From NCBI RefSeq assembly GCF_024808875.1, contig NZ_JANUCT010000011.1, forward strand, positions 1 through 64,000: a stretch of 64,000 bases of DNA. Reading direction: 5' to 3'. The DNA comes from Methylohalomonas lacus. Its GTDB lineage: Bacteria > Pseudomonadota > Gammaproteobacteria > Methylohalomonadales > Methylohalomonadaceae. Position numbers and translations under genes: made by a program. Below, in pieces: positions 1-64,000 of this stretch. Each line of letters begins with the position of its first letter. Position 1 is the first letter of the stretch. Under the pieces are notes generated by a model. The model saw only the letters and a program-made list of their open reading frames with translations, made no database searches and had not been told where the DNA came from.

Positions 1-267
1 CGGCTGGAGATAACCCGCATCGCCAGTGACGCCGACGTGCCGCCGCAGCGCATCTCCTTTGTCATGGCATTACGCTACATCCAGGACGAGTTCCTCTGGT
101 GCGCCATCGCTTCACCCGGCAGCATCCCGAAAAAACTTCGCGACCTGCGCCACAACGTGAAACAGTTTATTGTCCCCGAACGAAAACGGCCCCCGAAACC
201 GAGGGCCGTCAGAAGAAATAAAACCCAATATCCCATCCATCCTAAAAAACGCAACTGCCTTAACTGA
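1..267 (+). CDS. IS4-family transposase, C-terminal 88 residues (cut by window edge)
   Basis: The frame is open from the first base to a TGA, so only the end of the protein is visible. The segment ASPGSIPKKLRDL followed by a basic, proline-rich tail with PRAVRRNKTQYP matches the C-terminal end of IS4-group DDE transposases. The catalytic DDE residues lie upstream of the window and cannot be checked, so whether the element is intact is unknown. It stops 37 bp from the mature 3' end of ssrA, a common integration site for mobile elements. The terminal inverted repeat of the IS could not be identified. Confidence 0.8.
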   Translation, partial: RLEITRIASDADVPPQRISFVMALRYIQDEFLWCAIASPGSIPKKLRDLRHNVKQFIVPERKRPPKPRAVRRNKTQYPIHPKKRNCLN

Positions 268-304
268 ATGGTATTAACCGCAAGGGTGGCCTTTTTACTT
301 ATAT

Positions 305-661
305 TGGTGGAGGCGGCGAGAATCGAACTCGCGTCCGCGGGTCCTCCGCCCTCGGTTCTACATGCTTAGTTGTCCTATTGATTTAACTGTCTGCTACCCG
401 GGCAACAGGGAGCACAGACAGCGAGTCCGTTAGGTTTTAGCGAATCCGTCCCGGACTGACTTCATCGCGATCTTGTGAGATATGATACTCGAAACCTGAA
501 CGCACAAGCACGGCTTCAGTCGAGCATTAGCCGGGTTTAAGCGGCTAAGGCGTAGTTGTCGTCGTTGGCAACTATATTGGTTGCAGCTGGATTTACGAGG
601 TAGTCTGCGCCTCGGCATGCTCCTTAGGTTTTGTGACCCACGTCGAAGCCAGGTCGCCCCC
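305..661 (-). ncRNA. ssrA: tmRNA (ssrA)
   Basis: Transfer-messenger RNA, which rescues stalled ribosomes by adding a degradation tag. Read on the minus strand it starts GGGGGCGACCTGGCTTCGAC and ends GAGTTCGATTCTCGCCGCC plus TCCACCA. The 5' GGGGGCG pairs with the 3' CGCCTCC (one G-U pair) as a tRNA-like acceptor stem, and the T-arm GTTCGATTC is intact. CCA is encoded. An internal frame encodes the tag ANDDNYALAA before TAA. The length of 357 nt is normal. smpB lies upstream on the same strand. Confidence 0.97.
537..569 (-). other. tmRNA proteolysis-tag reading frame (ANDDNYALAA)
   Basis: The resume codon GCC is followed by AAC GAC GAC AAC TAC GCC TTA GCC GCT and TAA, giving the tag ANDDNYALAA. 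The terminal ALAA is the ClpXP/FtsH-type degron. This tag form is shared with Pseudomonas and related gammaproteobacteria and differs at the fourth residue from E. coli ANDENYALAA. Confidence 0.95.
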
Positions 662-673
662 AAGAGAAACTCG

Positions 674-702
674 ATTGTAGCAAAAATCATCGGGCGCCCC
701 CA
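674..702 (-). promoter_or_regulatory. ssrA promoter (sigma-70 type)
   Basis: Minus strand: a TACAAT -10 box lies 12 bp upstream of the mature tmRNA 5' end. A weak TGGGGG sits at the -35 position with a 17-bp spacer. The -35 region is inside a strong GC hairpin. The start point is inferred from spacing only. Confidence 0.5.
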
Positions 703-714
703 GCGGGGGCGCCC
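692..714 (-). terminator. GC-rich hairpin between smpB and ssrA (possible smpB terminator)
   Basis: A perfect 10-bp stem (GGGCGCCCCC / GGGGGCGCCC) with an AGC loop. Read with smpB it is followed by GATGATTTTT, an imperfect T tract, so it could end smpB transcription just before ssrA starts. It also overlaps the ssrA -35 region, so a role in ssrA initiation cannot be excluded. Confidence 0.45.
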
Positions 715-825
715 CTGACTTTAGTGTAATAGAGGAGGAAATAATAGCACTGTATGGGACGCTTTCTGGACGCCCGGGTTCCACAAACAGTTATTTCCTT
801 TTAAATCAATAAGTAATGCGGTATT

Positions 826-1305
826 TCAGGCTTTGTGGCGCAGCAGCCGCTGTTTCTCCCGTTGCCAGTCACGGTCCTTCTCCACGGCGCGCTTGTCGTG
901 CTCCTTCTTACCCTTGGCCAGACCGATCTCGACCTTGGCGCGGCCGGCTTTCCAGTACATGGCTGTCGCGACGACGGTATAGCCCTTGCGTTCGGCTGCG
1001 CCAACCAGCTTGGCGATTTCGCGTCGGTGCAGCAGCAACTTGCGCGTGCGCTGCGGGTCCGGCTGGATATGCGTCGAGGCGGTCGGCAGGGGCGTGATCA
1101 GGGCGCCGAACAGGAATGCCTCACCATCCTTGAGCAACACGTAGGAATCCCGGATCTGGACCTTGCCGGCGCGCAGACTCTTGACTTCCCAGCCCTCCAG
1201 GACGACACCAGCCTCGAAACGCTCCTCGATGAAATAGTCGTGGCGCGCCTTCTTGTTCAGTGCGATGGTGCTGCTGGTGTCTTTCTTGTTTGCTTTGCCA
1301 GCCAT
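826..1305 (-). CDS. smpB: SsrA-binding protein SmpB
   Basis: A small RNA-binding protein that carries tmRNA into stalled ribosomes and occupies the decoding site. At 159 residues it has the family length. It opens with a lysine-rich segment, then the OB-fold core containing [14 protein letters not shown] and [19 protein letters not shown]. It ends in a long basic tail (KGKKEHDKR...RLLRHKA) that forms the mRNA-path helix on the ribosome. Its RNA partner ssrA follows on the same strand, an arrangement that fits co-regulation. The ATG start leaves about 120 bp to the divergent transporter gene. Confidence 0.97.
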
Positions 1306-1423
1306 AAATTATAGTGTGGTCTTGATTTGGGGGTTCGGCCATTCGATATAAAGCGCCGGATTATAACAGTCCTGCGGCGGTTCACGCCTGCCGGCTGTCG
1401 TGACCAGGAGAAAAAACACAACA

Positions 1424-2794
<1,371 letters not shown>

Positions 2795-2808
2795 TCTTTA
2801 CCAGACTC

Positions 2809-3237
2809 GTGACGGAAATCCATCGTTCTGCCCAGGTGCCCTATGGCGCCGCCCAAATGTATGCGCTTGTCACTGATGTGGCATCCTATCCGCAGTTCCT
2901 GCCATGGTGCGATAACGTGGAGGTGCTGCAGGAAAGTGACGCCGAGGTGCAGGCACGCGTGTCGCTGGCAGTGGGCAAGCTGCATCAGCATTTCACCACC
3001 CGCAACCGTCTGCAGCCGTATGATTCGGTGGTCATGGAACTCGTCGAGGGGCCGTTCAAGCACCTGACCGGTTTCTGGAAGTTTCAGCCGCTGGACGCCG
3101 GCTGCCATGTCAGCCTCGATATGCGTTTCGAATTCAAGAACACGCTCACCAGACTGGCGCTGGGCGGGCCGTTCAATAAATTTGCCAACACGCTGATGGA
3201 TGCCTTCATTCAACGCGCCCACGATATGTATGGCTGA
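2809..3237 (+). CDS. ratA: RatA / COQ10-like START-domain protein (GTG start)
   Basis: SRPBCC (START-like) protein of the RatA/Coq10 family, 142 residues. In E. coli RatA was described as a toxin affecting ribosome subunit association; the eukaryotic homologue binds ubiquinone, so the conserved role may be in quinone chemistry. Recognisable segments are VPYGAAQMYALVTDVASYPQ, FLPWC, FTTRN, GPFKHLTGFWKF and FEFKN. I choose the GTG giving VTEIHRSAQVPYG because it aligns with family N-termini; no clear Shine-Dalgarno is visible. It follows the NSS gene by 14 bp and overlaps rnfH by 8 bp, suggesting translational coupling. Confidence 0.9.
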   Translation: MTEIHRSAQVPYGAAQMYALVTDVASYPQFLPWCDNVEVLQESDAEVQARVSLAVGKLHQHFTTRNRLQPYDSVVMELVEGPFKHLTGFWKFQPLDAGCHVSLDMRFEFKNTLTRLALGGPFNKFANTLMDAFIQRAHDMYG

Positions 3238-3520
3238 GACCATTCACGTTGAAGTTGCCTACGCCACGCCCGAACGGGCCTACTGTATCCCGCTGCAATT
3301 ACCCGCCGGTAGCAACCTGAAGCAGGCTATCGAGGCCTCCGGGCTGCTGGCGCAGTGCCCGCAGATCGATCTTGATGTCAATCGCGTCGGTGTCTTCGGT
3401 CAGGTGTGCTCGCTCGAAACCCCGCTCGGCGACGGCGATCGCGTCGAAGTTTACCGGCCGCTCGAAATCGATCCCAAGGAAGCCCGGCGCCGGCGTGCGG
3501 CCGCGCGCCGCGGCGATTAG
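3230..3520 (+). CDS. rnfH: RnfH/RatB family protein (UPF0125)
   Basis: Small ubiquitin-like-fold protein of the RnfH family, 96 residues, with the usual VEVAYATPERAY start, the IDLDVNRVGVFGQ centre, and the DRVEVYRPLEIDPKEARRRR end. Its biochemical role is not settled; it is genetically paired with ratA across gammaproteobacteria. The ATG lies inside the end of ratA (8-bp overlap), typical of this pair. Confidence 0.92.
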   Translation: MAETIHVEVAYATPERAYCIPLQLPAGSNLKQAIEASGLLAQCPQIDLDVNRVGVFGQVCSLETPLGDGDRVEVYRPLEIDPKEARRRRAAARRGD

Positions 3521-3523
3521 CGC

Positions 3524-4501
3524 ATGGTCAGTCGCCGCCTGTTGTTGTTATTGGTTGTCACCCTCGGCAGCCTGCTGTACGGGTTGTTGACCGGCAGTGT
3601 CGAGATAGCCATTGCCGAGCTGCTGCGTATTCTCGGCGGCCACGGCGAGCCGCAGCTGGCACAGGTCATCTGGGATCTGCGACTGCCGCGCCTGGCCAAC
3701 GGCTTCGTCGTCGGTGCGCTGCTAGCGCTGGCCGGTGTGCTCATGCAGGTGTTGCTGCGCAATCCGCTGGCCGAACCCTATATTCTCGGTGTTTCCGGTG
3801 GTGCGGCTGTCGGTGCGTTGCTGGCACTCATGGCCGGTGTCGCCGGTTACTGGGTCAGTGGCGCCTCGTTGCTCGGTTCGCTTGCATCCATGCTGCTGGT
3901 GTTTGCCCTGGCACACGCGCAGGGTGACTGGCAGCCGCTGCGGCTGTTGTTGACCGGGGTTGTGGTCGCTGCCGGCTGGGGCGCCCTGGTCAGCCTGTTA
4001 TTGACGATCAGTCCGGATCAATCGTTGCGCGGCATGCTGTTCTGGCTGATGGGCGACCTCGGCCAGGCGCCGTTCACCTGGTCGCCACTGTTGATCCTGC
4101 TGGCCGGAGTCGTGATCGCCCTGTTGCTGGGCCGGCAATTGAACCTGCTGCAGCGTGGTGACATGGAGGCGGCCGCACTGGGCGTAGCGGTTTTGCGGCT
4201 GCGGCTGATCCTGTACCTGCTCGGCGCCCTGCTGACCGCGACCGCGGTGATGCTGGCCGGCACGATCGGGTTCGTCGGGCTGGTGGTACCGCACCTGATG
4301 CGCCTGTACCTCGGTACCGACCATCGCCTGCTGGTGCCTGCCAGCGTGCTTGCCGGCGGCAGCCTGGTGGTGGTGGCCGATACGCTGGCGCGCAGCCTGC
4401 TGGCGCCGCAGCAGCTGCCGGTCGGTGTGCTGACTGCCTTCATTGGCGTACCGCTGTTTCTTTATCTCATGCAGCGTCAGGCCGGCGCGCAGCACTCATG
4501 A
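3524..4501 (+). CDS. btuC: FecCD-type ABC permease, probable vitamin B12 permease BtuC
   Basis: Inner-membrane permease of the FecCD/BtuC family, 325 residues with about 9–10 hydrophobic segments. Family marks are LRLPRLANGFVVGALLALAG near residue 55, RNPLAEPYILGVSGG, and GTIGFVGLVVPHLMRLYLG near residue 250, where the coupling helix contacts the ATPase. It starts 3 bp after rnfH and overlaps the ATPase gene by 4 bp (ATGA). A BtuF-like binding protein is encoded convergently next door, so the set looks like a complete cobalamin importer. A siderophore substrate cannot be ruled out; no B12 riboswitch was seen upstream. Confidence 0.82.
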   Translation: MVSRRLLLLLVVTLGSLLYGLLTGSVEIAIAELLRILGGHGEPQLAQVIWDLRLPRLANGFVVGALLALAGVLMQVLLRNPLAEPYILGVSGGAAVGALLALMAGVAGYWVSGASLLGSLASMLLVFALAHAQGDWQPLRLLLTGVVVAAGWGALVSLLLTISPDQSLRGMLFWLMGDLGQAPFTWSPLLILLAGVVIALLLGRQLNLLQRGDMEAAALGVAVLRLRLILYLLGALLTATAVMLAGTIGFVGLVVPHLMRLYLGTDHRLLVPASVLAGGSLVVVADTLARSLLAPQQLPVGVLTAFIGVPLFLYLMQRQAGAQHS

Positions 4502-5265
4502 CGTTGCTGGCAAGCAGCAAGCTCGACATCCGCGTCGCCGGCCGGCCGCTTTGCCGCGGTCTGGATTTTCGCATGCAACCGGGCGAATGCTGGGCACTGC
4601 TCGGTGCCAACGGTGTTGGCAAGACCATGCTGTTGCACACGCTGGCCGGCCTGCGACCCGCCGATGCCGGCCATGTCCGCATCAACGATCGGCCGCTCGC
4701 TGACTGGTCAGCACGCGAGCTGGCCCGCTACCGCGGCGTGCTGTTCCAGGACAGCCAGGATACCTTTCCGGCCAGCGTGCTGGAGACGGTGTTGAGTGGC
4801 CGCCACCCGTACCTGCGGTTCTGGGAGTTCGAAAGCGCGCATGATCACGAGCTCGCGCGCCAGGCGCTGGCGCGGGTCGGTCTGCAGGGGCTAGAAGCGC
4901 GCCGCGTCGATACCCTCTCCGGCGGCGAACGCCGGCGCCTGGCACTGGCCACGTTGCTGGTGCAGTCGCCGCGCGTGATGCTGCTGGATGAGCCGAGCAA
5001 CCATCTCGATCTGCGCCACCAGATGCGCCTGTTCGCCTACCTGTGTGAACTGACGCGCGAGGGCCTGGGCGGGCTGTTGATGAGCCTGCACGACGTTAAC
5101 CTGGCGCAGCGTTTCTGCAGCCACGTCATCCTCATGTTCGGGAGCGGCGACGTCTGTACCGGCCCGGTGGCCGAGACGCTGTCGGAGCACACTGTCAGCC
5201 GGCTTTACGATTATCCGGTACACGCGGTGTACGACGGCGTTCACTGCTGGTACCAGCCGGACTGA
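4498..5265 (+). CDS. btuD: ABC transporter ATPase, probable BtuD
   Basis: Cytoplasmic ATPase that drives the adjacent permease. Walker A GANGVGKT is at residues 36–43, the signature LSGGE near 138, Walker B VMLLDEP near 157, and the switch histidine is in SLHDVN. The length of 255 residues is normal. The gene overlaps btuC by ATGA. It ends 15 bp from the 3' end of the convergent btuF. Assignment to vitamin B12 rests on the BtuF-like neighbour. Confidence 0.85.
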   Translation: MTLLASSKLDIRVAGRPLCRGLDFRMQPGECWALLGANGVGKTMLLHTLAGLRPADAGHVRINDRPLADWSARELARYRGVLFQDSQDTFPASVLETVLSGRHPYLRFWEFESAHDHELARQALARVGLQGLEARRVDTLSGGERRRLALATLLVQSPRVMLLDEPSNHLDLRHQMRLFAYLCELTREGLGGLLMSLHDVNLAQRFCSHVILMFGSGDVCTGPVAETLSEHTVSRLYDYPVHAVYDGVHCWYQPD

Positions 5266-5280
5266 GCCGGCAGTCGCCGT

Positions 5281-6162
5281 TCATCCACGTGCCTCCTCGA
5301 GGATCCGGCACAGTTGTGCCGTGCCGTCGAGAATGCGCGGGCTGTGGCGTTGCAGGTGATCGGGGTTGATGTGGTAGAGGTGTTCGTCGCGAACCGCCGG
5401 CAGTTGTGACCAGTGACGCCAGTCATCCAGCCACTGCGGCCTTTGTCCATCCGGGCCGCTGGCAACGATGACCTGCGGGCGCGCAGCCAGTACGGCTTCG
5501 GTCGCTACCCGCGGTGCCAGCCGCGTGCTGGTGGCGAATACGTTGCGGCCGCCGCAGAGCTCGATCACTTCGTTAAGCACGTGAGCACCGCCGACCGTAA
5601 TCAGGGGCTGGTGCCATATCTGGTAAAACACACTGATGGGCGGCCGGTCCCGGTAACGCTTATGCAGCGCTGCCAGTCGGGCGCGGTAGTCGTCGGCGGC
5701 ACTTGTCGCGGTTGCCCGGTGGCCGGTCAGTTTGCCCAGCGTTTCCAGCAGGCGGGCGATGTCCGTGAGCTGCCGCGGTTCGGAGACATGCACGGCCAGA
5801 CCCAGCGCACGCAGTCGCTGGAGCTGGCCGGCGGGGTTACCGCTTTGCCAGCCGAGCACCAAATCCGGCTGCAGGGCCACGAGCCGTTCGTTGTCGAAGC
5901 GGGTGTAGTTGCCGATACGCGGTATGTTGCGGGCGGCGGCCGGATAGTCGCTGTGGCTGACAGTGGCGATGATCGTGTCACCGGCGCCGATAGCGAACAG
6001 CAGCTCGGTCAGGTGCGGCGCCAGGCTGACGATGCGTGTGGCAGGCTGCGCCAGTTCCAGCCGCTGTCCGGTTGCATCCGTGACCTGTACTGCGCTGCCG
6101 GCGGAGGCAAGCAGCAGCAGCCCGGCAAACAGGGTCAGGCGAGTGAACGTATCAGGGACCAC
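5281..6162 (-). CDS. btuF: Periplasmic cobalamin-binding protein, BtuF-like (GTG start)
   Basis: Class III periplasmic binding protein (helical-backbone), 293 residues, with a hydrophobic leader FTRLTLFAGLLLLASAGSA. The core has the BtuF layout: RIVSLAPHLTELLFAIGAGD, then the DYPAAARNIPRIGNYTRFDNE region and QPDLVLGW, and a second lobe with SVFYQIWHQPLITVGG and HVLNEVIELCGG. It would deliver B12 to BtuCD. The GTG start overlaps the 3' end of bamE by 11 bp, implying coupling to bamE; another GTG 18 bp upstream is possible. No Shine-Dalgarno is evident. Confidence 0.82.
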   Translation of the reverse strand: MVPDTFTRLTLFAGLLLLASAGSAVQVTDATGQRLELAQPATRIVSLAPHLTELLFAIGAGDTIIATVSHSDYPAAARNIPRIGNYTRFDNERLVALQPDLVLGWQSGNPAGQLQRLRALGLAVHVSEPRQLTDIARLLETLGKLTGHRATATSAADDYRARLAALHKRYRDRPPISVFYQIWHQPLITVGGAHVLNEVIELCGGRNVFATSTRLAPRVATEAVLAARPQVIVASGPDGQRPQWLDDWRHWSQLPAVRDEHLYHINPDHLQRHSPRILDGTAQLCRILEEARG

Positions 6163-6733
6163 CCGGGGCAGGCTGTCCACCGGGCGCCGGTTGTTGTCCA
6201 CCGCCGCCGGTCGGCATCTGCACGCTTTCTTCCTGACGCCGCCGCGCGCCGCCGTCGCTACCGGGGTCGCCGCTGAACAGACGGGCGAAAAAGCCCGGCT
6301 TGCTGCGATCGGGCACGACGTAGGTTTCCGCCTGCTTGTCGTCGTCGGCCGTATCGATGTCGGTGCGCAATTTCGGATCGCCGACGACGACGTCGCCATC
6401 GACCTGGGCCAGGCGATCCTCGTCGTCAAAGTACAGGGTAACATGGCGCTGTTCGCGGACCTTGTCGCTGCCCTTCTGGAAGCTATAGATATACTCCCAG
6501 CGGTTATTACGGAACGGATCGACGAGCACCGGTGAGCCCATGATGTAGCGCACCTGATCCTTGTTCATGCCGGGTTCCAGCCGATTGAACATTGACTGTT
6601 CAAGCACCGCCCCCTGTTGAATAGGGATGCGATAGACACCGGGCATTTTCCAGTTATAGTCGGCACAGGCGCCCACCATCAGGAGGGCGCAGGTAACAAG
6701 GAAGCTGGCTGATAGGCGCTTGAATGCGTGCAT
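6152..6733 (-). CDS. bamE: Outer-membrane assembly lipoprotein BamE (SmpA/OmlA)
   Basis: Lipoprotein of the BAM complex that inserts beta-barrels in the outer membrane. The signal peptide ends in a lipobox VGAC with the lipidated cysteine at residue 23. The SmpA/OmlA domain follows, with IQQGAVLEQSMFNRLEPGMN, KDQVRYIMGSP and FRNNRWEYIYSFQKG. At 193 residues it is longer than the ~110–130 of E. coli-like BamE. The extra C-terminal ~70 residues are charged, then Gly/Pro/Gln-rich (PTGGGGQQPAPGG), probably disordered. It is divergent from fur and overlaps btuF. Confidence 0.92.
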   Translation of the reverse strand: MHAFKRLSASFLVTCALLMVGACADYNWKMPGVYRIPIQQGAVLEQSMFNRLEPGMNKDQVRYIMGSPVLVDPFRNNRWEYIYSFQKGSDKVREQRHVTLYFDDEDRLAQVDGDVVVGDPKLRTDIDTADDDKQAETYVVPDRSKPGFFARLFSGDPGSDGGARRRQEESVQMPTGGGGQQPAPGGQPAPGGP

Positions 6734-6795
6734 AATTCGTACGGCTCGATGGTTGCGTGACTGTAGGCGCTGTCGGCGGGCCTGTCGAGCCCCTG

Positions 6796-6801
6796 ATTAT
6801 A
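6796..6801 (-). promoter_or_regulatory. Candidate bamE -10 box (TATAAT)
   Basis: Minus-strand TATAAT about 63 bp upstream of the bamE ATG; no good -35 is visible at 16–18 bp. Together with the fur -10 it suggests back-to-back promoters in this intergenic space. Confidence 0.35.
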
Positions 6802-6836
6802 AATGACTGCGCGCAGATTTTCCGGCCCGGATTGCG

Positions 6837-6842
6837 TATAAT
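6837..6842 (+). promoter_or_regulatory. Candidate fur -10 box (TATAAT)
   Basis: TATAAT preceded by TGCG (an extended -10 like arrangement), about 107 bp upstream of the fur start. The -35 region is weak. No Fur box was recognised here, so autoregulation is not supported by sequence. Confidence 0.4.
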
Positions 6843-6948
6843 TTGCATTGCTGGCCGGCCGGGCCCTGCCAGTGCTGTTGCCGGGCCTGTTAGAATAACG
6901 CCTTTGGCAATTCGCTGAATATACCAAGCCCAGACTCAGGAGCGATTT

Positions 6949-7356
6949 GTGGAAGCACAGGATCTCAAAAAAGTCGGACTCAAGGCGACGCTGCCGCGCA
7001 TACGTATTCTGCAGATTCTTGAGGATTCCGACCAGAAGCATATGAGTGCCGAGGATGTCTACAAGGCACTGATGGATGCCGGCGAGGAAGTGGGCCTTGC
7101 CACTATCTACCGCGTGCTGACCCAATTTGAGGCTGCCGGACTCGTCATGCGGCACCACTTCGATAGTGGCCATTCGGTGTTCGAGGTCAACGAGGGCGAA
7201 CATCACGACCATATGATCTGTGCCGAAACCGGCAAGGTGATCGAGTTCCAGAACGAGCAGATCGAAAAGCTGCAGCACGAAATCGCCGACAAGCACGGCT
7301 ACGAGCTGGTCGACCACAGCCTGGTGCTGTACGTGAAGCCGAAGAAGAAGAAATAA
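6949..7356 (+). CDS. fur: Ferric uptake regulator Fur (GTG start)
   Basis: Fe2+-dependent transcription repressor. At 135 residues it has an N-terminal winged helix (KATLPRIRILQIL, SAEDVYKAL, GLATIYRVLTQFEAAGLV) and a C-terminal dimer/metal domain with HHDHMICAETGKVIEF. The cysteine after HHDHMI is not followed by a second cysteine (CAET rather than CxxC), as in Pseudomonas-type Fur. The GTG start has an AGGAG at 6-nt spacing. Two Fur-like boxes elsewhere in the window are likely targets. A heptamer-repeat element separates it from the convergent recN. Confidence 0.96.
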   Translation: MEAQDLKKVGLKATLPRIRILQILEDSDQKHMSAEDVYKALMDAGEEVGLATIYRVLTQFEAAGLVMRHHFDSGHSVFEVNEGEHHDHMICAETGKVIEFQNEQIEKLQHEIADKHGYELVDHSLVLYVKPKKKK

Positions 7357-7362
7357 TCGTCC

Positions 7363-7452
7363 CTCGTCGTTCGTGCCTCGTTCCTCGAAAGAAGCGTGTA
7401 GGAGCAGCGCCCTAGCCGTTTACGAGGAACGAGCGACGAGAAACGAGGCACG
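7363..7452. repeat. Heptamer inverted-repeat element 1 (fur/recN)
   Basis: The left arm has units CTCGTCG, TTCGTGC, CTCGTTC and CTCG starting at 7363, 7370, 7377 and 7384. The right arm has ACGAGGA, ACGAGCG, ACGAGAA, ACGAGGC and ACG starting at 7422, 7429, 7436, 7443 and 7450. All are in exact 7-bp register. The arms are inverted copies around a 34-bp spacer. It lies between convergent fur and recN. Confidence 0.9.
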
Positions 7453-7470
7453 CGCGCAGCGCCACGCCCA

Positions 7471-9135
7471 TCATCCAGCCAGCATCTCCCGGGCATGGGC
7501 CCGGGTCTGCTCGGTAATCTTCAGCCCGCCCAGCATGCGGGCAATCTCCTCGACACGTTCCTCGGCCGACAGGGTTGCGACCCGCGTGCGGGTTTCACTG
7601 TCGCCGGTCATTTTCAGTACGCGCAGGTGCGCGTGGCCGAGCGAGGCTACCTGCGGCAGGTGGGTGACACAGAAGACCTGGTGATGTTCGCCGATCTGGC
7701 GCAATAGCTGACCGACGATCTCGGCCACCCCGCCGCCGATGCCGGCGTCGACTTCGTCAAAGATCATGCTGGCCGCGCCGCTGCTGTCGCTGGCCCTGAC
7801 CTGCAGGGCGAGGCTGATGCGCGACAGTTCGCCGCCCGAGGCGACTTTGGCCAGCGGTCGCGGCGGCTGGCCGGGATTGGCGCTGACCAGAAAGTCGATG
7901 CGGTCCTGGCCATGAACGCTGGGGCGTGCCTCGGTTTCTGCCTGAACGTCGATCACAAATTCACCGCCGGCCATGCCGAGTTCGCGGATCTGCTCGGTGA
8001 CCGTCTGGCCGAGTGCCGCGGCGGTCTTCTGACGTTCCTTGTGCAGCCGCGTGCAGGCAGCGTGGTACTGGTCCAGCAGTTTCTGTTGTTGATCCCTGAG
8101 TTGGGCGTAGTGCTCGTCACTGGCCTCGAGCTGTTGCAACTGCTCGCTGAGTGACTGCAGGTGGTCCGCCAGGGTCTCGGGCTGGATGTGATGCTTGCGC
8201 GCCAGGTCGTGCATGGCGGAAAGCCGCTGTTCGACCTGCTGCAGGCGTTCCGGATCCAGCTCCAGACGGTCGAGGTAATGGCGCAGTTCGTCGCCGGCTT
8301 CATTGAGCTGAATCACGCTGTTGTCCAGCAGGTCGGCCACTGCGATCAGGCGCTCGTCGTAACGGCCGAGTTCGCGCAGTTCCCGCTCGATACGCTTGGC
8401 CAGCACGCTGATGGCCTGATCGTCGTCGGCCAGCCGGCTGTAGGCGGACTGCGCACCTTCCACCAGGCGACTGGCATTCGCCAGCCGGGTGTACTCCTGG
8501 TCGAGTGCCTCGAATTCATCCGGCTGCGGATTCAGGCTCTGTAGTTCCTGGACCTGGTAGCGCAGCAGTTCCAGTTTTGCCTCGCGGTCCTCGCCGAGGC
8601 CGGCCAGGTTGTCCAGCTGCTGACAGACGTCGCGCCACTGGCGGTACAGATCGGCGACCTCGGCGAGTAATGCAGCGTAGTCGCCCTGCTCGTCCAGCAG
8701 CTGGCGCTGGGCGTCACGCTTGAGTAATGACTGATGGGCGTGCTGGCCATGAATGTCGATGAGCAGCTCGCCCATCGGTTTCAGGGTTTGCAGGGCGACC
8801 TGGCTGCCGTTGACGAACGCTTTGGAACGGCCGTCGGCATTGATGACGCGGCGAATCAGCAGCTCGTCGTCGCCGCCGCTGATGGCCTGTTCCTCGAGCA
8901 GCTCCTGCAACGGCGCGTTGCCGGTGATATTGAAGGTGGCGCTCAGCTCGCAGCGCTCGGCACCGGCGCGCAGCAAGGCCGAATCGGCGCGGTCGCCTAG
9001 GATGAGACCGAGCGCGTCGACAATGATCGATTTGCCGGCGCCGGTTTCACCCGTGAGCACGGTCATGCCGGCACCGAAGTGCAGCTCGACCTCGTCGATG
9101 ACGGCAAAGTTGCGGATGTGGAGAGCGGTGAGCAT
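7471..9135 (-). CDS. recN: DNA repair protein RecN
   Basis: SMC-like ATPase acting early in double-strand-break repair. The 554-residue protein has Walker A GETGAGKS at residues 29–36. A long coiled-coil middle follows, with Leu/Glu-rich segments such as LEASDEHYAQLRDQQQKLL. The C-terminal ATPase half has VASGGELSRISLAL and FDEVDAGIGG. Length and layout are as in the family. It is preceded by nadK on the same strand (nadK–recN order reversed relative to E. coli coordinates but adjacent as usual). No LexA box was recognised in the space upstream of its start. Confidence 0.97.
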   Translation of the reverse strand: MLTALHIRNFAVIDEVELHFGAGMTVLTGETGAGKSIIVDALGLILGDRADSALLRAGAERCELSATFNITGNAPLQELLEEQAISGGDDELLIRRVINADGRSKAFVNGSQVALQTLKPMGELLIDIHGQHAHQSLLKRDAQRQLLDEQGDYAALLAEVADLYRQWRDVCQQLDNLAGLGEDREAKLELLRYQVQELQSLNPQPDEFEALDQEYTRLANASRLVEGAQSAYSRLADDDQAISVLAKRIERELRELGRYDERLIAVADLLDNSVIQLNEAGDELRHYLDRLELDPERLQQVEQRLSAMHDLARKHHIQPETLADHLQSLSEQLQQLEASDEHYAQLRDQQQKLLDQYHAACTRLHKERQKTAAALGQTVTEQIRELGMAGGEFVIDVQAETEARPSVHGQDRIDFLVSANPGQPPRPLAKVASGGELSRISLALQVRASDSSGAASMIFDEVDAGIGGGVAEIVGQLLRQIGEHHQVFCVTHLPQVASLGHAHLRVLKMTGDSETRTRVATLSAEERVEEIARMLGGLKITEQTRAHAREMLAG

Positions 9136-9203
9136 GGTGGCGACGCCTAACCGACTGGTGATGGAGCAAACGATTTCGCGATCCTGTAAAACGGTGATCG
9201 TCC

Positions 9204-9290
9204 ATCGTCCCTCTTGCCTCGTTCCTCGAATGATCGCGGCGCGCTCGTCGCCATGTCCACGAGTGACGAGGAACGAGTGACGAGGAACGC
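9204..9290. repeat. Heptamer inverted-repeat element 2 (recN/nadK)
   Basis: Left arm units ATCGTCC, CTCTTGC, CTCGTTC, CTCG start at 9204, 9211, 9218 and 9225. Right arm units ACGAGTG, ACGAGGA, ACGAGTG, ACGAGGA, ACGC start at 9259, 9266, 9273, 9280 and 9287, alternating TG and GA in the variable positions. It shares TGCCTCGTTCCTCGAA with element 1. The spacer is about 30 bp. Confidence 0.9.
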
Positions 9291-9292
9291 GT

Positions 9293-10165
9293 TCAACACA
9301 GTTCCCGCCCCCAGTGCAGCTTGGTGCGCAGCAGGCGGAAGTGTTCGTAGTTGGCCGGGTGGATCAGGTGGATCGCCTTGTCCTTTTTCTTGATCAGCAG
9401 GCGGTCACCGGGCGCCAGTTCCAGTTGACTGTCGCCATCGGCGGTCAGCCGCGCCTGGTCGGCTTCCTGGGTGACGACACTGATCTCGATTTCGGCCTGG
9501 CCATCGACGACGATCGGCCGGTTGCTCAGGTTGTGCGGGGCGATCGGCACCAGCAGCATGGCATCCAGGCGCGGGTGCAGTATCGGTCCGCCGGCGGACA
9601 GGGCGTAGGCAGTCGAGCCGGTCGGCGTGGCAATGATCAGACCGTCGGAGCGCTGGCAGTTCACCAGCGTACCGTCGATGTGGGTATCGAATTCGATCAG
9701 CCGGGCGGTGTTCCATTTCTGAATGATGATGTCGTTGATGGCCTCGCACTCGTGAATCACCTTGCCCTGGCGATGTACGGTCGCCTGGATCAGGCAGCGC
9801 ACGTCCTCGTCATAGTCGCCGTTGAGAATGACATCGAGGTGTTCAGAAATGGCGTCCGCCGGGATATCCGCCAGAAAGCCCAGCCGGCCGAGATTGATGC
9901 CCAGCAACGGTACCTGCTGCTGCGACAGCTTATGCGCTGCCTTGAGCATGGTGCCGTCGCCGCCGACGGCAATGGCCAGATCACAGTGCTGGCCCATGTC
10001 GACCGCCGCAATCGTTTCCAGGTCGTCGCGGCCGAGGATCTCGGCACAGCACTCGTCGATGATCAGGTGCCGTTTGCGATCCTGCAGATACTGGACGAGA
10101 TAACTCAGCGTATCGCGGATTTCAACAGCGCCCTGTTTGGCGATCAGGCCAATACGTTCAAACAT
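9293..10165 (-). CDS. nadK: NAD kinase
   Basis: ATP-dependent kinase converting NAD+ to NADP+. At 290 residues it has the GGDG ATP-binding motif at residues 68–71 (VGGDGTML), the conserved NLGRLGFLAD, the NDIII segment, and ATPTGSTAYALSAGGPI. The length is normal. The gene is divergent from hrcA and its 3' end touches heptamer element 2. It ends WGRELC before the stop. Confidence 0.97.
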   Translation of the reverse strand: MFERIGLIAKQGAVEIRDTLSYLVQYLQDRKRHLIIDECCAEILGRDDLETIAAVDMGQHCDLAIAVGGDGTMLKAAHKLSQQQVPLLGINLGRLGFLADIPADAISEHLDVILNGDYDEDVRCLIQATVHRQGKVIHECEAINDIIIQKWNTARLIEFDTHIDGTLVNCQRSDGLIIATPTGSTAYALSAGGPILHPRLDAMLLVPIAPHNLSNRPIVVDGQAEIEISVVTQEADQARLTADGDSQLELAPGDRLLIKKKDKAIHLIHPANYEHFRLLRTKLHWGRELC

Positions 10166-10243
10166 GAAATTCTAACCCTTGTACGGGTCTCCGGGCAGAT
10201 GGCCGTCAAACTTAGCATGGCCGCCAGTGGTCGCCAACACGTT

Positions 10244-10270
10244 TTGACACTCTCAACGGGAGAGTGCTAA
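10244..10270 (+). promoter_or_regulatory. CIRCE operator overlapping the hrcA promoter
   Basis: TTGACACTC, nine bases, GAGTGCTAA: the right half is a perfect CIRCE arm and the left half differs from TTAGCACTC at two positions. The left arm also contains TTGACA, usable as a -35, with TAAATT 18 bp downstream as a -10. HrcA bound here would block RNA polymerase at its own promoter. It lies 40 bp before the hrcA ATG. Confidence 0.88.
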
Positions 10271-10309
10271 ATTCATTGCCAATCAGCGTCCAACCCGACT
10301 CCACATGGC

Positions 10310-11362
10310 ATGCCCAAGTCCAAGACTCATAAGGAATTATCCGAACGCAGCGTGCACCTGTTCAAGGCTCTGGTGGAGCATTACATCAACCAGGGCCAGC
10401 CGGTAGGTTCGCGGACACTGGCGCGCGAGACGGACCTGGACCTGAGTCCGGCAACCATTCGTAATGTGATGGCGGACCTCGAGGATATGGGGCTGATCAC
10501 CTCGCCGCATACCTCATCCGGGCGCATTCCGACCGCCAAGGGCTATCGCTTCTTTGTCGACAGTCTGATGCGCATCGACAAGCTCGATAGCGCCGAGATG
10601 AAGCGCATCGCCAGCGAGCTGGATCCCGGCGCCGACATCAAGTCGCTGCTCGAGCGCACCTCGTCGATGCTGTCCGAGATCACGCACCTGGCTGGCATTG
10701 TCATGCTGCCGCGCACCGAGCATAAGTCGCTGCAGCATGTCGAGTTCGTCAAGCTGTCGGACAACCGGGTGCTGGTGATCCTGGTCATGAGCGATCGCGA
10801 GGTGCAAAACCGCATTATCCAGACGGCCAAGCCGTACAGCACGGCGGAGCTGCAGCGTGCTTCGAACTACGTCAACAGTCACTTCATCGGCAAGGATCTG
10901 AACAACGTCCGCGAGGACATCCTGCGCGAGCTGCAAAAGGCCAAGGACGACGTCAATCACGTCATGCAGACCGCCATCGAGATGGCCGGTAGCGCCATCA
11001 TCAAGGGCGACGGCCACGGTGACTACTTGATGGCTGGCCAGACCAACCTGATGGAAGTGGCTGAGCTGTGCGACGTCGACAAGCTCAAGCGTCTGTTCGA
11101 GATTTTCAGCCAGAAACGCGACATCCTGCACCTGCTGGACCAGGCCATCCATGCCCGCGGCCTGCAGATCTTCATTGGCGAGGAATCCGGCTACGAAGTG
11201 CTGGACGCCTGCAGCGTGGTCACCTCGCCGTACGAGGCCGATGGCGAGATTCTCGGCGTGCTCGGCGTCATCGGGCCGACGCGCATGCCTTACGAGCGGG
11301 TCATCCCGATCGTCGATGTCACGGCGAAAATGCTCGGTACGGCCTTGAATTCAGATTCCTGA
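10310..11362 (+). CDS. hrcA: Heat-inducible transcription repressor HrcA
   Basis: Repressor that binds CIRCE and is kept active by chaperones. The 350-residue protein starts with a winged helix (LVEHYINQGQPVGSRTLARE, LSPATIRNVMADLEDMGL, TSSGRIPTAKGYRFFVD) followed by the GAF-like and dimerisation regions. A CIRCE operator sits immediately upstream, indicating autorepression. Downstream are a terminator-like hairpin and then grpE–dnaK–dnaJ. dnaK has its own sigma-32 promoter, so the organism appears to combine HrcA/CIRCE and sigma-32 control. Confidence 0.97.
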   Translation: MPKSKTHKELSERSVHLFKALVEHYINQGQPVGSRTLARETDLDLSPATIRNVMADLEDMGLITSPHTSSGRIPTAKGYRFFVDSLMRIDKLDSAEMKRIASELDPGADIKSLLERTSSMLSEITHLAGIVMLPRTEHKSLQHVEFVKLSDNRVLVILVMSDREVQNRIIQTAKPYSTAELQRASNYVNSHFIGKDLNNVREDILRELQKAKDDVNHVMQTAIEMAGSAIIKGDGHGDYLMAGQTNLMEVAELCDVDKLKRLFEIFSQKRDILHLLDQAIHARGLQIFIGEESGYEVLDACSVVTSPYEADGEILGVLGVIGPTRMPYERVIPIVDVTAKMLGTALNSDS

Positions 11363-11383
11363 GTCCCCAAGTAGAGGCAATAC

Positions 11384-11413
11384 CGGCCGCCGCGGCGGCC
11401 GCAGGGTTTTTTT
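11384..11413 (+). terminator. Rho-independent terminator between hrcA and grpE
   Basis: The 18-base palindrome CGGCCGCCGCGGCGGCCG, then CAGGG and seven T residues. It lies 22 bp after the hrcA stop and ends 22 bp before the grpE ATG. Most hrcA transcripts should stop here unless termination is partial, because little room remains for a separate grpE promoter. Confidence 0.8.
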
Positions 11414-11435
11414 GTCTTAAATCAAAGAGGTCATC

Positions 11436-12050
11436 ATGGCGAGCCATTCAGAACAGACAACCGCGGGATCCGGCCAGGCCGGATCCGACCACGACGCCCA
11501 GGCGCCCGAGGAGGAAACAGCGGTCGCCGGCGAGGTGCTTGAGGAAGACGCGAGCGCAGCCGTGACGCCGGAATCCGACGATCCGGCAGTGCTGCAGGCG
11601 GAGCTGAACGCCGCGCGGGCCAAGGCCGAGGAGCACTGGAGCAATCTGGTGCGATTGCAGGCCGAGATGGACAACCTGCGCAAGCGGACCAGCCGTGATG
11701 TCGAGCAGGCGCACAAGTACGCGCTGGACAAGTTCGTCGCCGAGCTGTTGCCGGTTATCGACAGCCTGGAACTGGGCATCAATGCTGCCGGCGAGAACAG
11801 CGGCGAAGAGGCCGCCAGCCTGCGCGAGGGTATGGAACTGACACTGAAGAAGCTGCTCGATGCGGTGGCCAAGTTCGGTGTTGAGACGGTCAATCCGCAG
11901 GGTGAGAAGTTCAATCCGGAACTGCATGAGGCGGTTTCGATGCAGGAAAGCGCCGAGGCCGAGAGCAACACGGTCATCACCGTGGTGCAGAAGGGCTACA
12001 CACTGAACGATCGGCTGGTACGTCCGGCCATGGTCGTGGTGGCCAAGTAG
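11436..12050 (+). CDS. grpE: Nucleotide exchange factor GrpE
   Basis: Cochaperone that drives ADP release from DnaK. The 204-residue protein has an acidic disordered start (EEETAVAGEVLEEDAS), then the long coiled coil containing LVRLQAEMDNLRKRTSRDVE, and the C-terminal beta domain with FGVETVNPQGEKFNPELHEA and VVQKGYTLNDRLVRPAMVVV. AGAGG precedes the ATG. It is followed by dnaK, separated by a sigma-32 promoter. Confidence 0.97.
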   Translation: MASHSEQTTAGSGQAGSDHDAQAPEEETAVAGEVLEEDASAAVTPESDDPAVLQAELNAARAKAEEHWSNLVRLQAEMDNLRKRTSRDVEQAHKYALDKFVAELLPVIDSLELGINAAGENSGEEAASLREGMELTLKKLLDAVAKFGVETVNPQGEKFNPELHEAVSMQESAEAESNTVITVVQKGYTLNDRLVRPAMVVVAK

Positions 12051-12060
12051 CCCTGCGGCC

Positions 12061-12089
12061 CTTGAAATGGCAGCCCGTGCCCCCCATAT
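12061..12089 (+). promoter_or_regulatory. Sigma-32 (RpoH) heat-shock promoter of dnaK
   Basis: CTTGAAA, 14 bases, CCCCATAT. Both boxes match the sigma-32 consensus (CTTGAAA, CCCCATNT) and the spacer is in the optimal range; the -35 box is also preceded by CC as in strong heat-shock promoters. The dnaK ATG is 65 bp downstream. Confidence 0.93.
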
Positions 12090-12154
12090 AGCGGGGTAAC
12101 TAAACAGTTATTTAAATCAGTAATTTAGCGATACGATTCTGGAGAGTTTCTGAA

Positions 12155-14092
12155 ATGGGAAAAATAATCGGCATTGATCTGGGCACGACCAACTCCTGTG
12201 TCTCGGTGCTTGAGGGCGGCAAGCCGAAGGTCATCGAGAACAGCGAGGGTACCCGCACGACACCGTCGATCGTCGCCTACACAGAGGACGATGAGGTTCT
12301 CGTCGGCCAGTCGGCCAAGCGTCAGGCGGTGACCAATCCGCACAACACGCTGTACGCGATCAAGCGCCTGATCGGGCGCCAGTATGACGACGACGTTGTC
12401 CAGCGTGACATCAAGATGGTGCCGTACAAGATCGTCAAGGCTGACAATGGCGACGCCTGGGTTGAGGTGAAGGACAAGAAGATGGCGCCGCCGGAAATCT
12501 CCGCGCGCGTGCTCATGAAGATGAAGAAGACCGCCGAGGAATATCTCGGTGAGGAAGTGACCGAGGCGGTGATCACCGTGCCGGCCTATTTCAACGACTC
12601 GCAGCGCCAGGCGACCAAGGACGCCGGCAAGATCGCCGGTCTCGAGGTCAAGCGCATCATCAACGAGCCGACCGCGGCGTCGCTGGCCTATGGCATGGAC
12701 AAGAAGCGCGGTGACGCCAAGATCGCCGTGTTCGACCTGGGCGGCGGCACGTTCGATATCTCCATTATCGAGATCGCTGACGTCGACGGCGAGAACCAGT
12801 TCGAGGTGCTGTCCACCAGCGGCGATACCTTCCTCGGCGGTGAGGACTTTGACCTGCGTGTCATCAATCACCTGATCGATTCCTTTAAAAAGGAAAGCGG
12901 CATCGACCTGAACAACGATCCGCTGGCCCTGCAGCGTCTGAAGGAAGCCGCCGAGAAGGCCAAGATTGAGCTGTCCTCGAGTCAGCAGACCGACATCAAC
13001 CTGCCGTACATCACGGCGGATCAGGCCGGGCCGAAGCATCTGAACATGAAGCTGACCCGTGCCAAGCTCGAGTCGCTGGTCGAGGATCTGGTCGATCGCA
13101 CGATCGAGCCCTGCAAGACCGCCATCAAGGATGCCGGCCTGAGCACGGGTGACATCACCGACGTCATTCTGGTCGGTGGTCAGACCCGCATGCCGAAGGT
13201 GCAGGAAAAGGTACAGGAGTTCTTTGGCAAGGAACCGCGCAAGGACGTCAATCCGGACGAGGCCGTGGCCATCGGTGCCGGTATCCAGGCCGGCGTGCTC
13301 GGCGGCGACGTCAAGGACGTGCTGCTGCTGGACGTGACGCCGCTGTCGCTGGGTATCGAGACCCTGGGTGGCGTGATGACCAAGCTCATCGAAAAGAACA
13401 CCACCATTCCGACCAAGGCGAGCCAAGTGTTCTCCACCGCCGAAGACAATCAGAACGCGGTGACCGTGCATGTGCTGCAGGGTGAGCGCGAAATGGCCTC
13501 CGGTAACAAGTCGCTGGGCCGTTTCGACCTGACCGATATTCCGCCGGCACCGCGCGGTACGCCGCAGATCGAAGTCACGTTCGATATCGACGCCAATGGC
13601 ATCATGCACGTGTCGGCGAAGGACAAGGCGACCGGCAAGGAGAACAAGATCGAGATCAAGGCTTCCTCCGGTCTGACCGAGGAAGAGATCGAGAACATGG
13701 TCAAGGACGCCGAGGCGCATGCCGAGGATGACAAGAAGGCACGCGAGCTGGTCGATTCGCGCAACCAGGCGGACAACATGATTCATGCGGTGCGCAAGTC
13801 GATGCAGGACCTCGGCGAGGACCAGATCGAGGAGCAGGAGAAAACCGACATCGAGTCCGCAATCAGCGACGTTGAGGAAGCCATGAAGGGTGATGACAAG
13901 GAAGCCATCGACGAAAAAACCCAGAAACTGGCCGAGCTCAGCGGTAAGCTTGCCGAGCGCGCCTACAAGCAACAGGCGGAAAGCGAGCAGGCGCAGTCTG
14001 GCGAGACCGGTGGTAGCGGTTCGGACGAGTCCGGCTCCGACGACGATGTGGTCGATGCCGAATTCGAGGAAGTCGACGACAGCAAGAAATAA
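12155..14092 (+). CDS. dnaK: Chaperone protein DnaK (Hsp70)
   Basis: ATP-dependent chaperone, 645 residues. The ATPase domain begins GIDLGTTNS (residues 6–14) and carries [40 protein letters not shown] and VGGQTRMP. The interdomain linker region is [16 protein letters not shown]. The substrate domain and lid follow, ending in a Ser/Gly/Asp-rich tail and [18 protein letters not shown] precedes the ATG. It has its own sigma-32 promoter and is followed by two hairpins and dnaJ. Confidence 0.98.
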
Positions 14093-14117
14093 GCTGTAAT
14101 CCGTTTCCGTTACAGCT
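14092..14117 (+). other. Stem-loop at the dnaK stop codon
   Basis: AGCTGTAA and TTACAGCT form a perfect 8-bp stem around a 10-base loop, starting on the last base of the dnaK stop codon. No T tract follows. It may protect the dnaK 3' end or act with the next hairpin; function is inferred. Confidence 0.4.
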
Positions 14118-14128
14118 GGAGTAAACCC

Positions 14129-14181
14129 CGCCCGGCGCGCGGCATATCCCCGATATGCTTCGTCCGGGCGTCTGTTTTAGT
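14129..14181 (+). terminator. Hairpin with T-rich tail between dnaK and dnaJ
   Basis: A 7-bp outer stem CGCCCGG/CCGGGCG and a 6-bp inner stem GCATAT/ATATGC, followed by TCTGTTTTAGTTTT. It is terminator-like but imperfect, and dnaJ has no obvious promoter after it. It may act as a partial terminator that sets dnaK above dnaJ. Confidence 0.5.
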
Positions 14182-14217
14182 TTTAATTGAATACGAAACG
14201 ATAAGGATCGGCGGCTA

Positions 14218-15348
14218 ATGGCCAAACGTGATTATTACGAAGTCCTCGGTATAGAACGCGGGGCCAGCAACGACGAGATCAAGAAAGCCTATCGCAAGCT
14301 GGCGATGAAATATCATCCGGACCGTAATCCGGACGATGAATCGGCAGTCGAACAGTTCAAGGAAATTCAGACGGCCTACGATGTGCTGTCCGACAGCCAG
14401 AAACGCCAGGCCTATGATCAGTTCGGCCATGCCGGTGTTGAAGGTGCCGCTGGCGGCGGTGGCCAGTACGGCGGCGGCTTCAGCGGCTTTGGCGATATTT
14501 TTGACAGTGTCTTCGGCGATATCTTTGGTGGCGGCCGCGGCGGCGAACAGGTCTTTCGCGGCTCCGACCTGCGCTACGACCTTGAGCTGTCACTGGAAGA
14601 GGCGGTCAGCGGTACCACGGTCAAGATCCGGGTGCCCAAGCTGGTCGGTTGTGATACCTGTCGTGGCTCCGGCGCCAAGCCGGGCAGCTCACCGGTCACC
14701 TGTTCGACCTGCGGGGGCGCTGGCCAGGTGCGCATGCAGCAGGGCTTTTTTGCCATTCAGCAGACCTGTCCGGCCTGTCGCGGCCAGGGCCGCGTGGTCG
14801 AGGACCACTGCACCGCCTGTCGCGGTGAAGGCCGCGTACGCGACAATAAGACCATCTCGGTCAAGGTGCCGCCGGGTGTCGACGACGGCGATCGTATTCG
14901 CCTGGCCAACGAGGGCGAGGCCGGTATCAATGGCGGACCGGCCGGCGACCTGTATGTTCAGGTACGCGTCAAGGAACACCCGATCTTTACCCGCGATGGC
15001 GCCGATCTCTATTGCGAGGTACCGATCAGCTTCGCCACCGCCGTCCTCGGCGGCGAACTGGAAGTGCCGACGCTGGACGGCCGGGTGACACTGAAGGTGC
15101 CGAGCGAGACGCAAAGCGGCAAGCTGTTCCGCCTGCGCGGCAAGGGCGTGCGCACGGTACGCAGCGCTGCCAAGGGTGACCTGATCTGCAAGACCATGGT
15201 GGAAACGCCGGTCAACCTGAACAAGAAGCAGAAGGAATTGCTGGAACAGTTCGATGAGGCCATGCGCGAAGACAGCGCCAAGCACAGCCCGCGCGAGTCT
15301 TCCTGGTTTGATGGCGTGAAGCGGTTTTTCGAGGATATGAAATTGTGA
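14218..15348 (+). CDS. dnaJ: Chaperone protein DnaJ (Hsp40)
   Basis: DnaK cochaperone, 376 residues. The J domain has the catalytic HPD at residues 33–35. A Gly/Phe-rich linker follows ([14 protein letters not shown]). The zinc domain has all four CxxCxGxG repeats ([32 protein letters not shown]). The C-terminal substrate domains end in FFEDMKL. It is the last gene of the heat-shock cluster, followed by heptamer-repeat element 3. Confidence 0.98.
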
Positions 15349-15370
15349 GGCGCGTGGCGCAAGCGCGTCG

Positions 15371-15554
15371 CTCGTTCCTCGTTCCTCGTCGCTCGTTGCT
15401 CGTGGAAAGTGAAGACTGGACCGGTGGTGGTGGAGAAGGGTTCTTGCGGGAAATGTATGTCGGTGCAATTGGTTCCTGCGCTGCAGAATTTAAGGGATAG
15501 ATTTTGTCATGAGTATTTGCATCATTTGTTCCCGAGAGGGACGAGGAACGAGAA
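15371..15554. repeat. Heptamer inverted-repeat element 3 (dnaJ/dapB)
   Basis: The left arm is five perfect heptamers CTCGTTC, CTCGTTC, CTCGTCG, CTCGTTG, CTCGTGG (15371–15405). The right arm is short: ACGAGGA, ACGAGAA (15541–15554). The 135-bp spacer has no recognisable gene. The right arm ends 47 bp before the dapB start. Confidence 0.88.
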
Positions 15555-15595
15555 AAGACTGCCATTGACCCAAACTTGAAACTAATGGGGAATAA

Positions 15596-16405
<810 letters not shown>

Positions 16406-16475
16406 TGGCCGGAAACCGTCGGCGACTGAGTGCGTCGAACCTGTAAATGTTTTCCGAATGGAGCTAGCGTAAATT

Positions 16476-16814
16476 ATGCAAATCGAGTGGCAGTACGAGC
16501 ATCTTGATCATTCTGACGCCCTGCAGGAATTCGCCGAGAAGAAGCTCGATAAGATTGATCGGCGTTGGGGCGATCGCATTACCCGGATGCGTATCTTCGT
16601 TAGTGACATCAACGCGAACAAGGGCGGCGTCGACAAGCACTGTACTATGGAGGCGCGGGTGGCCGGCATCGATCCGGTAGTGGCCGAGACGACCGCCGCC
16701 GATATTTACGATGCCGTCAAGGGTGCGGTGGACAAACTGTCCCATGCCCTCGAACATGCGATCGACAGTCGCAAGGAAAAGCGGCCTGATGATCAGGTGC
16801 CGCCGCTTGATTGA
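16476..16814 (+). CDS. hpf: Ribosome hibernation promoting factor, HPF/RaiA family
   Basis: Short HPF/YfiA-type protein, 112 residues, that binds the 30S decoding region and dimerises or silences ribosomes in slow growth. It has the beta-alpha-beta-beta-beta-alpha pattern with DALQEFAEKKLDKIDR and TTAADIYDAVKGAVDKLSHA. No long C-terminal dimer domain is present, so this is the short form. It is not next to rpoN, its frequent neighbour. Its last 22 bp overlap the 3' end of the opposing DUF1289 gene. Confidence 0.82.
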   Translation: MQIEWQYEHLDHSDALQEFAEKKLDKIDRRWGDRITRMRIFVSDINANKGGVDKHCTMEARVAGIDPVVAETTAADIYDAVKGAVDKLSHALEHAIDSRKEKRPDDQVPPLD

Positions 16815-17074
16815 TCGGGTGCCGGCGCGTCTGTTTGCCGGTGGCCGCTCGCGCGGCTGACCTTTTCATAACGGGCGCGCAGCTTGCGCGCCTTTTTCTT
16901 GTCGCCGCTGGCGTGCGTTTCCAGGATGCGCAGCCACACAGCATGTTTTTCCTGCTTGCTCAGGTTTTTCCAGCCTTTCTTTTCCGCCTTCGTGCGGCCG
17001 CAGGCCTTGCAGATATTCTTCTTGTTGAATTCGCAGATATCGATGCAGGGGTTCTTGGTCAGCAATTCGTACAT
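16793..17074 (-). CDS. DUF1289 cysteine-motif protein
   Basis: A 93-residue protein whose first part, NPCIDICEFNKKNICKACGR followed by T, has the four-cysteine pattern of the DUF1289 family, probably binding a metal or iron-sulfur cluster. The rest is Lys/Arg-rich. The longer basic tail after the family domain is unusual. Function is unknown. It is convergent with hpf, overlapping it by 22 bp, so the two mRNAs have complementary ends. Confidence 0.75.
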   Translation of the reverse strand: MYELLTKNPCIDICEFNKKNICKACGRTKAEKKGWKNLSKQEKHAVWLRILETHASGDKKKARKLRARYEKVSRASGHRQTDAPAPDQSSGGT

Positions 17075-17262
17075 TCGGGCAGGCCAATAGTCGCTGTTGG
17101 TTGAAACCGGTGCCGCGTGTGACTCCCGCCGTCACTGAATTATCCCGCATAGCGGCCGCCATTTTTTCGCCACAATAATCCCGTGCTTCGTCATTCTGCC
17201 GACCGGTCCCGGTCAGCCTCCGGCGTTTTAATGGTCCGACATTTACCGGTACGGAGGTCGGT

Positions 17263-19398
17263 ATGCGGGGCATAAATCAAACCGGGCGGCAGCGGTCTTC
17301 GCGACCGCGCTGGCCCGCAAGCGTCAGGATCGGGCTGCAGCTTGTCCTGATTATTGTGTTGTTTCTTGTTGCGAACGAGGTTGTGACGGCCCGGCAATCC
17401 GTGACCGGTGACGGCGTGTCACCGGAACAGGTTGACGCCGGCGAATTGCTGTTCAGGCACGCCGGCGGCTACGAGCGCGCCGTGATGCTCGACAGCCGTG
17501 TCGATTTCCGCGTCAGCGGTTTGATCGCTAACGTTACCCTGCAGCAGTCTTTTCGCAATACGGGCGATGACTGGCGTGAGGCGGTGTACGTATTCCCGCT
17601 GCCGGAACAGGCGGCGGTGCGTGACATGCGCATCCGGGTGGGCGAGCGTGTTATCGAAGGCGAGATCCGCGAGCGTGCCGAGGCACAGCGCGACTACCAG
17701 GCGGCCAAAAGCGAAGGCAAACGGGCGGGGCTGGTCGAGCAGGAGCGTCCGAACCTGTTCACCGTGTCCGTGGCCAATATCGCGCCGGGTGAGACGATCG
17801 CGGTGGAACTGGTGTATGTCGAGACGCTGCAGTACGACAGCGGTGAATTCAGCCTGCGTTTCCCGATGACGGTAACGCCGCGTTATATACCAGGCGCGGC
17901 GCTGAACGCAGGTGCTGACGAGACCGTCACGGCGGTGGACGGCGACGGCTGGTCCTACAATACCGACCAGGTGCCGGACGCGGCACGTATCACGCCGTTG
18001 CAGGATCCGCATCCGGCGACGGACAGCCGGATCGTGAATCCGATAACCATCCAGGCCGAGATCGACGCCGGCATGCCACTGGCCGCGATCGACAGTCCCT
18101 GGCACGACATTCGCGTCGACCGCGACGAGCAACGCTACCGGGTTGCATTGCGTGGCGGTCCGGTGTCGATGACGCGCGATTTCGAACTGCGCTGGCGGCC
18201 CGATACCGGCCGCCAGCCACAGGCCGCCTGGTTCACCGAGACGCTGGCCGGGGAACACTACGGTCTGCTGATGCTGGTGCCGCCCGCCCGGACTGAACAG
18301 GAACAGGTGTTGCCGCGCGAGATGATTTTGGTGATCGATACCTCCGGTTCCATGGGCGGTGCCTCGATCCGGCAGGCCCGCGCCGGCCTGTCGCTGGCGC
18401 TGGACAAGCTGCGGCCGGGCGATCGCTTCAACGTCATCGAATTCAACAACCGGCCGCAGGCCCTGTTCCGCGACAGCCGGCCGGCCAGCCGTGAACATAT
18501 CGACCGGGCAAGGGAATACGTGGCGAACCTGGAAGCCGGCGGCGGCACCGAGATGCGCGCCGCCCTCGATATGGCGCTGTCGCAACAGGCGGCCGACGAA
18601 TCGCTTTTGCGCCAGGTTCTGTTCATTACCGATGGCGCCGTCGGCAACGAGGCGGCTCTGTTCGGGCTGATCGACGAGAAACTCGGCCGCTCGCGGTTGT
18701 TCACGGTGGGTATCGGCTCGGCACCGAACAGTCACTTCATGCGCAAGGCCGCCGAATTCGGTCGTGGCAGTTATACGTATATCGGCGCGGTGGATGAGGT
18801 CGGCGCGCGCATGGCCGAGCTGTTCGGCAAGCTTGAGCATCCGGTCGCCGGTGATCTGACGGTCGACTGGCCCGCTGGAGTAGAGGCCGAAGCCTATCCG
18901 GCACCAATACCGGATCTGTACCAGGGCGAGGTGCTGTTGCTGGCGGCGCGCCTCGACGACATCAGCGGCGCGGTCACCCTCAACGGTCGTACCACCGGCC
19001 AGCGCTGGCAACGACGCCTGCCTTTGACCGCACGCGACGACAGCAGCGGTGTCGCCAGCGTCTGGGCGCGGCGAAAAATCGCCGCTTTGCTGGATGAAAA
19101 GATCAGCGGCCGGGATGCGGAGGCGGTGCGGGCCGACGTGCTCGAGACTGCTCTGGCGCATCAGCTCCTGAGTCCGTACACGAGTTTTCTCGCTGTCGAC
19201 AAAACGCCGGTTCGCTCGCTCGACGCCGACCTGGAACGGGAATCCGTTCTGAATGCGCGTCCGCATGGCCAGAGCGCGCAGCCCTATGCCTGGCCGGCCA
19301 CGGCAACCGACAGTCGATTCAACATGTTGATCGGCGTGTTGCTGTTGCTGCTCGCCTTTGTGAACTGGTGGCAAAATCGCCGGCCGCGTCATGGTTAG
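17263..19398 (+). CDS. Sortase-target VIT/VWA surface protein (marine proteobacterial sortase target type)
   Basis: A 711-residue exported protein. Order: an N-terminal membrane/signal segment (LQLVLIIVLFLVANEVV); a VIT domain with LQQSFRNTGDDWREAVYVFP; a von Willebrand A domain with the metal site DTSGS at residues 359–363; and a C-terminal sorting region. The last part has PATAT at residues 678–682, then a hydrophobic segment (LIGVLLLLLAFVNWW) and a positive tail QNRRPRHG, the tripartite layout of sortase substrates. GGAGG precedes the ATG. The last 8 bp overlap the sortase gene, so enzyme and substrate are co-translated. Its ligand is unknown. Confidence 0.88.
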   Translation: MRGINQTGRQRSSRPRWPASVRIGLQLVLIIVLFLVANEVVTARQSVTGDGVSPEQVDAGELLFRHAGGYERAVMLDSRVDFRVSGLIANVTLQQSFRNTGDDWREAVYVFPLPEQAAVRDMRIRVGERVIEGEIRERAEAQRDYQAAKSEGKRAGLVEQERPNLFTVSVANIAPGETIAVELVYVETLQYDSGEFSLRFPMTVTPRYIPGAALNAGADETVTAVDGDGWSYNTDQVPDAARITPLQDPHPATDSRIVNPITIQAEIDAGMPLAAIDSPWHDIRVDRDEQRYRVALRGGPVSMTRDFELRWRPDTGRQPQAAWFTETLAGEHYGLLMLVPPARTEQEQVLPREMILVIDTSGSMGGASIRQARAGLSLALDKLRPGDRFNVIEFNNRPQALFRDSRPASREHIDRAREYVANLEAGGGTEMRAALDMALSQQAADESLLRQVLFITDGAVGNEAALFGLIDEKLGRSRLFTVGIGSAPNSHFMRKAAEFGRGSYTYIGAVDEVGARMAELFGKLEHPVAGDLTVDWPAGVEAEAYPAPIPDLYQGEVLLLAARLDDISGAVTLNGRTTGQRWQRRLPLTARDDSSGVASVWARRKIAALLDEKISGRDAEAVRADVLETALAHQLLSPYTSFLAVDKTPVRSLDADLERESVLNARPHGQSAQPYAWPATATDSRFNMLIGVLLLLLAFVNWWQNRRPRHG

Positions 19399-19969
19399 GT
19401 TGCGGCCCGGTAGTTATCTGCTGTTCGTACTGCTGATTCTGGGAATATGGCAGTTCGGTAGTGGCGCCTGGATACTGCTCAAGGCGGAACTGGCGCAGCA
19501 CCTGATCGCACGGGCCTGGCAGCAGACGCTGGTACGACAGGCACCGGTGAAGCCGTGGTCCTGGGCCGATACCTGGCCGGTGGCACGTCTGCAGTGGCGT
19601 GACGAAATTGACCTCTACGTGCTCGACGGCGCGAGTGCCGCGGCCCTGCCGTTCGGTCCCGGCCTGCAGCGCCATGGCTCGCTGTTGCTGGCAGCCGGCC
19701 ATCGCGATACGCATTTTGCCTTCCTGCGCCGGGTCAAACACGGCGACCGGCTGACGTTGACCGACATGCACGGTAGGGAAACGATCTTTCGGGTGCAGCT
19801 GCGACAGGTGGTCGACAGCCGCCAGGCGTCATTGCACGCCGCCGGCGCAGCGCCAGCGCTGGTATTGGTGACCTGCTATCCGTTCGACGCCCTGCGTGCC
19901 GGTGGCCCGTTGCGCTTTGTCGTTACCGCCACGCCACAATCCAACCATCATGATCCCGTGACGATCTGA
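19391..19969 (+). CDS. Class GN sortase
   Basis: Transpeptidase of the sortase superfamily in the Gram-negative (GN) class, 192 residues. An N-terminal membrane anchor (YLLFVLLILGIWQFGSGAW) is followed by the catalytic domain, with His104 in AGHRDTH, Cys162 in LVTCYPF and Arg175 in GGPLRFVV: all three catalytic residues are present. It should cleave and attach the upstream VIT/VWA protein, the only candidate substrate in the window. The acceptor is unknown. Overlap with the target gene is 8 bp. Confidence 0.92.
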   Translation: MVRLRPGSYLLFVLLILGIWQFGSGAWILLKAELAQHLIARAWQQTLVRQAPVKPWSWADTWPVARLQWRDEIDLYVLDGASAAALPFGPGLQRHGSLLLAAGHRDTHFAFLRRVKHGDRLTLTDMHGRETIFRVQLRQVVDSRQASLHAAGAAPALVLVTCYPFDALRAGGPLRFVVTATPQSNHHDPVTI

Positions 19970-20044
19970 GCCGGCTTTATACGTGGACTCGGCTAGCCGC
20001 TTCTGACTATAGTAGGCGCCACGTTCGGGCTGGAGGGTAACAGG

Positions 20045-21088
20045 ATGCGGATCAGCAGGGAGATGCTGGAACAGGCCGGCGCCAGTGGTGTTATTCCGCC
20101 CGGCAGTGTCGACACCCTGTGGCAGTTTCTGGCCGAACGCACGCAGCAGCAGGCCAGCTTCCGGCCGGCGCATATCCTCTACTATCTCGGCGGCCTGATC
20201 GCGATCAGCGCCATGTCGCTGTTTGTCACGCTGGCCTGGGACAGCTGGTCCGGCCTGCCGATGCTGGCGGTGGCGCTGGGTTACGCCGTTGTCGGCATCG
20301 CGCTCACGCATTACTTCCTGTATCGCAAGCAATTGGAAATCCCCGCTGGTCTGACCATCACTTTTGCCGTGGCGATGACGCCGTTGGTCATCTACAGCCT
20401 GCAGCATATGCTCGGTTTCTGGAGCGGCGATTACACGGTGGCCGAGTATCACCGTTACATCGACTGGCGCTGGCTGTTCATGGAACTGGGCACGCTGACA
20501 GCCGCGGTGATCGCGCTGTGGCTATACCGGTTGCCGTTTCTGTTAATGATTGTGGCGGTCACGCTCTGGTATCTGCAGATGGACCTGGTGCCGTTCCTGT
20601 TCAACGATCTGGACCATACCTGGGAACTGCGCAAACTGACCAGCGTGGTTGCCGGCACGGTCTACATGCTGCTGGCTTTCTGGATCGATATCCGCTCCGG
20701 GCGCAAACGCGACTATGCCTTTTGGCTGTACCTGGTCGGCGTGGCAACGTTCTGGGGCGGTCTGACGGCGATGGACTCAAACAGCGAACTCGGCAAGTTC
20801 CTCTATTTCTGCATCAACCTGCTGTTGCTGTTTTTCGCCGCATTGCTGGTACGGCGCGTTTTTGCGGTGTTCGCTTCCATCGGCATCGCGCTGTATTTTT
20901 ATCACCTGGCCGACAGGGTCTTTCAGCAGAGCCTGCTGTTTCCGGTGGCCCTGGCGGCGCTGGGACTGGCGATCATATTTGCCGGGCTTTACTGGCAGCG
21001 GCATGAGCAGCGGATACAGACCGCATTACTGAAGTGCATGCCGGGCAAACTGGTTGAGCTGATCCAGCGCGCCCACCAGCATTATTGA
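20045..21088 (+). CDS. Polytopic membrane protein of unknown function (DUF2157-like)
   Basis: A 347-residue integral membrane protein with about nine or ten hydrophobic segments after a short soluble N-terminus (MRISREMLEQAGASGVIPPG). The N-terminal pattern and helix layout resemble DUF2157-type proteins, but I make this link with moderate confidence. GGAGGG precedes the ATG. It follows the sortase gene by 75 bp on the same strand and could be transcribed with it. No catalytic motif is visible. Confidence 0.6.
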   Translation: MRISREMLEQAGASGVIPPGSVDTLWQFLAERTQQQASFRPAHILYYLGGLIAISAMSLFVTLAWDSWSGLPMLAVALGYAVVGIALTHYFLYRKQLEIPAGLTITFAVAMTPLVIYSLQHMLGFWSGDYTVAEYHRYIDWRWLFMELGTLTAAVIALWLYRLPFLLMIVAVTLWYLQMDLVPFLFNDLDHTWELRKLTSVVAGTVYMLLAFWIDIRSGRKRDYAFWLYLVGVATFWGGLTAMDSNSELGKFLYFCINLLLLFFAALLVRRVFAVFASIGIALYFYHLADRVFQQSLLFPVALAALGLAIIFAGLYWQRHEQRIQTALLKCMPGKLVELIQRAHQHY

Positions 21089-21107
21089 TGCTGCCGGTAC
21101 CGAAGAT

Positions 21108-21135
21108 AAAAAAAGACGCCGCGGGTGGCGGCGTC
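21108..21135 (-). terminator. Rho-independent terminator of the Met/His-rich outer-membrane protein gene
   Basis: GACGCCGC / GCGGCGTC form an 8-bp stem with a 5-base loop. Read on the minus strand it is followed directly by seven T residues. It lies 37 bp after the stop codon of the minus-strand gene. Confidence 0.9.
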
Positions 21136-21172
21136 CGGAAGGTACTACCGAGGTGGTGTTACGTAAGCGGTT

Positions 21173-22276
21173 TCAGTCCCAGGCGAATTGATAGCCGACG
21201 GTGATGGTCCAGTCGGTTTCCAGCTGCGGCCCGTTCAGGTCCTGATGCACCGGGGTACCGACCTCGGCGGCCAGACGATGGCCGGCGAGGGCGGTGCCGG
21301 GCTGGCCGGCGAGGTTGACGCCGAACAGCAAATCGACCCGGTCGCCGCCGTAGTTGTCCGGGTCAGCGGTTTGCACCGGTGCCATGATTTGATCGTCGCG
21401 GCCGTCGATGCGGTCGACATGCTGACCCGCCAGTCGCACGGAAGTACTGATCCACGGCCGCCACAGGTAGCTGCCCCAGGCTGTCAGGTGGTGTTCGTCG
21501 CCGAGGCTGTAGCCCTCGTCGTTTCTGCCCAGGCGCAGCTTGTTCGTGAACTGCGCGCCCCAACCCCACTGCGCGTGCTTGCCGGAGTAGGTTATGCCCG
21601 GCAGTAAATCGAAAGTCCCCGAACCCAGTTGCATGCCGTAGGGCAGGCGCATGGTCGGCGTCGTGCCCATGGGGGTGAGTACAGTGTCTTCTTCGGTGAT
21701 CGAGCCGGTCGGCAGGCTGACGCCCAGGTTCAGGTGTAGATGATGGCGGCCGTCGTCGTACAGTTTGATCAGGCCGGTCAGGCTGGTGTCGCCGATGCCG
21801 CTGGAACCGGTCGTGAAGCTGCCCAGCCTGTCGGTGCCGGTGCCACCCTGGAAAGTGACGTGGTCCATCTGCTTGTCGTGATAGCGGCCCATCGCCATCA
21901 GCGTCAGCGAATCCGTCGGTGCGTACATGGCGCCGAACATGTGCATCTGCATGTCCATGCTGGTTGGTACTACGCGCAGGGTCGACGGTTGCATGGGCTG
22001 ATCGGCAAAGCGGTTCGGCACGCCGGTGACGATGTCCTCCGGGCTGACGTCGTCTGTGCCGATGTGATTGCCCGCCATGTCCATGTGCATGAAACGGTAG
22101 GAGATCATCCACTCGCCGGCGCCGTGCATGTGATCGCCCATGACACCGATCGGCGCGTGGCCGTCGGCGCGCGACATGGCGTTGCCGGTTTGCCAACCGA
22201 CCGGTGGGGATTCGTGTGCCGGAACGTTGAGCACAGTGAAGGCAAGTAAGGCAATAACAGCAATTCTGCAATACAT
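21173..22276 (-). CDS. Met/His-rich outer-membrane-type protein (MetA-pathway/transporter-like)
   Basis: A 367-residue secreted protein with leader MYCRIAVIALLAFTVLNVPAHE. The body has many short beta-strand-like segments and ends in GYQFAWD, with a near-terminal aromatic as in outer-membrane barrels. It resembles the family often annotated simply as 'transporter' or phenol MetA-like. Near the start it is very rich in Met and His (GDHMHGAGEWMISYRFMHMD, then MDMQMHMFGA), which suggests copper or another soft metal, by inference. It is divergent from a TonB siderophore receptor and has its own terminator. Confidence 0.65.
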   Translation of the reverse strand: MYCRIAVIALLAFTVLNVPAHESPPVGWQTGNAMSRADGHAPIGVMGDHMHGAGEWMISYRFMHMDMAGNHIGTDDVSPEDIVTGVPNRFADQPMQPSTLRVVPTSMDMQMHMFGAMYAPTDSLTLMAMGRYHDKQMDHVTFQGGTGTDRLGSFTTGSSGIGDTSLTGLIKLYDDGRHHLHLNLGVSLPTGSITEEDTVLTPMGTTPTMRLPYGMQLGSGTFDLLPGITYSGKHAQWGWGAQFTNKLRLGRNDEGYSLGDEHHLTAWGSYLWRPWISTSVRLAGQHVDRIDGRDDQIMAPVQTADPDNYGGDRVDLLFGVNLAGQPGTALAGHRLAAEVGTPVHQDLNGPQLETDWTITVGYQFAWD

Positions 22277-22408
22277 GATATTTCACGAGCGGTATGGATG
22301 AATGGCGGATAAGAGTAATGCCGGCAGGTGCAGACGTCGATGCGACACGTTGTCGCACCACCGCGGCAGGTGGCTGAGCAAAGTTGTGGCTAAGCAAGAC
22401 GAGCGGAT

Positions 22409-22436
22409 TGATCGTGAACGGGAAATCTATATAATC
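22409..22436 (+). promoter_or_regulatory. TonB receptor promoter
   Basis: TTGATC, 16 bases, TATAAT. A perfect -10 with a 4/6 -35. The Fur-like box begins 5 bp after the -10, at the expected start site. Confidence 0.65.
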
Positions 22437-22440
22437 TAAA

Positions 22441-22455
22441 CAATAATAATTATCA
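22441..22455 (+). promoter_or_regulatory. Fur box
   Basis: CAATAATAATTATCA matches the 7-1-7 Fur consensus TGATAATNATTATCA at 12 of 14 defined positions, with the right half perfect. Placed at the start site of the receptor promoter, it fits repression by iron-loaded Fur. Confidence 0.8.
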
Positions 22456-22599
22456 GTACTATTACTATCGCACCTGCCGGCTCGCCGCTGCCTCGGGGGG
22501 AGCCACCGGAATTTCTGATTGCTTACAAAACTGAACTGACCCACGCGGCTGCTGACCGGCAGTAATCGGGGGAGATTGCTTTATTTTAGGGGGAAAATC

Positions 22600-24804
22600 A
22601 TGCAGTTATCAGGATCAAACGCCAATGCCGCGGTATTGATATCCATGCTGATATTGGCGGCCGGCACCGGCGTCAGCAACGCCGCCGAGCCGCAGAACCG
22701 GGATGCGGCGTCAGGAAATGACCCAGCCGGCGTCGCCGAATTGGAGGCCGTCCAGGTCGAGGGCCGCTCGGAGTCGGCCTGGTACCCGACCGACAGCTAC
22801 TTGGCGACGCACAATCATAGCGCCACCAAGACCGATATACCGCTGATCGAGACGCCGCAGTCGATCAGCGTGATCACGCAGGAACAACTTGAAGATCGGG
22901 GCGCCGATACACTGACCAAGGCGGTAACGTATTCTCCCGGCATCTACGTACAGAACCGCGCCAGCCAGAATGTGATCGATTCCTTTTCCATCGATATACG
23001 CGGTTTTGATGCCACGAGTTCAACATTTCGTGATGGCACCCAGATCCAGGCGGGTCTGCCTTATGACAGCCCGATTGAAGTCTACGGTCTGGAACGTATC
23101 GAGGTACTGCGTGGACCGGCGTCGGTGCTTTATGGACAGGGACAACCGGGCGGCATCATCAACATGGTGACCAAGAAACCGGCCCGCGAGCCGCTGCGTG
23201 AGATGGGTGTCGAATATGGCACTGATGATCACAAACAATTCAAGGCGGATATCAGTGACCGTCTTACCGCGAATGGCGATTGGCGTTTTCGCCTGACCGG
23301 CCTGATTCAGAAGGCTGATACGCATGTCGATTTCATCAATGATGACCGAATCTATTTTGCGCCGGCCCTGAGCTGGGAGCCGACTGACAATACCAAACTT
23401 ACCCTGCTCGCCAATTACCAGAAGAACGAAACCAAGTACCCATGGACGGCATTTCCGCGCGAGGGCACCAAGGTGCCGAGCGAGTACGGCAGGATTCCGG
23501 ACAGCCGCTATATCGGCGAACCCGGCTTCGACGAATACGATGCCGAGGAATATTCTGCCGGTTACATCTTTGAGCACAGCTTCGCGGATCGCTGGACGTT
23601 CCGGCAGAATTTCCGCTATCGCGATATCAATTATGATGTGAAAGATGTGTTCAGGGATTATAGCCTGGGCATGGGTTACGTAGAGTCTGATCTACGAACA
23701 CTTAATCGTGGTCGGCGGATCCGGCATGACGAAGCTTATACAGTCACGTTGGATAACCAGTTAGTTTCGGAGTGGCAACATGGTCGTTTTGAACACACAG
23801 TACTAACTGGGTTTGATTATAAAATATTGGATTATGAACGGCGTGATACCGGTTTTAATTATGATGTGAGTACGCTTGATCTGTATGCACCAGTCTATGG
23901 CGACGATCCTTTCCCGGGGCCATTGTCTTTTTCTGAAACTAACACGCAGGCTGAGCAGCTTGGCCTGTATTTCCAGGACCATATCAAGTTCGGCGATCAC
24001 TGGGCGTTGACCGTCGGTGGCCGTCAGGACTGGGTCGAGTCAGAAACCACAGGCGAAGACAAACGCGAACAGGATGAGCTCAGTCTGCGCGGTGGCTTGG
24101 TCTACCTGTTTGACAACGGTTTTGCACCCTATGTCAGTTACGCGGAATCATTCACGCCCCAATATGACAGCTTCAGGTTTACCGGCGAGCAGAAAAAGCC
24201 GATTACCGGGAAGCAATATGAAGCTGGTCTTCGCTATCAGCCACCGGGCCTAGGTTTTTCTGCCACCGCTGCAGTATTTGAAATTACACGCAAGAATGAG
24301 CTAGTAGAGGATCCGGTTAATCCGTTGCGAGTTTCTCAAATAGGCGAGACTCGTTCGCGCGGTTTCGAATTCGAACTGCTGGCCGATCTAACCAGTAACC
24401 TGCAGATGATCGGCAGTTACACCTATCAGGACGTCGAAGTGGTCGAGGCCGGCGGATCACAGGCAACCAATGGCAACCAGGTCACGGATCGGCCCAAGCA
24501 CCTTGCCAAACTATGGCTCGATTACACTGTGCCGGCCGGCACGTTGGCCGGGCTGGGGGTGGGCGGCGGTATCCGCTACACCGGCACCTCCTATGCCGAC
24601 GCCGCCAACACGGTGAAATACCCGGCGGCGACGCTGGTCGATGCATCGCTGCGCTATGACCTGGGCAGTGCCCGGTTGCAGCTTAATGCCACCAATTTGT
24701 TCGATGAGCAGAAGGTCTACTGCTCCGGTGTGCAGCCAACCTCGACCTGCGACTATGGTCTGCCGCGTTCAGTCATCGCCAGCGTGACTTATCGTTGGCA
24801 ATGA
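22600..24804 (+). CDS. TonB-dependent siderophore receptor (FhuA/FpvA-like barrel)
   Basis: Outer-membrane receptor importing a ferric siderophore with TonB energy. From the ATG (AGGGGG precedes it) it is 734 residues with a leader ending VSNAAEP. The plug domain has TPQSISVITQEQLEDRGADT, PGIYVQNR, FSIDIRGFDA and GLERIEVLRGPASVLYGQG. The barrel ends SVTYRWQ. There is no ~80-residue N-terminal signalling (STN) domain, so it should not signal to a FecR-type regulator. Base composition falls in the middle of the gene (about 23640–23990 and 24130–24340), more AT-rich than the flanks. The substrate is unknown. Confidence 0.93.
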   Translation: MQLSGSNANAAVLISMLILAAGTGVSNAAEPQNRDAASGNDPAGVAELEAVQVEGRSESAWYPTDSYLATHNHSATKTDIPLIETPQSISVITQEQLEDRGADTLTKAVTYSPGIYVQNRASQNVIDSFSIDIRGFDATSSTFRDGTQIQAGLPYDSPIEVYGLERIEVLRGPASVLYGQGQPGGIINMVTKKPAREPLREMGVEYGTDDHKQFKADISDRLTANGDWRFRLTGLIQKADTHVDFINDDRIYFAPALSWEPTDNTKLTLLANYQKNETKYPWTAFPREGTKVPSEYGRIPDSRYIGEPGFDEYDAEEYSAGYIFEHSFADRWTFRQNFRYRDINYDVKDVFRDYSLGMGYVESDLRTLNRGRRIRHDEAYTVTLDNQLVSEWQHGRFEHTVLTGFDYKILDYERRDTGFNYDVSTLDLYAPVYGDDPFPGPLSFSETNTQAEQLGLYFQDHIKFGDHWALTVGGRQDWVESETTGEDKREQDELSLRGGLVYLFDNGFAPYVSYAESFTPQYDSFRFTGEQKKPITGKQYEAGLRYQPPGLGFSATAAVFEITRKNELVEDPVNPLRVSQIGETRSRGFEFELLADLTSNLQMIGSYTYQDVEVVEAGGSQATNGNQVTDRPKHLAKLWLDYTVPAGTLAGLGVGGGIRYTGTSYADAANTVKYPAATLVDASLRYDLGSARLQLNATNLFDEQKVYCSGVQPTSTCDYGLPRSVIASVTYRWQ

Positions 24805-24821
24805 CCGTTGCAGTCGGGCAT

Positions 24822-24849
24822 TTGACAGGCTAATAGACTTCAGTATTAT
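24822..24849 (+). promoter_or_regulatory. Promoter of the DUF3649–PepSY–DUF3325 operon
   Basis: TTGACA, 16 bases, TATTAT. A consensus -35 and a good -10, 38 bp before the chosen ATG. It starts 18 bp after the receptor stop codon, so the reductase-like operon is a separate unit. Confidence 0.7.
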
Positions 24850-24851
24850 CT

Positions 24852-24866
24852 GATTGATAATCAATC
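24852..24866 (+). promoter_or_regulatory. Fur-like palindrome
   Basis: GATTGAT-A-ATCAATC, a perfect 7-1-7 palindrome containing TGATAAT, directly after the -10. Its match to the Fur consensus is partial, but position and context are the same as at the receptor promoter. Confidence 0.6.
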
Positions 24867-24886
24867 TTATTAGTGTTTTATATGCT

Positions 24887-25207
24887 ATGCCCACTGACTC
24901 GCTGTTGTCGCGTTTCATGCATCTTATGCCTCAGTCCAGACACGTTATGTCATTAGCGTCCCGCATAGCCGCCGCCCTGTTCGGTGGCTATGCGGTGGCG
25001 TATTTCGCCGCTGCCGCACTGGCGGTAATCCTGCCGCTGGTCCGCTCGGAGGCAGCTGTCACGGCCATGCTGCTGGGCCTGCTCGTCTATGCGGCGGCGG
25101 TCATGTGGGTGTTTAGTGCCCGCAGTGCCGCGCACGCCTGGCTGGTGCTTTTAATCATCGCGGCGGTTTGTGCAGCGGTCGCCTACTTACCGGGCATGTT
25201 GTCATGA
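24887..25207 (+). CDS. DUF3649 family membrane protein
   Basis: A 106-residue protein with three or four hydrophobic segments. SRIAAALFGGYAVAYFAAAA and YAAAVMWVFSARSAAHAWLV match the DUF3649 pattern, a family commonly encoded with PepSY reductases next to siderophore receptors. The start is uncertain (other ATGs at 24917, 24926 and 24947). It overlaps the PepSY gene by ATGA. Function is unknown; an accessory role in iron release is inferred from context. Confidence 0.7.
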   Translation: MPTDSLLSRFMHLMPQSRHVMSLASRIAAALFGGYAVAYFAAAALAVILPLVRSEAAVTAMLLGLLVYAAAVMWVFSARSAAHAWLVLLIIAAVCAAVAYLPGMLS

Positions 25208-26760
25208 AAAAAACCTTTTCCCAGTCGATGGCCTGGCTGCACACCTGGAGCGGCCTGATCTTCGGCTGGATCCTGTTTGCGATATTCCTGACCGGTTCAT
25301 TATCCGTTTTTGATCGCGAGATAAGCCAGTGGATGCAACCGGAGTCGGCCGCTAGTCAGGTGCCGGCGACTACGGCCGTGGATAGGGCCGCCGACTATCT
25401 GCGCAACAACCACCCGGACGCGCCCAGTTGGTTAATTGTACCGCCCAGTGATCGCAGTGCGACGATGCTGGCCTACTGGCAGGAAGGCCAGGAATTCCCG
25501 CATGTCGCGCTGGACCCCGCCACCGGCAAAGTGGCCAAACGGGATACCGATGGTGGCCATTTCTTTGTGCATTTTCATTACCAGTTGCACGCCGGCACCA
25601 TTGGTACGTGGATCGTTGGTGGCGTGGGCCTGATGATGCTGATTGGTTTGTTGTCCGGCATCGTGATTCACAAGCGTATCTTCAAGGATTTCTTCACCTT
25701 CCGGCCGCGCGCCGGGGCGCAGCGTTCGTGGCTGGATGCGCACAATGCACTGGGCGTGCTGACGCTGCCGTTTCTGCTGATGATCACTTTCAGCGGTCTG
25801 GCCATTTTTGCCTTCATGTACCTGCCCAGCCCGGTCAAACTGCTGTACGGCGACAGTCTCGAGGACAGCGAGGAGTTCTTTCACGAGGCCCGCCCGCACG
25901 TTGATTTGGAACCCACCGATCAGTCAGCAGCCTTGTTGCCTCTTGGCGGCTTCGTTGAACGTACCCAACAGGCTTTTGGCACTGAGCAGATCTGGTATAT
26001 CTCGGTCGATCATCCCGGTGATGAAAATGCCGTCGTTTCACTCGAACCGCTGTATGGCGAGCAGTTGACCCTGTCGAACCAATTGATCCAGTTTCGGGGG
26101 ATAACCGGCGAACTGCTGCAAAAGGGTATGCCGTTTCAGCCGGCCACACATACCCAGCGTGTATTGACTGGCCTGCACTTTGCCCAGTTTGGTGGTGCCG
26201 TGACGCACTGGCTGTATTTCATCTCTGGCCTTGTCGGCACGGCGATGATCGCGACCGGCCTGCTGCTCTTCAGCGTCAAGCGGCGGCGCCAGATCGTCCT
26301 GGACAGCGATGTCAGCACCGGCTTTCTGAATGTGGTCGACCGTCTGAATGTCGCCGCCATTGCTGGCCCCATACTGGCCTGTCTGGCGTATCTGTGGGCT
26401 AATCGCCTGCTACCGCCGGGTCTGGCGGAACGCCCGGCCTGGGAGATCGGCGCCTTCTTCGCTGTCTGGGCACTGTCATTGATACATGCCCTGTGGCGGC
26501 CCGCCCGCCGCGCCTGGCTGGAGCAGTTTACGGCTGCGGCGCTGCTAAGCCTGTTGCTGCCACTGCTGAACATGCTGACCAGCAGTCAGCACTTGTTGGT
26601 GACGCTGCCGGCCGGTCGCTGGCGGCTGGCCGCCGTGGACCTGACCGTGCTGGCCCTGGGACTGGCTTGCGTCTGGCTGTTGCGGCGACTCGGGATGGAA
26701 CGCCAGCGGACAGCCGTATCCGGCTCTGCCGCACCGGTCTGGGAGCTGGCCGATTCATGA
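25204..26760 (+). CDS. PepSY-associated membrane protein (siderophore-iron reductase type)
   Basis: Inner-membrane protein of 518 residues with an N-terminal helix after MKKTFSQSMAWLHTWSG. A periplasmic PepSY-type region follows, containing HFFVHFHYQLH. The next helices are GTWIVGGVGLMMLIGLLSGI, then a second region and more helices with THTQRVLTGLHFAQFGG. Conserved membrane histidines could bind haem or metal. Such proteins accompany siderophore receptors and are thought to reduce ferric siderophores in the periplasm (family inference). It overlaps both neighbours by ATGA, so the three genes form one operon under the Fur-like promoter. Confidence 0.85.
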   Translation: MKKTFSQSMAWLHTWSGLIFGWILFAIFLTGSLSVFDREISQWMQPESAASQVPATTAVDRAADYLRNNHPDAPSWLIVPPSDRSATMLAYWQEGQEFPHVALDPATGKVAKRDTDGGHFFVHFHYQLHAGTIGTWIVGGVGLMMLIGLLSGIVIHKRIFKDFFTFRPRAGAQRSWLDAHNALGVLTLPFLLMITFSGLAIFAFMYLPSPVKLLYGDSLEDSEEFFHEARPHVDLEPTDQSAALLPLGGFVERTQQAFGTEQIWYISVDHPGDENAVVSLEPLYGEQLTLSNQLIQFRGITGELLQKGMPFQPATHTQRVLTGLHFAQFGGAVTHWLYFISGLVGTAMIATGLLLFSVKRRRQIVLDSDVSTGFLNVVDRLNVAAIAGPILACLAYLWANRLLPPGLAERPAWEIGAFFAVWALSLIHALWRPARRAWLEQFTAAALLSLLLPLLNMLTSSQHLLVTLPAGRWRLAAVDLTVLALGLACVWLLRRLGMERQRTAVSGSAAPVWELADS

Positions 26761-27089
26761 TCGTGTTAATGCTGGTACTGGCTTACGGCGGTATGACGGC
26801 GCTGTGCCTGGCCATGAATCGTCACTACCGCCAGGTCCGGTTTGGCCGCCCCTCGTTGCAGCTCAAATGGATACTGCGGTTGACGGGTACGGCATTGTTA
26901 CTGGTCGCACTGCTGCTGGGCAGCATCGGCTGGGGGCCGACGATCGGGCCGGTTGTCTGGTTTGGCGTATTGTCGGTCAGTGCCTTAATATTAATCTTCA
27001 TGTTGCCGTACCGGCCGCGACTGGTATTGCGCTCCAACCTCGCGGTGAGTCCTCTGGCACTGCTAGCCAGTCTGATCATTCTGCTCTAG
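26757..27089 (+). CDS. DUF3325 family membrane protein
   Basis: A 110-residue protein with three hydrophobic segments and the motif LCLAMNRHYRQV followed by LQLKWILRLTG, matching DUF3325. It is the last gene of the DUF3649–PepSY–DUF3325 operon, overlapping the PepSY gene by ATGA. Role unknown. Confidence 0.75.
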   Translation: MIVLMLVLAYGGMTALCLAMNRHYRQVRFGRPSLQLKWILRLTGTALLLVALLLGSIGWGPTIGPVVWFGVLSVSALILIFMLPYRPRLVLRSNLAVSPLALLASLIILL

Positions 27090-27192
27090 CACTGGCCCAT
27101 CTCCTTGCTCGGGCTGGCTGCTGTTCCCGGGTATTTTTCCCGTGCTACAGCCGGAGATTCTCCGATACGATTAATCTACTGTTGTTGCATAG

Positions 27193-27720
27193 TTGAATGG
27201 CCAGCGCCGGGTAGCGATCTTGAATCTGAAATTGCAGCAACTTTTTCTGCGCCACCGGCAGGAACTCGAGGAGTTTTTGTGCAAGCGAGTATCCAGCCCG
27301 GAAGTCGCAGCGGATCTGGCACAGGAAGCGTACCTGCGCGTGCTGGACAGCGAACGGCCGTGCGCGGACGAGAATCTGCGCCGGCGGTTGTTTCGTGCTG
27401 CTTCCGAACTGGCCGCTACGCATCAGAAACAGGCTGCCAGCGATAAGGCGAAGATGGGGGCGCCGGTTGTTGCGGAAGCCACCGATGGTTCTGCCGAACA
27501 GCAGGCCCTGTCCACCGAAGAGCTCGATATTCTGCGCCAGGCCATCGATGAACTGCCGCGTGTGACGCGTAAGGTTTTCCTGCTGCATAAGTTCGAGCAA
27601 TTGAGTTATGCGGAAATCGCCGCGCAGCTGGATATGCCGCGCAACAAGGTCACGGTCCATATGGCGCGTGCGCTGGCTTATTGCCGACAGCGGCTGGACG
27701 AGTACCGCCGACGCGGCTGA
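27193..27720 (+). CDS. ECF RNA polymerase sigma factor, FecI-like
   Basis: Up to 175 residues. Region 2 is LRHRQELEEFLCKRVSSPEV followed by AADLAQEAYLRVL; region 4 is DELPRVTRKVFLLHKFEQLS followed by YAEIAAQLDM and NKVTVHMARAL. These place it in the FecI iron-starvation group. The start is uncertain: the longest form uses TTG, with another TTG at 27220, and no convincing Shine-Dalgarno at either. A FecR-type partner follows. No Fur box was seen upstream, and the nearest receptor lacks the STN domain needed for classic signalling. Confidence 0.82.
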   Translation: MNGQRRVAILNLKLQQLFLRHRQELEEFLCKRVSSPEVAADLAQEAYLRVLDSERPCADENLRRRLFRAASELAATHQKQAASDKAKMGAPVVAEATDGSAEQQALSTEELDILRQAIDELPRVTRKVFLLHKFEQLSYAEIAAQLDMPRNKVTVHMARALAYCRQRLDEYRRRG

Positions 27721-27728
27721 GGTCCTGA

Positions 27729-28691
27729 ATGGGGGATGAGCAAGCGCAATGCAACAACCGGGAAGCGTATATGAATAGCACCCCACAGGCTGTCAATGAT
27801 GCCGCCGCCGAATGGTTCGCAGCCATGCACGACGATGCTGTTGAAGAGTCGACTTGTACGGCATTCGCGGCATGGCTCGAAGCCGATCCGGCGCATCGGC
27901 AGGCGTATGCTGAACTCGAACGGATGTGGCACGGGCTTGATGGACTGGCCGCGGAGATGCAGTTTCACCAGGCCGGTGACCGTGGCACCCGTTCGGCCTG
28001 GTTACAGGCCTTGCGGCGCCCGCGTAATCGCTGGCTTGGTGCCGCCGCTGCCGTGATACTGGTGTTCGTGATCAGTTCCGCCTGCCTGATCGCGCCATCA
28101 TCCGTGCAGACCGAGTACCAGACCACACGGGTGGAAAAGAATTTCACCCTGCCGGATGGCTCGCAGCTTTTACTGGCCCCGGGATCGCGGCTGTCGGTGG
28201 CCATGAGCGACAGCGAGCGACGCATCGATCTGCATCGGGGCAGTGCTGTATTCTCCGTAAGCGCGGATCCCGAACGACCGTTTGATGTTAATGCCGCCAA
28301 TGGTCGCATCAGGGTCGTCGGTACCATCTTTGAGGTGCGCATCGATGAACGGGTTCACGTCGGTGTGCGCCGGGGTGCTGTCGACGTACTGATCGACGGC
28401 GCAGCGGAACCAACCCGGCTGAGCCGTGGCGACGGAGCGACCTATGACGATCGTGGCCTGACCCGCGTCACTCAGCAGGACGGTGCGCCGCCGGCCATCA
28501 GTGCCAACCTGCGCGATCCGCGCATGGCGTTGCTGGCTGGTGGCGCCCGTTTTCCAACTGCACCAGCCCCGGAACCGCGCGTGGCGAGTAACGAATCGCT
28601 GCACCACTGGCAACCGACGATGCGCCATCGTCGCGGTCGCCACTATACAGCCAGCGATAATACCCCATGGCTGAGCCTGTCGTTCGGCTGA
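27729..28691 (+). CDS. FecR-type anti-sigma/sigma regulator
   Basis: Single-span membrane regulator, 320 residues. The cytoplasmic N-terminal domain has AAAEWFAAMHDD and FAAWLEADPAHRQAYAELER followed by MW. A helix follows (LGAAAAVILVFVISSACLI), then the periplasmic FecR domain with FTLPDGSQLLLAPGSRL, RIDLHRGSAVFSV and GTIFEVRI. The first ATG has GAGG at good spacing; an ATG 42 bp later (MNSTPQAV) is an alternative. It starts 8 bp after the sigma gene. It should transmit or block a cell-envelope signal to that sigma factor. Confidence 0.86.
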   Translation: MGDEQAQCNNREAYMNSTPQAVNDAAAEWFAAMHDDAVEESTCTAFAAWLEADPAHRQAYAELERMWHGLDGLAAEMQFHQAGDRGTRSAWLQALRRPRNRWLGAAAAVILVFVISSACLIAPSSVQTEYQTTRVEKNFTLPDGSQLLLAPGSRLSVAMSDSERRIDLHRGSAVFSVSADPERPFDVNAANGRIRVVGTIFEVRIDERVHVGVRRGAVDVLIDGAAEPTRLSRGDGATYDDRGLTRVTQQDGAPPAISANLRDPRMALLAGGARFPTAPAPEPRVASNESLHHWQPTMRHRRGRHYTASDNTPWLSLSFG

Positions 28692-28697
28692 CGCCGC

Positions 28698-29039
28698 TCA
28701 GCCCGTCTCCAGCAGTACCTTGTTGCCAGTGACGCCAACGGTCAACGCCGTCAGCCGGTCGCCTTGGCAGGGGCCGTAAACGCAATAGCCGTTATCGATT
28801 TCGAATTCGGCTCCATGCAGGGCGCAGATGATCCGGGATTGATCGAGCGTCAGGAACTCACCCGGCATCCAGTCCAGTGCCGCGCCGGTATGCGGGCAGC
28901 TGTTGAGGTAGGCATAGACCCGGTTTTGCCGGCGGATCACCATGATTTCCTGGGGTCGGTCATCGATGCTGATGCAAAAGCCACGGCTGCCCGGGTCAGG
29001 GATCGCATCCAGACTGCAGAGTTCCAGCGGTTTCTTCAT
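28698..29039 (-). CDS. Rieske [2Fe-2S] ferredoxin-like protein
   Basis: A soluble 113-residue protein with the Rieske ligands CPHTG and, 17 residues after the histidine, CALHG, binding a [2Fe-2S] cluster through two Cys and two His. Length and lack of other domains fit the small Rieske ferredoxins or NirD-like proteins. I use the ATG; a TTG 9 bp upstream gives three extra residues. It is convergent with fecR (6-bp gap) and divergent from carA. The electron partner is unknown. Confidence 0.85.
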   Translation of the reverse strand: MKKPLELCSLDAIPDPGSRGFCISIDDRPQEIMVIRRQNRVYAYLNSCPHTGAALDWMPGEFLTLDQSRIICALHGAEFEIDNGYCVYGPCQGDRLTALTVGVTGNKVLLETG

Positions 29040-29083
29040 GGGTTTCAACGGCTTGTAGAATAGTTACCATTTCCGCCTGCGCA

Positions 29084-29112
29084 TAGACCCGGCGCGGCAT
29101 GTTCGCTAAAAT
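29084..29112 (+). promoter_or_regulatory. Candidate carA promoter
   Basis: TAGACC, 17 bases, TAAAAT. Each box matches consensus at four or five of six positions. A start near 29119 would give a 115-nt leader beginning just before a strong hairpin. Confidence 0.45.
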
Positions 29113-29128
29113 TAACGCCAGTTACAGG

Positions 29129-29159
29129 CGGGGGCCACCGATGCGGTGGCTCCCGTTTT
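29129..29159 (+). terminator. Terminator-like hairpin in the carA leader (possible attenuator)
   Basis: A 12-bp stem with one G-U pair, ATG loop, sequence CGGGGGCCACCG / CGGTGGCTCCCG, then TTTTG. It lies between the candidate promoter and carA, 75 bp before the start codon, so it could attenuate carAB. It could also end an upstream plus-strand transcript. Confidence 0.5.
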
Positions 29160-29234
29160 GCATGTCTGGCGTCCGGCCCGCAAAGCCCGGTTCCTGCAAG
29201 CATTTAACCAGACTTCTGAACCTGGAGGACCTCC

Positions 29235-30380
29235 TTGAATAAACCAGCCCTGCTGGCACTTGAAGACGGCAGTCTGTTTCGCGGCCGTTCGATCGGCGCC
29301 GACGGTCAGACCGTCGGCGAGGTGGTATTCAATACCGCCATCACCGGTTACCAGGAAATACTGACCGATCCCTCTTACTACAGGCAAATCGTCACCCTGA
29401 CACAGCCGCACATCGGCAACGTCGGCACCAATGCCGAAGACGAGGAGTCACAGCGGATCTACGCCGCCGGTCTGGTGGTTCGCGATCTGCCTGCCGAATT
29501 GAGCAACTGGCGGTCGCAGACATCGCTGGGTGACTATTTGCACGACAATAACATTGTCGCCATCGCCGATATTGACACCCGGCGGCTGACGCGACTGTTG
29601 CGCGAGCAGGGGGCCCAGCGCGGTTGCATCGTTGCCGGTGACAACATCGACGAAACCCAGGCGGTCGAAGCCGCGCGTGCATTTGCCGGCCTGAAGGGCG
29701 CCGATCTGGCGCGTGAGGTCTCCACTGCTACGGCCTACGAGTGGCGCCGCGGCAGCTGGCAACTGCATGGTGATAACGCCGCGGAGGTGCCGGCAGAGAA
29801 ACTGCCCTGGAACGTGGTGGCCTATGATTACGGCACCAAGCGCAACATTCTGCGCATTCTGACTGATCTCGGCTGCCGGTTGACGGTGGTGCCGGCACAG
29901 ACACCGCTGAACGAGGTGCTGGCGGAAAAGCCCGACGGCATCTTCCTGTCCAACGGCCCGGGCGATCCGGAACCCTGTGATTATGCCATTGAAACGATCC
30001 GCGGTTGCATCGACGCGAACATACCGACGTTCGGTATCTGTCTCGGTCATCAGCTGCTGGGGCTGGCCAGCGGCGGCAGGACAGTGAAGATGAAATTCGG
30101 TCACCACGGCGCCAACCACCCCGTGGTTGATATCGATACCGGCCGCGTCATGATCACCAGCCAGAACCACGGCTTTGCCGTCGACGAACAGACATTGCCG
30201 GAGACGATGAAAGCCACGCACCGGTCGCTCTTCGACGGTTCGCTGCAGGGCATTCATCACCGGAATGCACCGGCGTTCAGCTTCCAGGGCCATCCCGAGG
30301 CGAGCCCGGGACCGCACGATGTGAAGCCACTGTTTCAGCATTTCATTGATTTAATGCAGGCCGCGAATGCACGCAAATGA
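29235..30380 (+). CDS. carA: Carbamoyl-phosphate synthase small subunit (TTG start)
   Basis: Glutaminase subunit that feeds ammonia to CarB for arginine and pyrimidine synthesis. 381 residues: an N-terminal CPSase small-chain domain ([20 protein letters not shown]) and a class I amidotransferase domain with the nucleophile Cys269 in FGICLGHQ and the His-Glu pair in GHPEAS. GGAGG precedes the TTG by 6 nt; TTG is also used by E. coli carA. The last codons, including TGA, lie in the 10-bp repeat units of the carA–carB element. Confidence 0.97.
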
Positions 30381-30621
30381 ACGCGAAGAAATGCGCGTGC
30401 GGCAGGGTAGGTCACTGGTCAATGAATGAACAGTAAAAGTGCTGAATGGACACGTACTGCATGTACGGGTTGGTTGATCGAAGTGCCGAAGCCTCTGCGC
30501 CCGGCGCATGGCAGGAACTCATGCATGATTTAAATACCAGCAACAGTGCGCTGGTTTGTTACTAATTAAGGTCGATATAGTGGCCACTCAATTTATTTGC
30601 GTTTATTTGCGTTCATTTGCG
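30361..30621. repeat. Decamer inverted-repeat element between carA and carB
   Basis: The left arm has 10-bp units CCGCGAATGC, ACGCAAATGA, ACGCGAAGAA from 30361. The right arm has TTTATTTGCG, TTTATTTGCG, TTCATTTGCG from 30592. The arms are inverted relatives: CGCAAATGAACGC on the left is the exact reverse complement of GCGTTCATTTGCG on the right. The ~200-bp spacer has no gene that I can support; it contains a CGTAC–TGCAT–GTACG hairpin. Confidence 0.85.
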
Positions 30622-30637
30622 GATTGGTTAAACAGTA

Positions 30638-33600
30638 ATGCCTAAGAGAACGGATATTCAATCCATTTTGATCATCGGCGCCGGCCCGATCGTTATCGGT
30701 CAGGCCTGCGAGTTCGACTATTCCGGCGCCCAGGCCTGCAAGGCGCTCAAGGAAGAGGGTTTTCGCGTCATCCTGGTGAACTCGAATCCGGCCACCATCA
30801 TGACCGATCCGAACATGGCCGATGCCACCTATATCGAGCCGGTGCGCTGGGAAGTTGTAGAACGGATCATCGCAAAGGAAAAACCCGACGCACTGCTGCC
30901 GACCATGGGCGGTCAGACCGCGCTCAATTGTGCGCTGGATCTCGACAAGCACGGCATTCTGGAAAAGCATGGCGTCCAGCTTATCGGCGCCTCCAAGCAG
31001 GCCATCGACATGGCCGAGGATCGGCAGCTGTTCCGTGAAGCCATGTCGCGTATCGGTCTGAGCACACCGCGTTCTGACATAGCTCATAGCATTGAAGAAG
31101 CCCGCACCATCCAGGAGTCAACCGGTTTCCCGGTTATCATCCGGCCGTCATTTACCATGGGCGGTTCCGGTGGCGGTATTGCCTATAACCGCGAGGAGTT
31201 TGTCGACATTGTCGAGCGCGGCCTGAAGGAGTCGATGAACCACGAGGTGTTGCTGGAACAGTCCGTTCTCGGCTGGAAAGAGTACGAAATGGAGGTGGTG
31301 CGCGACAAGAACGACAACTGCATCATTATCTGCTCGATCGAAAACCTCGACCCGATGGGTGTGCATACCGGCGACTCGATCACGGTGGCACCGGCACTGA
31401 CACTGACCGACAAGGAATATCAGATCATGCGCGACGCCTCCTTGGCGGTGTTGCGCGAGATCGGCGTTGAGACCGGTGGTTCCAACGTCCAGTTCGCGGT
31501 CAATCCCGATACCGGCGACATGATCGTCATTGAAATGAATCCGCGCGTGTCACGTTCATCGGCACTGGCGTCGAAAGCGACCGGCTTCCCGATTGCGAAG
31601 GTTGCGGCCAAGCTGGCGGTTGGTTACACGCTGGATGAACTTGCCAACGAAATCACCGGCGGCGCGACACCGGCGTCGTTCGAGCCGAGCATCGACTACG
31701 TCGTTACCAAGATTCCACGTTTTACGTTCGAGAAATTTCCGCGCGCTGATGATCGTCTGACTACGCAGATGAAGTCGGTCGGTGAGGTCATGGCCATCGG
31801 CCGTACGTTCCAGGAATCGCTGCAGAAAGCGATACGGGGCCTGGAAACCGATCACGACGGTTTCACCGAGCGGCTGAAGCCGGATCAGGCCGATGTGGTT
31901 GATCGGATTATCGCCGAACTGCGCGTACCGCGTGCCGAGCGGCTATGGTATGTCGGCGAGGCTTTCCGTTACGGCATGAGCATCGACGAGGTACACGAGC
32001 ATACCTGGATCGATCCCTGGTTCCTGGCACAGATTCGCGATTTGATGCTCGAGGAAGGTCAGGTCAAGACGGATGGTATCGCCGGCCTGACGGCCGAGCG
32101 GATCTATCAGCTGAAGCGCAAGGGTTTTTCCGACCGACGTCTGGCACGTTTGCTGGGTACGAACGAGGATGACATCCGCAAGCAGCGTCACGACTTCGGC
32201 ATCCGCCCGGTCTACAAGCGTGTCGACTCGTGCGCCGCCGAGTTCGCCACGCCGACCGGCTACATGTACTCGACCTACGAAGAGGAAAACGAGGCCGAGC
32301 CCAGCGATCGCAAGAAGATCATGGTGCTCGGCGGCGGTCCGAACCGCATCGGTCAGGGCATCGAGTTCGATTACTGCTGTGTACACGCGGCATTTGCCAT
32401 GCGCGAACTCGGTTACGAAACGATCATGGTCAACTGCAACCCGGAAACCGTATCCACCGACTACGACACGTCCGACCGGTTGTATTTCGAGCCGCTGTCA
32501 CTGGAAGACGTCCTCGAGATCGTCGAACTCGAGCAGCCCGAGGGCATTATCATCCAGTACGGCGGCCAGACACCGCTGAAACTGGCACGCGCACTGGAAA
32601 AGGCGGGTGCACCGATTATCGGCACGTCGCCGGACTCAATCGACCTGGCCGAGGATCGCGAACGTTTCCAGCGCCTGTTGAATGACCTGAACCTGAAGCA
32701 GCCGCCGAACCGCACCGCGCGTTCGCTGGAACAGGCCATCACCCTGGCCGAGGAAATCGGCTATCCGCTGGTCGTACGACCATCCTATGTCCTCGGTGGC
32801 CGTGCCATGGAAATCGTTTTCGGCGAGGAGGACCTGCGCGAGTACATGGACAAGGCCGTGTCGGTCTCGCATGAATCGCCGGTGTTATTGGACCGGTTCC
32901 TCAATGACGCTATCGAGGTGGATGTCGACGCGGTCTGCGATGGCAGCGACGTCGTCATCGGCGGCATCATGGAACATATCGAACAGGCAGGTGTCCACTC
33001 CGGTGATTCTGCCTGCTGTCTGCCGCCGCACAGCCTCAGTCGCGAGTTGCAGGACGAGATTGCCGATCAGGTTAAAAGCATGGCAAAAGGCCTGAATGTG
33101 GTGGGCCTGATGAATGTCCAGTTCGCGATCCAGAATGGCGCGGTCTTCGTGCTGGAAGTCAATCCGCGTGCCTCGCGTACCGTGCCCTTCGTTTCCAAGG
33201 CAGCCGGCGCGCCGCTGGCCAAGATTGCGGCACGTTGCATGGTTGGTCACACACTCAAAGATCAGAACTTCACCCAGGCCATCACTCCCGACTATTATTC
33301 AGTCAAGGAAGCGGTTTTCCCGTTTATCAAGTTCCCCGGTGTCGATCCCCTGCTGGGTCCGGAAATGAAGTCGACCGGCGAAGTGATGGGTATCGGGCTC
33401 AATTTTGGTGAGGCCTACGCCAAGGCGCAGCTGGCGGCCAACCAGATCATTCCGCGTCAGGGTCTGGCTTTCATCAGTGTCCGTGATGCCGACAAGGCCC
33501 AGGCACAAATTGTCGCGGCCGAACTCGATCGGCTCGGTTTCACGCTGTGCGCCACGCATGGCACGGCGCGGGCATTGCGTGACGCCGGCCTGAACTGTCT

Positions 33601-33868
33601 CGGTGTGAACAAGGTTCGTGAGGGCCAGCCGCACATCGTCGACATGCTGAAAAATGATGAAATCAATCTGATCGTCAATACGACAGAAGGCAAACAGGCA
33701 ATCGCCGATTCGTTCACGATCCGGCGTACCGCCCTGCAGCACCAGGTGTTCTACACGACCACCATGGCCGGCGCGACCGCCACGATCCTCGCCCTCAAGG
33801 AGCAGGACTCGGATCGCGTCAACCGTCTGCAGGATCTGCATCAGGGAGTCTTGAACACCCATGAGTAA
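30638..33868 (+). CDS. carB: Carbamoyl-phosphate synthase large subunit
   Basis: 1076 residues (E. coli 1073). Two ATP-grasp halves: the first with [28 protein letters not shown] and [11 protein letters not shown]; the second with [31 protein letters not shown] and [14 protein letters not shown]. An oligomerisation region lies between them and a C-terminal MGS-like allosteric domain starts near [10 protein letters not shown]. It makes carbamoyl phosphate with CarA. A 257-bp repeat-bearing gap separates it from carA; its 3' end overlaps greA by 8 bp. Confidence 0.98.
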
Positions 33869-34337
33869 AGCACCGATTACAGCCAAGGGCGCAGAGAAAC
33901 TGCGCGAACAGCTGCACCAGATGAAAAGCGTCGAGCGGCCCAAGATCATCGAGGCCATCGCCGAGGCTCGCGCGCACGGCGATCTCAGCGAAAATGCCGA
34001 GTACCATGCTGCCAAGGAGCAGCAAAGCTTTCTCGAAGGCCGCATCAAGGAGCTGGAGATGCATCTTGCCGATGCCCAGGTGATTGACGTGACCAGCGTT
34101 AACGCCAACGGCAAGGTGGTGTTTGGTGCCACGGTTGATTTGCTGCATCTGGAGAACGACACCGAGGTGACGTATCAGATCGTCGGCGAAATGGAAGCCG
34201 ACATTGACAATGGCCTCATCTCGATAAGTTCACCGATCGCCCGGGCCCTGATTGGCAAGAACGAAGGCGACGTCACCAGCGTCCAGGCGCCCGGCGGCGA
34301 GGTCGAATATGAAATTCTCGAAGTACGCTATGAATAA
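33861..34337 (+). CDS. greA: Transcription elongation factor GreA
   Basis: RNA polymerase-binding factor that stimulates cleavage of backtracked RNA. 158 residues, with an N-terminal coiled coil ([20 protein letters not shown]) whose tip holds the acidic [18 protein letters not shown] motif. The C-terminal FKBP-like domain has [18 protein letters not shown]. The ATG lies within carB (8-bp overlap), the usual carB–greA coupling. Confidence 0.97.
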
Positions 34338-34342
34338 CGTAT

Positions 34343-34433
34343 CTCGTCGCTCGTATCTCGTATCTCGCAGCTGCCGTTCAGGGGCCGCGAGTTGCTACCC
34401 GAGATACGAGATACGCTTCACGAGATACGCATT
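34343..34433. repeat. Heptamer inverted-repeat element 4 (greA/rlmE)
   Basis: Left arm units CTCGTCG, CTCGTAT, CTCGTAT, CTCG start at 34343. Right arm units CCGAGAT, ACGAGAT, ACGCTTC, ACGAGAT, ACGCATT start at 34399, in unbroken 7-bp register. The spacer is about 31 bp. The 17-mer ACGCTTCACGAGATACG recurs exactly in element 6. The right arm ends 11 bp before the rlmE start. Confidence 0.9.
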
Positions 34434-34444
34434 CGCGTCAGCGA

Positions 34445-35062
34445 ATGAGTAGGTCCCGCTCGCGCGGCTGGTTCCAGAAGCACAGCCGCGACACCTATGT
34501 GCGCCAGGCGCAGGCGGCCAACTACCGCGCCCGCTCGGCCTTCAAGCTGGCCGAGATTGACGAGCGCGAAAAACTCTTTCGTCCCGGCCAGACGATCGTC
34601 GACCTCGGCGCTGCCCCCGGCAGCTGGTCGCAGTACGTCGCGGAGAAAGTGCAGCCCGGCGGTCGAGTGCTTGCCATCGACCGGCTGGAGATAAAGCCCA
34701 TCGACGGCGTGAGCCTGATTCACGGCGATCTCGAGGACCCGGCCGTGGTCGAGAAGATCCGGGACTGGCTGGCGGGCCGTCCGGCGGACCTTGTAATCTC
34801 GGACGCCGCCCCCAATCTAACGGGTATAGCCGTAACTGATCAGGCCAACATGGCGGCGCTGGGGCGCCTGCTGGTAGGCTTGTGCCCGGCAACCCTGAAA
34901 CCCGGCGGTCATTTTCTGATCAAGCTGTTCCAGGGCGACGAACTGGCCGCGTATGTTGAGGAATTGCGGGAACATTTCCGTACGGTTGTGACTCGAAAAC
35001 CTGCAGCCTCGAAAGACACCTCGCGCGAGGTGTATGTCCTCGGGCGGGGCTATAATGTATAG
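34445..35062 (+). CDS. rlmE: 23S rRNA (uridine-2'-O-)-methyltransferase RlmE (FtsJ/RrmJ)
   Basis: Heat-shock-linked methyltransferase modifying U2552 of 23S rRNA with SAM. 205 residues: substrate-binding RARSAFKLAEID with Lys34, SAM motif VDLGAAPGSWSQ, DLVISDAAPN, LIKLFQG and SREVYVLG, giving the K-D-K-E catalytic set. It is followed by ftsH, its usual partner. No clear Shine-Dalgarno; the start is directly after heptamer element 4. Confidence 0.97.
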   Translation: MSRSRSRGWFQKHSRDTYVRQAQAANYRARSAFKLAEIDEREKLFRPGQTIVDLGAAPGSWSQYVAEKVQPGGRVLAIDRLEIKPIDGVSLIHGDLEDPAVVEKIRDWLAGRPADLVISDAAPNLTGIAVTDQANMAALGRLLVGLCPATLKPGGHFLIKLFQGDELAAYVEELREHFRTVVTRKPAASKDTSREVYVLGRGYNV

Positions 35063-35111
35063 TGGTAGTTACGATTTCTTTATGTCAATCAGCACGTTGT
35101 GAGGTATTCGC

Positions 35112-37049
<1,938 letters not shown>

Positions 37050-37052
<3 letters not shown>

Positions 37053-37079
37053 CAGGGACGCGTTAACGTGTCCCTGTCA
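37050..37079 (+). other. Strong hairpin starting at the ftsH stop codon
   Basis: TGACAGGGAC / GTCCCTGTCA: a perfect 10-bp stem whose first three bases are the ftsH TGA, with a loop GCGTTAACGT that is itself nearly palindromic. No T tract follows. Likely a 3'-end stabiliser or weak terminator. Confidence 0.55.
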
Positions 37080-37230
37080 TGCGTATCTCGTTTCTCGTGA
37101 AGCGTATCTCGTTGAAGTGATAGCTTGGTCTGTCATGGCATTTCCGGAAATAGAGTAGCCGTGATTGAGCTATAAAAAGCTATTTGTTGGCAATAACGAG
37201 ATACGAGATACAAACGACGAGATACGAAAG
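37080..37230. repeat. Heptamer inverted-repeat element 5 (ftsH/glmM)
   Basis: The left arm runs TGCGTAT, CTCGTTT, CTCGTGA, AGCGTAT, CTCGTTG from 37080. The right arm runs ACGAGAT, ACGAGAT, ACAAACG, ACGAGAT, ACGAAAG from 37196, all in 7-bp register. The spacer of about 80 bp has no gene. The reverse complement of the left arm matches the right arm of element 4 except for one extra heptamer. It occupies the place where folP normally lies. Confidence 0.9.
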
Positions 37231-37233
37231 TAA

Positions 37234-38589
37234 GTGGAAAGAAAGTATTTTGGCACCGACGGAATCCGTGGCACGGTTGGCAGCGGCTTCATCACGCCGG
37301 AATTTGTCCTGAAGCTTGGCTGGGCCGCCGGCCGCGTGCTCGGCAACGGTCGCAGCGGCCAGGTGCTGATCGGCAAGGACACCCGCATTTCCGGTTACAT
37401 GTTCGAGTCGGCACTGGAAGCTGGCCTGTCGGCCGCCGGCATGGACATCAGTCTGCTCGGCCCGATGCCGACGCCGGGCATTGCCTACCTGACCCAGAAT
37501 ACCCGGGCGATCGCCGGTGTCGTCATCAGCGCCTCGCACAATCCGTTCGAGGACAATGGCATCAAGTTCTTTTCCAGCAATGGTACCAAGCTGGCAGACA
37601 ACACCGAACTCGCCATCGAGGCGGAGATGGACCAGCCGGTTACTACGGTCGGTTCGGCCAGCCTTGGCAAGGCGCGCCGCTTCAGCGATGCGCTACGCCG
37701 TTATATGGAGTTCTGCAAGTCGACGATCAGTCCGCACGTCAATCTTGAGGGCCTGCATATCGTGCTCGATTGTGCGCATGGAGCCACTTACCAGGTAGCG
37801 CCGTTGCTGTTCGAAGAGCTGGGCGCAAGGGTTACCAGTATCGGCAACACGCCCGATGGCCTGAACATCAACCACGAATGTGGTGCCACGGCCCCCGCCA
37901 AGCTCCAACGGACCGTGCGCGACACCGGCGCTGATCTAGGCATCGCCTTCGACGGCGACGGCGACCGCGTGATCATGGTTGACGGCAATGGCGAATTGCT
38001 GGATGGCGACGAGTTGATGTATATCATTGCCGCTGACCGGCCGACTACGCTCAATGGTACGGTCGTCGGCACGCAGATGAGCAATCTCGGACTGGAGCAG
38101 GCACTGCGGGCGCTGGGTCTCGACTTTATCCGCACCAAGGTGGGCGATCGTTACATCTACGAGGCCATGGCAGCGCAGAACCTGGTGCTGGGGGGCGAGA
38201 CCTCCGGCCATATACTCTGCCTTGAGCTGACGACAACCGGTGACGGCATCATTTCGGCCCTGCAGGTACTGGAGGTGATGTACAACAGTGGCCGCAAGTT
38301 GCATGAACTCAAACAGGGCATGCAGAAACTGCCCCAGGTGCTGATCAACGTGCGCCTGCCGCGGCCGATGGATGTGGTTGGTATCGATTCCGTGCAGGCG
38401 GCGGTGCGCGATGCGGAATCCGCGCTGGGCGCGCATGGCCGCGTGCTGCTGCGGCCATCAGGAACCGAGCCCGTTGTGCGTGTCATGGTGGAAGGCGAAC
38501 AGGCAACGCACATCGAGGAACTGGCCCGGCAGATAGCGGGCGCCGTGACCGAAGTCATCGACGGTGCCGAGGCTTCGGCTCCCCGCTGA
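37234..38589 (+). CDS. glmM: Phosphoglucosamine mutase (GTG start)
   Basis: Converts glucosamine-6-phosphate to glucosamine-1-phosphate for peptidoglycan and LPS. 451 residues: [13 protein letters not shown] at the start, the active-site phosphoserine Ser101 in ISASHNP, the metal loop FDGDGDR, the sugar-binding GGETSGH, and the phosphate-binding [14 protein letters not shown]. The GTG start lies 3 bp after heptamer element 5, with only GAAAG as a possible ribosome site. Confidence 0.97.
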
Positions 38590-38707
38590 ACCCGTGTAGC
38601 ATGTCCGGGTCTGATTGACTACCGACTGTATACGGGACGCCCGTGCAGCACACGGGCTTGCCCGAAAAAATGCCAATAACCCATTATTCCAATCAAGGCT
38701 TTTACCT

Positions 38708-39223
38708 ATGCATTACATGAAACGTTGTCTGATCCTGCTTGTGCTCTGCGCCATGACCAGTGTGGCCGTGGCGGAACCGGACGAGCCGCGCCGCGAGCCG
38801 CAGCGTACCGTGGCCAAATCGGACGCCGTGGATGCGCTCCACTCGTTCCAGGACGACCCCCTGAACGGCCTGCCCGCTGCCCAGATTTTCACCAAGTACG
38901 TCAAGGAAGATGGTGAATATCATATCTCCATGACGGAGCGGCTGGTGCCGTGGATGGTGAACCGGCAGGTGCCGCAACGTACCAAGGCGATCCTGCTATC
39001 GGCGTTTGTCGCCGGCAATTTCCAGGCGCAACTCGACGACGAGTCCAAGCTCGACGACACGGCCGCTGGCCTGCGCTATACCGTCGAGGTCTATGAAAAG
39101 CTGAAGCAGGAAGATCCGACCCTGATGGTGGCCGAACTGGATGAACTGGTCAGCGCCAAGGAAAAGGGCAACCTCGACAGCGCCATAGACCGGATGACCG
39201 GCGACGATGGCGGCGACGAATGA
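38708..39223 (+). CDS. Secreted protein of unknown function
   Basis: A 171-residue protein with a signal peptide (MKRCLILLVLCAMTSVAVA, cleavage before EPDEP). The mature part is charged and mostly helical, with no cysteines and no recognised domain; it includes SMTERLVPWMVNRQVPQRTK. Two close ATGs (38708 and 38717) are possible starts. It stands alone after glmM, where tpiA–secG often lie in related genomes. I do not recognise the family. Confidence 0.6.
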   Translation: MHYMKRCLILLVLCAMTSVAVAEPDEPRREPQRTVAKSDAVDALHSFQDDPLNGLPAAQIFTKYVKEDGEYHISMTERLVPWMVNRQVPQRTKAILLSAFVAGNFQAQLDDESKLDDTAAGLRYTVEVYEKLKQEDPTLMVAELDELVSAKEKGNLDSAIDRMTGDDGGDE

Positions 39224-39260
39224 CCGAGTCTGTGGGGCCGGAGGCTGGCCCGGAGCTAAG

Positions 39261-39297
39261 ATAGTCATTAACTATCAAAAAAATAAATAAATTCAAT
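39261..39297 (+). promoter_or_regulatory. OxyR-type binding site upstream of the peroxiredoxin
   Basis: ATAG-N7-CTAT-N7-ATAA-N7-CAAT. The four tetrads match the OxyR pattern ATAG-N7-CTAT-N7-ATAG-N7-CTAT at 14 of 16 positions with exact spacing throughout. It lies 82 bp upstream of a peroxide-scavenging gene followed by trxB, both typical OxyR targets. Confidence 0.7.
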
Positions 39298-39301
39298 TTT
39301 A

Positions 39302-39355
39302 TTAATGATGCACTGCAGCTATCATTAACACTGCAATTGAAACGTTGAATTCAAC
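39302..39355 (+). promoter_or_regulatory. Further symmetric sites in the peroxiredoxin promoter region
   Basis: TTAATGAT and ATCATTAA (39302–39309 and 39321–39328) form a perfect 8-bp inverted repeat with an 11-bp spacer. GTTGAATTCAAC (39344–39355) is a perfect 12-bp palindrome. Both lie in an AT-rich stretch between the OxyR-type site and the start codon. The proteins that bind them are unknown. Confidence 0.4.
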
Positions 39356-39378
39356 AAAATCCACTGGAGGTTAGAAAC

Positions 39379-39978
39379 ATGAGCGTTCTGGTAACCCAAC
39401 AAGCTCCCGATTTTACCGCCGCGGCTGTCATGCCGGACGGCACGTTCAAGGAAGATTTCAAGCTGTCCGACCTGCGCGGCAAGTACGTCGTACTGTTCTT
39501 CTGGCCGCTGGACTTCACCTTTGTTTGCCCGTCAGAAATCATCGCGCACAACAACCGTATCCAGCGCTTCAAGGAACTGGGCGTTGAACTGGTCGGCGTG
39601 TCGATCGACTCGCACTTCACCCACTTTGCCTGGAAGCAGACGCCGGTCGAAAACGGCGGCATCGGTAACGTCCAGTTCCCGCTGGTGGCCGACGTCAAGC
39701 ACGAGATCGTGCGTGCCTATGGCATTGAGCATCCGGACGGTGTCGCCCTGCGCGGTTCCTTCCTGATCGACAAGGACGGTGTCGTCCAGCATCAGACCAT
39801 CAACAACCTGCCGCTGGGCCGTAACGTTGACGAAATGATCCGCCTGGTCGAGGCGCTGCAGTTCACTGAAGAACACGGTGAAGTCTGCCCGGCCGGCTGG
39901 CAGAAGGGTCAGAAGGGCATGAAGGCCGACGCTGATGGTGTCGCCAGCTACCTGAAGGAAAACGCCGAGTCCCTGTAA
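39379..39978 (+). CDS. Typical 2-Cys peroxiredoxin (AhpC/Prx1 family)
   Basis: Thiol peroxidase reducing H2O2 and organic peroxides. 199 residues, with the peroxidatic Cys50 in DFTFVCPSE and the resolving Cys170 in EVCPAGW. GGAGG precedes the ATG. It is followed by trxB, which can supply electrons through thioredoxin, and preceded by an OxyR-type site. An ahpF gene is not present here. Confidence 0.95.
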   Translation: MSVLVTQQAPDFTAAAVMPDGTFKEDFKLSDLRGKYVVLFFWPLDFTFVCPSEIIAHNNRIQRFKELGVELVGVSIDSHFTHFAWKQTPVENGGIGNVQFPLVADVKHEIVRAYGIEHPDGVALRGSFLIDKDGVVQHQTINNLPLGRNVDEMIRLVEALQFTEEHGEVCPAGWQKGQKGMKADADGVASYLKENAESL

Positions 39979-40004
39979 GTACCCAGGGAATCGACTGACC
40001 CGGC

Positions 40005-40031
40005 AAGCCGGTGTGGTTTCCACACCGGCTT
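40005..40031 (+). other. Perfect hairpin between the peroxiredoxin gene and trxB
   Basis: AAGCCGGTGTGG / CCACACCGGCTT: a 12-bp perfect stem with a TTT loop and no following T tract. It may stabilise the peroxiredoxin mRNA end or reduce read-through into trxB, giving unequal expression of the pair. Confidence 0.6.
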
Positions 40032-40037
40032 CACTAA

Positions 40038-41072
<1,035 letters not shown>

Positions 41073-41105
41073 AGCCATTCCCACGGTTGTCTAGCAGCAG
41101 TATCC

Positions 41106-41134
41106 AAGCCGCGTGTCCGCACGCGGCTTTTTTT
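41106..41134 (+). terminator. Rho-independent terminator after trxB
   Basis: AAGCCGCGTG / CACGCGGCTT around a TCCG loop, followed by a run of T residues (seven from the end of the core stem). It ends the peroxiredoxin–trxB unit. Confidence 0.95.
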
Positions 41135-41199
41135 ATGTCCGCCTTACCGGCGCATGCAACTCTTTGACATTTAAAGATTTTATTTGGCTGTCGGGGGCA

Positions 41200-41217
41200 A
41201 TGTGACCGGATTGTGAC
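41200..41217 (+). promoter_or_regulatory. Direct repeat with Pho-box spacing upstream of the phosphate permease
   Basis: ATGTGAC, CGGA, TTGTGAC: two 7-mers with an 11-bp period, the spacing used by PhoB. Each matches CTGTCAT at only four of seven positions, so binding by PhoB is speculative. It lies 57 bp before the permease start. Confidence 0.3.
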
Positions 41218-41273
41218 AATTCGGTTACCATGCGCGCTTCAATAACAAGCAAAACAACGTATGGAGTAGCAGA

Positions 41274-42863
41274 ATGGCGCTAGAGGCCGTTGGCAATCAA
41301 CTGACACAGGCAGATCCTTCCCCGACCGGCAGGTTGCTGAGGTTTTCCCTGGCACTGTTGTTCATTGTCGGCGTCATCATCTATACCCTCTACTTCGTCG
41401 ATGCTCCAGTCAGCATGACGCTGGTCGTTGCCGCGGTTGTTGGCGGCTACATGGCCATGGGCATCGGTGCCAACGATGTCGCCAACAATGTCGGTCCGTC
41501 GGTCGGCGCAAAAGCGCTGACGCTGGGCGGTGCGTTGATTATTGCGGCGATCTTCGAGGCCGCCGGCGCGCTGATCGCCGGGGGCAACGTGGTCGAGACG
41601 ATTCGCAAGGGCATCATTGATCCGACCCTGATCCCCGATGCAGCCACCTTTGTCTGGGCTATGCTGGCCGCGCTCCTGGCCGCCGCCCTGTGGCTGAATC
41701 TGGCGACCTCGATCGGTGCGCCAGTGTCGACGACCCACTCCATTGTCGGTGCGGTCCTTGGCGGTGGCGTTGCCGCCGCCGGCTTCGGTATCGCCGACTG
41801 GGGTCTGGTCAGCAAAATTGCCGCCAGCTGGATCATCTCGCCGGTCATGGGCGGCGTGATCGCGGCGGCCTTCCTCTACATCATCAAGCACAGCATTACC
41901 TACCAGACTGACATGGCCTCGGCGGCAGGGCGCCGCCTACCGTTGCTGGTTGCCATCATGGCCTGGGCTTTCGCGACCTATCTGCTGGTCAAGGGACTTG
42001 GCAAGATTGTGTCCGTCGGCATGATCGGCGCGCTGATCTATGGCTTAATCATTGCAGTGGTTGTTTTTTTCCTGGTGCGGCCGGTGATCGGTCGCCAGTC
42101 GCGCTCCATCGACAATAACAAGCTGTCGGTCAATACGCTGTTCAATGTGCCACTGATATTCGCCTCCGCGCTGTTGTGCTTCGCCCATGGTTCCAACGAC
42201 GTCGCCAACGCGGTCGGCCCGCTGGCAGCGATCGTCGACGTGATGTCGCAAAGTGACGGCAGCATCGGTGGACAGGCGGCAATACCGCTGTGGGTCATGC
42301 TGATCGGTGCACTGGGCCTGTCGGTCGGACTGGCGCTGTTCGGTGCTCGCGTCATCAAGACGGTCGGCACCGAGATTACCGACCTGGACCAGACCCGCGC
42401 CTACTGTATCGCCATGGCGGCGACCATTACCGTGATCATCGCCAGTCAACTGGGCCTGCCGATCAGCTCGACGCACACGGCGGTCGGCGCGGTGTTTGGC
42501 GTGGGTTTCCTGCGCGAATACTTGAAGACCAGCTATGCGCGCAAGATCGACGAAATCAAGGAGCACCATGCCAACGAGGAGCAGCATGTACTGGACGAAT
42601 TCCTGCGCGAGTTCGAACAGGCCTCGGCCAGCGACAAGAAACAGATGCTGAAAGATATGAAACGACGCGGCAAGCAGGACAAAAACGCGGTGGTTATTTC
42701 CAAGTCCGAGCGCAAGAGCCTGCGCAAGGTCAACCGCGAGGAACTGGTCAAGCGTTCGCTGGTATTCCGCATCGCCGCCGCCTGGATCATCACCGTGCCC
42801 GCGTCGGGGCTGATGGCGGCGATGCTCTTCTTCATGATCCGCGGCATGATGCTGCCGGCATAA
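41274..42863 (+). CDS. Inorganic phosphate transporter, PiT family
   Basis: Low-affinity phosphate permease of 529 residues with about 11–12 membrane segments. The two inverted PiT signatures are GIGANDVANNVGPSVGAKAL near residue 63 and HGSNDVANAVGPLA near 305, with paired GAPVSTTHSIVGA and GLPISSTHTAVGA. A charged cytoplasmic insert (about residues 420–495: EEQHVLDEFLREFE…KDMKRRGKQ) precedes the last helix. No PhoU-like partner is adjacent. Confidence 0.93.
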   Translation: MALEAVGNQLTQADPSPTGRLLRFSLALLFIVGVIIYTLYFVDAPVSMTLVVAAVVGGYMAMGIGANDVANNVGPSVGAKALTLGGALIIAAIFEAAGALIAGGNVVETIRKGIIDPTLIPDAATFVWAMLAALLAAALWLNLATSIGAPVSTTHSIVGAVLGGGVAAAGFGIADWGLVSKIAASWIISPVMGGVIAAAFLYIIKHSITYQTDMASAAGRRLPLLVAIMAWAFATYLLVKGLGKIVSVGMIGALIYGLIIAVVVFFLVRPVIGRQSRSIDNNKLSVNTLFNVPLIFASALLCFAHGSNDVANAVGPLAAIVDVMSQSDGSIGGQAAIPLWVMLIGALGLSVGLALFGARVIKTVGTEITDLDQTRAYCIAMAATITVIIASQLGLPISSTHTAVGAVFGVGFLREYLKTSYARKIDEIKEHHANEEQHVLDEFLREFEQASASDKKQMLKDMKRRGKQDKNAVVISKSERKSLRKVNREELVKRSLVFRIAAAWIITVPASGLMAAMLFFMIRGMMLPA

Positions 42864-42999
42864 ACTGGGCCGGCTTATGCTCATGGACCTGTGCGAGCGA
42901 TGGCGCTGCCTGATAGCCTGACAGTTGGCGATGGCTGGAACCGGGTATGCATGACACTCGAATATAGAGGGGCTGTTTTTTCGTGAGGGTTGTCAGCAT

Positions 43000-44595
43000 A
43001 TGAGTACGCGCCCGGGCTGGGTATTTTACCTCTCGGTCATTCTGCTGATCGCGTTCGCGCTGTTGGGATTCCTCTATCCTGAGCAGCTCGCGTCCGGCTC
43101 CCAGGAAGCACTCGATTTCACGACCGTGCATTTCGGCTGGTTGTACCTGTTCGCAACCACGGGGTTCCTGATCTTCTGTATCGGCGTGGCCATGAGTGAC
43201 CATGGCCATATCCGGCTCGGGGCGGATGGTGAGATGCCCGAATTTTCCTACCTGGCATGGCTGGGGATGATCTTCTCCGCCGGCATGGGGGTGGGTCTGG
43301 TGTTCTGGGGCGTGGCTGAACCGATGACGCACTATGTCGATCCGCCGCTCGGCATGGCCGAACCGCGCAGCCCGGAAGCCGCCGGCCTGGGCCTGCGCTA
43401 TTCACTGTTCCACTGGGGTTTTCACCTGTGGGCCAATTTTGCCGTGGTGGGGCTGGCTATCGCCTATGTCCGATTCCGCCAGCAAAGGCCCGGTCTTATC
43501 AGCGAAACCTTCCGATCGACCATGGGAAATCGGGTAGACGGTGCCCTGGGGCACACCATCAACATACTGGCCGTGGTCTCGACGGTGTTCGGTGTGGCGA
43601 CAACCCTGGGTCTCGGTGTCATCCAGATCAACAGTGGCCTGGATTCGGTGGCCGGCACCGGCTTCGGAACCGACCAACAACTGGCCATACTGGGCGGTGT
43701 CGCGGTCGTTTTTCTACTCTGTGCGCTGGCACCGCTGGAAAGTGGTATCCGTCATGTCAGTAACCTCAACATGGTCCTGGCTGCCGGCTTGCTGCTGTTT
43801 GTATTCTTTTTGGGGCCCACGGATTTCATTACCGCCGCATTGACGAATGCCATAGGCGACTATTTCGGCAACCTGATCGGCATGAGCCTGGTGATGACGC
43901 CTTACACGGGTGGTGACTGGGTTGAACGCTGGACGATTTTTTACTGGGCGTGGGGTCTTTCCTGGGCGCCTTTCGTGGGTACGTTCATCGCCCGCATATC
44001 ACGGGGGCGGACAGTCAGGGAATTTGTTCTGGGTGTCATTGGCATGCCAGTACTGTTGAGTGCGGTCTGGTTTGCCACCTTTGGTGGCTCGGCGCTGTAT
44101 TTCGAACTCTTTTCCGAGGCCCGCATCGGCGACGCCGTCACCCGCGAGATGAGTTCGGCATTGTTTGCCACGCTGGAGTATCTGCCCGCGCCCGAGGTGT
44201 TAAGCCAGCTGATGCTGGCCCTGATCGTGCTTTTCGTGATCACGTCAGCCAACTCTGCCACCTTTGTTCTGGGTATGTTCACCAGCAAAGGCGTTTTGAC
44301 CCCGAGCCGCCTGTTGCGCGTGATATGGGGAGTGCTGCAGGTGCTGGTTGCCGGCGTCCTGTTGCTGAGTGGCGGCCTGGCCGCGCTGCAGACGAGTTCC
44401 ATTCTGGCGGCTTTCCCATTCATGGTGCTTATGGTCTTCATGGCGGCGGCCCTGCTGAAATCCCTGCGCGACGAGCGGCGCCAGATGGAACTGCATCGGG
44501 CGTTACTGCAGGAACGGTTGCAACGCATGCTGGAATTGTATGATCCGGATGCCGGCGGCAATAAGAGCGATGGTGAGGAGGAACAGTCCCGATAG
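43000..44595 (+). CDS. BCCT family betaine/carnitine/choline transporter
   Basis: Sodium- or proton-coupled uptake of trimethylammonium compounds such as glycine betaine. 531 residues, about 12 helices, with the family marks AGMGVGLVFWGVAEPMTHY, NSGL, and FYWAWGLSWAPFVGTFIARI followed by SRGRTVREF. The C-terminal tail is charged (RDERRQMELH…EEEQSR), as in osmosensing BCCTs, though shorter than in BetP. GAGGG precedes the ATG. The substrate is not predictable from sequence. Confidence 0.93.
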   Translation: MSTRPGWVFYLSVILLIAFALLGFLYPEQLASGSQEALDFTTVHFGWLYLFATTGFLIFCIGVAMSDHGHIRLGADGEMPEFSYLAWLGMIFSAGMGVGLVFWGVAEPMTHYVDPPLGMAEPRSPEAAGLGLRYSLFHWGFHLWANFAVVGLAIAYVRFRQQRPGLISETFRSTMGNRVDGALGHTINILAVVSTVFGVATTLGLGVIQINSGLDSVAGTGFGTDQQLAILGGVAVVFLLCALAPLESGIRHVSNLNMVLAAGLLLFVFFLGPTDFITAALTNAIGDYFGNLIGMSLVMTPYTGGDWVERWTIFYWAWGLSWAPFVGTFIARISRGRTVREFVLGVIGMPVLLSAVWFATFGGSALYFELFSEARIGDAVTREMSSALFATLEYLPAPEVLSQLMLALIVLFVITSANSATFVLGMFTSKGVLTPSRLLRVIWGVLQVLVAGVLLLSGGLAALQTSSILAAFPFMVLMVFMAAALLKSLRDERRQMELHRALLQERLQRMLELYDPDAGGNKSDGEEEQSR

Positions 44596-44678
44596 GGACG
44601 GCCCGCTGCCGCAAAACAGTCCGTGGTTGTCCATGTTCCGCGATAACCTGATCCTTAACTGATTGAAGACCGCATACC

Positions 44679-45194
44679 ATGACCGAGCGACTCTATTTTG
44701 CCTATGGTTCCAACATGTCGACCCGGCGCCTGCAGCAGCGGGTGCGCGTTGTTGAAGTGGTGACGGTTGCCTGGCTGGAAGGGCATAGACTGAAATTCCA
44801 TAAAAAGAGTCACGACGGTTCGGCGAAGTGCGACATCGAGCAGACCGGCGCCCCTGGTGATCGCGTGTACGGTGTTGTATTCCGATTGCCCGCCAGCGAT
44901 AAGCCGGCGCTCGACGCAATGGAAGATCTGGGACGCAGCTACGCGGAAAAGCGCGTTGTGGTTAACAGCCCGGCGGGCGAACAGTACGAGGCATTCACCT
45001 ACTACGCGCTTGTTATGGATCCGCAGATGAAACCGTATAGCTGGTACAAGGAACATGTACTGCGCGGTGCGCGCGAACACCATTTGCCGCCGGAATATAT
45101 TAGTTGTATCGAACGGGTCGCGGCCGTACCGGACCTGGATGCCGAACGGCATGGCGGGGAACTGCTGATATACGATGACCTGCACGAGACATAA
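44679..45194 (+). CDS. Gamma-glutamylcyclotransferase-like (AIG2/GGCT fold) protein
   Basis: A 171-residue soluble protein beginning LYFAYGSNMSTRRL, the YGSN substrate loop of the GGCT fold, with VYGVVFRLPASDKPALDAME and YAEKRVVV. The acidic catalytic residue is probably the Glu in MEDLG. Likely acts on a gamma-glutamyl or related substrate; the exact substrate is unknown. Confidence 0.8.
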   Translation: MTERLYFAYGSNMSTRRLQQRVRVVEVVTVAWLEGHRLKFHKKSHDGSAKCDIEQTGAPGDRVYGVVFRLPASDKPALDAMEDLGRSYAEKRVVVNSPAGEQYEAFTYYALVMDPQMKPYSWYKEHVLRGAREHHLPPEYISCIERVAAVPDLDAERHGGELLIYDDLHET

Positions 45195-45294
45195 ACGGTC
45201 TGGCGGACTTTCCAGTGACACGGGCAAAGCGGCGGCGGGTGTTCTATAGTTGAGCGGTAACGGTTTCGTTATCGGTCTCCGGTGAATCTCCGAT

Positions 45295-45498
45295 ATGTCA
45301 AACAGGCGCCGCAATGAGCGACTGGTACGTGCCCTGGCGTTAGCCGGCATCGGCCTGCTGGTCGGTGTGGCTGCGGGTCTCGGTATCGGTGTGCTGATGA
45401 AAGATCTGTTGATGGGGGCGGGCATCGGCCTGGCTCTGGGCGCGGGGATCGGCGGTGTGCCGGCGGCGCTGCTGTACGGCGGCGATATCGATCTCTGA
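45295..45498 (+). CDS. Small glycine-zipper membrane protein
   Basis: 67 residues: a basic start MSNRRRNERLVR, then two hydrophobic helices rich in GxxxG-type spacing (GIGLLVGVAAGLGIGVLM, GAGIGLALGAGIGGVPAALL). It looks like a small inner-membrane protein. No family recognised. Start chosen at ATG without a strong Shine-Dalgarno. Confidence 0.5.
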   Translation: MSNRRRNERLVRALALAGIGLLVGVAAGLGIGVLMKDLLMGAGIGLALGAGIGGVPAALLYGGDIDL

Positions 45499-45527
45499 GG
45501 CATATCTTGCAGCTGCGGGGAGGGGGA

Positions 45528-45950
45528 ATGAACCAGGAACTCTATTTCTGCCGCCGCATTGTCACGGTGTTGCTGGTTTGTCTGATCACCGCTACGTCAT
45601 CCGTGCCGGCGCAGGAGGCGGACGTCCCCGACTGGCTCGGCGGCAGGGCGGACACGGTCGAGCGTACCGAACGCTGTGCGTTGTATGCCTGGTTCCTCGA
45701 TGAGGCCGACCGTAAGACCGACAACGAGGCCAGCCGCGACGAGCTGGCCAGAATGCGGGTTATCAATATCGCCAACAAGCTGGCGGATCATCATGCGACA
45801 GCTGAGGCAGCCGATGAGCAGACCTACGCCGCCCGGCTGAAATTCCTTGTGTTCGGCGAGCCCGGACCGTATCACTTTTCTTTCCGGATTGAACGCCAAC
45901 GGCTGGAGCAACTGCTGTGCGCCGATTGCGCTGACGATGCGCCCGGATAG
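45528..45950 (+). CDS. Secreted protein of unknown function
   Basis: A 140-residue protein from the ATG preceded by GGAGGGGG, with a signal segment (VTVLLVCLITATSSVPAQ) and a mature helical, charged domain. It ends CADCADDAPG, and another cysteine lies in ERCALYAWF. Family not recognised. It follows the glycine-zipper gene by 29 bp and may be co-transcribed. Confidence 0.6.
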   Translation: MNQELYFCRRIVTVLLVCLITATSSVPAQEADVPDWLGGRADTVERTERCALYAWFLDEADRKTDNEASRDELARMRVINIANKLADHHATAEAADEQTYAARLKFLVFGEPGPYHFSFRIERQRLEQLLCADCADDAPG

Positions 45951-46058
45951 TGACGGCCATTTCCGCTGACAGATCGAGCACGATGGGCTGACCATACTGG
46001 CAGCGCGCATGTATTTGTGTATAAATAAACCCGATAGCGACCCGGACAGGGATGTGAC

Positions 46059-46367
46059 ATGAAACAACAGATCCGCAAACTCGCCCTGCATCAAAACGCC
46101 AAGGTGATGGCAGTATGGCTTGCAGTCAGTAGCCTGATATTTCTGCTGCCCATGCTTGTAGTTACGGCACTGACCATGCCACTGGTGGATCAGAACGGCA
46201 ATCCGATCGAATTTCCCTTATTCGTTTTCCTGTTGATGCCTTTCTTTTACCTGGTGTTCGGTTATATTTCCATTGTAATCGGCTGCCTGATTTACAATCT
46301 GCTGGCCACATACATTGGCGGCATAGAGTTCGAGCTGACGAACAGCGATGAACAAAAACAAGACTGA
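46059..46367 (+). CDS. Two-helix membrane protein (DUF3566-like)
   Basis: 102 residues with two long hydrophobic segments (VWLAVSSLIFLLPMLVVTAL and FPLFVFLLMPFFYLVFGYIS). The end of the second is IGCLIYNLLATYIGGIEFEL, a pattern I associate with DUF3566-type proteins of unknown function. GGGATG lies a few bases before the ATG. Confidence 0.55.
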   Translation: MKQQIRKLALHQNAKVMAVWLAVSSLIFLLPMLVVTALTMPLVDQNGNPIEFPLFVFLLMPFFYLVFGYISIVIGCLIYNLLATYIGGIEFELTNSDEQKQD

Positions 46368-46460
46368 ATACCTGGCCTGGAACTGGCGCGGGCTATTAAT
46401 CCGCTTGCTGATGGCCGGGATCGGGGATGGGTAATTACTGGGCATACGGGGGATGCAGAT

Positions 46461-46841
46461 ATGAACTTATTCCAGAATGGCCGGCTGTGGCTCGGCTTTT
46501 TGATACCGTTTCTGGCCGTCGGCCTGCCGTACTGGCTGCTGCCCTATGACCGGGTCAATGTCCCGGACGCGCTGCTCACGCCGGGCCTGGCCCTAGTCGC
46601 GTTCGCGGCACTGGTGCTGTGCGCCTGTCGGTTAACCTCGTTCTGGAAGGCCACCTGGATCGCGGCCGCCGCTGTGCCGGCCGTAGTCATGGCCCGGGTG
46701 CTGGTCGAGGGTCTCATGGCCCCCACGTCCCACAACCTCTGGCCGCTGGAGCTCATCATCGCGCTGCCGGTCGGTTTCGTCCCCGCCCTCGCCGGCGCCA
46801 TAGTCGGCGGCCTGTTCGTACGGCTGAATACCGGGCGCTGA
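46461..46841 (+). CDS. Small polytopic membrane protein, unknown
   Basis: 126 residues with four hydrophobic segments (LGFLIPFLAVGLPYWLLP, TPGLALVAFAALVLCAC, TWIAAAAVPAVVMARVLV, LIIALPVGFVPALAGAIVGG). No family recognised. It lies in a run of small uncharacterised genes before the cassette region. Confidence 0.5.
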   Translation: MNLFQNGRLWLGFLIPFLAVGLPYWLLPYDRVNVPDALLTPGLALVAFAALVLCACRLTSFWKATWIAAAAVPAVVMARVLVEGLMAPTSHNLWPLELIIALPVGFVPALAGAIVGGLFVRLNTGR

Positions 46842-46866
46842 TGTGCATGCGCCGAGAACACATCCC

Positions 46867-46989
46867 ATGAACCTGTTCACCGGCCTCGGCATCCTGCTGG
46901 GCATCTATACTATCCATGCCGCCATGACCGGTGAAGTCTTTGCCAAATCCGGCCCCTGGGGACGTACTGTCCAGCAGGCCGGTCTGTAG
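46867..46989 (+). pseudogene. Short membrane-protein fragment (possible truncated gene)
   Basis: Encodes 40 residues: a hydrophobic segment LFTGLGILLGIYTIHAAMTG followed by EVFAKSGPWGRTV. The 'KSGPWGRT' ending of a short first helix is seen at the start of longer small membrane proteins in which a second helix follows; here a stop comes soon after. I read it as the remains of such a gene, cut just where the cassette region begins, but a genuine 40-residue protein is possible. Confidence 0.4.
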
Positions 46990-47027
46990 GTCGCTGTCCG
47001 GTAGCAGTGGATTATGTCAGGTACTTC

Positions 47028-47455
47028 ATGAGGCCTGTGCGCCACTGGCACCGCGTTTTCAAATGGTATCACTGGTCTAATAAAAGATGGATCTACGATC
47101 AGGCGCCGAGGAGACCAATTAATCTACCCGAAGGTACAAAGGAAGACATCTTAATATCCGTTCCGAACGGATTTTTTCTCGGGGAAGTGCAAAAAGCAGA
47201 GGTGCATGATCAGGCGGGAATGCTTGGAAGGTCACATGGCCAAGGCTAGGACGACTTCAAACTTTGATTAGAAGTCAGGCTATTTATGACAAACAGGAAG
47301 AAAACGAGCGTCAGCAGTGCAAGGTTAAAGGGTATTTAGCTGGGGAGTACTTCCATATTTATGCTCAGTGGAACCAAGAACCAGGGAAAAAGAACTCGTT
47401 CAAGGGGCGATTTTTCCGATTCCAGACACGGCAAGAATATGAGCGTAAGTGGTGA
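47028..47455 (+). pseudogene. Frameshifted cassette gene of unknown function
   Basis: Two overlapping frames join into one plausible protein of about 140 residues. The first, MRPVRHWHRVFKWYHWSNKR…VHDQAG, runs to a stop at 47247. The second is open from 47210 and reads GGNAWKVTWPRLGRL…QTRQEYERKW to 47455. Restoring a single base around 47215–47219 fuses them as DQAG(G)NAWKVTW. A GTG start at 47007 is possible. Composition is more AT-rich than the flanking genes. An attC-type site follows. No family recognised; sequencing error is an alternative to a real deletion. Confidence 0.55.
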
Positions 47456-47515
47456 GATTTAGTAGAGAATCAGATCCCGAGCCTTCTGCGAGAGGAAGTT
47501 TTAGAAATTCAATGA

Positions 47516-47593
47516 ATATAATAATCGACTGCACAGCGACCGTTTTTCCGCCACTTTGCGGCTCCAAACCGGCGCGTGAGCCGGGCGTTATGT
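47516..47593 (+). other. attC-type recombination site 1
   Basis: The R'' box ATATAAT and R' box GTTATGT are at the ends (simple-site consensus RYYYAAC/GTTRRRY, with deviations). The inner arms CGACTGCACAGCGACCG and CGGCGCGTGAGCCGG pair imperfectly. The left arm carries an unpaired G in CT-G-CAC opposite GTG-AG, the extrahelical base typical of attC, plus two unpaired A residues. A CCGC/GCGG hairpin forms the centre. It follows the frameshifted gene and precedes the next small gene on the same strand. Confidence 0.65.
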
Positions 47594-47612
47594 TCTTAGA
47601 GTGCAATTCCAA

Positions 47613-47885
47613 ATGCTGAAAGTATTAGCTTGGATCGGAGTCGTGTCATCGATCGTTCTGCTTGCCCTAGCCGCCTGGCCATTCTCTGGTTATTGCTCTG
47701 GTAGGTTCATGGGATTCGACTGTGAAAGCCGAGCGATCTTCGGCGTCAATATGTTTGGACCCCTTGGAATACTGGGCGCTATTTGTTCAGCCTGGTCGCT
47801 GAAGTACAAGACAGCAGTGCCGCAATTCGTTTTGCTCTTCGGCTTCATAGCCATCATGACTTACTGGCTTGCTCACGCGCTATGA
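47613..47885 (+). CDS. Cassette-borne three-helix membrane protein, unknown
   Basis: 90 residues from the ATG: a helix VLAWIGVVSSIVLLALAAW, a short exposed loop with two cysteines (SGYCSGRFMGFDCES), then NMFGPLGILGAICSAWSL and a last helix QFVLLFGFIAIMTYWLAHAL. Small membrane proteins of unknown function are common cargo of integron cassettes. It starts 20 bp after attC site 1 and ends 19 bp before attC site 2, filling a cassette of about 380 bp. Confidence 0.65.
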   Translation: MLKVLAWIGVVSSIVLLALAAWPFSGYCSGRFMGFDCESRAIFGVNMFGPLGILGAICSAWSLKYKTAVPQFVLLFGFIAIMTYWLAHAL

Positions 47886-47903
47886 CATATTTCGGAGAAG
47901 AGT

Positions 47904-47975
47904 ACATAACAAGTCGCTCAAGTACGTTCCGGCCCTATCGGGCCTCCACCGGACGCGCTTAGCTAATCGTTAAAT
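47904..47975 (+). other. attC-type recombination site 2, overlapping the dapD stop codon
   Basis: R'' ACATAAC and R' GTTAAAT (a perfect GTTRRRY) flank arms GCTCAAGTACGTTCCGG and CCGGACGCGCTTAGC. The arms pair with an extra C in GCT-C-AAG, the usual extrahelical base. The GGCCC…GGGCC centre closes the hairpin. The R' box lies on the last codon of the convergent dapD gene: the TAA of dapD is the complement of TTA inside GTTAAAT. Confidence 0.75.
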
Positions 47976-48791
47976 TGACCGCAACAACTCGTTAATACCC
48001 ACCTTGGCGCGGGTCTTGGCGTCAACGCGCTTGACGATCACGGCGCAGTAGAGACTGTAGCTGCCGTCGGAGGAGGGCAGGTTGCCGGAGACGACGACCG
48101 AGCCGGGCGGGATTTTGCCGAAGCTGGTCTCGCCGGTTTCACGGTTGAAGATCTTGGTGCTCTGGCCGATGTACACGCCCATCGAAATCACCGAGCCCTC
48201 GCCGACGATCACGCCTTCAACAATTTCCGAGCGCGCGCCGATGAAGCAGTTGTCCTCGATGATTGTGGGGGCGGCCTGCAGCGGTTCCAGTACGCCACCG
48301 ATGCCCACGCCGCCCGAGAGGTGAACGTCCTTGCCAATCTGGGCACAGGAGCCGACCGTCGCCCAGGTGTCGACCATGGTGCCGGTGTCGACGTAGGCGC
48401 CGATGTTGGTGTAGCTGGGCATGAGTACGGTGTTGGGCGCGATGTAGCTGCCATAGCGGGCGGTGGCCGGCGGTACGACACGCATGCCCATCTTCTCGAA
48501 GTCGGTCTGGTCGAGGCCGTTGAATTTCATCTTTACCTTGTCGAAGTAGTTGGTGAAGTTGCCCTCGATGACCTCGTTGTCGTTCAGGCGGAACGACATC
48601 AGCACGGCTTTTTTCAGCCATTCGTTGACGATCCAGTCGCCATCCTTTTTCTCGGCCACGCGCAGACTGCCGTTGTCGAGACCGGCCAACGCCTCGTCGA
48701 CGGCGGATTTGAGTTCGCTGTCGGCATTCTTGGCATTGATGTCGGCGCGGCGTTCGAAAGCGTTATTGATGATTTCCTGGATGTTGCTCAT
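47970..48791 (-). CDS. dapD: 2,3,4,5-tetrahydropyridine-2,6-dicarboxylate N-succinyltransferase
   Basis: Succinylase step of lysine/diaminopimelate synthesis. 273 residues: an N-terminal helical domain, then a left-handed beta-helix of hexapeptide repeats ([55 protein letters not shown]) and the C-terminal [16 protein letters not shown]. It precedes nothing on its own strand; dapC is encoded upstream on the same strand with a 55-bp gap. Its stop codon lies at the attC R' box. Confidence 0.97.
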
Positions 48792-48846
48792 TGTTGTGAA
48801 TCCTTGGATTTTTGACGGGTTGCCGGATCAGGCCGGCACGGGAAAT

Positions 48847-50049
48847 TCAGGACAGGGATTGTACTAGATTCCGGATGCGCTGTGCTGCCTCGACGCAGTT
48901 GTCGACCGGAGCGACCAGGGCAATGCGCACGCGGTTTTCGCCTGGATTGATGCCGCCGGTCTCGCGCGACAGGTAGCTGCCGGGCAGGACCGTGACGTTT
49001 TCGCGCCGCTTGAGTTCATGGGCGAATTCGGTGTCGCTGACCGGCGTCTTCGGCCACAGGTAGAAGCCGCCGGCCGGGCGCTCGACCTCCATAACCGGCT
49101 GCAGGATTTCCAGCGCGCGGTCGAATTTCTCGCGGTAGAAGTTGCGGTTTTCCAGCACGTGCGATTCGTCGTTCCAGGCGGCGATGCTGGCCATCTGCGC
49201 GTACGGCGCCATGGCACAGCCGTGATAGGTGCGGTAGCGCAGGAACTGGCGAATCAGTTCGGCGTCGCCGCCGACGAAGCCCGAGCGCATGCCCGGCGCG
49301 TTCGAGCGTTTCGACAGGCTGTGGAAAGCCAGCAGACGCCGGTAGTCGTCGCGACCGTGGCGCGCGGCGGCCTCCAGGATGCCGAGCGGTGGCACGGCCT
49401 CGTCCGGATAGATCTCGCTGTAGCATTCGTCGGCGGCGATGACGAAGTCGTGTTCATCGGCCAGCGCGAACAGACGTTCGTACGTGGCTTGCGGAATGAC
49501 GGCGCCGGCCGGGTTGCCCGGTGAGCACAGGTACAACAGCTGGCAGCGCTGCCAGTCGGTGGCTGTCACGCTGTCGAGGTCGGGCAGGAAACCGCTGGCC
49601 TGCGTGCAGTTGAGATACTGTGGTTCGGCGCCGGCGAGCAGTGCCGCGCCCTCGTAGATCTGGTAGAACGGGTTCGGCATCAGGACCTTCGCATCCTTGG
49701 CCGTGCCGTCGACCAGGCACTGGGCGATGGCGAACAGCGCCTCGCGCGTGCCGTTGACCGGGATGACGTGCTGCTCCGGGTCGATGCTGCCGGGGCTGAG
49801 TTTGAAGCGGCGCGTCAGCCAGTCGCTGATGGCGATGCGCAGTTCGGCGATGCCGCGGGTCGTCGGGTAGCGGCCGGCATCTTCAAGATGGCTGCCGAGC
49901 GCGGCGCGGATCAGGCTCGGCGTCGGGTGCTTGGGCTCGCCGATCGACAGGTCGATGGGCGTGCGCTCGGCCGCCGGCGTCACGTCGGCGAATAACTGCG
50001 CCAGCTTTTCAAACGGGTACGGCTGCAGGTGTTCGAGTCCCTTGTTCAT
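48847..50049 (-). CDS. dapC: Succinyldiaminopimelate transaminase
   Basis: PLP-dependent class I/II aminotransferase of the succinylase lysine pathway. 400 residues: DLSIGEPKHPTP at the start, NGTREALFAIAQ, the LYLCSPGNPAGAVI segment, the D/Y pair in IAADECYSE, the Schiff-base lysine in FHSLSKRSNAPGMRSG, and the C-terminal arginine in NRVRIALV. The position beside dapD supports DapC over a general aminotransferase. Confidence 0.93.
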   Translation of the reverse strand: MNKGLEHLQPYPFEKLAQLFADVTPAAERTPIDLSIGEPKHPTPSLIRAALGSHLEDAGRYPTTRGIAELRIAISDWLTRRFKLSPGSIDPEQHVIPVNGTREALFAIAQCLVDGTAKDAKVLMPNPFYQIYEGAALLAGAEPQYLNCTQASGFLPDLDSVTATDWQRCQLLYLCSPGNPAGAVIPQATYERLFALADEHDFVIAADECYSEIYPDEAVPPLGILEAAARHGRDDYRRLLAFHSLSKRSNAPGMRSGFVGGDAELIRQFLRYRTYHGCAMAPYAQMASIAAWNDESHVLENRNFYREKFDRALEILQPVMEVERPAGGFYLWPKTPVSDTEFAHELKRRENVTVLPGSYLSRETGGINPGENRVRIALVAPVDNCVEAAQRIRNLVQSLS

Positions 50050-50170
50050 CCCGGTCGTCCTTTAGCTTTGCTCCTTGGGCAGGCGCAAGCTACCGGAAAT
50101 GCGCCGGCGCGTATAGTTTTCCGCCACGCGCATCAGCCGTCGGCGGATTTTCTGCTACCCTGTCGCGCTT

Positions 50171-51073
50171 ATGTCCGCGCCGCGATCCATCCTGCTGCCT
50201 GTCGCCAGCTGCCTGCTCGCCGCGACCCTGTGGGGCACGTTCTGGTTCCCGTTGCGCCAGTTCGAGGCGCAGGGTCTACCGGGCGTGTGGGCGACGCTGG
50301 TGATCTACATTGGCGCCACGCTGGCCCTGCTGCCGTGGCTGTGGTCGCGGCGCATTGGTCTGCCAGGCCAGCTGCGGCAACAGCCGCTGAACCTGCTGGT
50401 GATTGCCATCGCCGCCGGTTGGACCAATCTGGCCTTTATCCTCGCGCTGCTCGACGGCACCGTCGTGCGCGTGCTGCTGTTGTTTTACCTGGCACCGATG
50501 TGGACTGTGATCCTCGGCTGGCTGATCCTGCGCGAGCGCCCGGATCGTACCGCTGGTGTCACCCTGGCGCTGGCGCTGACCGGCGGCGTGATCATGCTCT
50601 GGCCCGAGCGCACCGCGACGCTGACGGCGGCGCTGAGCCGGGCCGACCTGCTGGCGCTGTCGGCCGGCTTTGGCTTTGCCCTGAACAACGTGATGATCCG
50701 CCGCTCGGGACCGCTGCCGATGGGCTTCAAGATGCTGGCGGCCTGGATCGGCGTGCTGGTGCTGACCGTCGGCACGATCCTGCTGTTCGACCGTGAACTG
50801 CCGGCCGCGGCGACCATGCCGGGCTGGGTGGGGGCATTCGTCTTTGGCCTGCTGGGCATGACATTGATGACCTTCAGTGCCCAGTACGGTGTCACGCACC
50901 TGCCGGTGTACCGTTCGGCGGTGATCTTTCTGTTCGAGATCGTCGCCGGCGCGGTCTCGGCCTGGTTGCTGAGCCAGGAGGTGATTACGCCGCGCGAATG
51001 GATCGGTGGGTCGCTGGTCATCCTGGCCGCCTGGCAATCGGCGCGCGCCGAACAACGACGCGACAGCGACTGA
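50171..51073 (+). CDS. EamA/DMT family transporter
   Basis: Ten-helix drug/metabolite transporter, 300 residues, made of two EamA repeats; the first has AATLWGTFWFPLRQFEAQGL and the second GFGFALNNVMIRRSGPL. RFxxA-like and PxxxxxLGWLxLRERP features (LAPMWTVILGWLILRERP) are visible. Probably exports an amino acid or other metabolite; the substrate is unknown. Divergent from dapC. Confidence 0.88.
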   Translation: MSAPRSILLPVASCLLAATLWGTFWFPLRQFEAQGLPGVWATLVIYIGATLALLPWLWSRRIGLPGQLRQQPLNLLVIAIAAGWTNLAFILALLDGTVVRVLLLFYLAPMWTVILGWLILRERPDRTAGVTLALALTGGVIMLWPERTATLTAALSRADLLALSAGFGFALNNVMIRRSGPLPMGFKMLAAWIGVLVLTVGTILLFDRELPAAATMPGWVGAFVFGLLGMTLMTFSAQYGVTHLPVYRSAVIFLFEIVAGAVSAWLLSQEVITPREWIGGSLVILAAWQSARAEQRRDSD

Positions 51074-51191
51074 CGGCGAGGCGGCGTATTCAAGCCGGCG
51101 CCGCGCTGCGGTATGCTTGGCAACTTTTTGACGCCACGGCGCCGATTCATTGAATGAACATTAATACGCCGACCACAGGAAGCGAGCAGTC

Positions 51192-52271
51192 ATGTCCAGT
51201 GAAATATTGATATTGCCCGGCGACGGTATCGGTCCCGAGATCGTTGCCGAGGCGGAGAAGGTACTGAATGCGCTGCGGCGCGATCACGATCTCGACATAG
51301 AGATCAAGCACGGTCTGGTTGGCGGTGCCGCGATCGATGCGCTCGGCAAACCGCTGCCGGACGCCACCCTGGAAGCCGCGCGCGCCGCCGATGCGGTGCT
51401 GCTGGGTGCGGTCGGCGGGCCGAAGTGGGAGACCATCGAACGCTCGATCCGGCCGGAGCGCGGTCTGCTGGCGCTGCGCGCCGGGCTCGGCCTGTTCGCC
51501 AACCTGCGCCCGGCCATGCTCTACGCCGAGCTCGCCGGCGCCTCGTCATTAAAGCCGGAAGTTGTCGCCAATCTTGATATCATGATCGTGCGTGAACTTA
51601 CCGGCGGCATCTATTTCGGCGAGCCGCGCGGGATCGAAACGCGCGCCGACGGCGAACGCGAGGGCTTCAACACCGAGCGTTACAGTGAGAGCGAGATCAA
51701 ACGTATCGCCCGCATCGCCTTCGAGATCGCCGGCAAGCGCCAGGGCCGGGTGTGCTCGATCGACAAGGCCAACGTGCTCGAGGCGACCGAACTGTGGCGC
51801 GAGGTTGTGACCGAGGTCGCAGCGGAGTATCCGGATATCGCGTTAACTCACATGTATGTGGACAACGCCGCCATGCAGCTGGTGCGGGCACCGAAACAGT
51901 TCGACGTCATGCTGACCAACAATATCTTCGGCGATATCCTGTCGGATCTGGCGTCGATGCTGACCGGCTCGATCGGCCTGCTGCCGTCGGCGTCGCTGGC
52001 AGCCAGCCGCCAGGGGCTGTACGAACCGATTCACGGTTCGGCGCCGGACATCGCCGGACGCAATATTGCCAACCCGCTGGCAACGATCCTGTCGGTGGCA
52101 ATGCTGCTGCGCTACTCGCTGGATGAGAAAGACCTGGCCGAACGCGTCGAGGGCGCGGTGCAGAAGGTGCTCGCCGACGGCTTTCGCACCGCCGACATCG
52201 CCGGCGACGATGTTACGCCGGTGGGCACCGGCGAGATGGGTGACGCGGTGGTGGCGGCATTGGCGAATTGA
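51192..52271 (+). CDS. leuB: 3-isopropylmalate dehydrogenase
   Basis: NAD-dependent oxidative decarboxylase of leucine synthesis. 359 residues: [20 protein letters not shown], the specificity region near [34 protein letters not shown], the catalytic SIDKANVLE lysine and VDNAAMQLV, and [18 protein letters not shown]. leuC and leuD, its usual upstream partners, are not in this window. Element 6 and asd follow. Confidence 0.97.
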
Positions 52272-52329
52272 ATGGTGAATATTTCGGATGAGAGGACCTT
52301 AGAAGTTTTATGGCTTTATCCGAATGTTC

Positions 52330-52365
52330 ACGCTTCACGAGATACGGGTTAACGAGGAACGATTT
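52330..52365. repeat. Heptamer repeat element 6 (leuB/asd), right arm only
   Basis: Units ACGCTTC, ACGAGAT, ACGGGTT, then one extra A, ACGAGGA and ACGATTT. It begins with the 17-mer ACGCTTCACGAGATACG shared with element 4. It combines the ACGAGAT type of elements 4–5 with the ACGAGGA type of elements 1–3. No left arm is visible. GAGG within the unit ACGAGGA is the best ribosome-binding site for asd. Confidence 0.8.
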
Positions 52366-52367
52366 AA

Positions 52368-53393
52368 ATGAGTGACAGGCAGTTCAATGTGGCCGTGGTC
52401 GGTGCGACCGGTGCCGTCGGCGAAACCATGCTGGCGATACTTGAGCAGCGCAAATTCCCGATCAAGCGACTGCACGTCCTGGCGAGCAGTCGTTCGGCCG
52501 GCAAGACGGTGCAGTTTCGCGGCGAGTCGTTGACGGTCGAGGATCTGGAAACCTTCGACTTCAGCGATGTCGATATCGGCCTGTTTTCGGCCGGCGGCTC
52601 GGTGTCGGCGGTCCATGCGCCGCGCGCCGCCAGTGCCGGTTGCGTTGTCATCGACAACACCTCGCAGTTTCGTCGCGATGCGGATATCCCGCTGATCGTG
52701 CCGGAAGCGAACAGTCACGCGATCGCCGGCTATAAGCAGCGCGGCATCATCGCCAATCCGAACTGCTCCACCATCCAGATGGTGGTGGCATTGAAGCCGA
52801 TCCACGAGGCGGTGGGCATCGAGCGCATCAATGTCTGCACCTACCAGGCGGTCTCCGGGACCGGCAAGCGCGCGATCGACGAGATGTACGCGCAGAGTCG
52901 CGCCGTGCTTGCCGACGAGGCGGTGGAGATGGCGGTCTATCCGAAGCAGATCGCGTTCAATGCGCTGCCGCACATCGATACGTTCCAGGACAACGGCTAT
53001 ACCCGCGAAGAGATGAAGATGGTGTGGGAAACCCAGAAAATCCTGGAAAATGACCAGATCCGCATCAATCCGACCACCGTGCGGATACCGGTGGCTTTCG
53101 GTCATTCCGAGGCGGTGCATATCGAGACCGAGGACAAGATCTCGGTCGACGAGGTGCGCCAGCTACTTGAGGCTGCGCCCGGCATTGAGGTCATCGACGA
53201 GCGCTGTGACGGTGGTTACCCGACCGCGGTGACCGAGGCCGCGGGCAACGATCCCGTCTATGTCGGCCGTATTCGCGAGGATATCTCGCACCCGCGCGGC
53301 ATCAATTTATGGGTAGTAGCCGACAATGTGCGCAAGGGGGCGGCACTGAACAGTGTTCAAATCGCTGAAATTTTGGTAAAAGACCATTTGTAA
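52368..53393 (+). CDS. asd: Aspartate-semialdehyde dehydrogenase
   Basis: NADPH-dependent reduction of aspartyl phosphate, the branch point to lysine, threonine and methionine. 341 residues: VVGATGAVGETML nucleotide motif, active-site Cys133 in NPNCST, YQAVSGTGK, and the catalytic His in FGHSEAV. The Shine-Dalgarno-like GAGG lies in heptamer element 6. It is followed by a hairpin and the fimV genes, as in other gammaproteobacteria. Confidence 0.97.
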   Translation: MSDRQFNVAVVGATGAVGETMLAILEQRKFPIKRLHVLASSRSAGKTVQFRGESLTVEDLETFDFSDVDIGLFSAGGSVSAVHAPRAASAGCVVIDNTSQFRRDADIPLIVPEANSHAIAGYKQRGIIANPNCSTIQMVVALKPIHEAVGIERINVCTYQAVSGTGKRAIDEMYAQSRAVLADEAVEMAVYPKQIAFNALPHIDTFQDNGYTREEMKMVWETQKILENDQIRINPTTVRIPVAFGHSEAVHIETEDKISVDEVRQLLEAAPGIEVIDERCDGGYPTAVTEAAGNDPVYVGRIREDISHPRGINLWVVADNVRKGAALNSVQIAEILVKDHL

Positions 53394-53477
53394 ACTATAG
53401 TTAAGCAATGTTTATAAAGCAGGTTCGCAGGTTTTGGCGCAAATTGGCGGGCGTCATTGGGTCGTTGCGGGCCATGC

Positions 53478-53501
53478 CGGCGGGATAAGAAATTCCCGCC
53501 G
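53478..53501 (+). terminator. Hairpin after asd
   Basis: CGGCGGGA / TCCCGCCG: an 8-bp stem with an 8-base loop and no T tract. It lies between asd and the FimV-like gene; a possible weak terminator. Confidence 0.4.
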
Positions 53502-53566
53502 TATTACAACGGCTTAAGTCGTAGTTGCCGGGATTTGTACAAACTGACACAAGTGTACGGAACTGA

Positions 53567-53935
53567 ATGATCAGACGACTCACGTGGGGGCTGGGTTTTT
53601 ACCTGTTACTGGCCGGTGTGCCGGCGTTGGCGCTGGCGCCTGCGGGTATCAACGTCGATTCTTCCCTGAATCAGCCACTCGAGGCACACATTCCCCTGCA
53701 CAACGCGACCGCCGGGCAACTGATGAGCCTCCGGGTCAGCCAGACCGGTGCGGCGACTGGCCTGGCCGGCAACCGGCTGCGTTTTCGTGTTGAAAACGAT
53801 GCCAGCGGCGGGCCCGTTCTATGGTTGACCACAGCGGCGCCCGTCAAGGAGCCGGCACTCAGTTTCGTGCTGGAGTTTGCCTGGGAGGGCGGACAATTAT
53901 CACGGGAATACACGATACTGCTGGATCCCCGGTAA
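53567..53935 (+). CDS. Stand-alone FimV N-terminal-domain protein
   Basis: A 122-residue exported protein with a leader (GLGFYLLLAGVPALALA) and a single domain beginning INVDSSLNQPLEAHIPLHNA and ending FEWEGG-like FAWEGGQLSREYTILLDPR. It aligns along its length with the first domain of the adjacent FimV (LDQDSALNERFEARIPLLSV … GAGRIYREYTVLLDPP). It therefore looks like a duplicate of the FimV periplasmic N-domain without LysM, membrane helix or TPR. It is 46 bp upstream of fimV, probably in one transcript. Function unknown. Confidence 0.75.
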   Translation: MIRRLTWGLGFYLLLAGVPALALAPAGINVDSSLNQPLEAHIPLHNATAGQLMSLRVSQTGAATGLAGNRLRFRVENDASGGPVLWLTTAAPVKEPALSFVLEFAWEGGQLSREYTILLDPR

Positions 53936-53981
53936 CCGGGACCGGCGCGGTGCGATCTGAATATAACAGGTGTAGCTCGAT

Positions 53982-56900
53982 ATGAAGCAAAGATTTCAGA
54001 CTTTTGCGGTAGCGGTTTTACTGACTGCCAGTGCACCGTTAGCAGCGCTCGGTCTGGGTAAACTGGATCAGGATTCAGCCCTGAACGAGCGTTTCGAGGC
54101 CCGTATCCCGTTGCTGTCCGTGACTGCGGATGAACTCAACACCCTCAAGGTCAGGCTGGCCGACGAAGCGGCGTTCAACCGTGCCGGCATCGATCGCGCA
54201 CCGGCGTTGAGTCAGCTGCGTTTCAAGCTGGTCGAACCCGAGGTTGGTGATGAATATATCCGCATCACCAGTGAACAGCCCATTCGTGAACCCTTCCTGA
54301 ACTTTCTGGTGGAACTGAGCTGGGGCGCCGGACGGATCTACCGTGAATACACCGTGTTGCTGGATCCACCGGTCTATGACACTGGCCAGCAGCGCGCCGA
54401 GCGCCCGGCGCCTTCGACGTCCCGAGATACAGCCGGCACACCCGCAGGAGCCGACCGCGGCGCGGACTCGCCAGCGCAACCGGTGCGTCCGGCCCAGCGT
54501 AGCGGCGCCTACGACGGCGGCGACTACGGTCCGGTGCAGTCGGGCGAGACGCTCTGGTCCGTTGCCAACCGCATGCGTCCGAGCGACGTGACGACGCACC
54601 AGATGATGCTGGCCCTGTTGCGTGCCAATCCCGAGGCGTTCACCAACAACAACATCAACGGTCTCAAGCGCGGCGCGATTCTGCAGATGCCGGACGAGCC
54701 GGCGCTGAACAGGCTTGGCGCCAGCCAGGCCCGGGATGAAGTCAGCCGCCAGCATGATTTGTGGGAACAGGCGCGCCAGTCGATCGCCGCCAGTCCGACG
54801 CAACGCGGTGAAAGTACCACCGCCCGGGCGCCGGCAGACAGCGCCGAGGCCGGGACGGATACCGCGGATGCGGACGGGGCTACCGAATCACGGCTGGCCC
54901 TGCTTGCCGCAGAGGATGGCGAGAGCGAACAACAGGGTGGCGCCGACGGCAGCGCCGATGCGGCGCAAAAGCTGGCGCTTGCCAATGAAGAAATCGAATC
55001 GCTGCGCCAGCAACAGGCTGATCTCAAGGACCAGCTGGCTGAAAACGAGGCGCTGATCGAGGATCTCAAGCGCCTCATAGCACTGAAGGATGATGAACTC
55101 AGCGCCCTGCAGGACAGTGAGCTGGAAGAAGCCGCCCAGGTTGCAGCTGACGATCGGTCACCGACGGCGGCAGATTCACTGCAGCAGGACGGTCATACGG
55201 TCAATTATCCGAATGGCGATCCGGCCCAGTTCATCAAGCAGGGAGACATACCCGACGGTGTCGCGCCGGCACCGGCGACGAGTGAACCGGCGGCCATCAG
55301 CCACACGGTGAATTACCCCGATGGCGGGCAACCGTCCGCGGATGAAACAGCGGCCGGCGACGAACAGGAACAGGCGCCGGCGGCCGAGCGTCCGGATGAA
55401 GCACAGGTCAGCGCGGCGGACGAGCCGGCGGCAACGGAACAACCGGAGCGTACGGCTGGGCAGGGCATGATGGACACGCTCGCGGGACTGGCGGCCAGCG
55501 CCCGCAGCTTCCTCATGGATAACCTGATGATCGTGGGCGCGGCATTACTGGCCCTGATCGCCCTGTTGGCGGGCATGAATTTCATGCGCCGTCGCCAGAC
55601 CACGGCGGAAGATGACGAAGCAGCCATGGCCGCGACCGGATTCCCCGATTTCAGTGCCGGTACGACCGCCGGCCAGACCGACAGCGCGGCTGACATGACG
55701 GCCATGACCGGTATGGGGACGCAGCTGGACGCGGATGAGACGCCGACCGAAATTGGCGAGCAGACCCAGACAGGCAGGCAACCGGTTGCTGAAAGGGCAG
55801 GTGTCGATGATGACGACAGCCTGTTTGTGTTGCCGGAGGGCGAGGGCCCGGACGTGGCAGTCGATCACGAGGAAGCCGGAGATCCGCTCGCCGAGGTGAA
55901 CGTGCTCATGGCCTACGAACATTTTGATCAGGCCGAGAGCTTCGTGCGCAACGCGCTGAAGAGCGACCCGGATAATGTCGAGTACCAGGCCAAATTGCTG
56001 GAGGTCTTCTACGCCGCCGGCAACAAGAAGAAATACGAGGAGGCCGCCAGCGACCTGCGCGACATGACCGGTGGCCACGGTGAACACTGGAAAATGGCGG
56101 TGGCCATGTGGCAGGAGATGTCACCCAACCGGCCGCTGTTCGAAGGTGGCGAGGAAGAGGATGAACTCGGTGCCAGCACCGGTGGCGGCGGCGGTATCGT
56201 CGACATCACCAGCGATACTGCCAGTGAAGCCACGGGCAGTGGCGGAACCGACGGCACCAGCGGTGGCCTGGACTTTGATCTGGGTGATTCCACCGGTGGC
56301 GGTAGCGGCAGTGATGACGGCGACAACGAGATGCTGGATCTCACCGCCTCGCAGGACGAGGCCGATGACGAGATGCTGGATCTGACTTCATCCACGGGTT
56401 CCAGGAACACGCCGGAAGATACCCGCACACTGGCGCAGAGCGAGACACCCGGGGAAAACACGAGTGCCACGGCCGGCGGCGGCCAGGCCGCCGCCCACGA
56501 CAACGGCCTGGACTTCTCGCTGGACGACAGCGGCAGCGACAGTGACTTGCTGGATGTCACCAATAGCGGCAGCGCGATGGCCAGTGATGACGACGATATC
56601 CTCGACATCACTGCGTCGGGCAGCAAAGCCGAATCTGCAGACGACAACAGCCTGGATTTCTCTCTGGATGAAAGCGACACGGCGGCTGACGAAGCTGGTA
56701 CACCGGCGGCCGACAGTGGCGAGCATGACAACATGCTGGAGTTTGAAGGCTTTTCTGCTGCCGATGATAGCGACGATGACGACAGTCTCGAATCCGGCAG
56801 CGCGACGAGTGCCGGTACTGACGACGCTCTCGAGTTCGATGCCGGTTCCGGAGAGGATGAACAACAGGCCGACAAGCAGCCGGATAGCGGCGGTGAAACG

Positions 56901-57836
56901 GCTGCCAGCGGTTTCGATGATCTGGATCTGCAGATCGAATCTTACGATGACAGCGCCGACCTGGACGAGATTGGCGAGGAACTCGACCGGCTCGAACAGA
57001 CTCTGGGCACACTGTCGCGCCAGGAAACCACACAATCCGGTACCTCCGATGCGCTTGAGGGCATCGACAGCGAGCTGGAGAATTTCTCTGGCGAGCAGAA
57101 CGAAAGCACTGCCGATAATGTGGCTGAAGCGGATGATGACGGTTCCGAGTTCGAATTGTCGCTGGACGACGCTGAGCAGGATGACAATACGATCGATGAC
57201 GATCTGTCAGCGCTGAGCAAGGAACTGGACGAGGCGATTGCTGCAGCCGGTACCGGTGACACTGACGACAGCGGCTATGACAGTGACAATAGCGGCGGTC
57301 TCGATTTCGATCTGGGCGATGCTGGCGACGACGCGGACAGCGATGAGCTTGAGATCGAACTCGATGAGGGTACGTCAGACGATAGTGACGACAGGGAGCC
57401 GGGTGCGGATTTGAACAGCGATGATTTTTCGCTGGAAACCGTGCAGATGGATGCGGTCGATACCAGCAAGAAACCGAATGAGCACGGTTTTGGACTCGAT
57501 TTTGACCTGGAAGGCGAAGCGGATGAAAGCGATTCGCTGGCGTCCATCGATATGGACTCGACCGTCGAGATTCCAAAGAGTCAGGCCAGAGAAGGCCTGT
57601 CATTGACGGATGACGACAGCGATGCTGGTGATGATGAAAACACGCTGTTTGTGGCGCGCGGTGGTGACAGCGACGAGCAGAGTCTTGAAGACGAACTGAC
57701 CACCAAACTGGACCTGGCCAAGGCCTACGTCGAACTTGGTGATGCCGACAGCGCCCGCAGCATTCTCGAGGAAGTGATGCAGGATGGTAATGACAACCAG
57801 AAGCGTCAGGCCGGAGATCTGCTGCAGCAATTGTAA
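53982..57836 (+). CDS. fimV: FimV-family peptidoglycan-binding polar/motility protein
   Basis: A 1284-residue inner-membrane protein that in Pseudomonas organises the cell pole, type IV pili and twitching. Order: signal peptide; FimV N-domain to about 115; LysM-type region near 180–225 (VQSGETLWSVANRM); coiled coil near 325–375; one membrane helix near 510–533 (MIVGAALLALIALLAGMNFM); TPR-like region near 633–693; a long very acidic Asp/Ser/Gly-rich stretch with repeated LDFSLD, LDFDLGD and EMLDLT motifs; and a C-terminal FimV domain (LDLAKAYVELGDADSARSIL). The pair HTVNYPNGD / HTVNYPDGG in the periplasmic part is an internal repeat. Confidence 0.92.
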   Translation: MKQRFQTFAVAVLLTASAPLAALGLGKLDQDSALNERFEARIPLLSVTADELNTLKVRLADEAAFNRAGIDRAPALSQLRFKLVEPEVGDEYIRITSEQPIREPFLNFLVELSWGAGRIYREYTVLLDPPVYDTGQQRAERPAPSTSRDTAGTPAGADRGADSPAQPVRPAQRSGAYDGGDYGPVQSGETLWSVANRMRPSDVTTHQMMLALLRANPEAFTNNNINGLKRGAILQMPDEPALNRLGASQARDEVSRQHDLWEQARQSIAASPTQRGESTTARAPADSAEAGTDTADADGATESRLALLAAEDGESEQQGGADGSADAAQKLALANEEIESLRQQQADLKDQLAENEALIEDLKRLIALKDDELSALQDSELEEAAQVAADDRSPTAADSLQQDGHTVNYPNGDPAQFIKQGDIPDGVAPAPATSEPAAISHTVNYPDGGQPSADETAAGDEQEQAPAAERPDEAQVSAADEPAATEQPERTAGQGMMDTLAGLAASARSFLMDNLMIVGAALLALIALLAGMNFMRRRQTTAEDDEAAMAATGFPDFSAGTTAGQTDSAADMTAMTGMGTQLDADETPTEIGEQTQTGRQPVAERAGVDDDDSLFVLPEGEGPDVAVDHEEAGDPLAEVNVLMAYEHFDQAESFVRNALKSDPDNVEYQAKLLEVFYAAGNKKKYEEAASDLRDMTGGHGEHWKMAVAMWQEMSPNRPLFEGGEEEDELGASTGGGGGIVDITSDTASEATGSGGTDGTSGGLDFDLGDSTGGGSGSDDGDNEMLDLTASQDEADDEMLDLTSSTGSRNTPEDTRTLAQSETPGENTSATAGGGQAAAHDNGLDFSLDDSGSDSDLLDVTNSGSAMASDDDDILDITASGSKAESADDNSLDFSLDESDTAADEAGTPAADSGEHDNMLEFEGFSAADDSDDDDSLESGSATSAGTDDALEFDAGSGEDEQQADKQPDSGGETAASGFDDLDLQIESYDDSADLDEIGEELDRLEQTLGTLSRQETTQSGTSDALEGIDSELENFSGEQNESTADNVAEADDDGSEFELSLDDAEQDDNTIDDDLSALSKELDEAIAAAGTGDTDDSGYDSDNSGGLDFDLGDAGDDADSDELEIELDEGTSDDSDDREPGADLNSDDFSLETVQMDAVDTSKKPNEHGFGLDFDLEGEADESDSLASIDMDSTVEIPKSQAREGLSLTDDDSDAGDDENTLFVARGGDSDEQSLEDELTTKLDLAKAYVELGDADSARSILEEVMQDGNDNQKRQAGDLLQQL

Positions 57837-57901
57837 GACCGGCTGTTCGGGCCGGTGATGTATCCCGCCATTCGAGGTTATTGTGAACCGCTTTCGAACC
57901 G

Positions 57902-57924
57902 GCTGCCGACTTTGGGTCGGCAGC
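57902..57924 (+). other. Stem-loop just upstream of truA
   Basis: GCTGCCGAC / GTCGGCAGC: a perfect 9-bp stem with a TTTGG loop, 20 bp before the truA ATG. No T tract. It could limit truA translation or mark the fimV mRNA end. Confidence 0.5.
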
Positions 57925-57944
57925 GGTCGATCTGAGTTACGGCC

Positions 57945-58727
57945 ATGCGTATCGCGCTCGGTGTCGAATACTGTGGCAGCCGTTTCAACGGCTGGCAGCG
58001 CCTGCGTCGCGGCCGCAGCGTGCAGGCCTGCGTGGAACACGCGATTTCCCGGGTCGCCAATCATGAGGTCACGGTGGGTTGCGCCGGCCGCACCGACAGC
58101 GGGGTGCACGCGCGCTACCAGGTCGTGCACTTCGACAGCACCGCCGAGCGCGAGCCGCGCGGCTGGGTGATGGGCTGCAACGTGCACCTGCCGGAGGATG
58201 TCGCGGTGCTCTGGGCGCAGCCTGTCGAGGATCGATTTCATGCCCGCTTTTCGGCCATCGGCCGGACTTACCGCTACTACATTCTCAATCGCACGGCACG
58301 GCCGGGTGTGTTCGCGGGCCTGTTGACCTGGGAGTGCCGGCCACTGGACGCCGGTCGTATGCACACGGCTGCGCAGGCACTGGTCGGCAGCCATGATTTC
58401 AGCGGCTACCGGGCGCTGGGCTGCCAGTCGAAATCGGCGGTGCGCGACCTGCGCCGTATCGAGGTCAGCCGCCAGGGTGAACTTGTCACGATCGAGGTCG
58501 AGGCGAACGCTTTCCTGCATCACATGGTGCGCAATATCGCCGGCGTGCTGATAAGCGTCGGCAACGGTAAGGCGCGGCCGGAATGGGTCGGTGAGATCCT
58601 CGCCGGTCGTGATCGTACCCAGGGTGGCGTTACCGCACCGGCCGCCGGCCTGTACCTGGTCGCCATCGATTACCCGGACTGGGTCAGTCTGCCGCCGCCA
58701 CGACGGGCGGCCGCGCCGTGGGACTGA
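57945..58727 (+). CDS. truA: tRNA pseudouridine(38–40) synthase
   Basis: Modifies uridines 38–40 in the tRNA anticodon stem. 260 residues: YCGSRFNGWQRL, catalytic Asp51 in GRTDSGVHA, FHARFSAIGRTYRYYI, and AFLHHMVRNIAGVLISVG. It lies between fimV and trpF, the conserved gammaproteobacterial order. Confidence 0.96.
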   Translation: MRIALGVEYCGSRFNGWQRLRRGRSVQACVEHAISRVANHEVTVGCAGRTDSGVHARYQVVHFDSTAEREPRGWVMGCNVHLPEDVAVLWAQPVEDRFHARFSAIGRTYRYYILNRTARPGVFAGLLTWECRPLDAGRMHTAAQALVGSHDFSGYRALGCQSKSAVRDLRRIEVSRQGELVTIEVEANAFLHHMVRNIAGVLISVGNGKARPEWVGEILAGRDRTQGGVTAPAAGLYLVAIDYPDWVSLPPPRRAAAPWD

Positions 58728-58777
58728 ACCGGGTACGGTGTTAATATCGCCCCTCGATTGTCGCAGGCCAGAACAGC

Positions 58778-59416
58778 ATGAACCCGAGTGGCGCCCGTAC
58801 GCGCGTTAAAATCTGCGGTATTACCCGGCCCGAGGACGCTGTCGCTGCCGCGGCCGCCGGCGCCGATGCCATCGGCCTGGTGTTCTATCCAGCCAGCCCG
58901 CGGGCGGTGAGCATTGAACAGGCGGCCGCGATCTGCGCGGCATTGCCGCCGTTCGTCAGTCGCGTGGCGTTGTTCGCGAACGCGGCGTCGGCGGAAATCC
59001 GTACGGTCCTGGAACAGTTGCCCATCGATCTGCTGCAGTTTCATGGTGAGGAAACGGCGGCCGAGTGCGACCGTTACGGTCACGCCTACATCAAGGTCGC
59101 CCGGGTACAGCCAGGCTTTGATCTGGATCTGTTCAACTGCCGTTACCCGGGTGCCTGTGGCATACTGGCAGATACATACCAGAGTGGCGTGCAGGGCGGC
59201 ACCGGCGCCACATTTGACTGGTCGCTGTTACCGCAGCAACGGCGCAAGCCGTTGATTCTGGCCGGTGGCCTGAATGCGGCCAATGTCGCCGCCGCCATTC
59301 GCCAGGTCAGGCCCTATGGCGTCGATGTCAGCGGTGGCGTCGAAGCCGACAAGGGCATCAAGGATGCCGCCCGCATTACCGAATTCATTCATGAGGTAGA
59401 CAACGTTGAGCGCTAA
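58778..59416 (+). CDS. trpF: Phosphoribosylanthranilate isomerase
   Basis: TIM-barrel isomerase of tryptophan synthesis. 212 residues: [12 protein letters not shown] with the catalytic cysteine, [21 protein letters not shown], the catalytic aspartate in [25 protein letters not shown] and [15 protein letters not shown]. It overlaps trpB by 11 bp. Confidence 0.97.
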
Positions 59417-60635
59417 CCCGACAGCAGTCGCCAATACCGGCGCCCCGGTCTTACCGGACGCGCTCGGCCATTTCGGCATCTATGGCGGCCGGTTCGTGTC
59501 CGAAACCCTGATGGGGCCGCTGGAGGAATTGCAGCAGGCCTACGAACGGTATCTCAAGGATCCGGATTTCCACGCCGAGCTCGATTACGAACTCAAGCAT
59601 TTCGTCGGCCGGCCATCGCCGCTGTATCACGCCAAGCGCTGGTCGGAGAAACTCGGTGGCGCGCAGATCTATCTCAAGCGCGAGGATCTGAACCATACCG
59701 GTGCGCACAAGGTGAACAACACGGTCGGCCAGGCGCTGCTGGCCTATCGCATGGGCAAGAAGCGTGTCATCGCCGAGACCGGTGCCGGCCAGCACGGTGT
59801 CGCCAGCGCCACGATTGCCGCGCGCTACGGCATGGAATGCGTGGTTTACATGGGATCGGAAGACGTCAAGCGCCAGTCGATCAACGTCTATCGCATGCGC
59901 CTGCTCGGCGCCGAGGTGGTGCCGGTCGAGGCCGGCTCGAAAACGCTGAAGGATGCGCTCAACGAGGCCATGCGCGACTGGGTCACGAACGTCGACACGA
60001 CTTTCTACATCATCGGCACGGTTGCCGGGCCGCATCCGTATCCGGCTATGGTGCGCGACTTCCAGGCGGTGATCGGCCGCGAAACGCGCGAGCAGAGTCT
60101 CGAACAGTTCGGTCGCCTGCCGGATGTTCTGGTCGCCTGTGTCGGCGGCGGTTCGAATGCGATCGGCATGTTCCATCCGTTCCTGCAGGATGAGGGGGTG
60201 CGGATAATCGGTGTCGAGGCCGGCGGCGAAGGCGTGGCCAGCGGCCATCATGCGGCGCCGCTGGCGGCCGGCCGGCCAGGCGTGTTGCACGGCAACCGCA
60301 CCTACCTGATGGAAGACGAAAACGGCCAGATCATCGATACCCATTCGATCTCCGCCGGGCTCGACTATCCCGGCGTCGGTCCGGAACATGCCTGGCTCAA
60401 GGACAGCGGTCGCGCCGAGTATGTCACCGCCGACGACGACGAAGCGCTGGCGGCTTTTCATACATTGACCCGTACCGAGGGCATCATGCCGGCGCTGGAA
60501 ACGGCGCACGCGCTGGCCCACGCCGCCAAGCTGGCGCCGACCATGGACCGCGACCAGGTCATCGTCGTCAACCTGTCGGGGCGCGGAGACAAGGACATCC
60601 ATACGGTCGCCGCGCGTGAGGGTATCCGCTTCTGA
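59406..60635 (+). CDS. trpB: Tryptophan synthase beta chain (TTG start)
   Basis: PLP enzyme joining indole and serine. 409 residues: [17 protein letters not shown]-binding Lys102 in [33 protein letters not shown] phosphate loop, and the C-terminal NLSGRGDKD. The TTG start lies inside trpF (11-bp overlap) with GAGG upstream. A small gene intervenes before trpA. Confidence 0.97.
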
Positions 60636-60648
60636 AGCGGCCCGTATC

Positions 60649-60855
60649 ATGAATAATCGCGAAACATTCCTGTCGCTGATTTTCGACAACGAACTCGAGC
60701 GCGTCGAGGTTGCGGAGATGCTGTGCGTTGACCGCGACCAGGTTGATCGCTGGCTGGCGGCGGTGGGATCCCGCAACCATGAAGACATTCCCGATATGGC
60801 CGTGGAGCTGCTGCGCCTCAAACTCAAGCTGGCCGGGGCGTCGTCCGGCGACTGA
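60649..60855 (+). CDS. Small helical protein of unknown function between trpB and trpA
   Basis: 68 residues from the ATG: MNNRETFLSLIFDNELERVE, then VAEMLCVDRDQVDRWLAAVG, which has the spacing of a helix-turn-helix, then a helix VELLRLKLKLAG. It is 13 bp after trpB on the same strand. An earlier in-frame start inside trpB is possible. No family recognised; a small DNA- or protein-binding role is inference from the HTH-like pattern. Confidence 0.6.
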   Translation: MNNRETFLSLIFDNELERVEVAEMLCVDRDQVDRWLAAVGSRNHEDIPDMAVELLRLKLKLAGASSGD

Positions 60856-60974
60856 GCGACTGTGACACGGCGTTACGGGCGGCCGCCGCGGCGTGGTAAA
60901 ATCCCTGTTCAGACCCGAGACCCAAGCCTGTCCCGACGCATTGTCCCGACGAACCGTTCTGGAAGATTCTATAC

Positions 60975-61781
60975 ATGAGCCGGATTCAAACCCGCTTCGC
61001 ACAACTGCACGCCGATAACCGGCGGGCGCTGATCCCGTTCATCACGGCCGGTGATCCGAACCCGGAGGTGACCGTGGCGCTGATGCACGCGCTGGTCGCC
61101 GGCGGCGCCGACGTCATCGAACTGGGCGTGCCGTTTTCCGACCCGATGGCGGACGGCCCGGTGATTCAACGCGCCAGCGAGCGCGCGCTGAAACACGGCG
61201 TCACGCTGGGTAATGTTCTCGACATGGTGGCGGAGTTTCGCCGTGACAACAGCGAGACGCCGGTGATCCTGATGGGCTACCTGAACCCGATCGAGGTGAT
61301 GGGTTACGAGCGTTTTGCCATGGCTGGCCGCAGCGCCGGTGTCGATGGCGCCCTGATCGTCGATATGCCGCCGGAGGAGGCCGGCGATTTCGCCGAGTTG
61401 CTGCGCGCGCATGACATGGACCAGGTGTTTCTGCTGGCGCCGACCACCAGCGATGTTCGCATCAAGCGCATCTGCTCGACTGCCAGCGGTTTCATTTACT
61501 ATGTCTCGCTCAAGGGCGTGACCGGCAGCGACCAGCTGGACCTCGAGGATGTCGCCGCGCATGTGGCGCAGATACGCGCCTGCACGCAATTGCCGGTGGG
61601 CGTCGGGTTTGGTATCAAGGACGCGGACATGGCCGCCCGGGTGGCCGCGTTCAGCGACGCCGTGGTTGTCGGCAGCGCGCTGGTCGAGCGCATCGCCGCC
61701 TGCGGCGATGAACCGGAGCGTATGACCGCCACGGCGAGCGCGTTCATGCAGGATCTGCGCACGGCCATGGACGCCGCCTGA
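60975..61781 (+). CDS. trpA: Tryptophan synthase alpha chain
   Basis: Releases indole from indole-3-glycerol phosphate and passes it to TrpB. 268 residues: [12 protein letters not shown], catalytic Glu49 in [19 protein letters not shown], catalytic Asp130 in [10 protein letters not shown], and [11 protein letters not shown] with the phosphate site in [16 protein letters not shown] at 60897 could serve as its own -10. It is separated from trpB by the small gene and 119 bp. Confidence 0.97.
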
Positions 61782-61820
61782 CGGCAGGGCACTAAGGATT
61801 TTAATGCATCTGGAGAAGCC

Positions 61821-62684
61821 ATGAGCTGGATCAAGAAACTGCTGCCCTCGCGCATCAAGACCAACGGGACGAGCCGGCGTAGCGTGCCGGAAGGCCTGTG
61901 GACCAAATGCGTGACCTGCAATGCCGTGCTGTATCGCGCCGAGCTGGAACGCAACCTGGAAGTCTGTCCGAAGTGCTCGCAGCATATGCGCATCAATGCG
62001 CGCGCACGGCTGGACGCGTTTCTCGATGCTGAACCGCGTAGCGAGATCGGTGCGAACGTACACCCGGTGGATCGCCTGCGTTTCCGCGATCAGAAGAAGT
62101 ACCGCGATCGCCTGGCGCAGAGCCAGCGCACCACCGGCGAGGACGATGCCCTGGTCGCCATGGCCGGCCAGCTCAAAGGCGTGGCGTTGACCGCGGTGGC
62201 GTTCGAATTCAACTTCATGGGCGGTTCCATGGGATCGGTGGTTGGCGAGCGCTTTGTGCGCGCGGCTGAGTACAGCGTCGACCAGGAGATTCCACTGGTC
62301 TGTTTCAGTGCCAGTGGCGGCGCGCGCATGCAGGAAGCGATCATTTCGCTGATGCAGATGGCCAAGACCAGCGCCGCGATTGCCAACCTGAACCGGCGCG
62401 GCATTCCGTTCATCTCGGTGCTGACCGACCCGACCATGGGCGGCGTCTCGGCAAGCCTTGCCAGCCTCGGGGATGTCATTATTGCCGAACCCAATGCCCT
62501 AATCGGTTTTGCCGGTCCGCGCGTTATCGAGCAGACGGTGCGTGAAACGTTGCCGGAAGGTTTCCAGCGCAGTGAGTTCCTGCTCGAGCATGGCGCTATC
62601 GACATGATCATGGACCGCCGTGAAATGCGCGATCGTATTGCCTCCATGCTCGCGATCATGGGTCACCGGCGGTTGGCGGGTTAA
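61821..62684 (+). CDS. accD: Acetyl-CoA carboxylase carboxyltransferase subunit beta
   Basis: Transfers carboxyl from biotin to acetyl-CoA, the first step of fatty-acid synthesis. 287 residues: an N-terminal zinc ribbon with Cys30, Cys33, Cys49 and Cys52, then the crotonase-type carboxyltransferase domain with [37 protein letters not shown] and [11 protein letters not shown]. It lies between trpA and folC as usual. Confidence 0.97.
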
Positions 62685-62712
62685 CCGGGCCTTTACCAGG
62701 GAGGCAGCCAGA

Positions 62713-64000
62713 ATGTCAGCCGGAGTTTCCGCCAGTGCCAGCAGCAGCCTGCGCTTCAATACGCTGGATGAATGGCTGAAGTGGCAGGAGTCGTTGCATG
62801 CCACCGAGATTGAACTTGGTCTGGAACGCTGCCGCCAGGTGGCCGACCGGCTCGGTCTGCTGAAACCGCCGTACACGGTGGTCAGTGTTGCCGGTACCAA
62901 TGGCAAGGGATCCAGCGTCGGCATGCTCGACAGCATTCTGCGCAAGTCCGGCTATCGGGTCGGCTGTTACACGTCGCCGCACCTGATCCGCTATAACGAA
63001 CGCATTCACATCGACGGCGAGGAAGCCAGCGATACCGCATTATGCCGTGCGTTTGAACGCATCAATGACGCGCGCGGCGATATTTCCCTGACCTACTTCG
63101 AATTCGGCACGCTGGCGGCGCTGGAGCTGTGCCGGGAAGCCGGGGTCGACATCGCCGTACTGGAAGTCGGTCTGGGCGGGCGGCTTGATGCGGTGAACGT
63201 GCTCGATGCCGACTGCGCACTGGTTACCGCCATCGATCTCGATCACCAGAATTACCTCGGCGATACGCGCGAATTGATCGCCGTCGAGAAGGCCGGTATC
63301 TATCGCCCGGGTCGTCCGGCGGTGTGTTCCGACCCGCAGCCGCCCACCACCCTGCATGATTACGCCCACCGGATCGGTGCGCAACTGTCGGTTTACGGTC
63401 AGGACTTTTACTGCGAACGCCATGACGACAATTGGGACTGGCATAGCGGTGTCGACAGCTGGATCGGACTGCCTTACCCGGATCCGTTCAACAGTTGCCA
63501 GATACAGAACGCGACGGGTGTGCTCATGGTCCTGCATCACCTGCGCGCACGTTTCCCGGTACAGCCCGAGGCCGTGCGCCAGGGTCTGGTCGGGTTCCGT
63601 CTGAATGGCCGTTTCCAGGTTCTGCCGGGTGAATTTCAGTACGTGCTCGATGTCGCCCATAATGCCCACGCGGCACGCATGCTGCTGGATAACCTCAGGC
63701 AGCTGCCCTGTACTGGCCGGACCCATGTAATTATCGGTATGCTTAGAGACAAGGATCGCAGCGGTGTCTTCAAGGTGCTTAACGAGGTTGCTGACAGTTG
63801 GCATACGATCAGTCTGACCAACAGCCGCGGCACCGCTGCCGAGGTTCTGACACGGGAACTGGAGAGCCTGGACACCGGCAAGCCGATCAGCAGCCACGAT
63901 GACATGGCGGCGGCACTGGCGGCGGTACGCGCACAGGCGGCAGCCGCTGATCGCGTGTTGATAACCGGTTCCTTCCTGACCGTCGGTGCGGCTTTGCGGT
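62713..64000 (+). CDS. folC: Folylpolyglutamate synthase/dihydrofolate synthase, partial (runs off the window)
   Basis: Mur-ligase-family enzyme that adds glutamate to (dihydro)folates. The first 429 codons are visible. P-loop GTNGKGS is at residues 61–67, followed by the conserved YTSPHLIRYNERIHIDG, the metal/ATP region EVGLGGRLDAVN, the IDLDHQNYLGDT segment, and VLDVAHNAHAA. GGGAGGCAG precedes the ATG, which is 29 bp after accD. The C-terminal end and stop codon are outside the window. Confidence 0.95.
   Translation, partial: MSAGVSASASSSLRFNTLDEWLKWQESLHATEIELGLERCRQVADRLGLLKPPYTVVSVAGTNGKGSSVGMLDSILRKSGYRVGCYTSPHLIRYNERIHIDGEEASDTALCRAFERINDARGDISLTYFEFGTLAALELCREAGVDIAVLEVGLGGRLDAVNVLDADCALVTAIDLDHQNYLGDTRELIAVEKAGIYRPGRPAVCSDPQPPTTLHDYAHRIGAQLSVYGQDFYCERHDDNWDWHSGVDSWIGLPYPDPFNSCQIQNATGVLMVLHHLRARFPVQPEAVRQGLVGFRLNGRFQVLPGEFQYVLDVAHNAHAARMLLDNLRQLPCTGRTHVIIGMLRDKDRSGVFKVLNEVADSWHTISLTNSRGTAAEVLTRELESLDTGKPISSHDDMAAALAAVRAQAAAADRVLITGSFLTVGAALR

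Follow-up and report, generated by a model that had tools for sequence, protein, structure and literature searches.

What does a bacterium with an outer membrane do with a sortase, and which genes work alongside it? A locus in the 64,000-nucleotide stretch of Methylohalomonas lacus DNA that we analyzed (hereafter the window; contig NZ_JANUCT010000011.1, positions 1 to 64,000) raises this question. A VIT/VWA sortase target of 711 residues is encoded at 17263..19398 and a class GN sortase of 192 residues at 19391..19969, both on the forward strand and both where the initial annotation had placed them. A Shine-Dalgarno sequence, GGAGG, precedes the target gene at 17253..17257, and the reported gene overlap was found to be 8 bp, between the target stop and the sortase start (19391..19398, ATGGTTAG). 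In a curated HMM search, the target reached 784.1 bits on TIGR03788 (cut-off 551.65; E 9e-236) and the sortase reached 182.7 bits on TIGR03784 (cut-off 158.25; E 4e-54). Both matches were approximately full length, with positions 1-174 of the 174 in the sortase model covered, and both exceeded the curated NCBIfam cut-offs, which bears out the proposal of a class GN sortase with its own VIT/VWA substrate. Of 50 genomes in which the target scores above the cut-off, 49 have the sortase gene next to it (in G098, the remaining one, the two genes are on different contigs), and the genes overlap or touch in 64 of 69 homologous pairs. Given full-length curated matches and this adjacency, the pairing is not due to chance. 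A search with PF04203 returned a single sortase for the genome and so rejected the presence of further sortases; on the evidence of the overlap, the target is translationally coupled to the only sortase that the genome encodes. The pair is thus a real member of an already described two-gene kind, a Gram-negative sortase with its only substrate. Dedicated Gram-negative sortases adjoining VIT/VWA targets were described by Haft et al. in 2011 (PMC3237569), and as the arrangement was published there in outline, the pair is less novel than the initial annotation implied.

The target protein begins with a hydrophobic segment at residues about 22-42 (17326..17388; helix 19-41 in the AlphaFold2 [AF2] model), a candidate export signal or anchor. 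This is followed by a VIT domain (PF08487, residues 78-185, 17494..17817, E 4e-36) and a VWA domain (PF13768, residues 353-505, 18319..18777, E 6e-21), both scoring well over the Pfam cut-offs. The VWA domain has a complete MIDAS (D359-S361-S363, T429, and D457), with all five residues invariant in 41 homologues. The AF2 model had a pLDDT of 84.8, and its fold matched inter-alpha-inhibitor heavy chain 1 (E 9e-39 over 623 columns). At the C-terminus lies the signal YAWPATATDSRFNMLIGVLLLLLAFVNWWQNRRPRHG, composed of the sorting motif W-P-A-T-A-T (residues 677-682, 19291..19308), in which T680 is invariant in 21 homologues, then a membrane helix (residues 684-706 by AF2) and the Arg-containing tail NRRPRHG (helix and tail, 19312..19395). 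Cleavage is predicted between T680 and A681.

The sortase has one N-terminal membrane helix followed by the sortase domain. The initial annotation had noted His104, Cys162, and Arg175; all three are present (codons 19700-19702, 19874-19876, and 19913-19915, respectively), the Cys in a TLxTC-type motif, and were invariant in 26 homologues and later in 65. Acyl-enzyme chemistry at the invariant Cys would follow from known sortase families. The AF2 model of the sortase had a pLDDT of 92.8, and its best matches among solved structures in a fold search were all Gram-positive sortases; no class GN structure was found in the PDB by sequence or by fold. The next-best NCBIfam models were those of class D, NF033746 and NF058671, one of which is specific for LPxTATN. 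Membership of class D was nevertheless rejected, with 48.8 bits on both models against cut-offs of 165 and 140.

We then examined the sorting motif in partner proteins sampled from 30 genomes by HMM and from 80 loci by pattern search. The initial annotation had made its case depend on conservation of PATAT among partners, and a P-x-T-A-T-type motif stands directly before the transmembrane helix in 100 of 101 partner tails (own genome counted). By position, P was found in 87, T in 94, A in 95, and T in 89 of 100 partners, counts that hold within the search pattern P/A, T/G/A, A/G/S, T/N/S/A, and the residue preceding the Pro was mostly F, L, Y, M, or W. The signal of dedicated Gram-negative sortase targets was called LPXTG in PMC3237569. 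We rejected LPXTG as the class GN motif, as the Thr position is followed by Gly in 2 of the 100 partners and by Ala in 95. Read from these tails, the class GN motif is P-x-T-A-T, like that of class D substrates, whose signal is LPNTA (PMC3297441, PMC3222306). Six partners (at loci L066, L081, L112, L134, L135, and L141) have Gly or Ala in place of Thr, with the variant motifs PQGAT, PQGSS, PRGAT, PQGGT, and PQAAT; the GHRD and TC motifs were kept in 5/5 readable sortases of these loci, where the substrate logic may differ. The annotation had also proposed a check for other proteins with the same C-terminal signal. A signal profile built without this genome found the window target only (E 8e-13), the next match in the genome being at E 2.8 over 18 columns and covering part of a helix only. 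By this profile, the target is the sole sortase substrate of its genome.

The system appears to extend beyond the window. Elsewhere in the genome are a kinase matching TIGR03785 (620 bits, cut-off 612.2), a regulator matching TIGR03787 (375 bits, cut-off 335.7), and an OmpA-family protein that reached 131.6 bits on TIGR03789, under the cut-off of 152.2, and is for that reason called PdsO-like here. It matches PdsO in position, operator, glycine zipper, and OmpA domain. The three genes lie together on contig C6 (91,275-94,928), at least about 103 kb from the target-sortase pair, given correct assembly. Judged by these family matches, the system exceeds two genes, and a dedicated kinase, a regulator, and a PdsO-like protein belong to it. 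In relatives, the usual order runs leftwards through kinase and regulator and rightwards through PdsO (if present), target, and sortase. Among the 50 target-bearing genomes, the kinase was linked in 25 and unlinked in 12 (an upper bound, given fragmented assemblies), and the other 13 gave no kinase match at E<=1e-80; in G347, kinase and target are 870 kb apart on one contig. After their own models, PdsR and PdsS are nearest to CreB (172 bits) and CreC (145 bits), respectively; CreD was not found in this genome. The kinase sensor region (L048:7258-9345, contig C6) has a weak, sub-threshold CBM9-like match (E 0.011), also seen in L083. It falls short of identifying a carbohydrate sensor, and we keep it as a hint of possible carbohydrate or wall-fragment sensing.

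What could connect two loci so far apart? In 54 relatives, the spacer between the regulator gene and the divergent PdsO or target gene carries a strong direct repeat that they have in common. The best 17-mer seed averaged 14.1 matches against 10.3 in shuffled sequences, a contrast that by itself exaggerates the evidence, close relatives being numerous among the 54; in most of them, including distant groups, GCCA half-sites can be seen arrayed at 10/11, 21, and 22 bp. We built a 29-bp position weight matrix from other species only, with similar sites down-weighted and our own genome left out. Across both strands of the window (~128,000 positions), its best match was 17167-17195 (TCGCCACAATAATCCCGTGCTTCGTCATT) at 16.3 bits, the next being 12.2, and it scored 26.3 bits in the genome's own regulator-PdsO spacer. 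The site forms the core of a predicted PdsR-type operator at 17154..17214 (forward strand), with GCCA/GTCA half-sites in an A-11-B-21-C-22-D array whose end lies some 50 bp short of the target start codon. When the entire 2.76 Mb genome was searched with a sequence-only model made from 29 sites (R1), just two matches had E<=10, one upstream of the target-sortase pair (E 0.005) and one in the regulator-PdsO spacer. The window site is weaker than most.

When 1 Mb of DNA from relatives was scanned, matches of at least 16 bits beyond the training set were for the most part held-out sites a short distance ahead of target or PdsO genes. Under stricter filters, operator matches at E<=0.05 were found in 23 of 78 further genomes, and in none of the 26 genomes in which sortase and kinase are both absent; these counts take related genomes as separate. 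Of the 12 unlinked-kinase genomes (own included), 7 have either a model match at the target or a site there scoring 16 bits or more. The arrangement seen here, with a site at each of target and PdsO, recurs in three split genomes (G220, G045, and G139); two others (G142 and G102) have no operator site at the target, and G218 has no model match at its target. The kinase/regulator/PdsO locus thus appears to be wired to the target-sortase pair by a shared predicted operator. We found no description of this operator in the open-access literature searched, and what is new here is the predicted DNA switch that would tie the pair to a distant two-component regulator and PdsO-like protein.

The operator also marks other genes. 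A second site leads to PdsO in G220, G045, G139, G185, and G166, and precedes an OmpA-family lipoprotein gene where canonical PdsO is absent (G177, G345, G137, G200, and three in G300). G300 has further sites before CreD and upstream of an MltC-type lytic transglycosylase. Its expanded set comprises the target, three OmpA lipoproteins, CreD, the MltC-type region, and one unidentified gene (sites at L146 3234; L147 3265 and 8303; L148 4571; L149 3858; L150 4116). OmpA-family lipoprotein genes directly follow the kinase gene at L083:3841, L094:2902, and L106:2916-3689, those of L083 and L094 with their own operator-like site in front. In G126 (L160:2517), a strong 28-bit operator-like site lies before the gene for another VWA-like protein (DTTGSM), which bears a signal peptide. 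CreBC has been tied to the inactivation of a penicillin-binding protein in Pseudomonas (PMC2654508). Taken together, the CreD and MltC sites of G300, the closeness to CreB/CreC, and the weak CBM9-like match point to a system that serves wall or envelope upkeep.

Directly downstream of the sortase, 20045-21088 encodes a membrane protein with a sub-threshold DUF4401 match. Its membership of the operon was not supported, with the gene near the pair in 0 of 80 relatives, and a promoter-like site before it (19984-20013) is weak, being one match where 0.7 are expected by chance. None of the remaining neighbors considered (dapB, an hpf-like gene, a DUF1289 gene, and 21173-22276) recurs near the pair in the 80 relatives. 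Further along, at 22576-26760, a TonB-dependent siderophore receptor (FhuA-like, below the equivalog cut-off) is followed by a DUF3649 protein and a PepSY membrane protein; by its gene content, this looks like an iron-uptake cluster.

Our main reading, to which we give a probability of roughly one in two, is that this genome encodes a complete class GN (Pds) system split over two loci and working as follows. The CreBC-like kinase would sense an envelope or wall condition, and the phosphorylated regulator would bind both operators, inducing the target-sortase pair and PdsO together. The C-terminal helix would keep the target in the inner membrane until the sortase Cys cuts T680|A681 and forms an acyl-enzyme, which would be passed to the side-chain amine of meso-diaminopimelate (mDAP) in lipid II or in periplasmic peptidoglycan. 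The result would be a metal-binding VWA protein held covalently on the wall, with an OmpA-like partner that binds peptidoglycan above it in the outer membrane. Within this reading, we infer the T680|A681 cleavage, the mDAP acceptor, and PdsR induction. The choice of mDAP follows from the class D models being next best for the sortase, from the SrtC precedent, and from the Gram-negative wall, which carries the same mDAP amine. Partner signals with Gly or Ala for Thr sit uneasily with a strict T|A requirement. The initial annotation regarded the attachment point as not established, and this agrees with the open-access literature searched, which names no acceptor and in which we found no experiment showing class GN activity or a cleavage site. 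Deletion of the sortase of Shewanella oneidensis left current density unchanged (PMC8176591), and with no effect on current production there, no phenotype supports any role.

The alternative that survives best is unlikely but carries real weight. It retains the T|A cut and alters the outcome: the sortase would act as a processing protease, with water resolving the acyl-enzyme and a soluble periplasmic VIT/VWA protein being released. Some members of the same VIT/VWA family carry GlyGly-CTERM instead (PMC3237569), so that the VIT/VWA body evidently tolerates processing by non-sortase enzymes, and no acceptor is named in the literature searched. On the other hand, neither the catalytic Arg nor the complete sortase fold varies, and the class D relatives are transpeptidases (PMC3297441), which favors transfer over release. 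Distinctly less probable is that the conserved repeat is bound by a regulator other than PdsR, which would control these genes. PdsR is CreB-like, and in G300 the repeat also lies upstream of creD and the MltC-type gene, which could form a CreB regulon in other bacteria; yet at most linked loci the regulator's own divergent promoter contains the repeat, and it is absent from the 26 genomes that lack the system.

We see little prospect that the OmpA-like protein (PdsO or its lipoprotein equivalent) is itself the acceptor, giving a covalent VIT/VWA-OmpA conjugate that is not linked to the wall. PdsO often adjoins the target gene, and an OmpA-family protein is the only recurrent co-regulated partner, but the identity of that partner shifts between PdsO in some genomes and predicted lipoproteins, with an acylated N-terminus, in others. 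TIGR03789 is matched at E<=1e-25 in only 13 of 50 target-bearing genomes, which weakens PdsO as a universal acceptor, and apart from the glycine zipper and the OmpA domain, there is no sign of a conserved Lys or N-terminal nucleophile. Least probable of all, despite the distance from the regulators and an operator weaker than average, is a relic pair that is no longer expressed or functional here, as both ORFs are intact and every catalytic and MIDAS residue is in place, the genome still has only two such operators, one of them the pair's, and the same wiring occurs in other split genomes.

Returning to the wall-anchoring reading, a wider form of it is a tentative proposal that we hold with more doubt than confidence. 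Class GN systems in general would constitute one small wall-maintenance regulon under a PdsR operator (GCCA half-sites, A-10/11-B-21-C-22-D), coupling a T|A-cut, mDAP-linked VIT/VWA protein to an OmpA-family peptidoglycan-binding outer-membrane protein, even with the genes far apart. The corrected motif, the single substrate, and the operator allow direct tests of the Thr680 acceptor and of PdsR control. With the operator as a query, additional members of the system can also be sought in any genome, independently of gene neighborhood.

How does this system compare with those already known? All five components of the published class GN/Pds system (TIGR03784, TIGR03788, TIGR03785, TIGR03787, and TIGR03789) are here too, and it shares the adjacency of target and sortase, the single substrate, the VIT/VWA architecture, and the tripartite C-terminal signal. 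It differs in that the pair stands apart from the kinase, regulator, and PdsO, in having W-P-A-T-A-T where PMC3237569 gives LPXTG, and in a PdsO-like protein just under the cut-off. CreBC-CreD resembles it, with CreB and CreC nearest to PdsR and PdsS and CreD bearing the operator in the relative G300; in contrast, PdsR and PdsS score far higher on their own curated families (375 and 620 bits), and no CreD is present here. The rhombosortase/GlyGly-CTERM and exosortase/PEP-CTERM systems have their signals on some VIT/VWA homologues instead (PMC3237569), and both are unrelated membrane enzymes, whereas the window enzyme has a true sortase fold. Among experimentally studied systems, the closest parallel is that of the class D enzyme SrtC. 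It cleaves LPNTA at the T-A bond with an m-Dpm amine as acceptor, and its SrtC-BasI-SctRS operon in a Gram-positive spore former includes a two-component system (PMC3297441). The likeness lies in a dedicated target-sortase operon tied to a two-component system, a T/A signal, and an mDAP-type wall. SrtC-BasI-SctRS is Gram-positive and sporulation-specific, with two substrates; an OmpA-like partner is not expected in its host, and the window sortase does not reach the class D models (49 vs 140-165 bits). For this last reason, we would say by analogy that the class GN pair works like the class D module rather than that it is one. If the wider, regulon form of our reading is true, covalent sortase anchoring to the periplasmic wall would be the Gram-negative counterpart of the class D SrtC-SctRS module.
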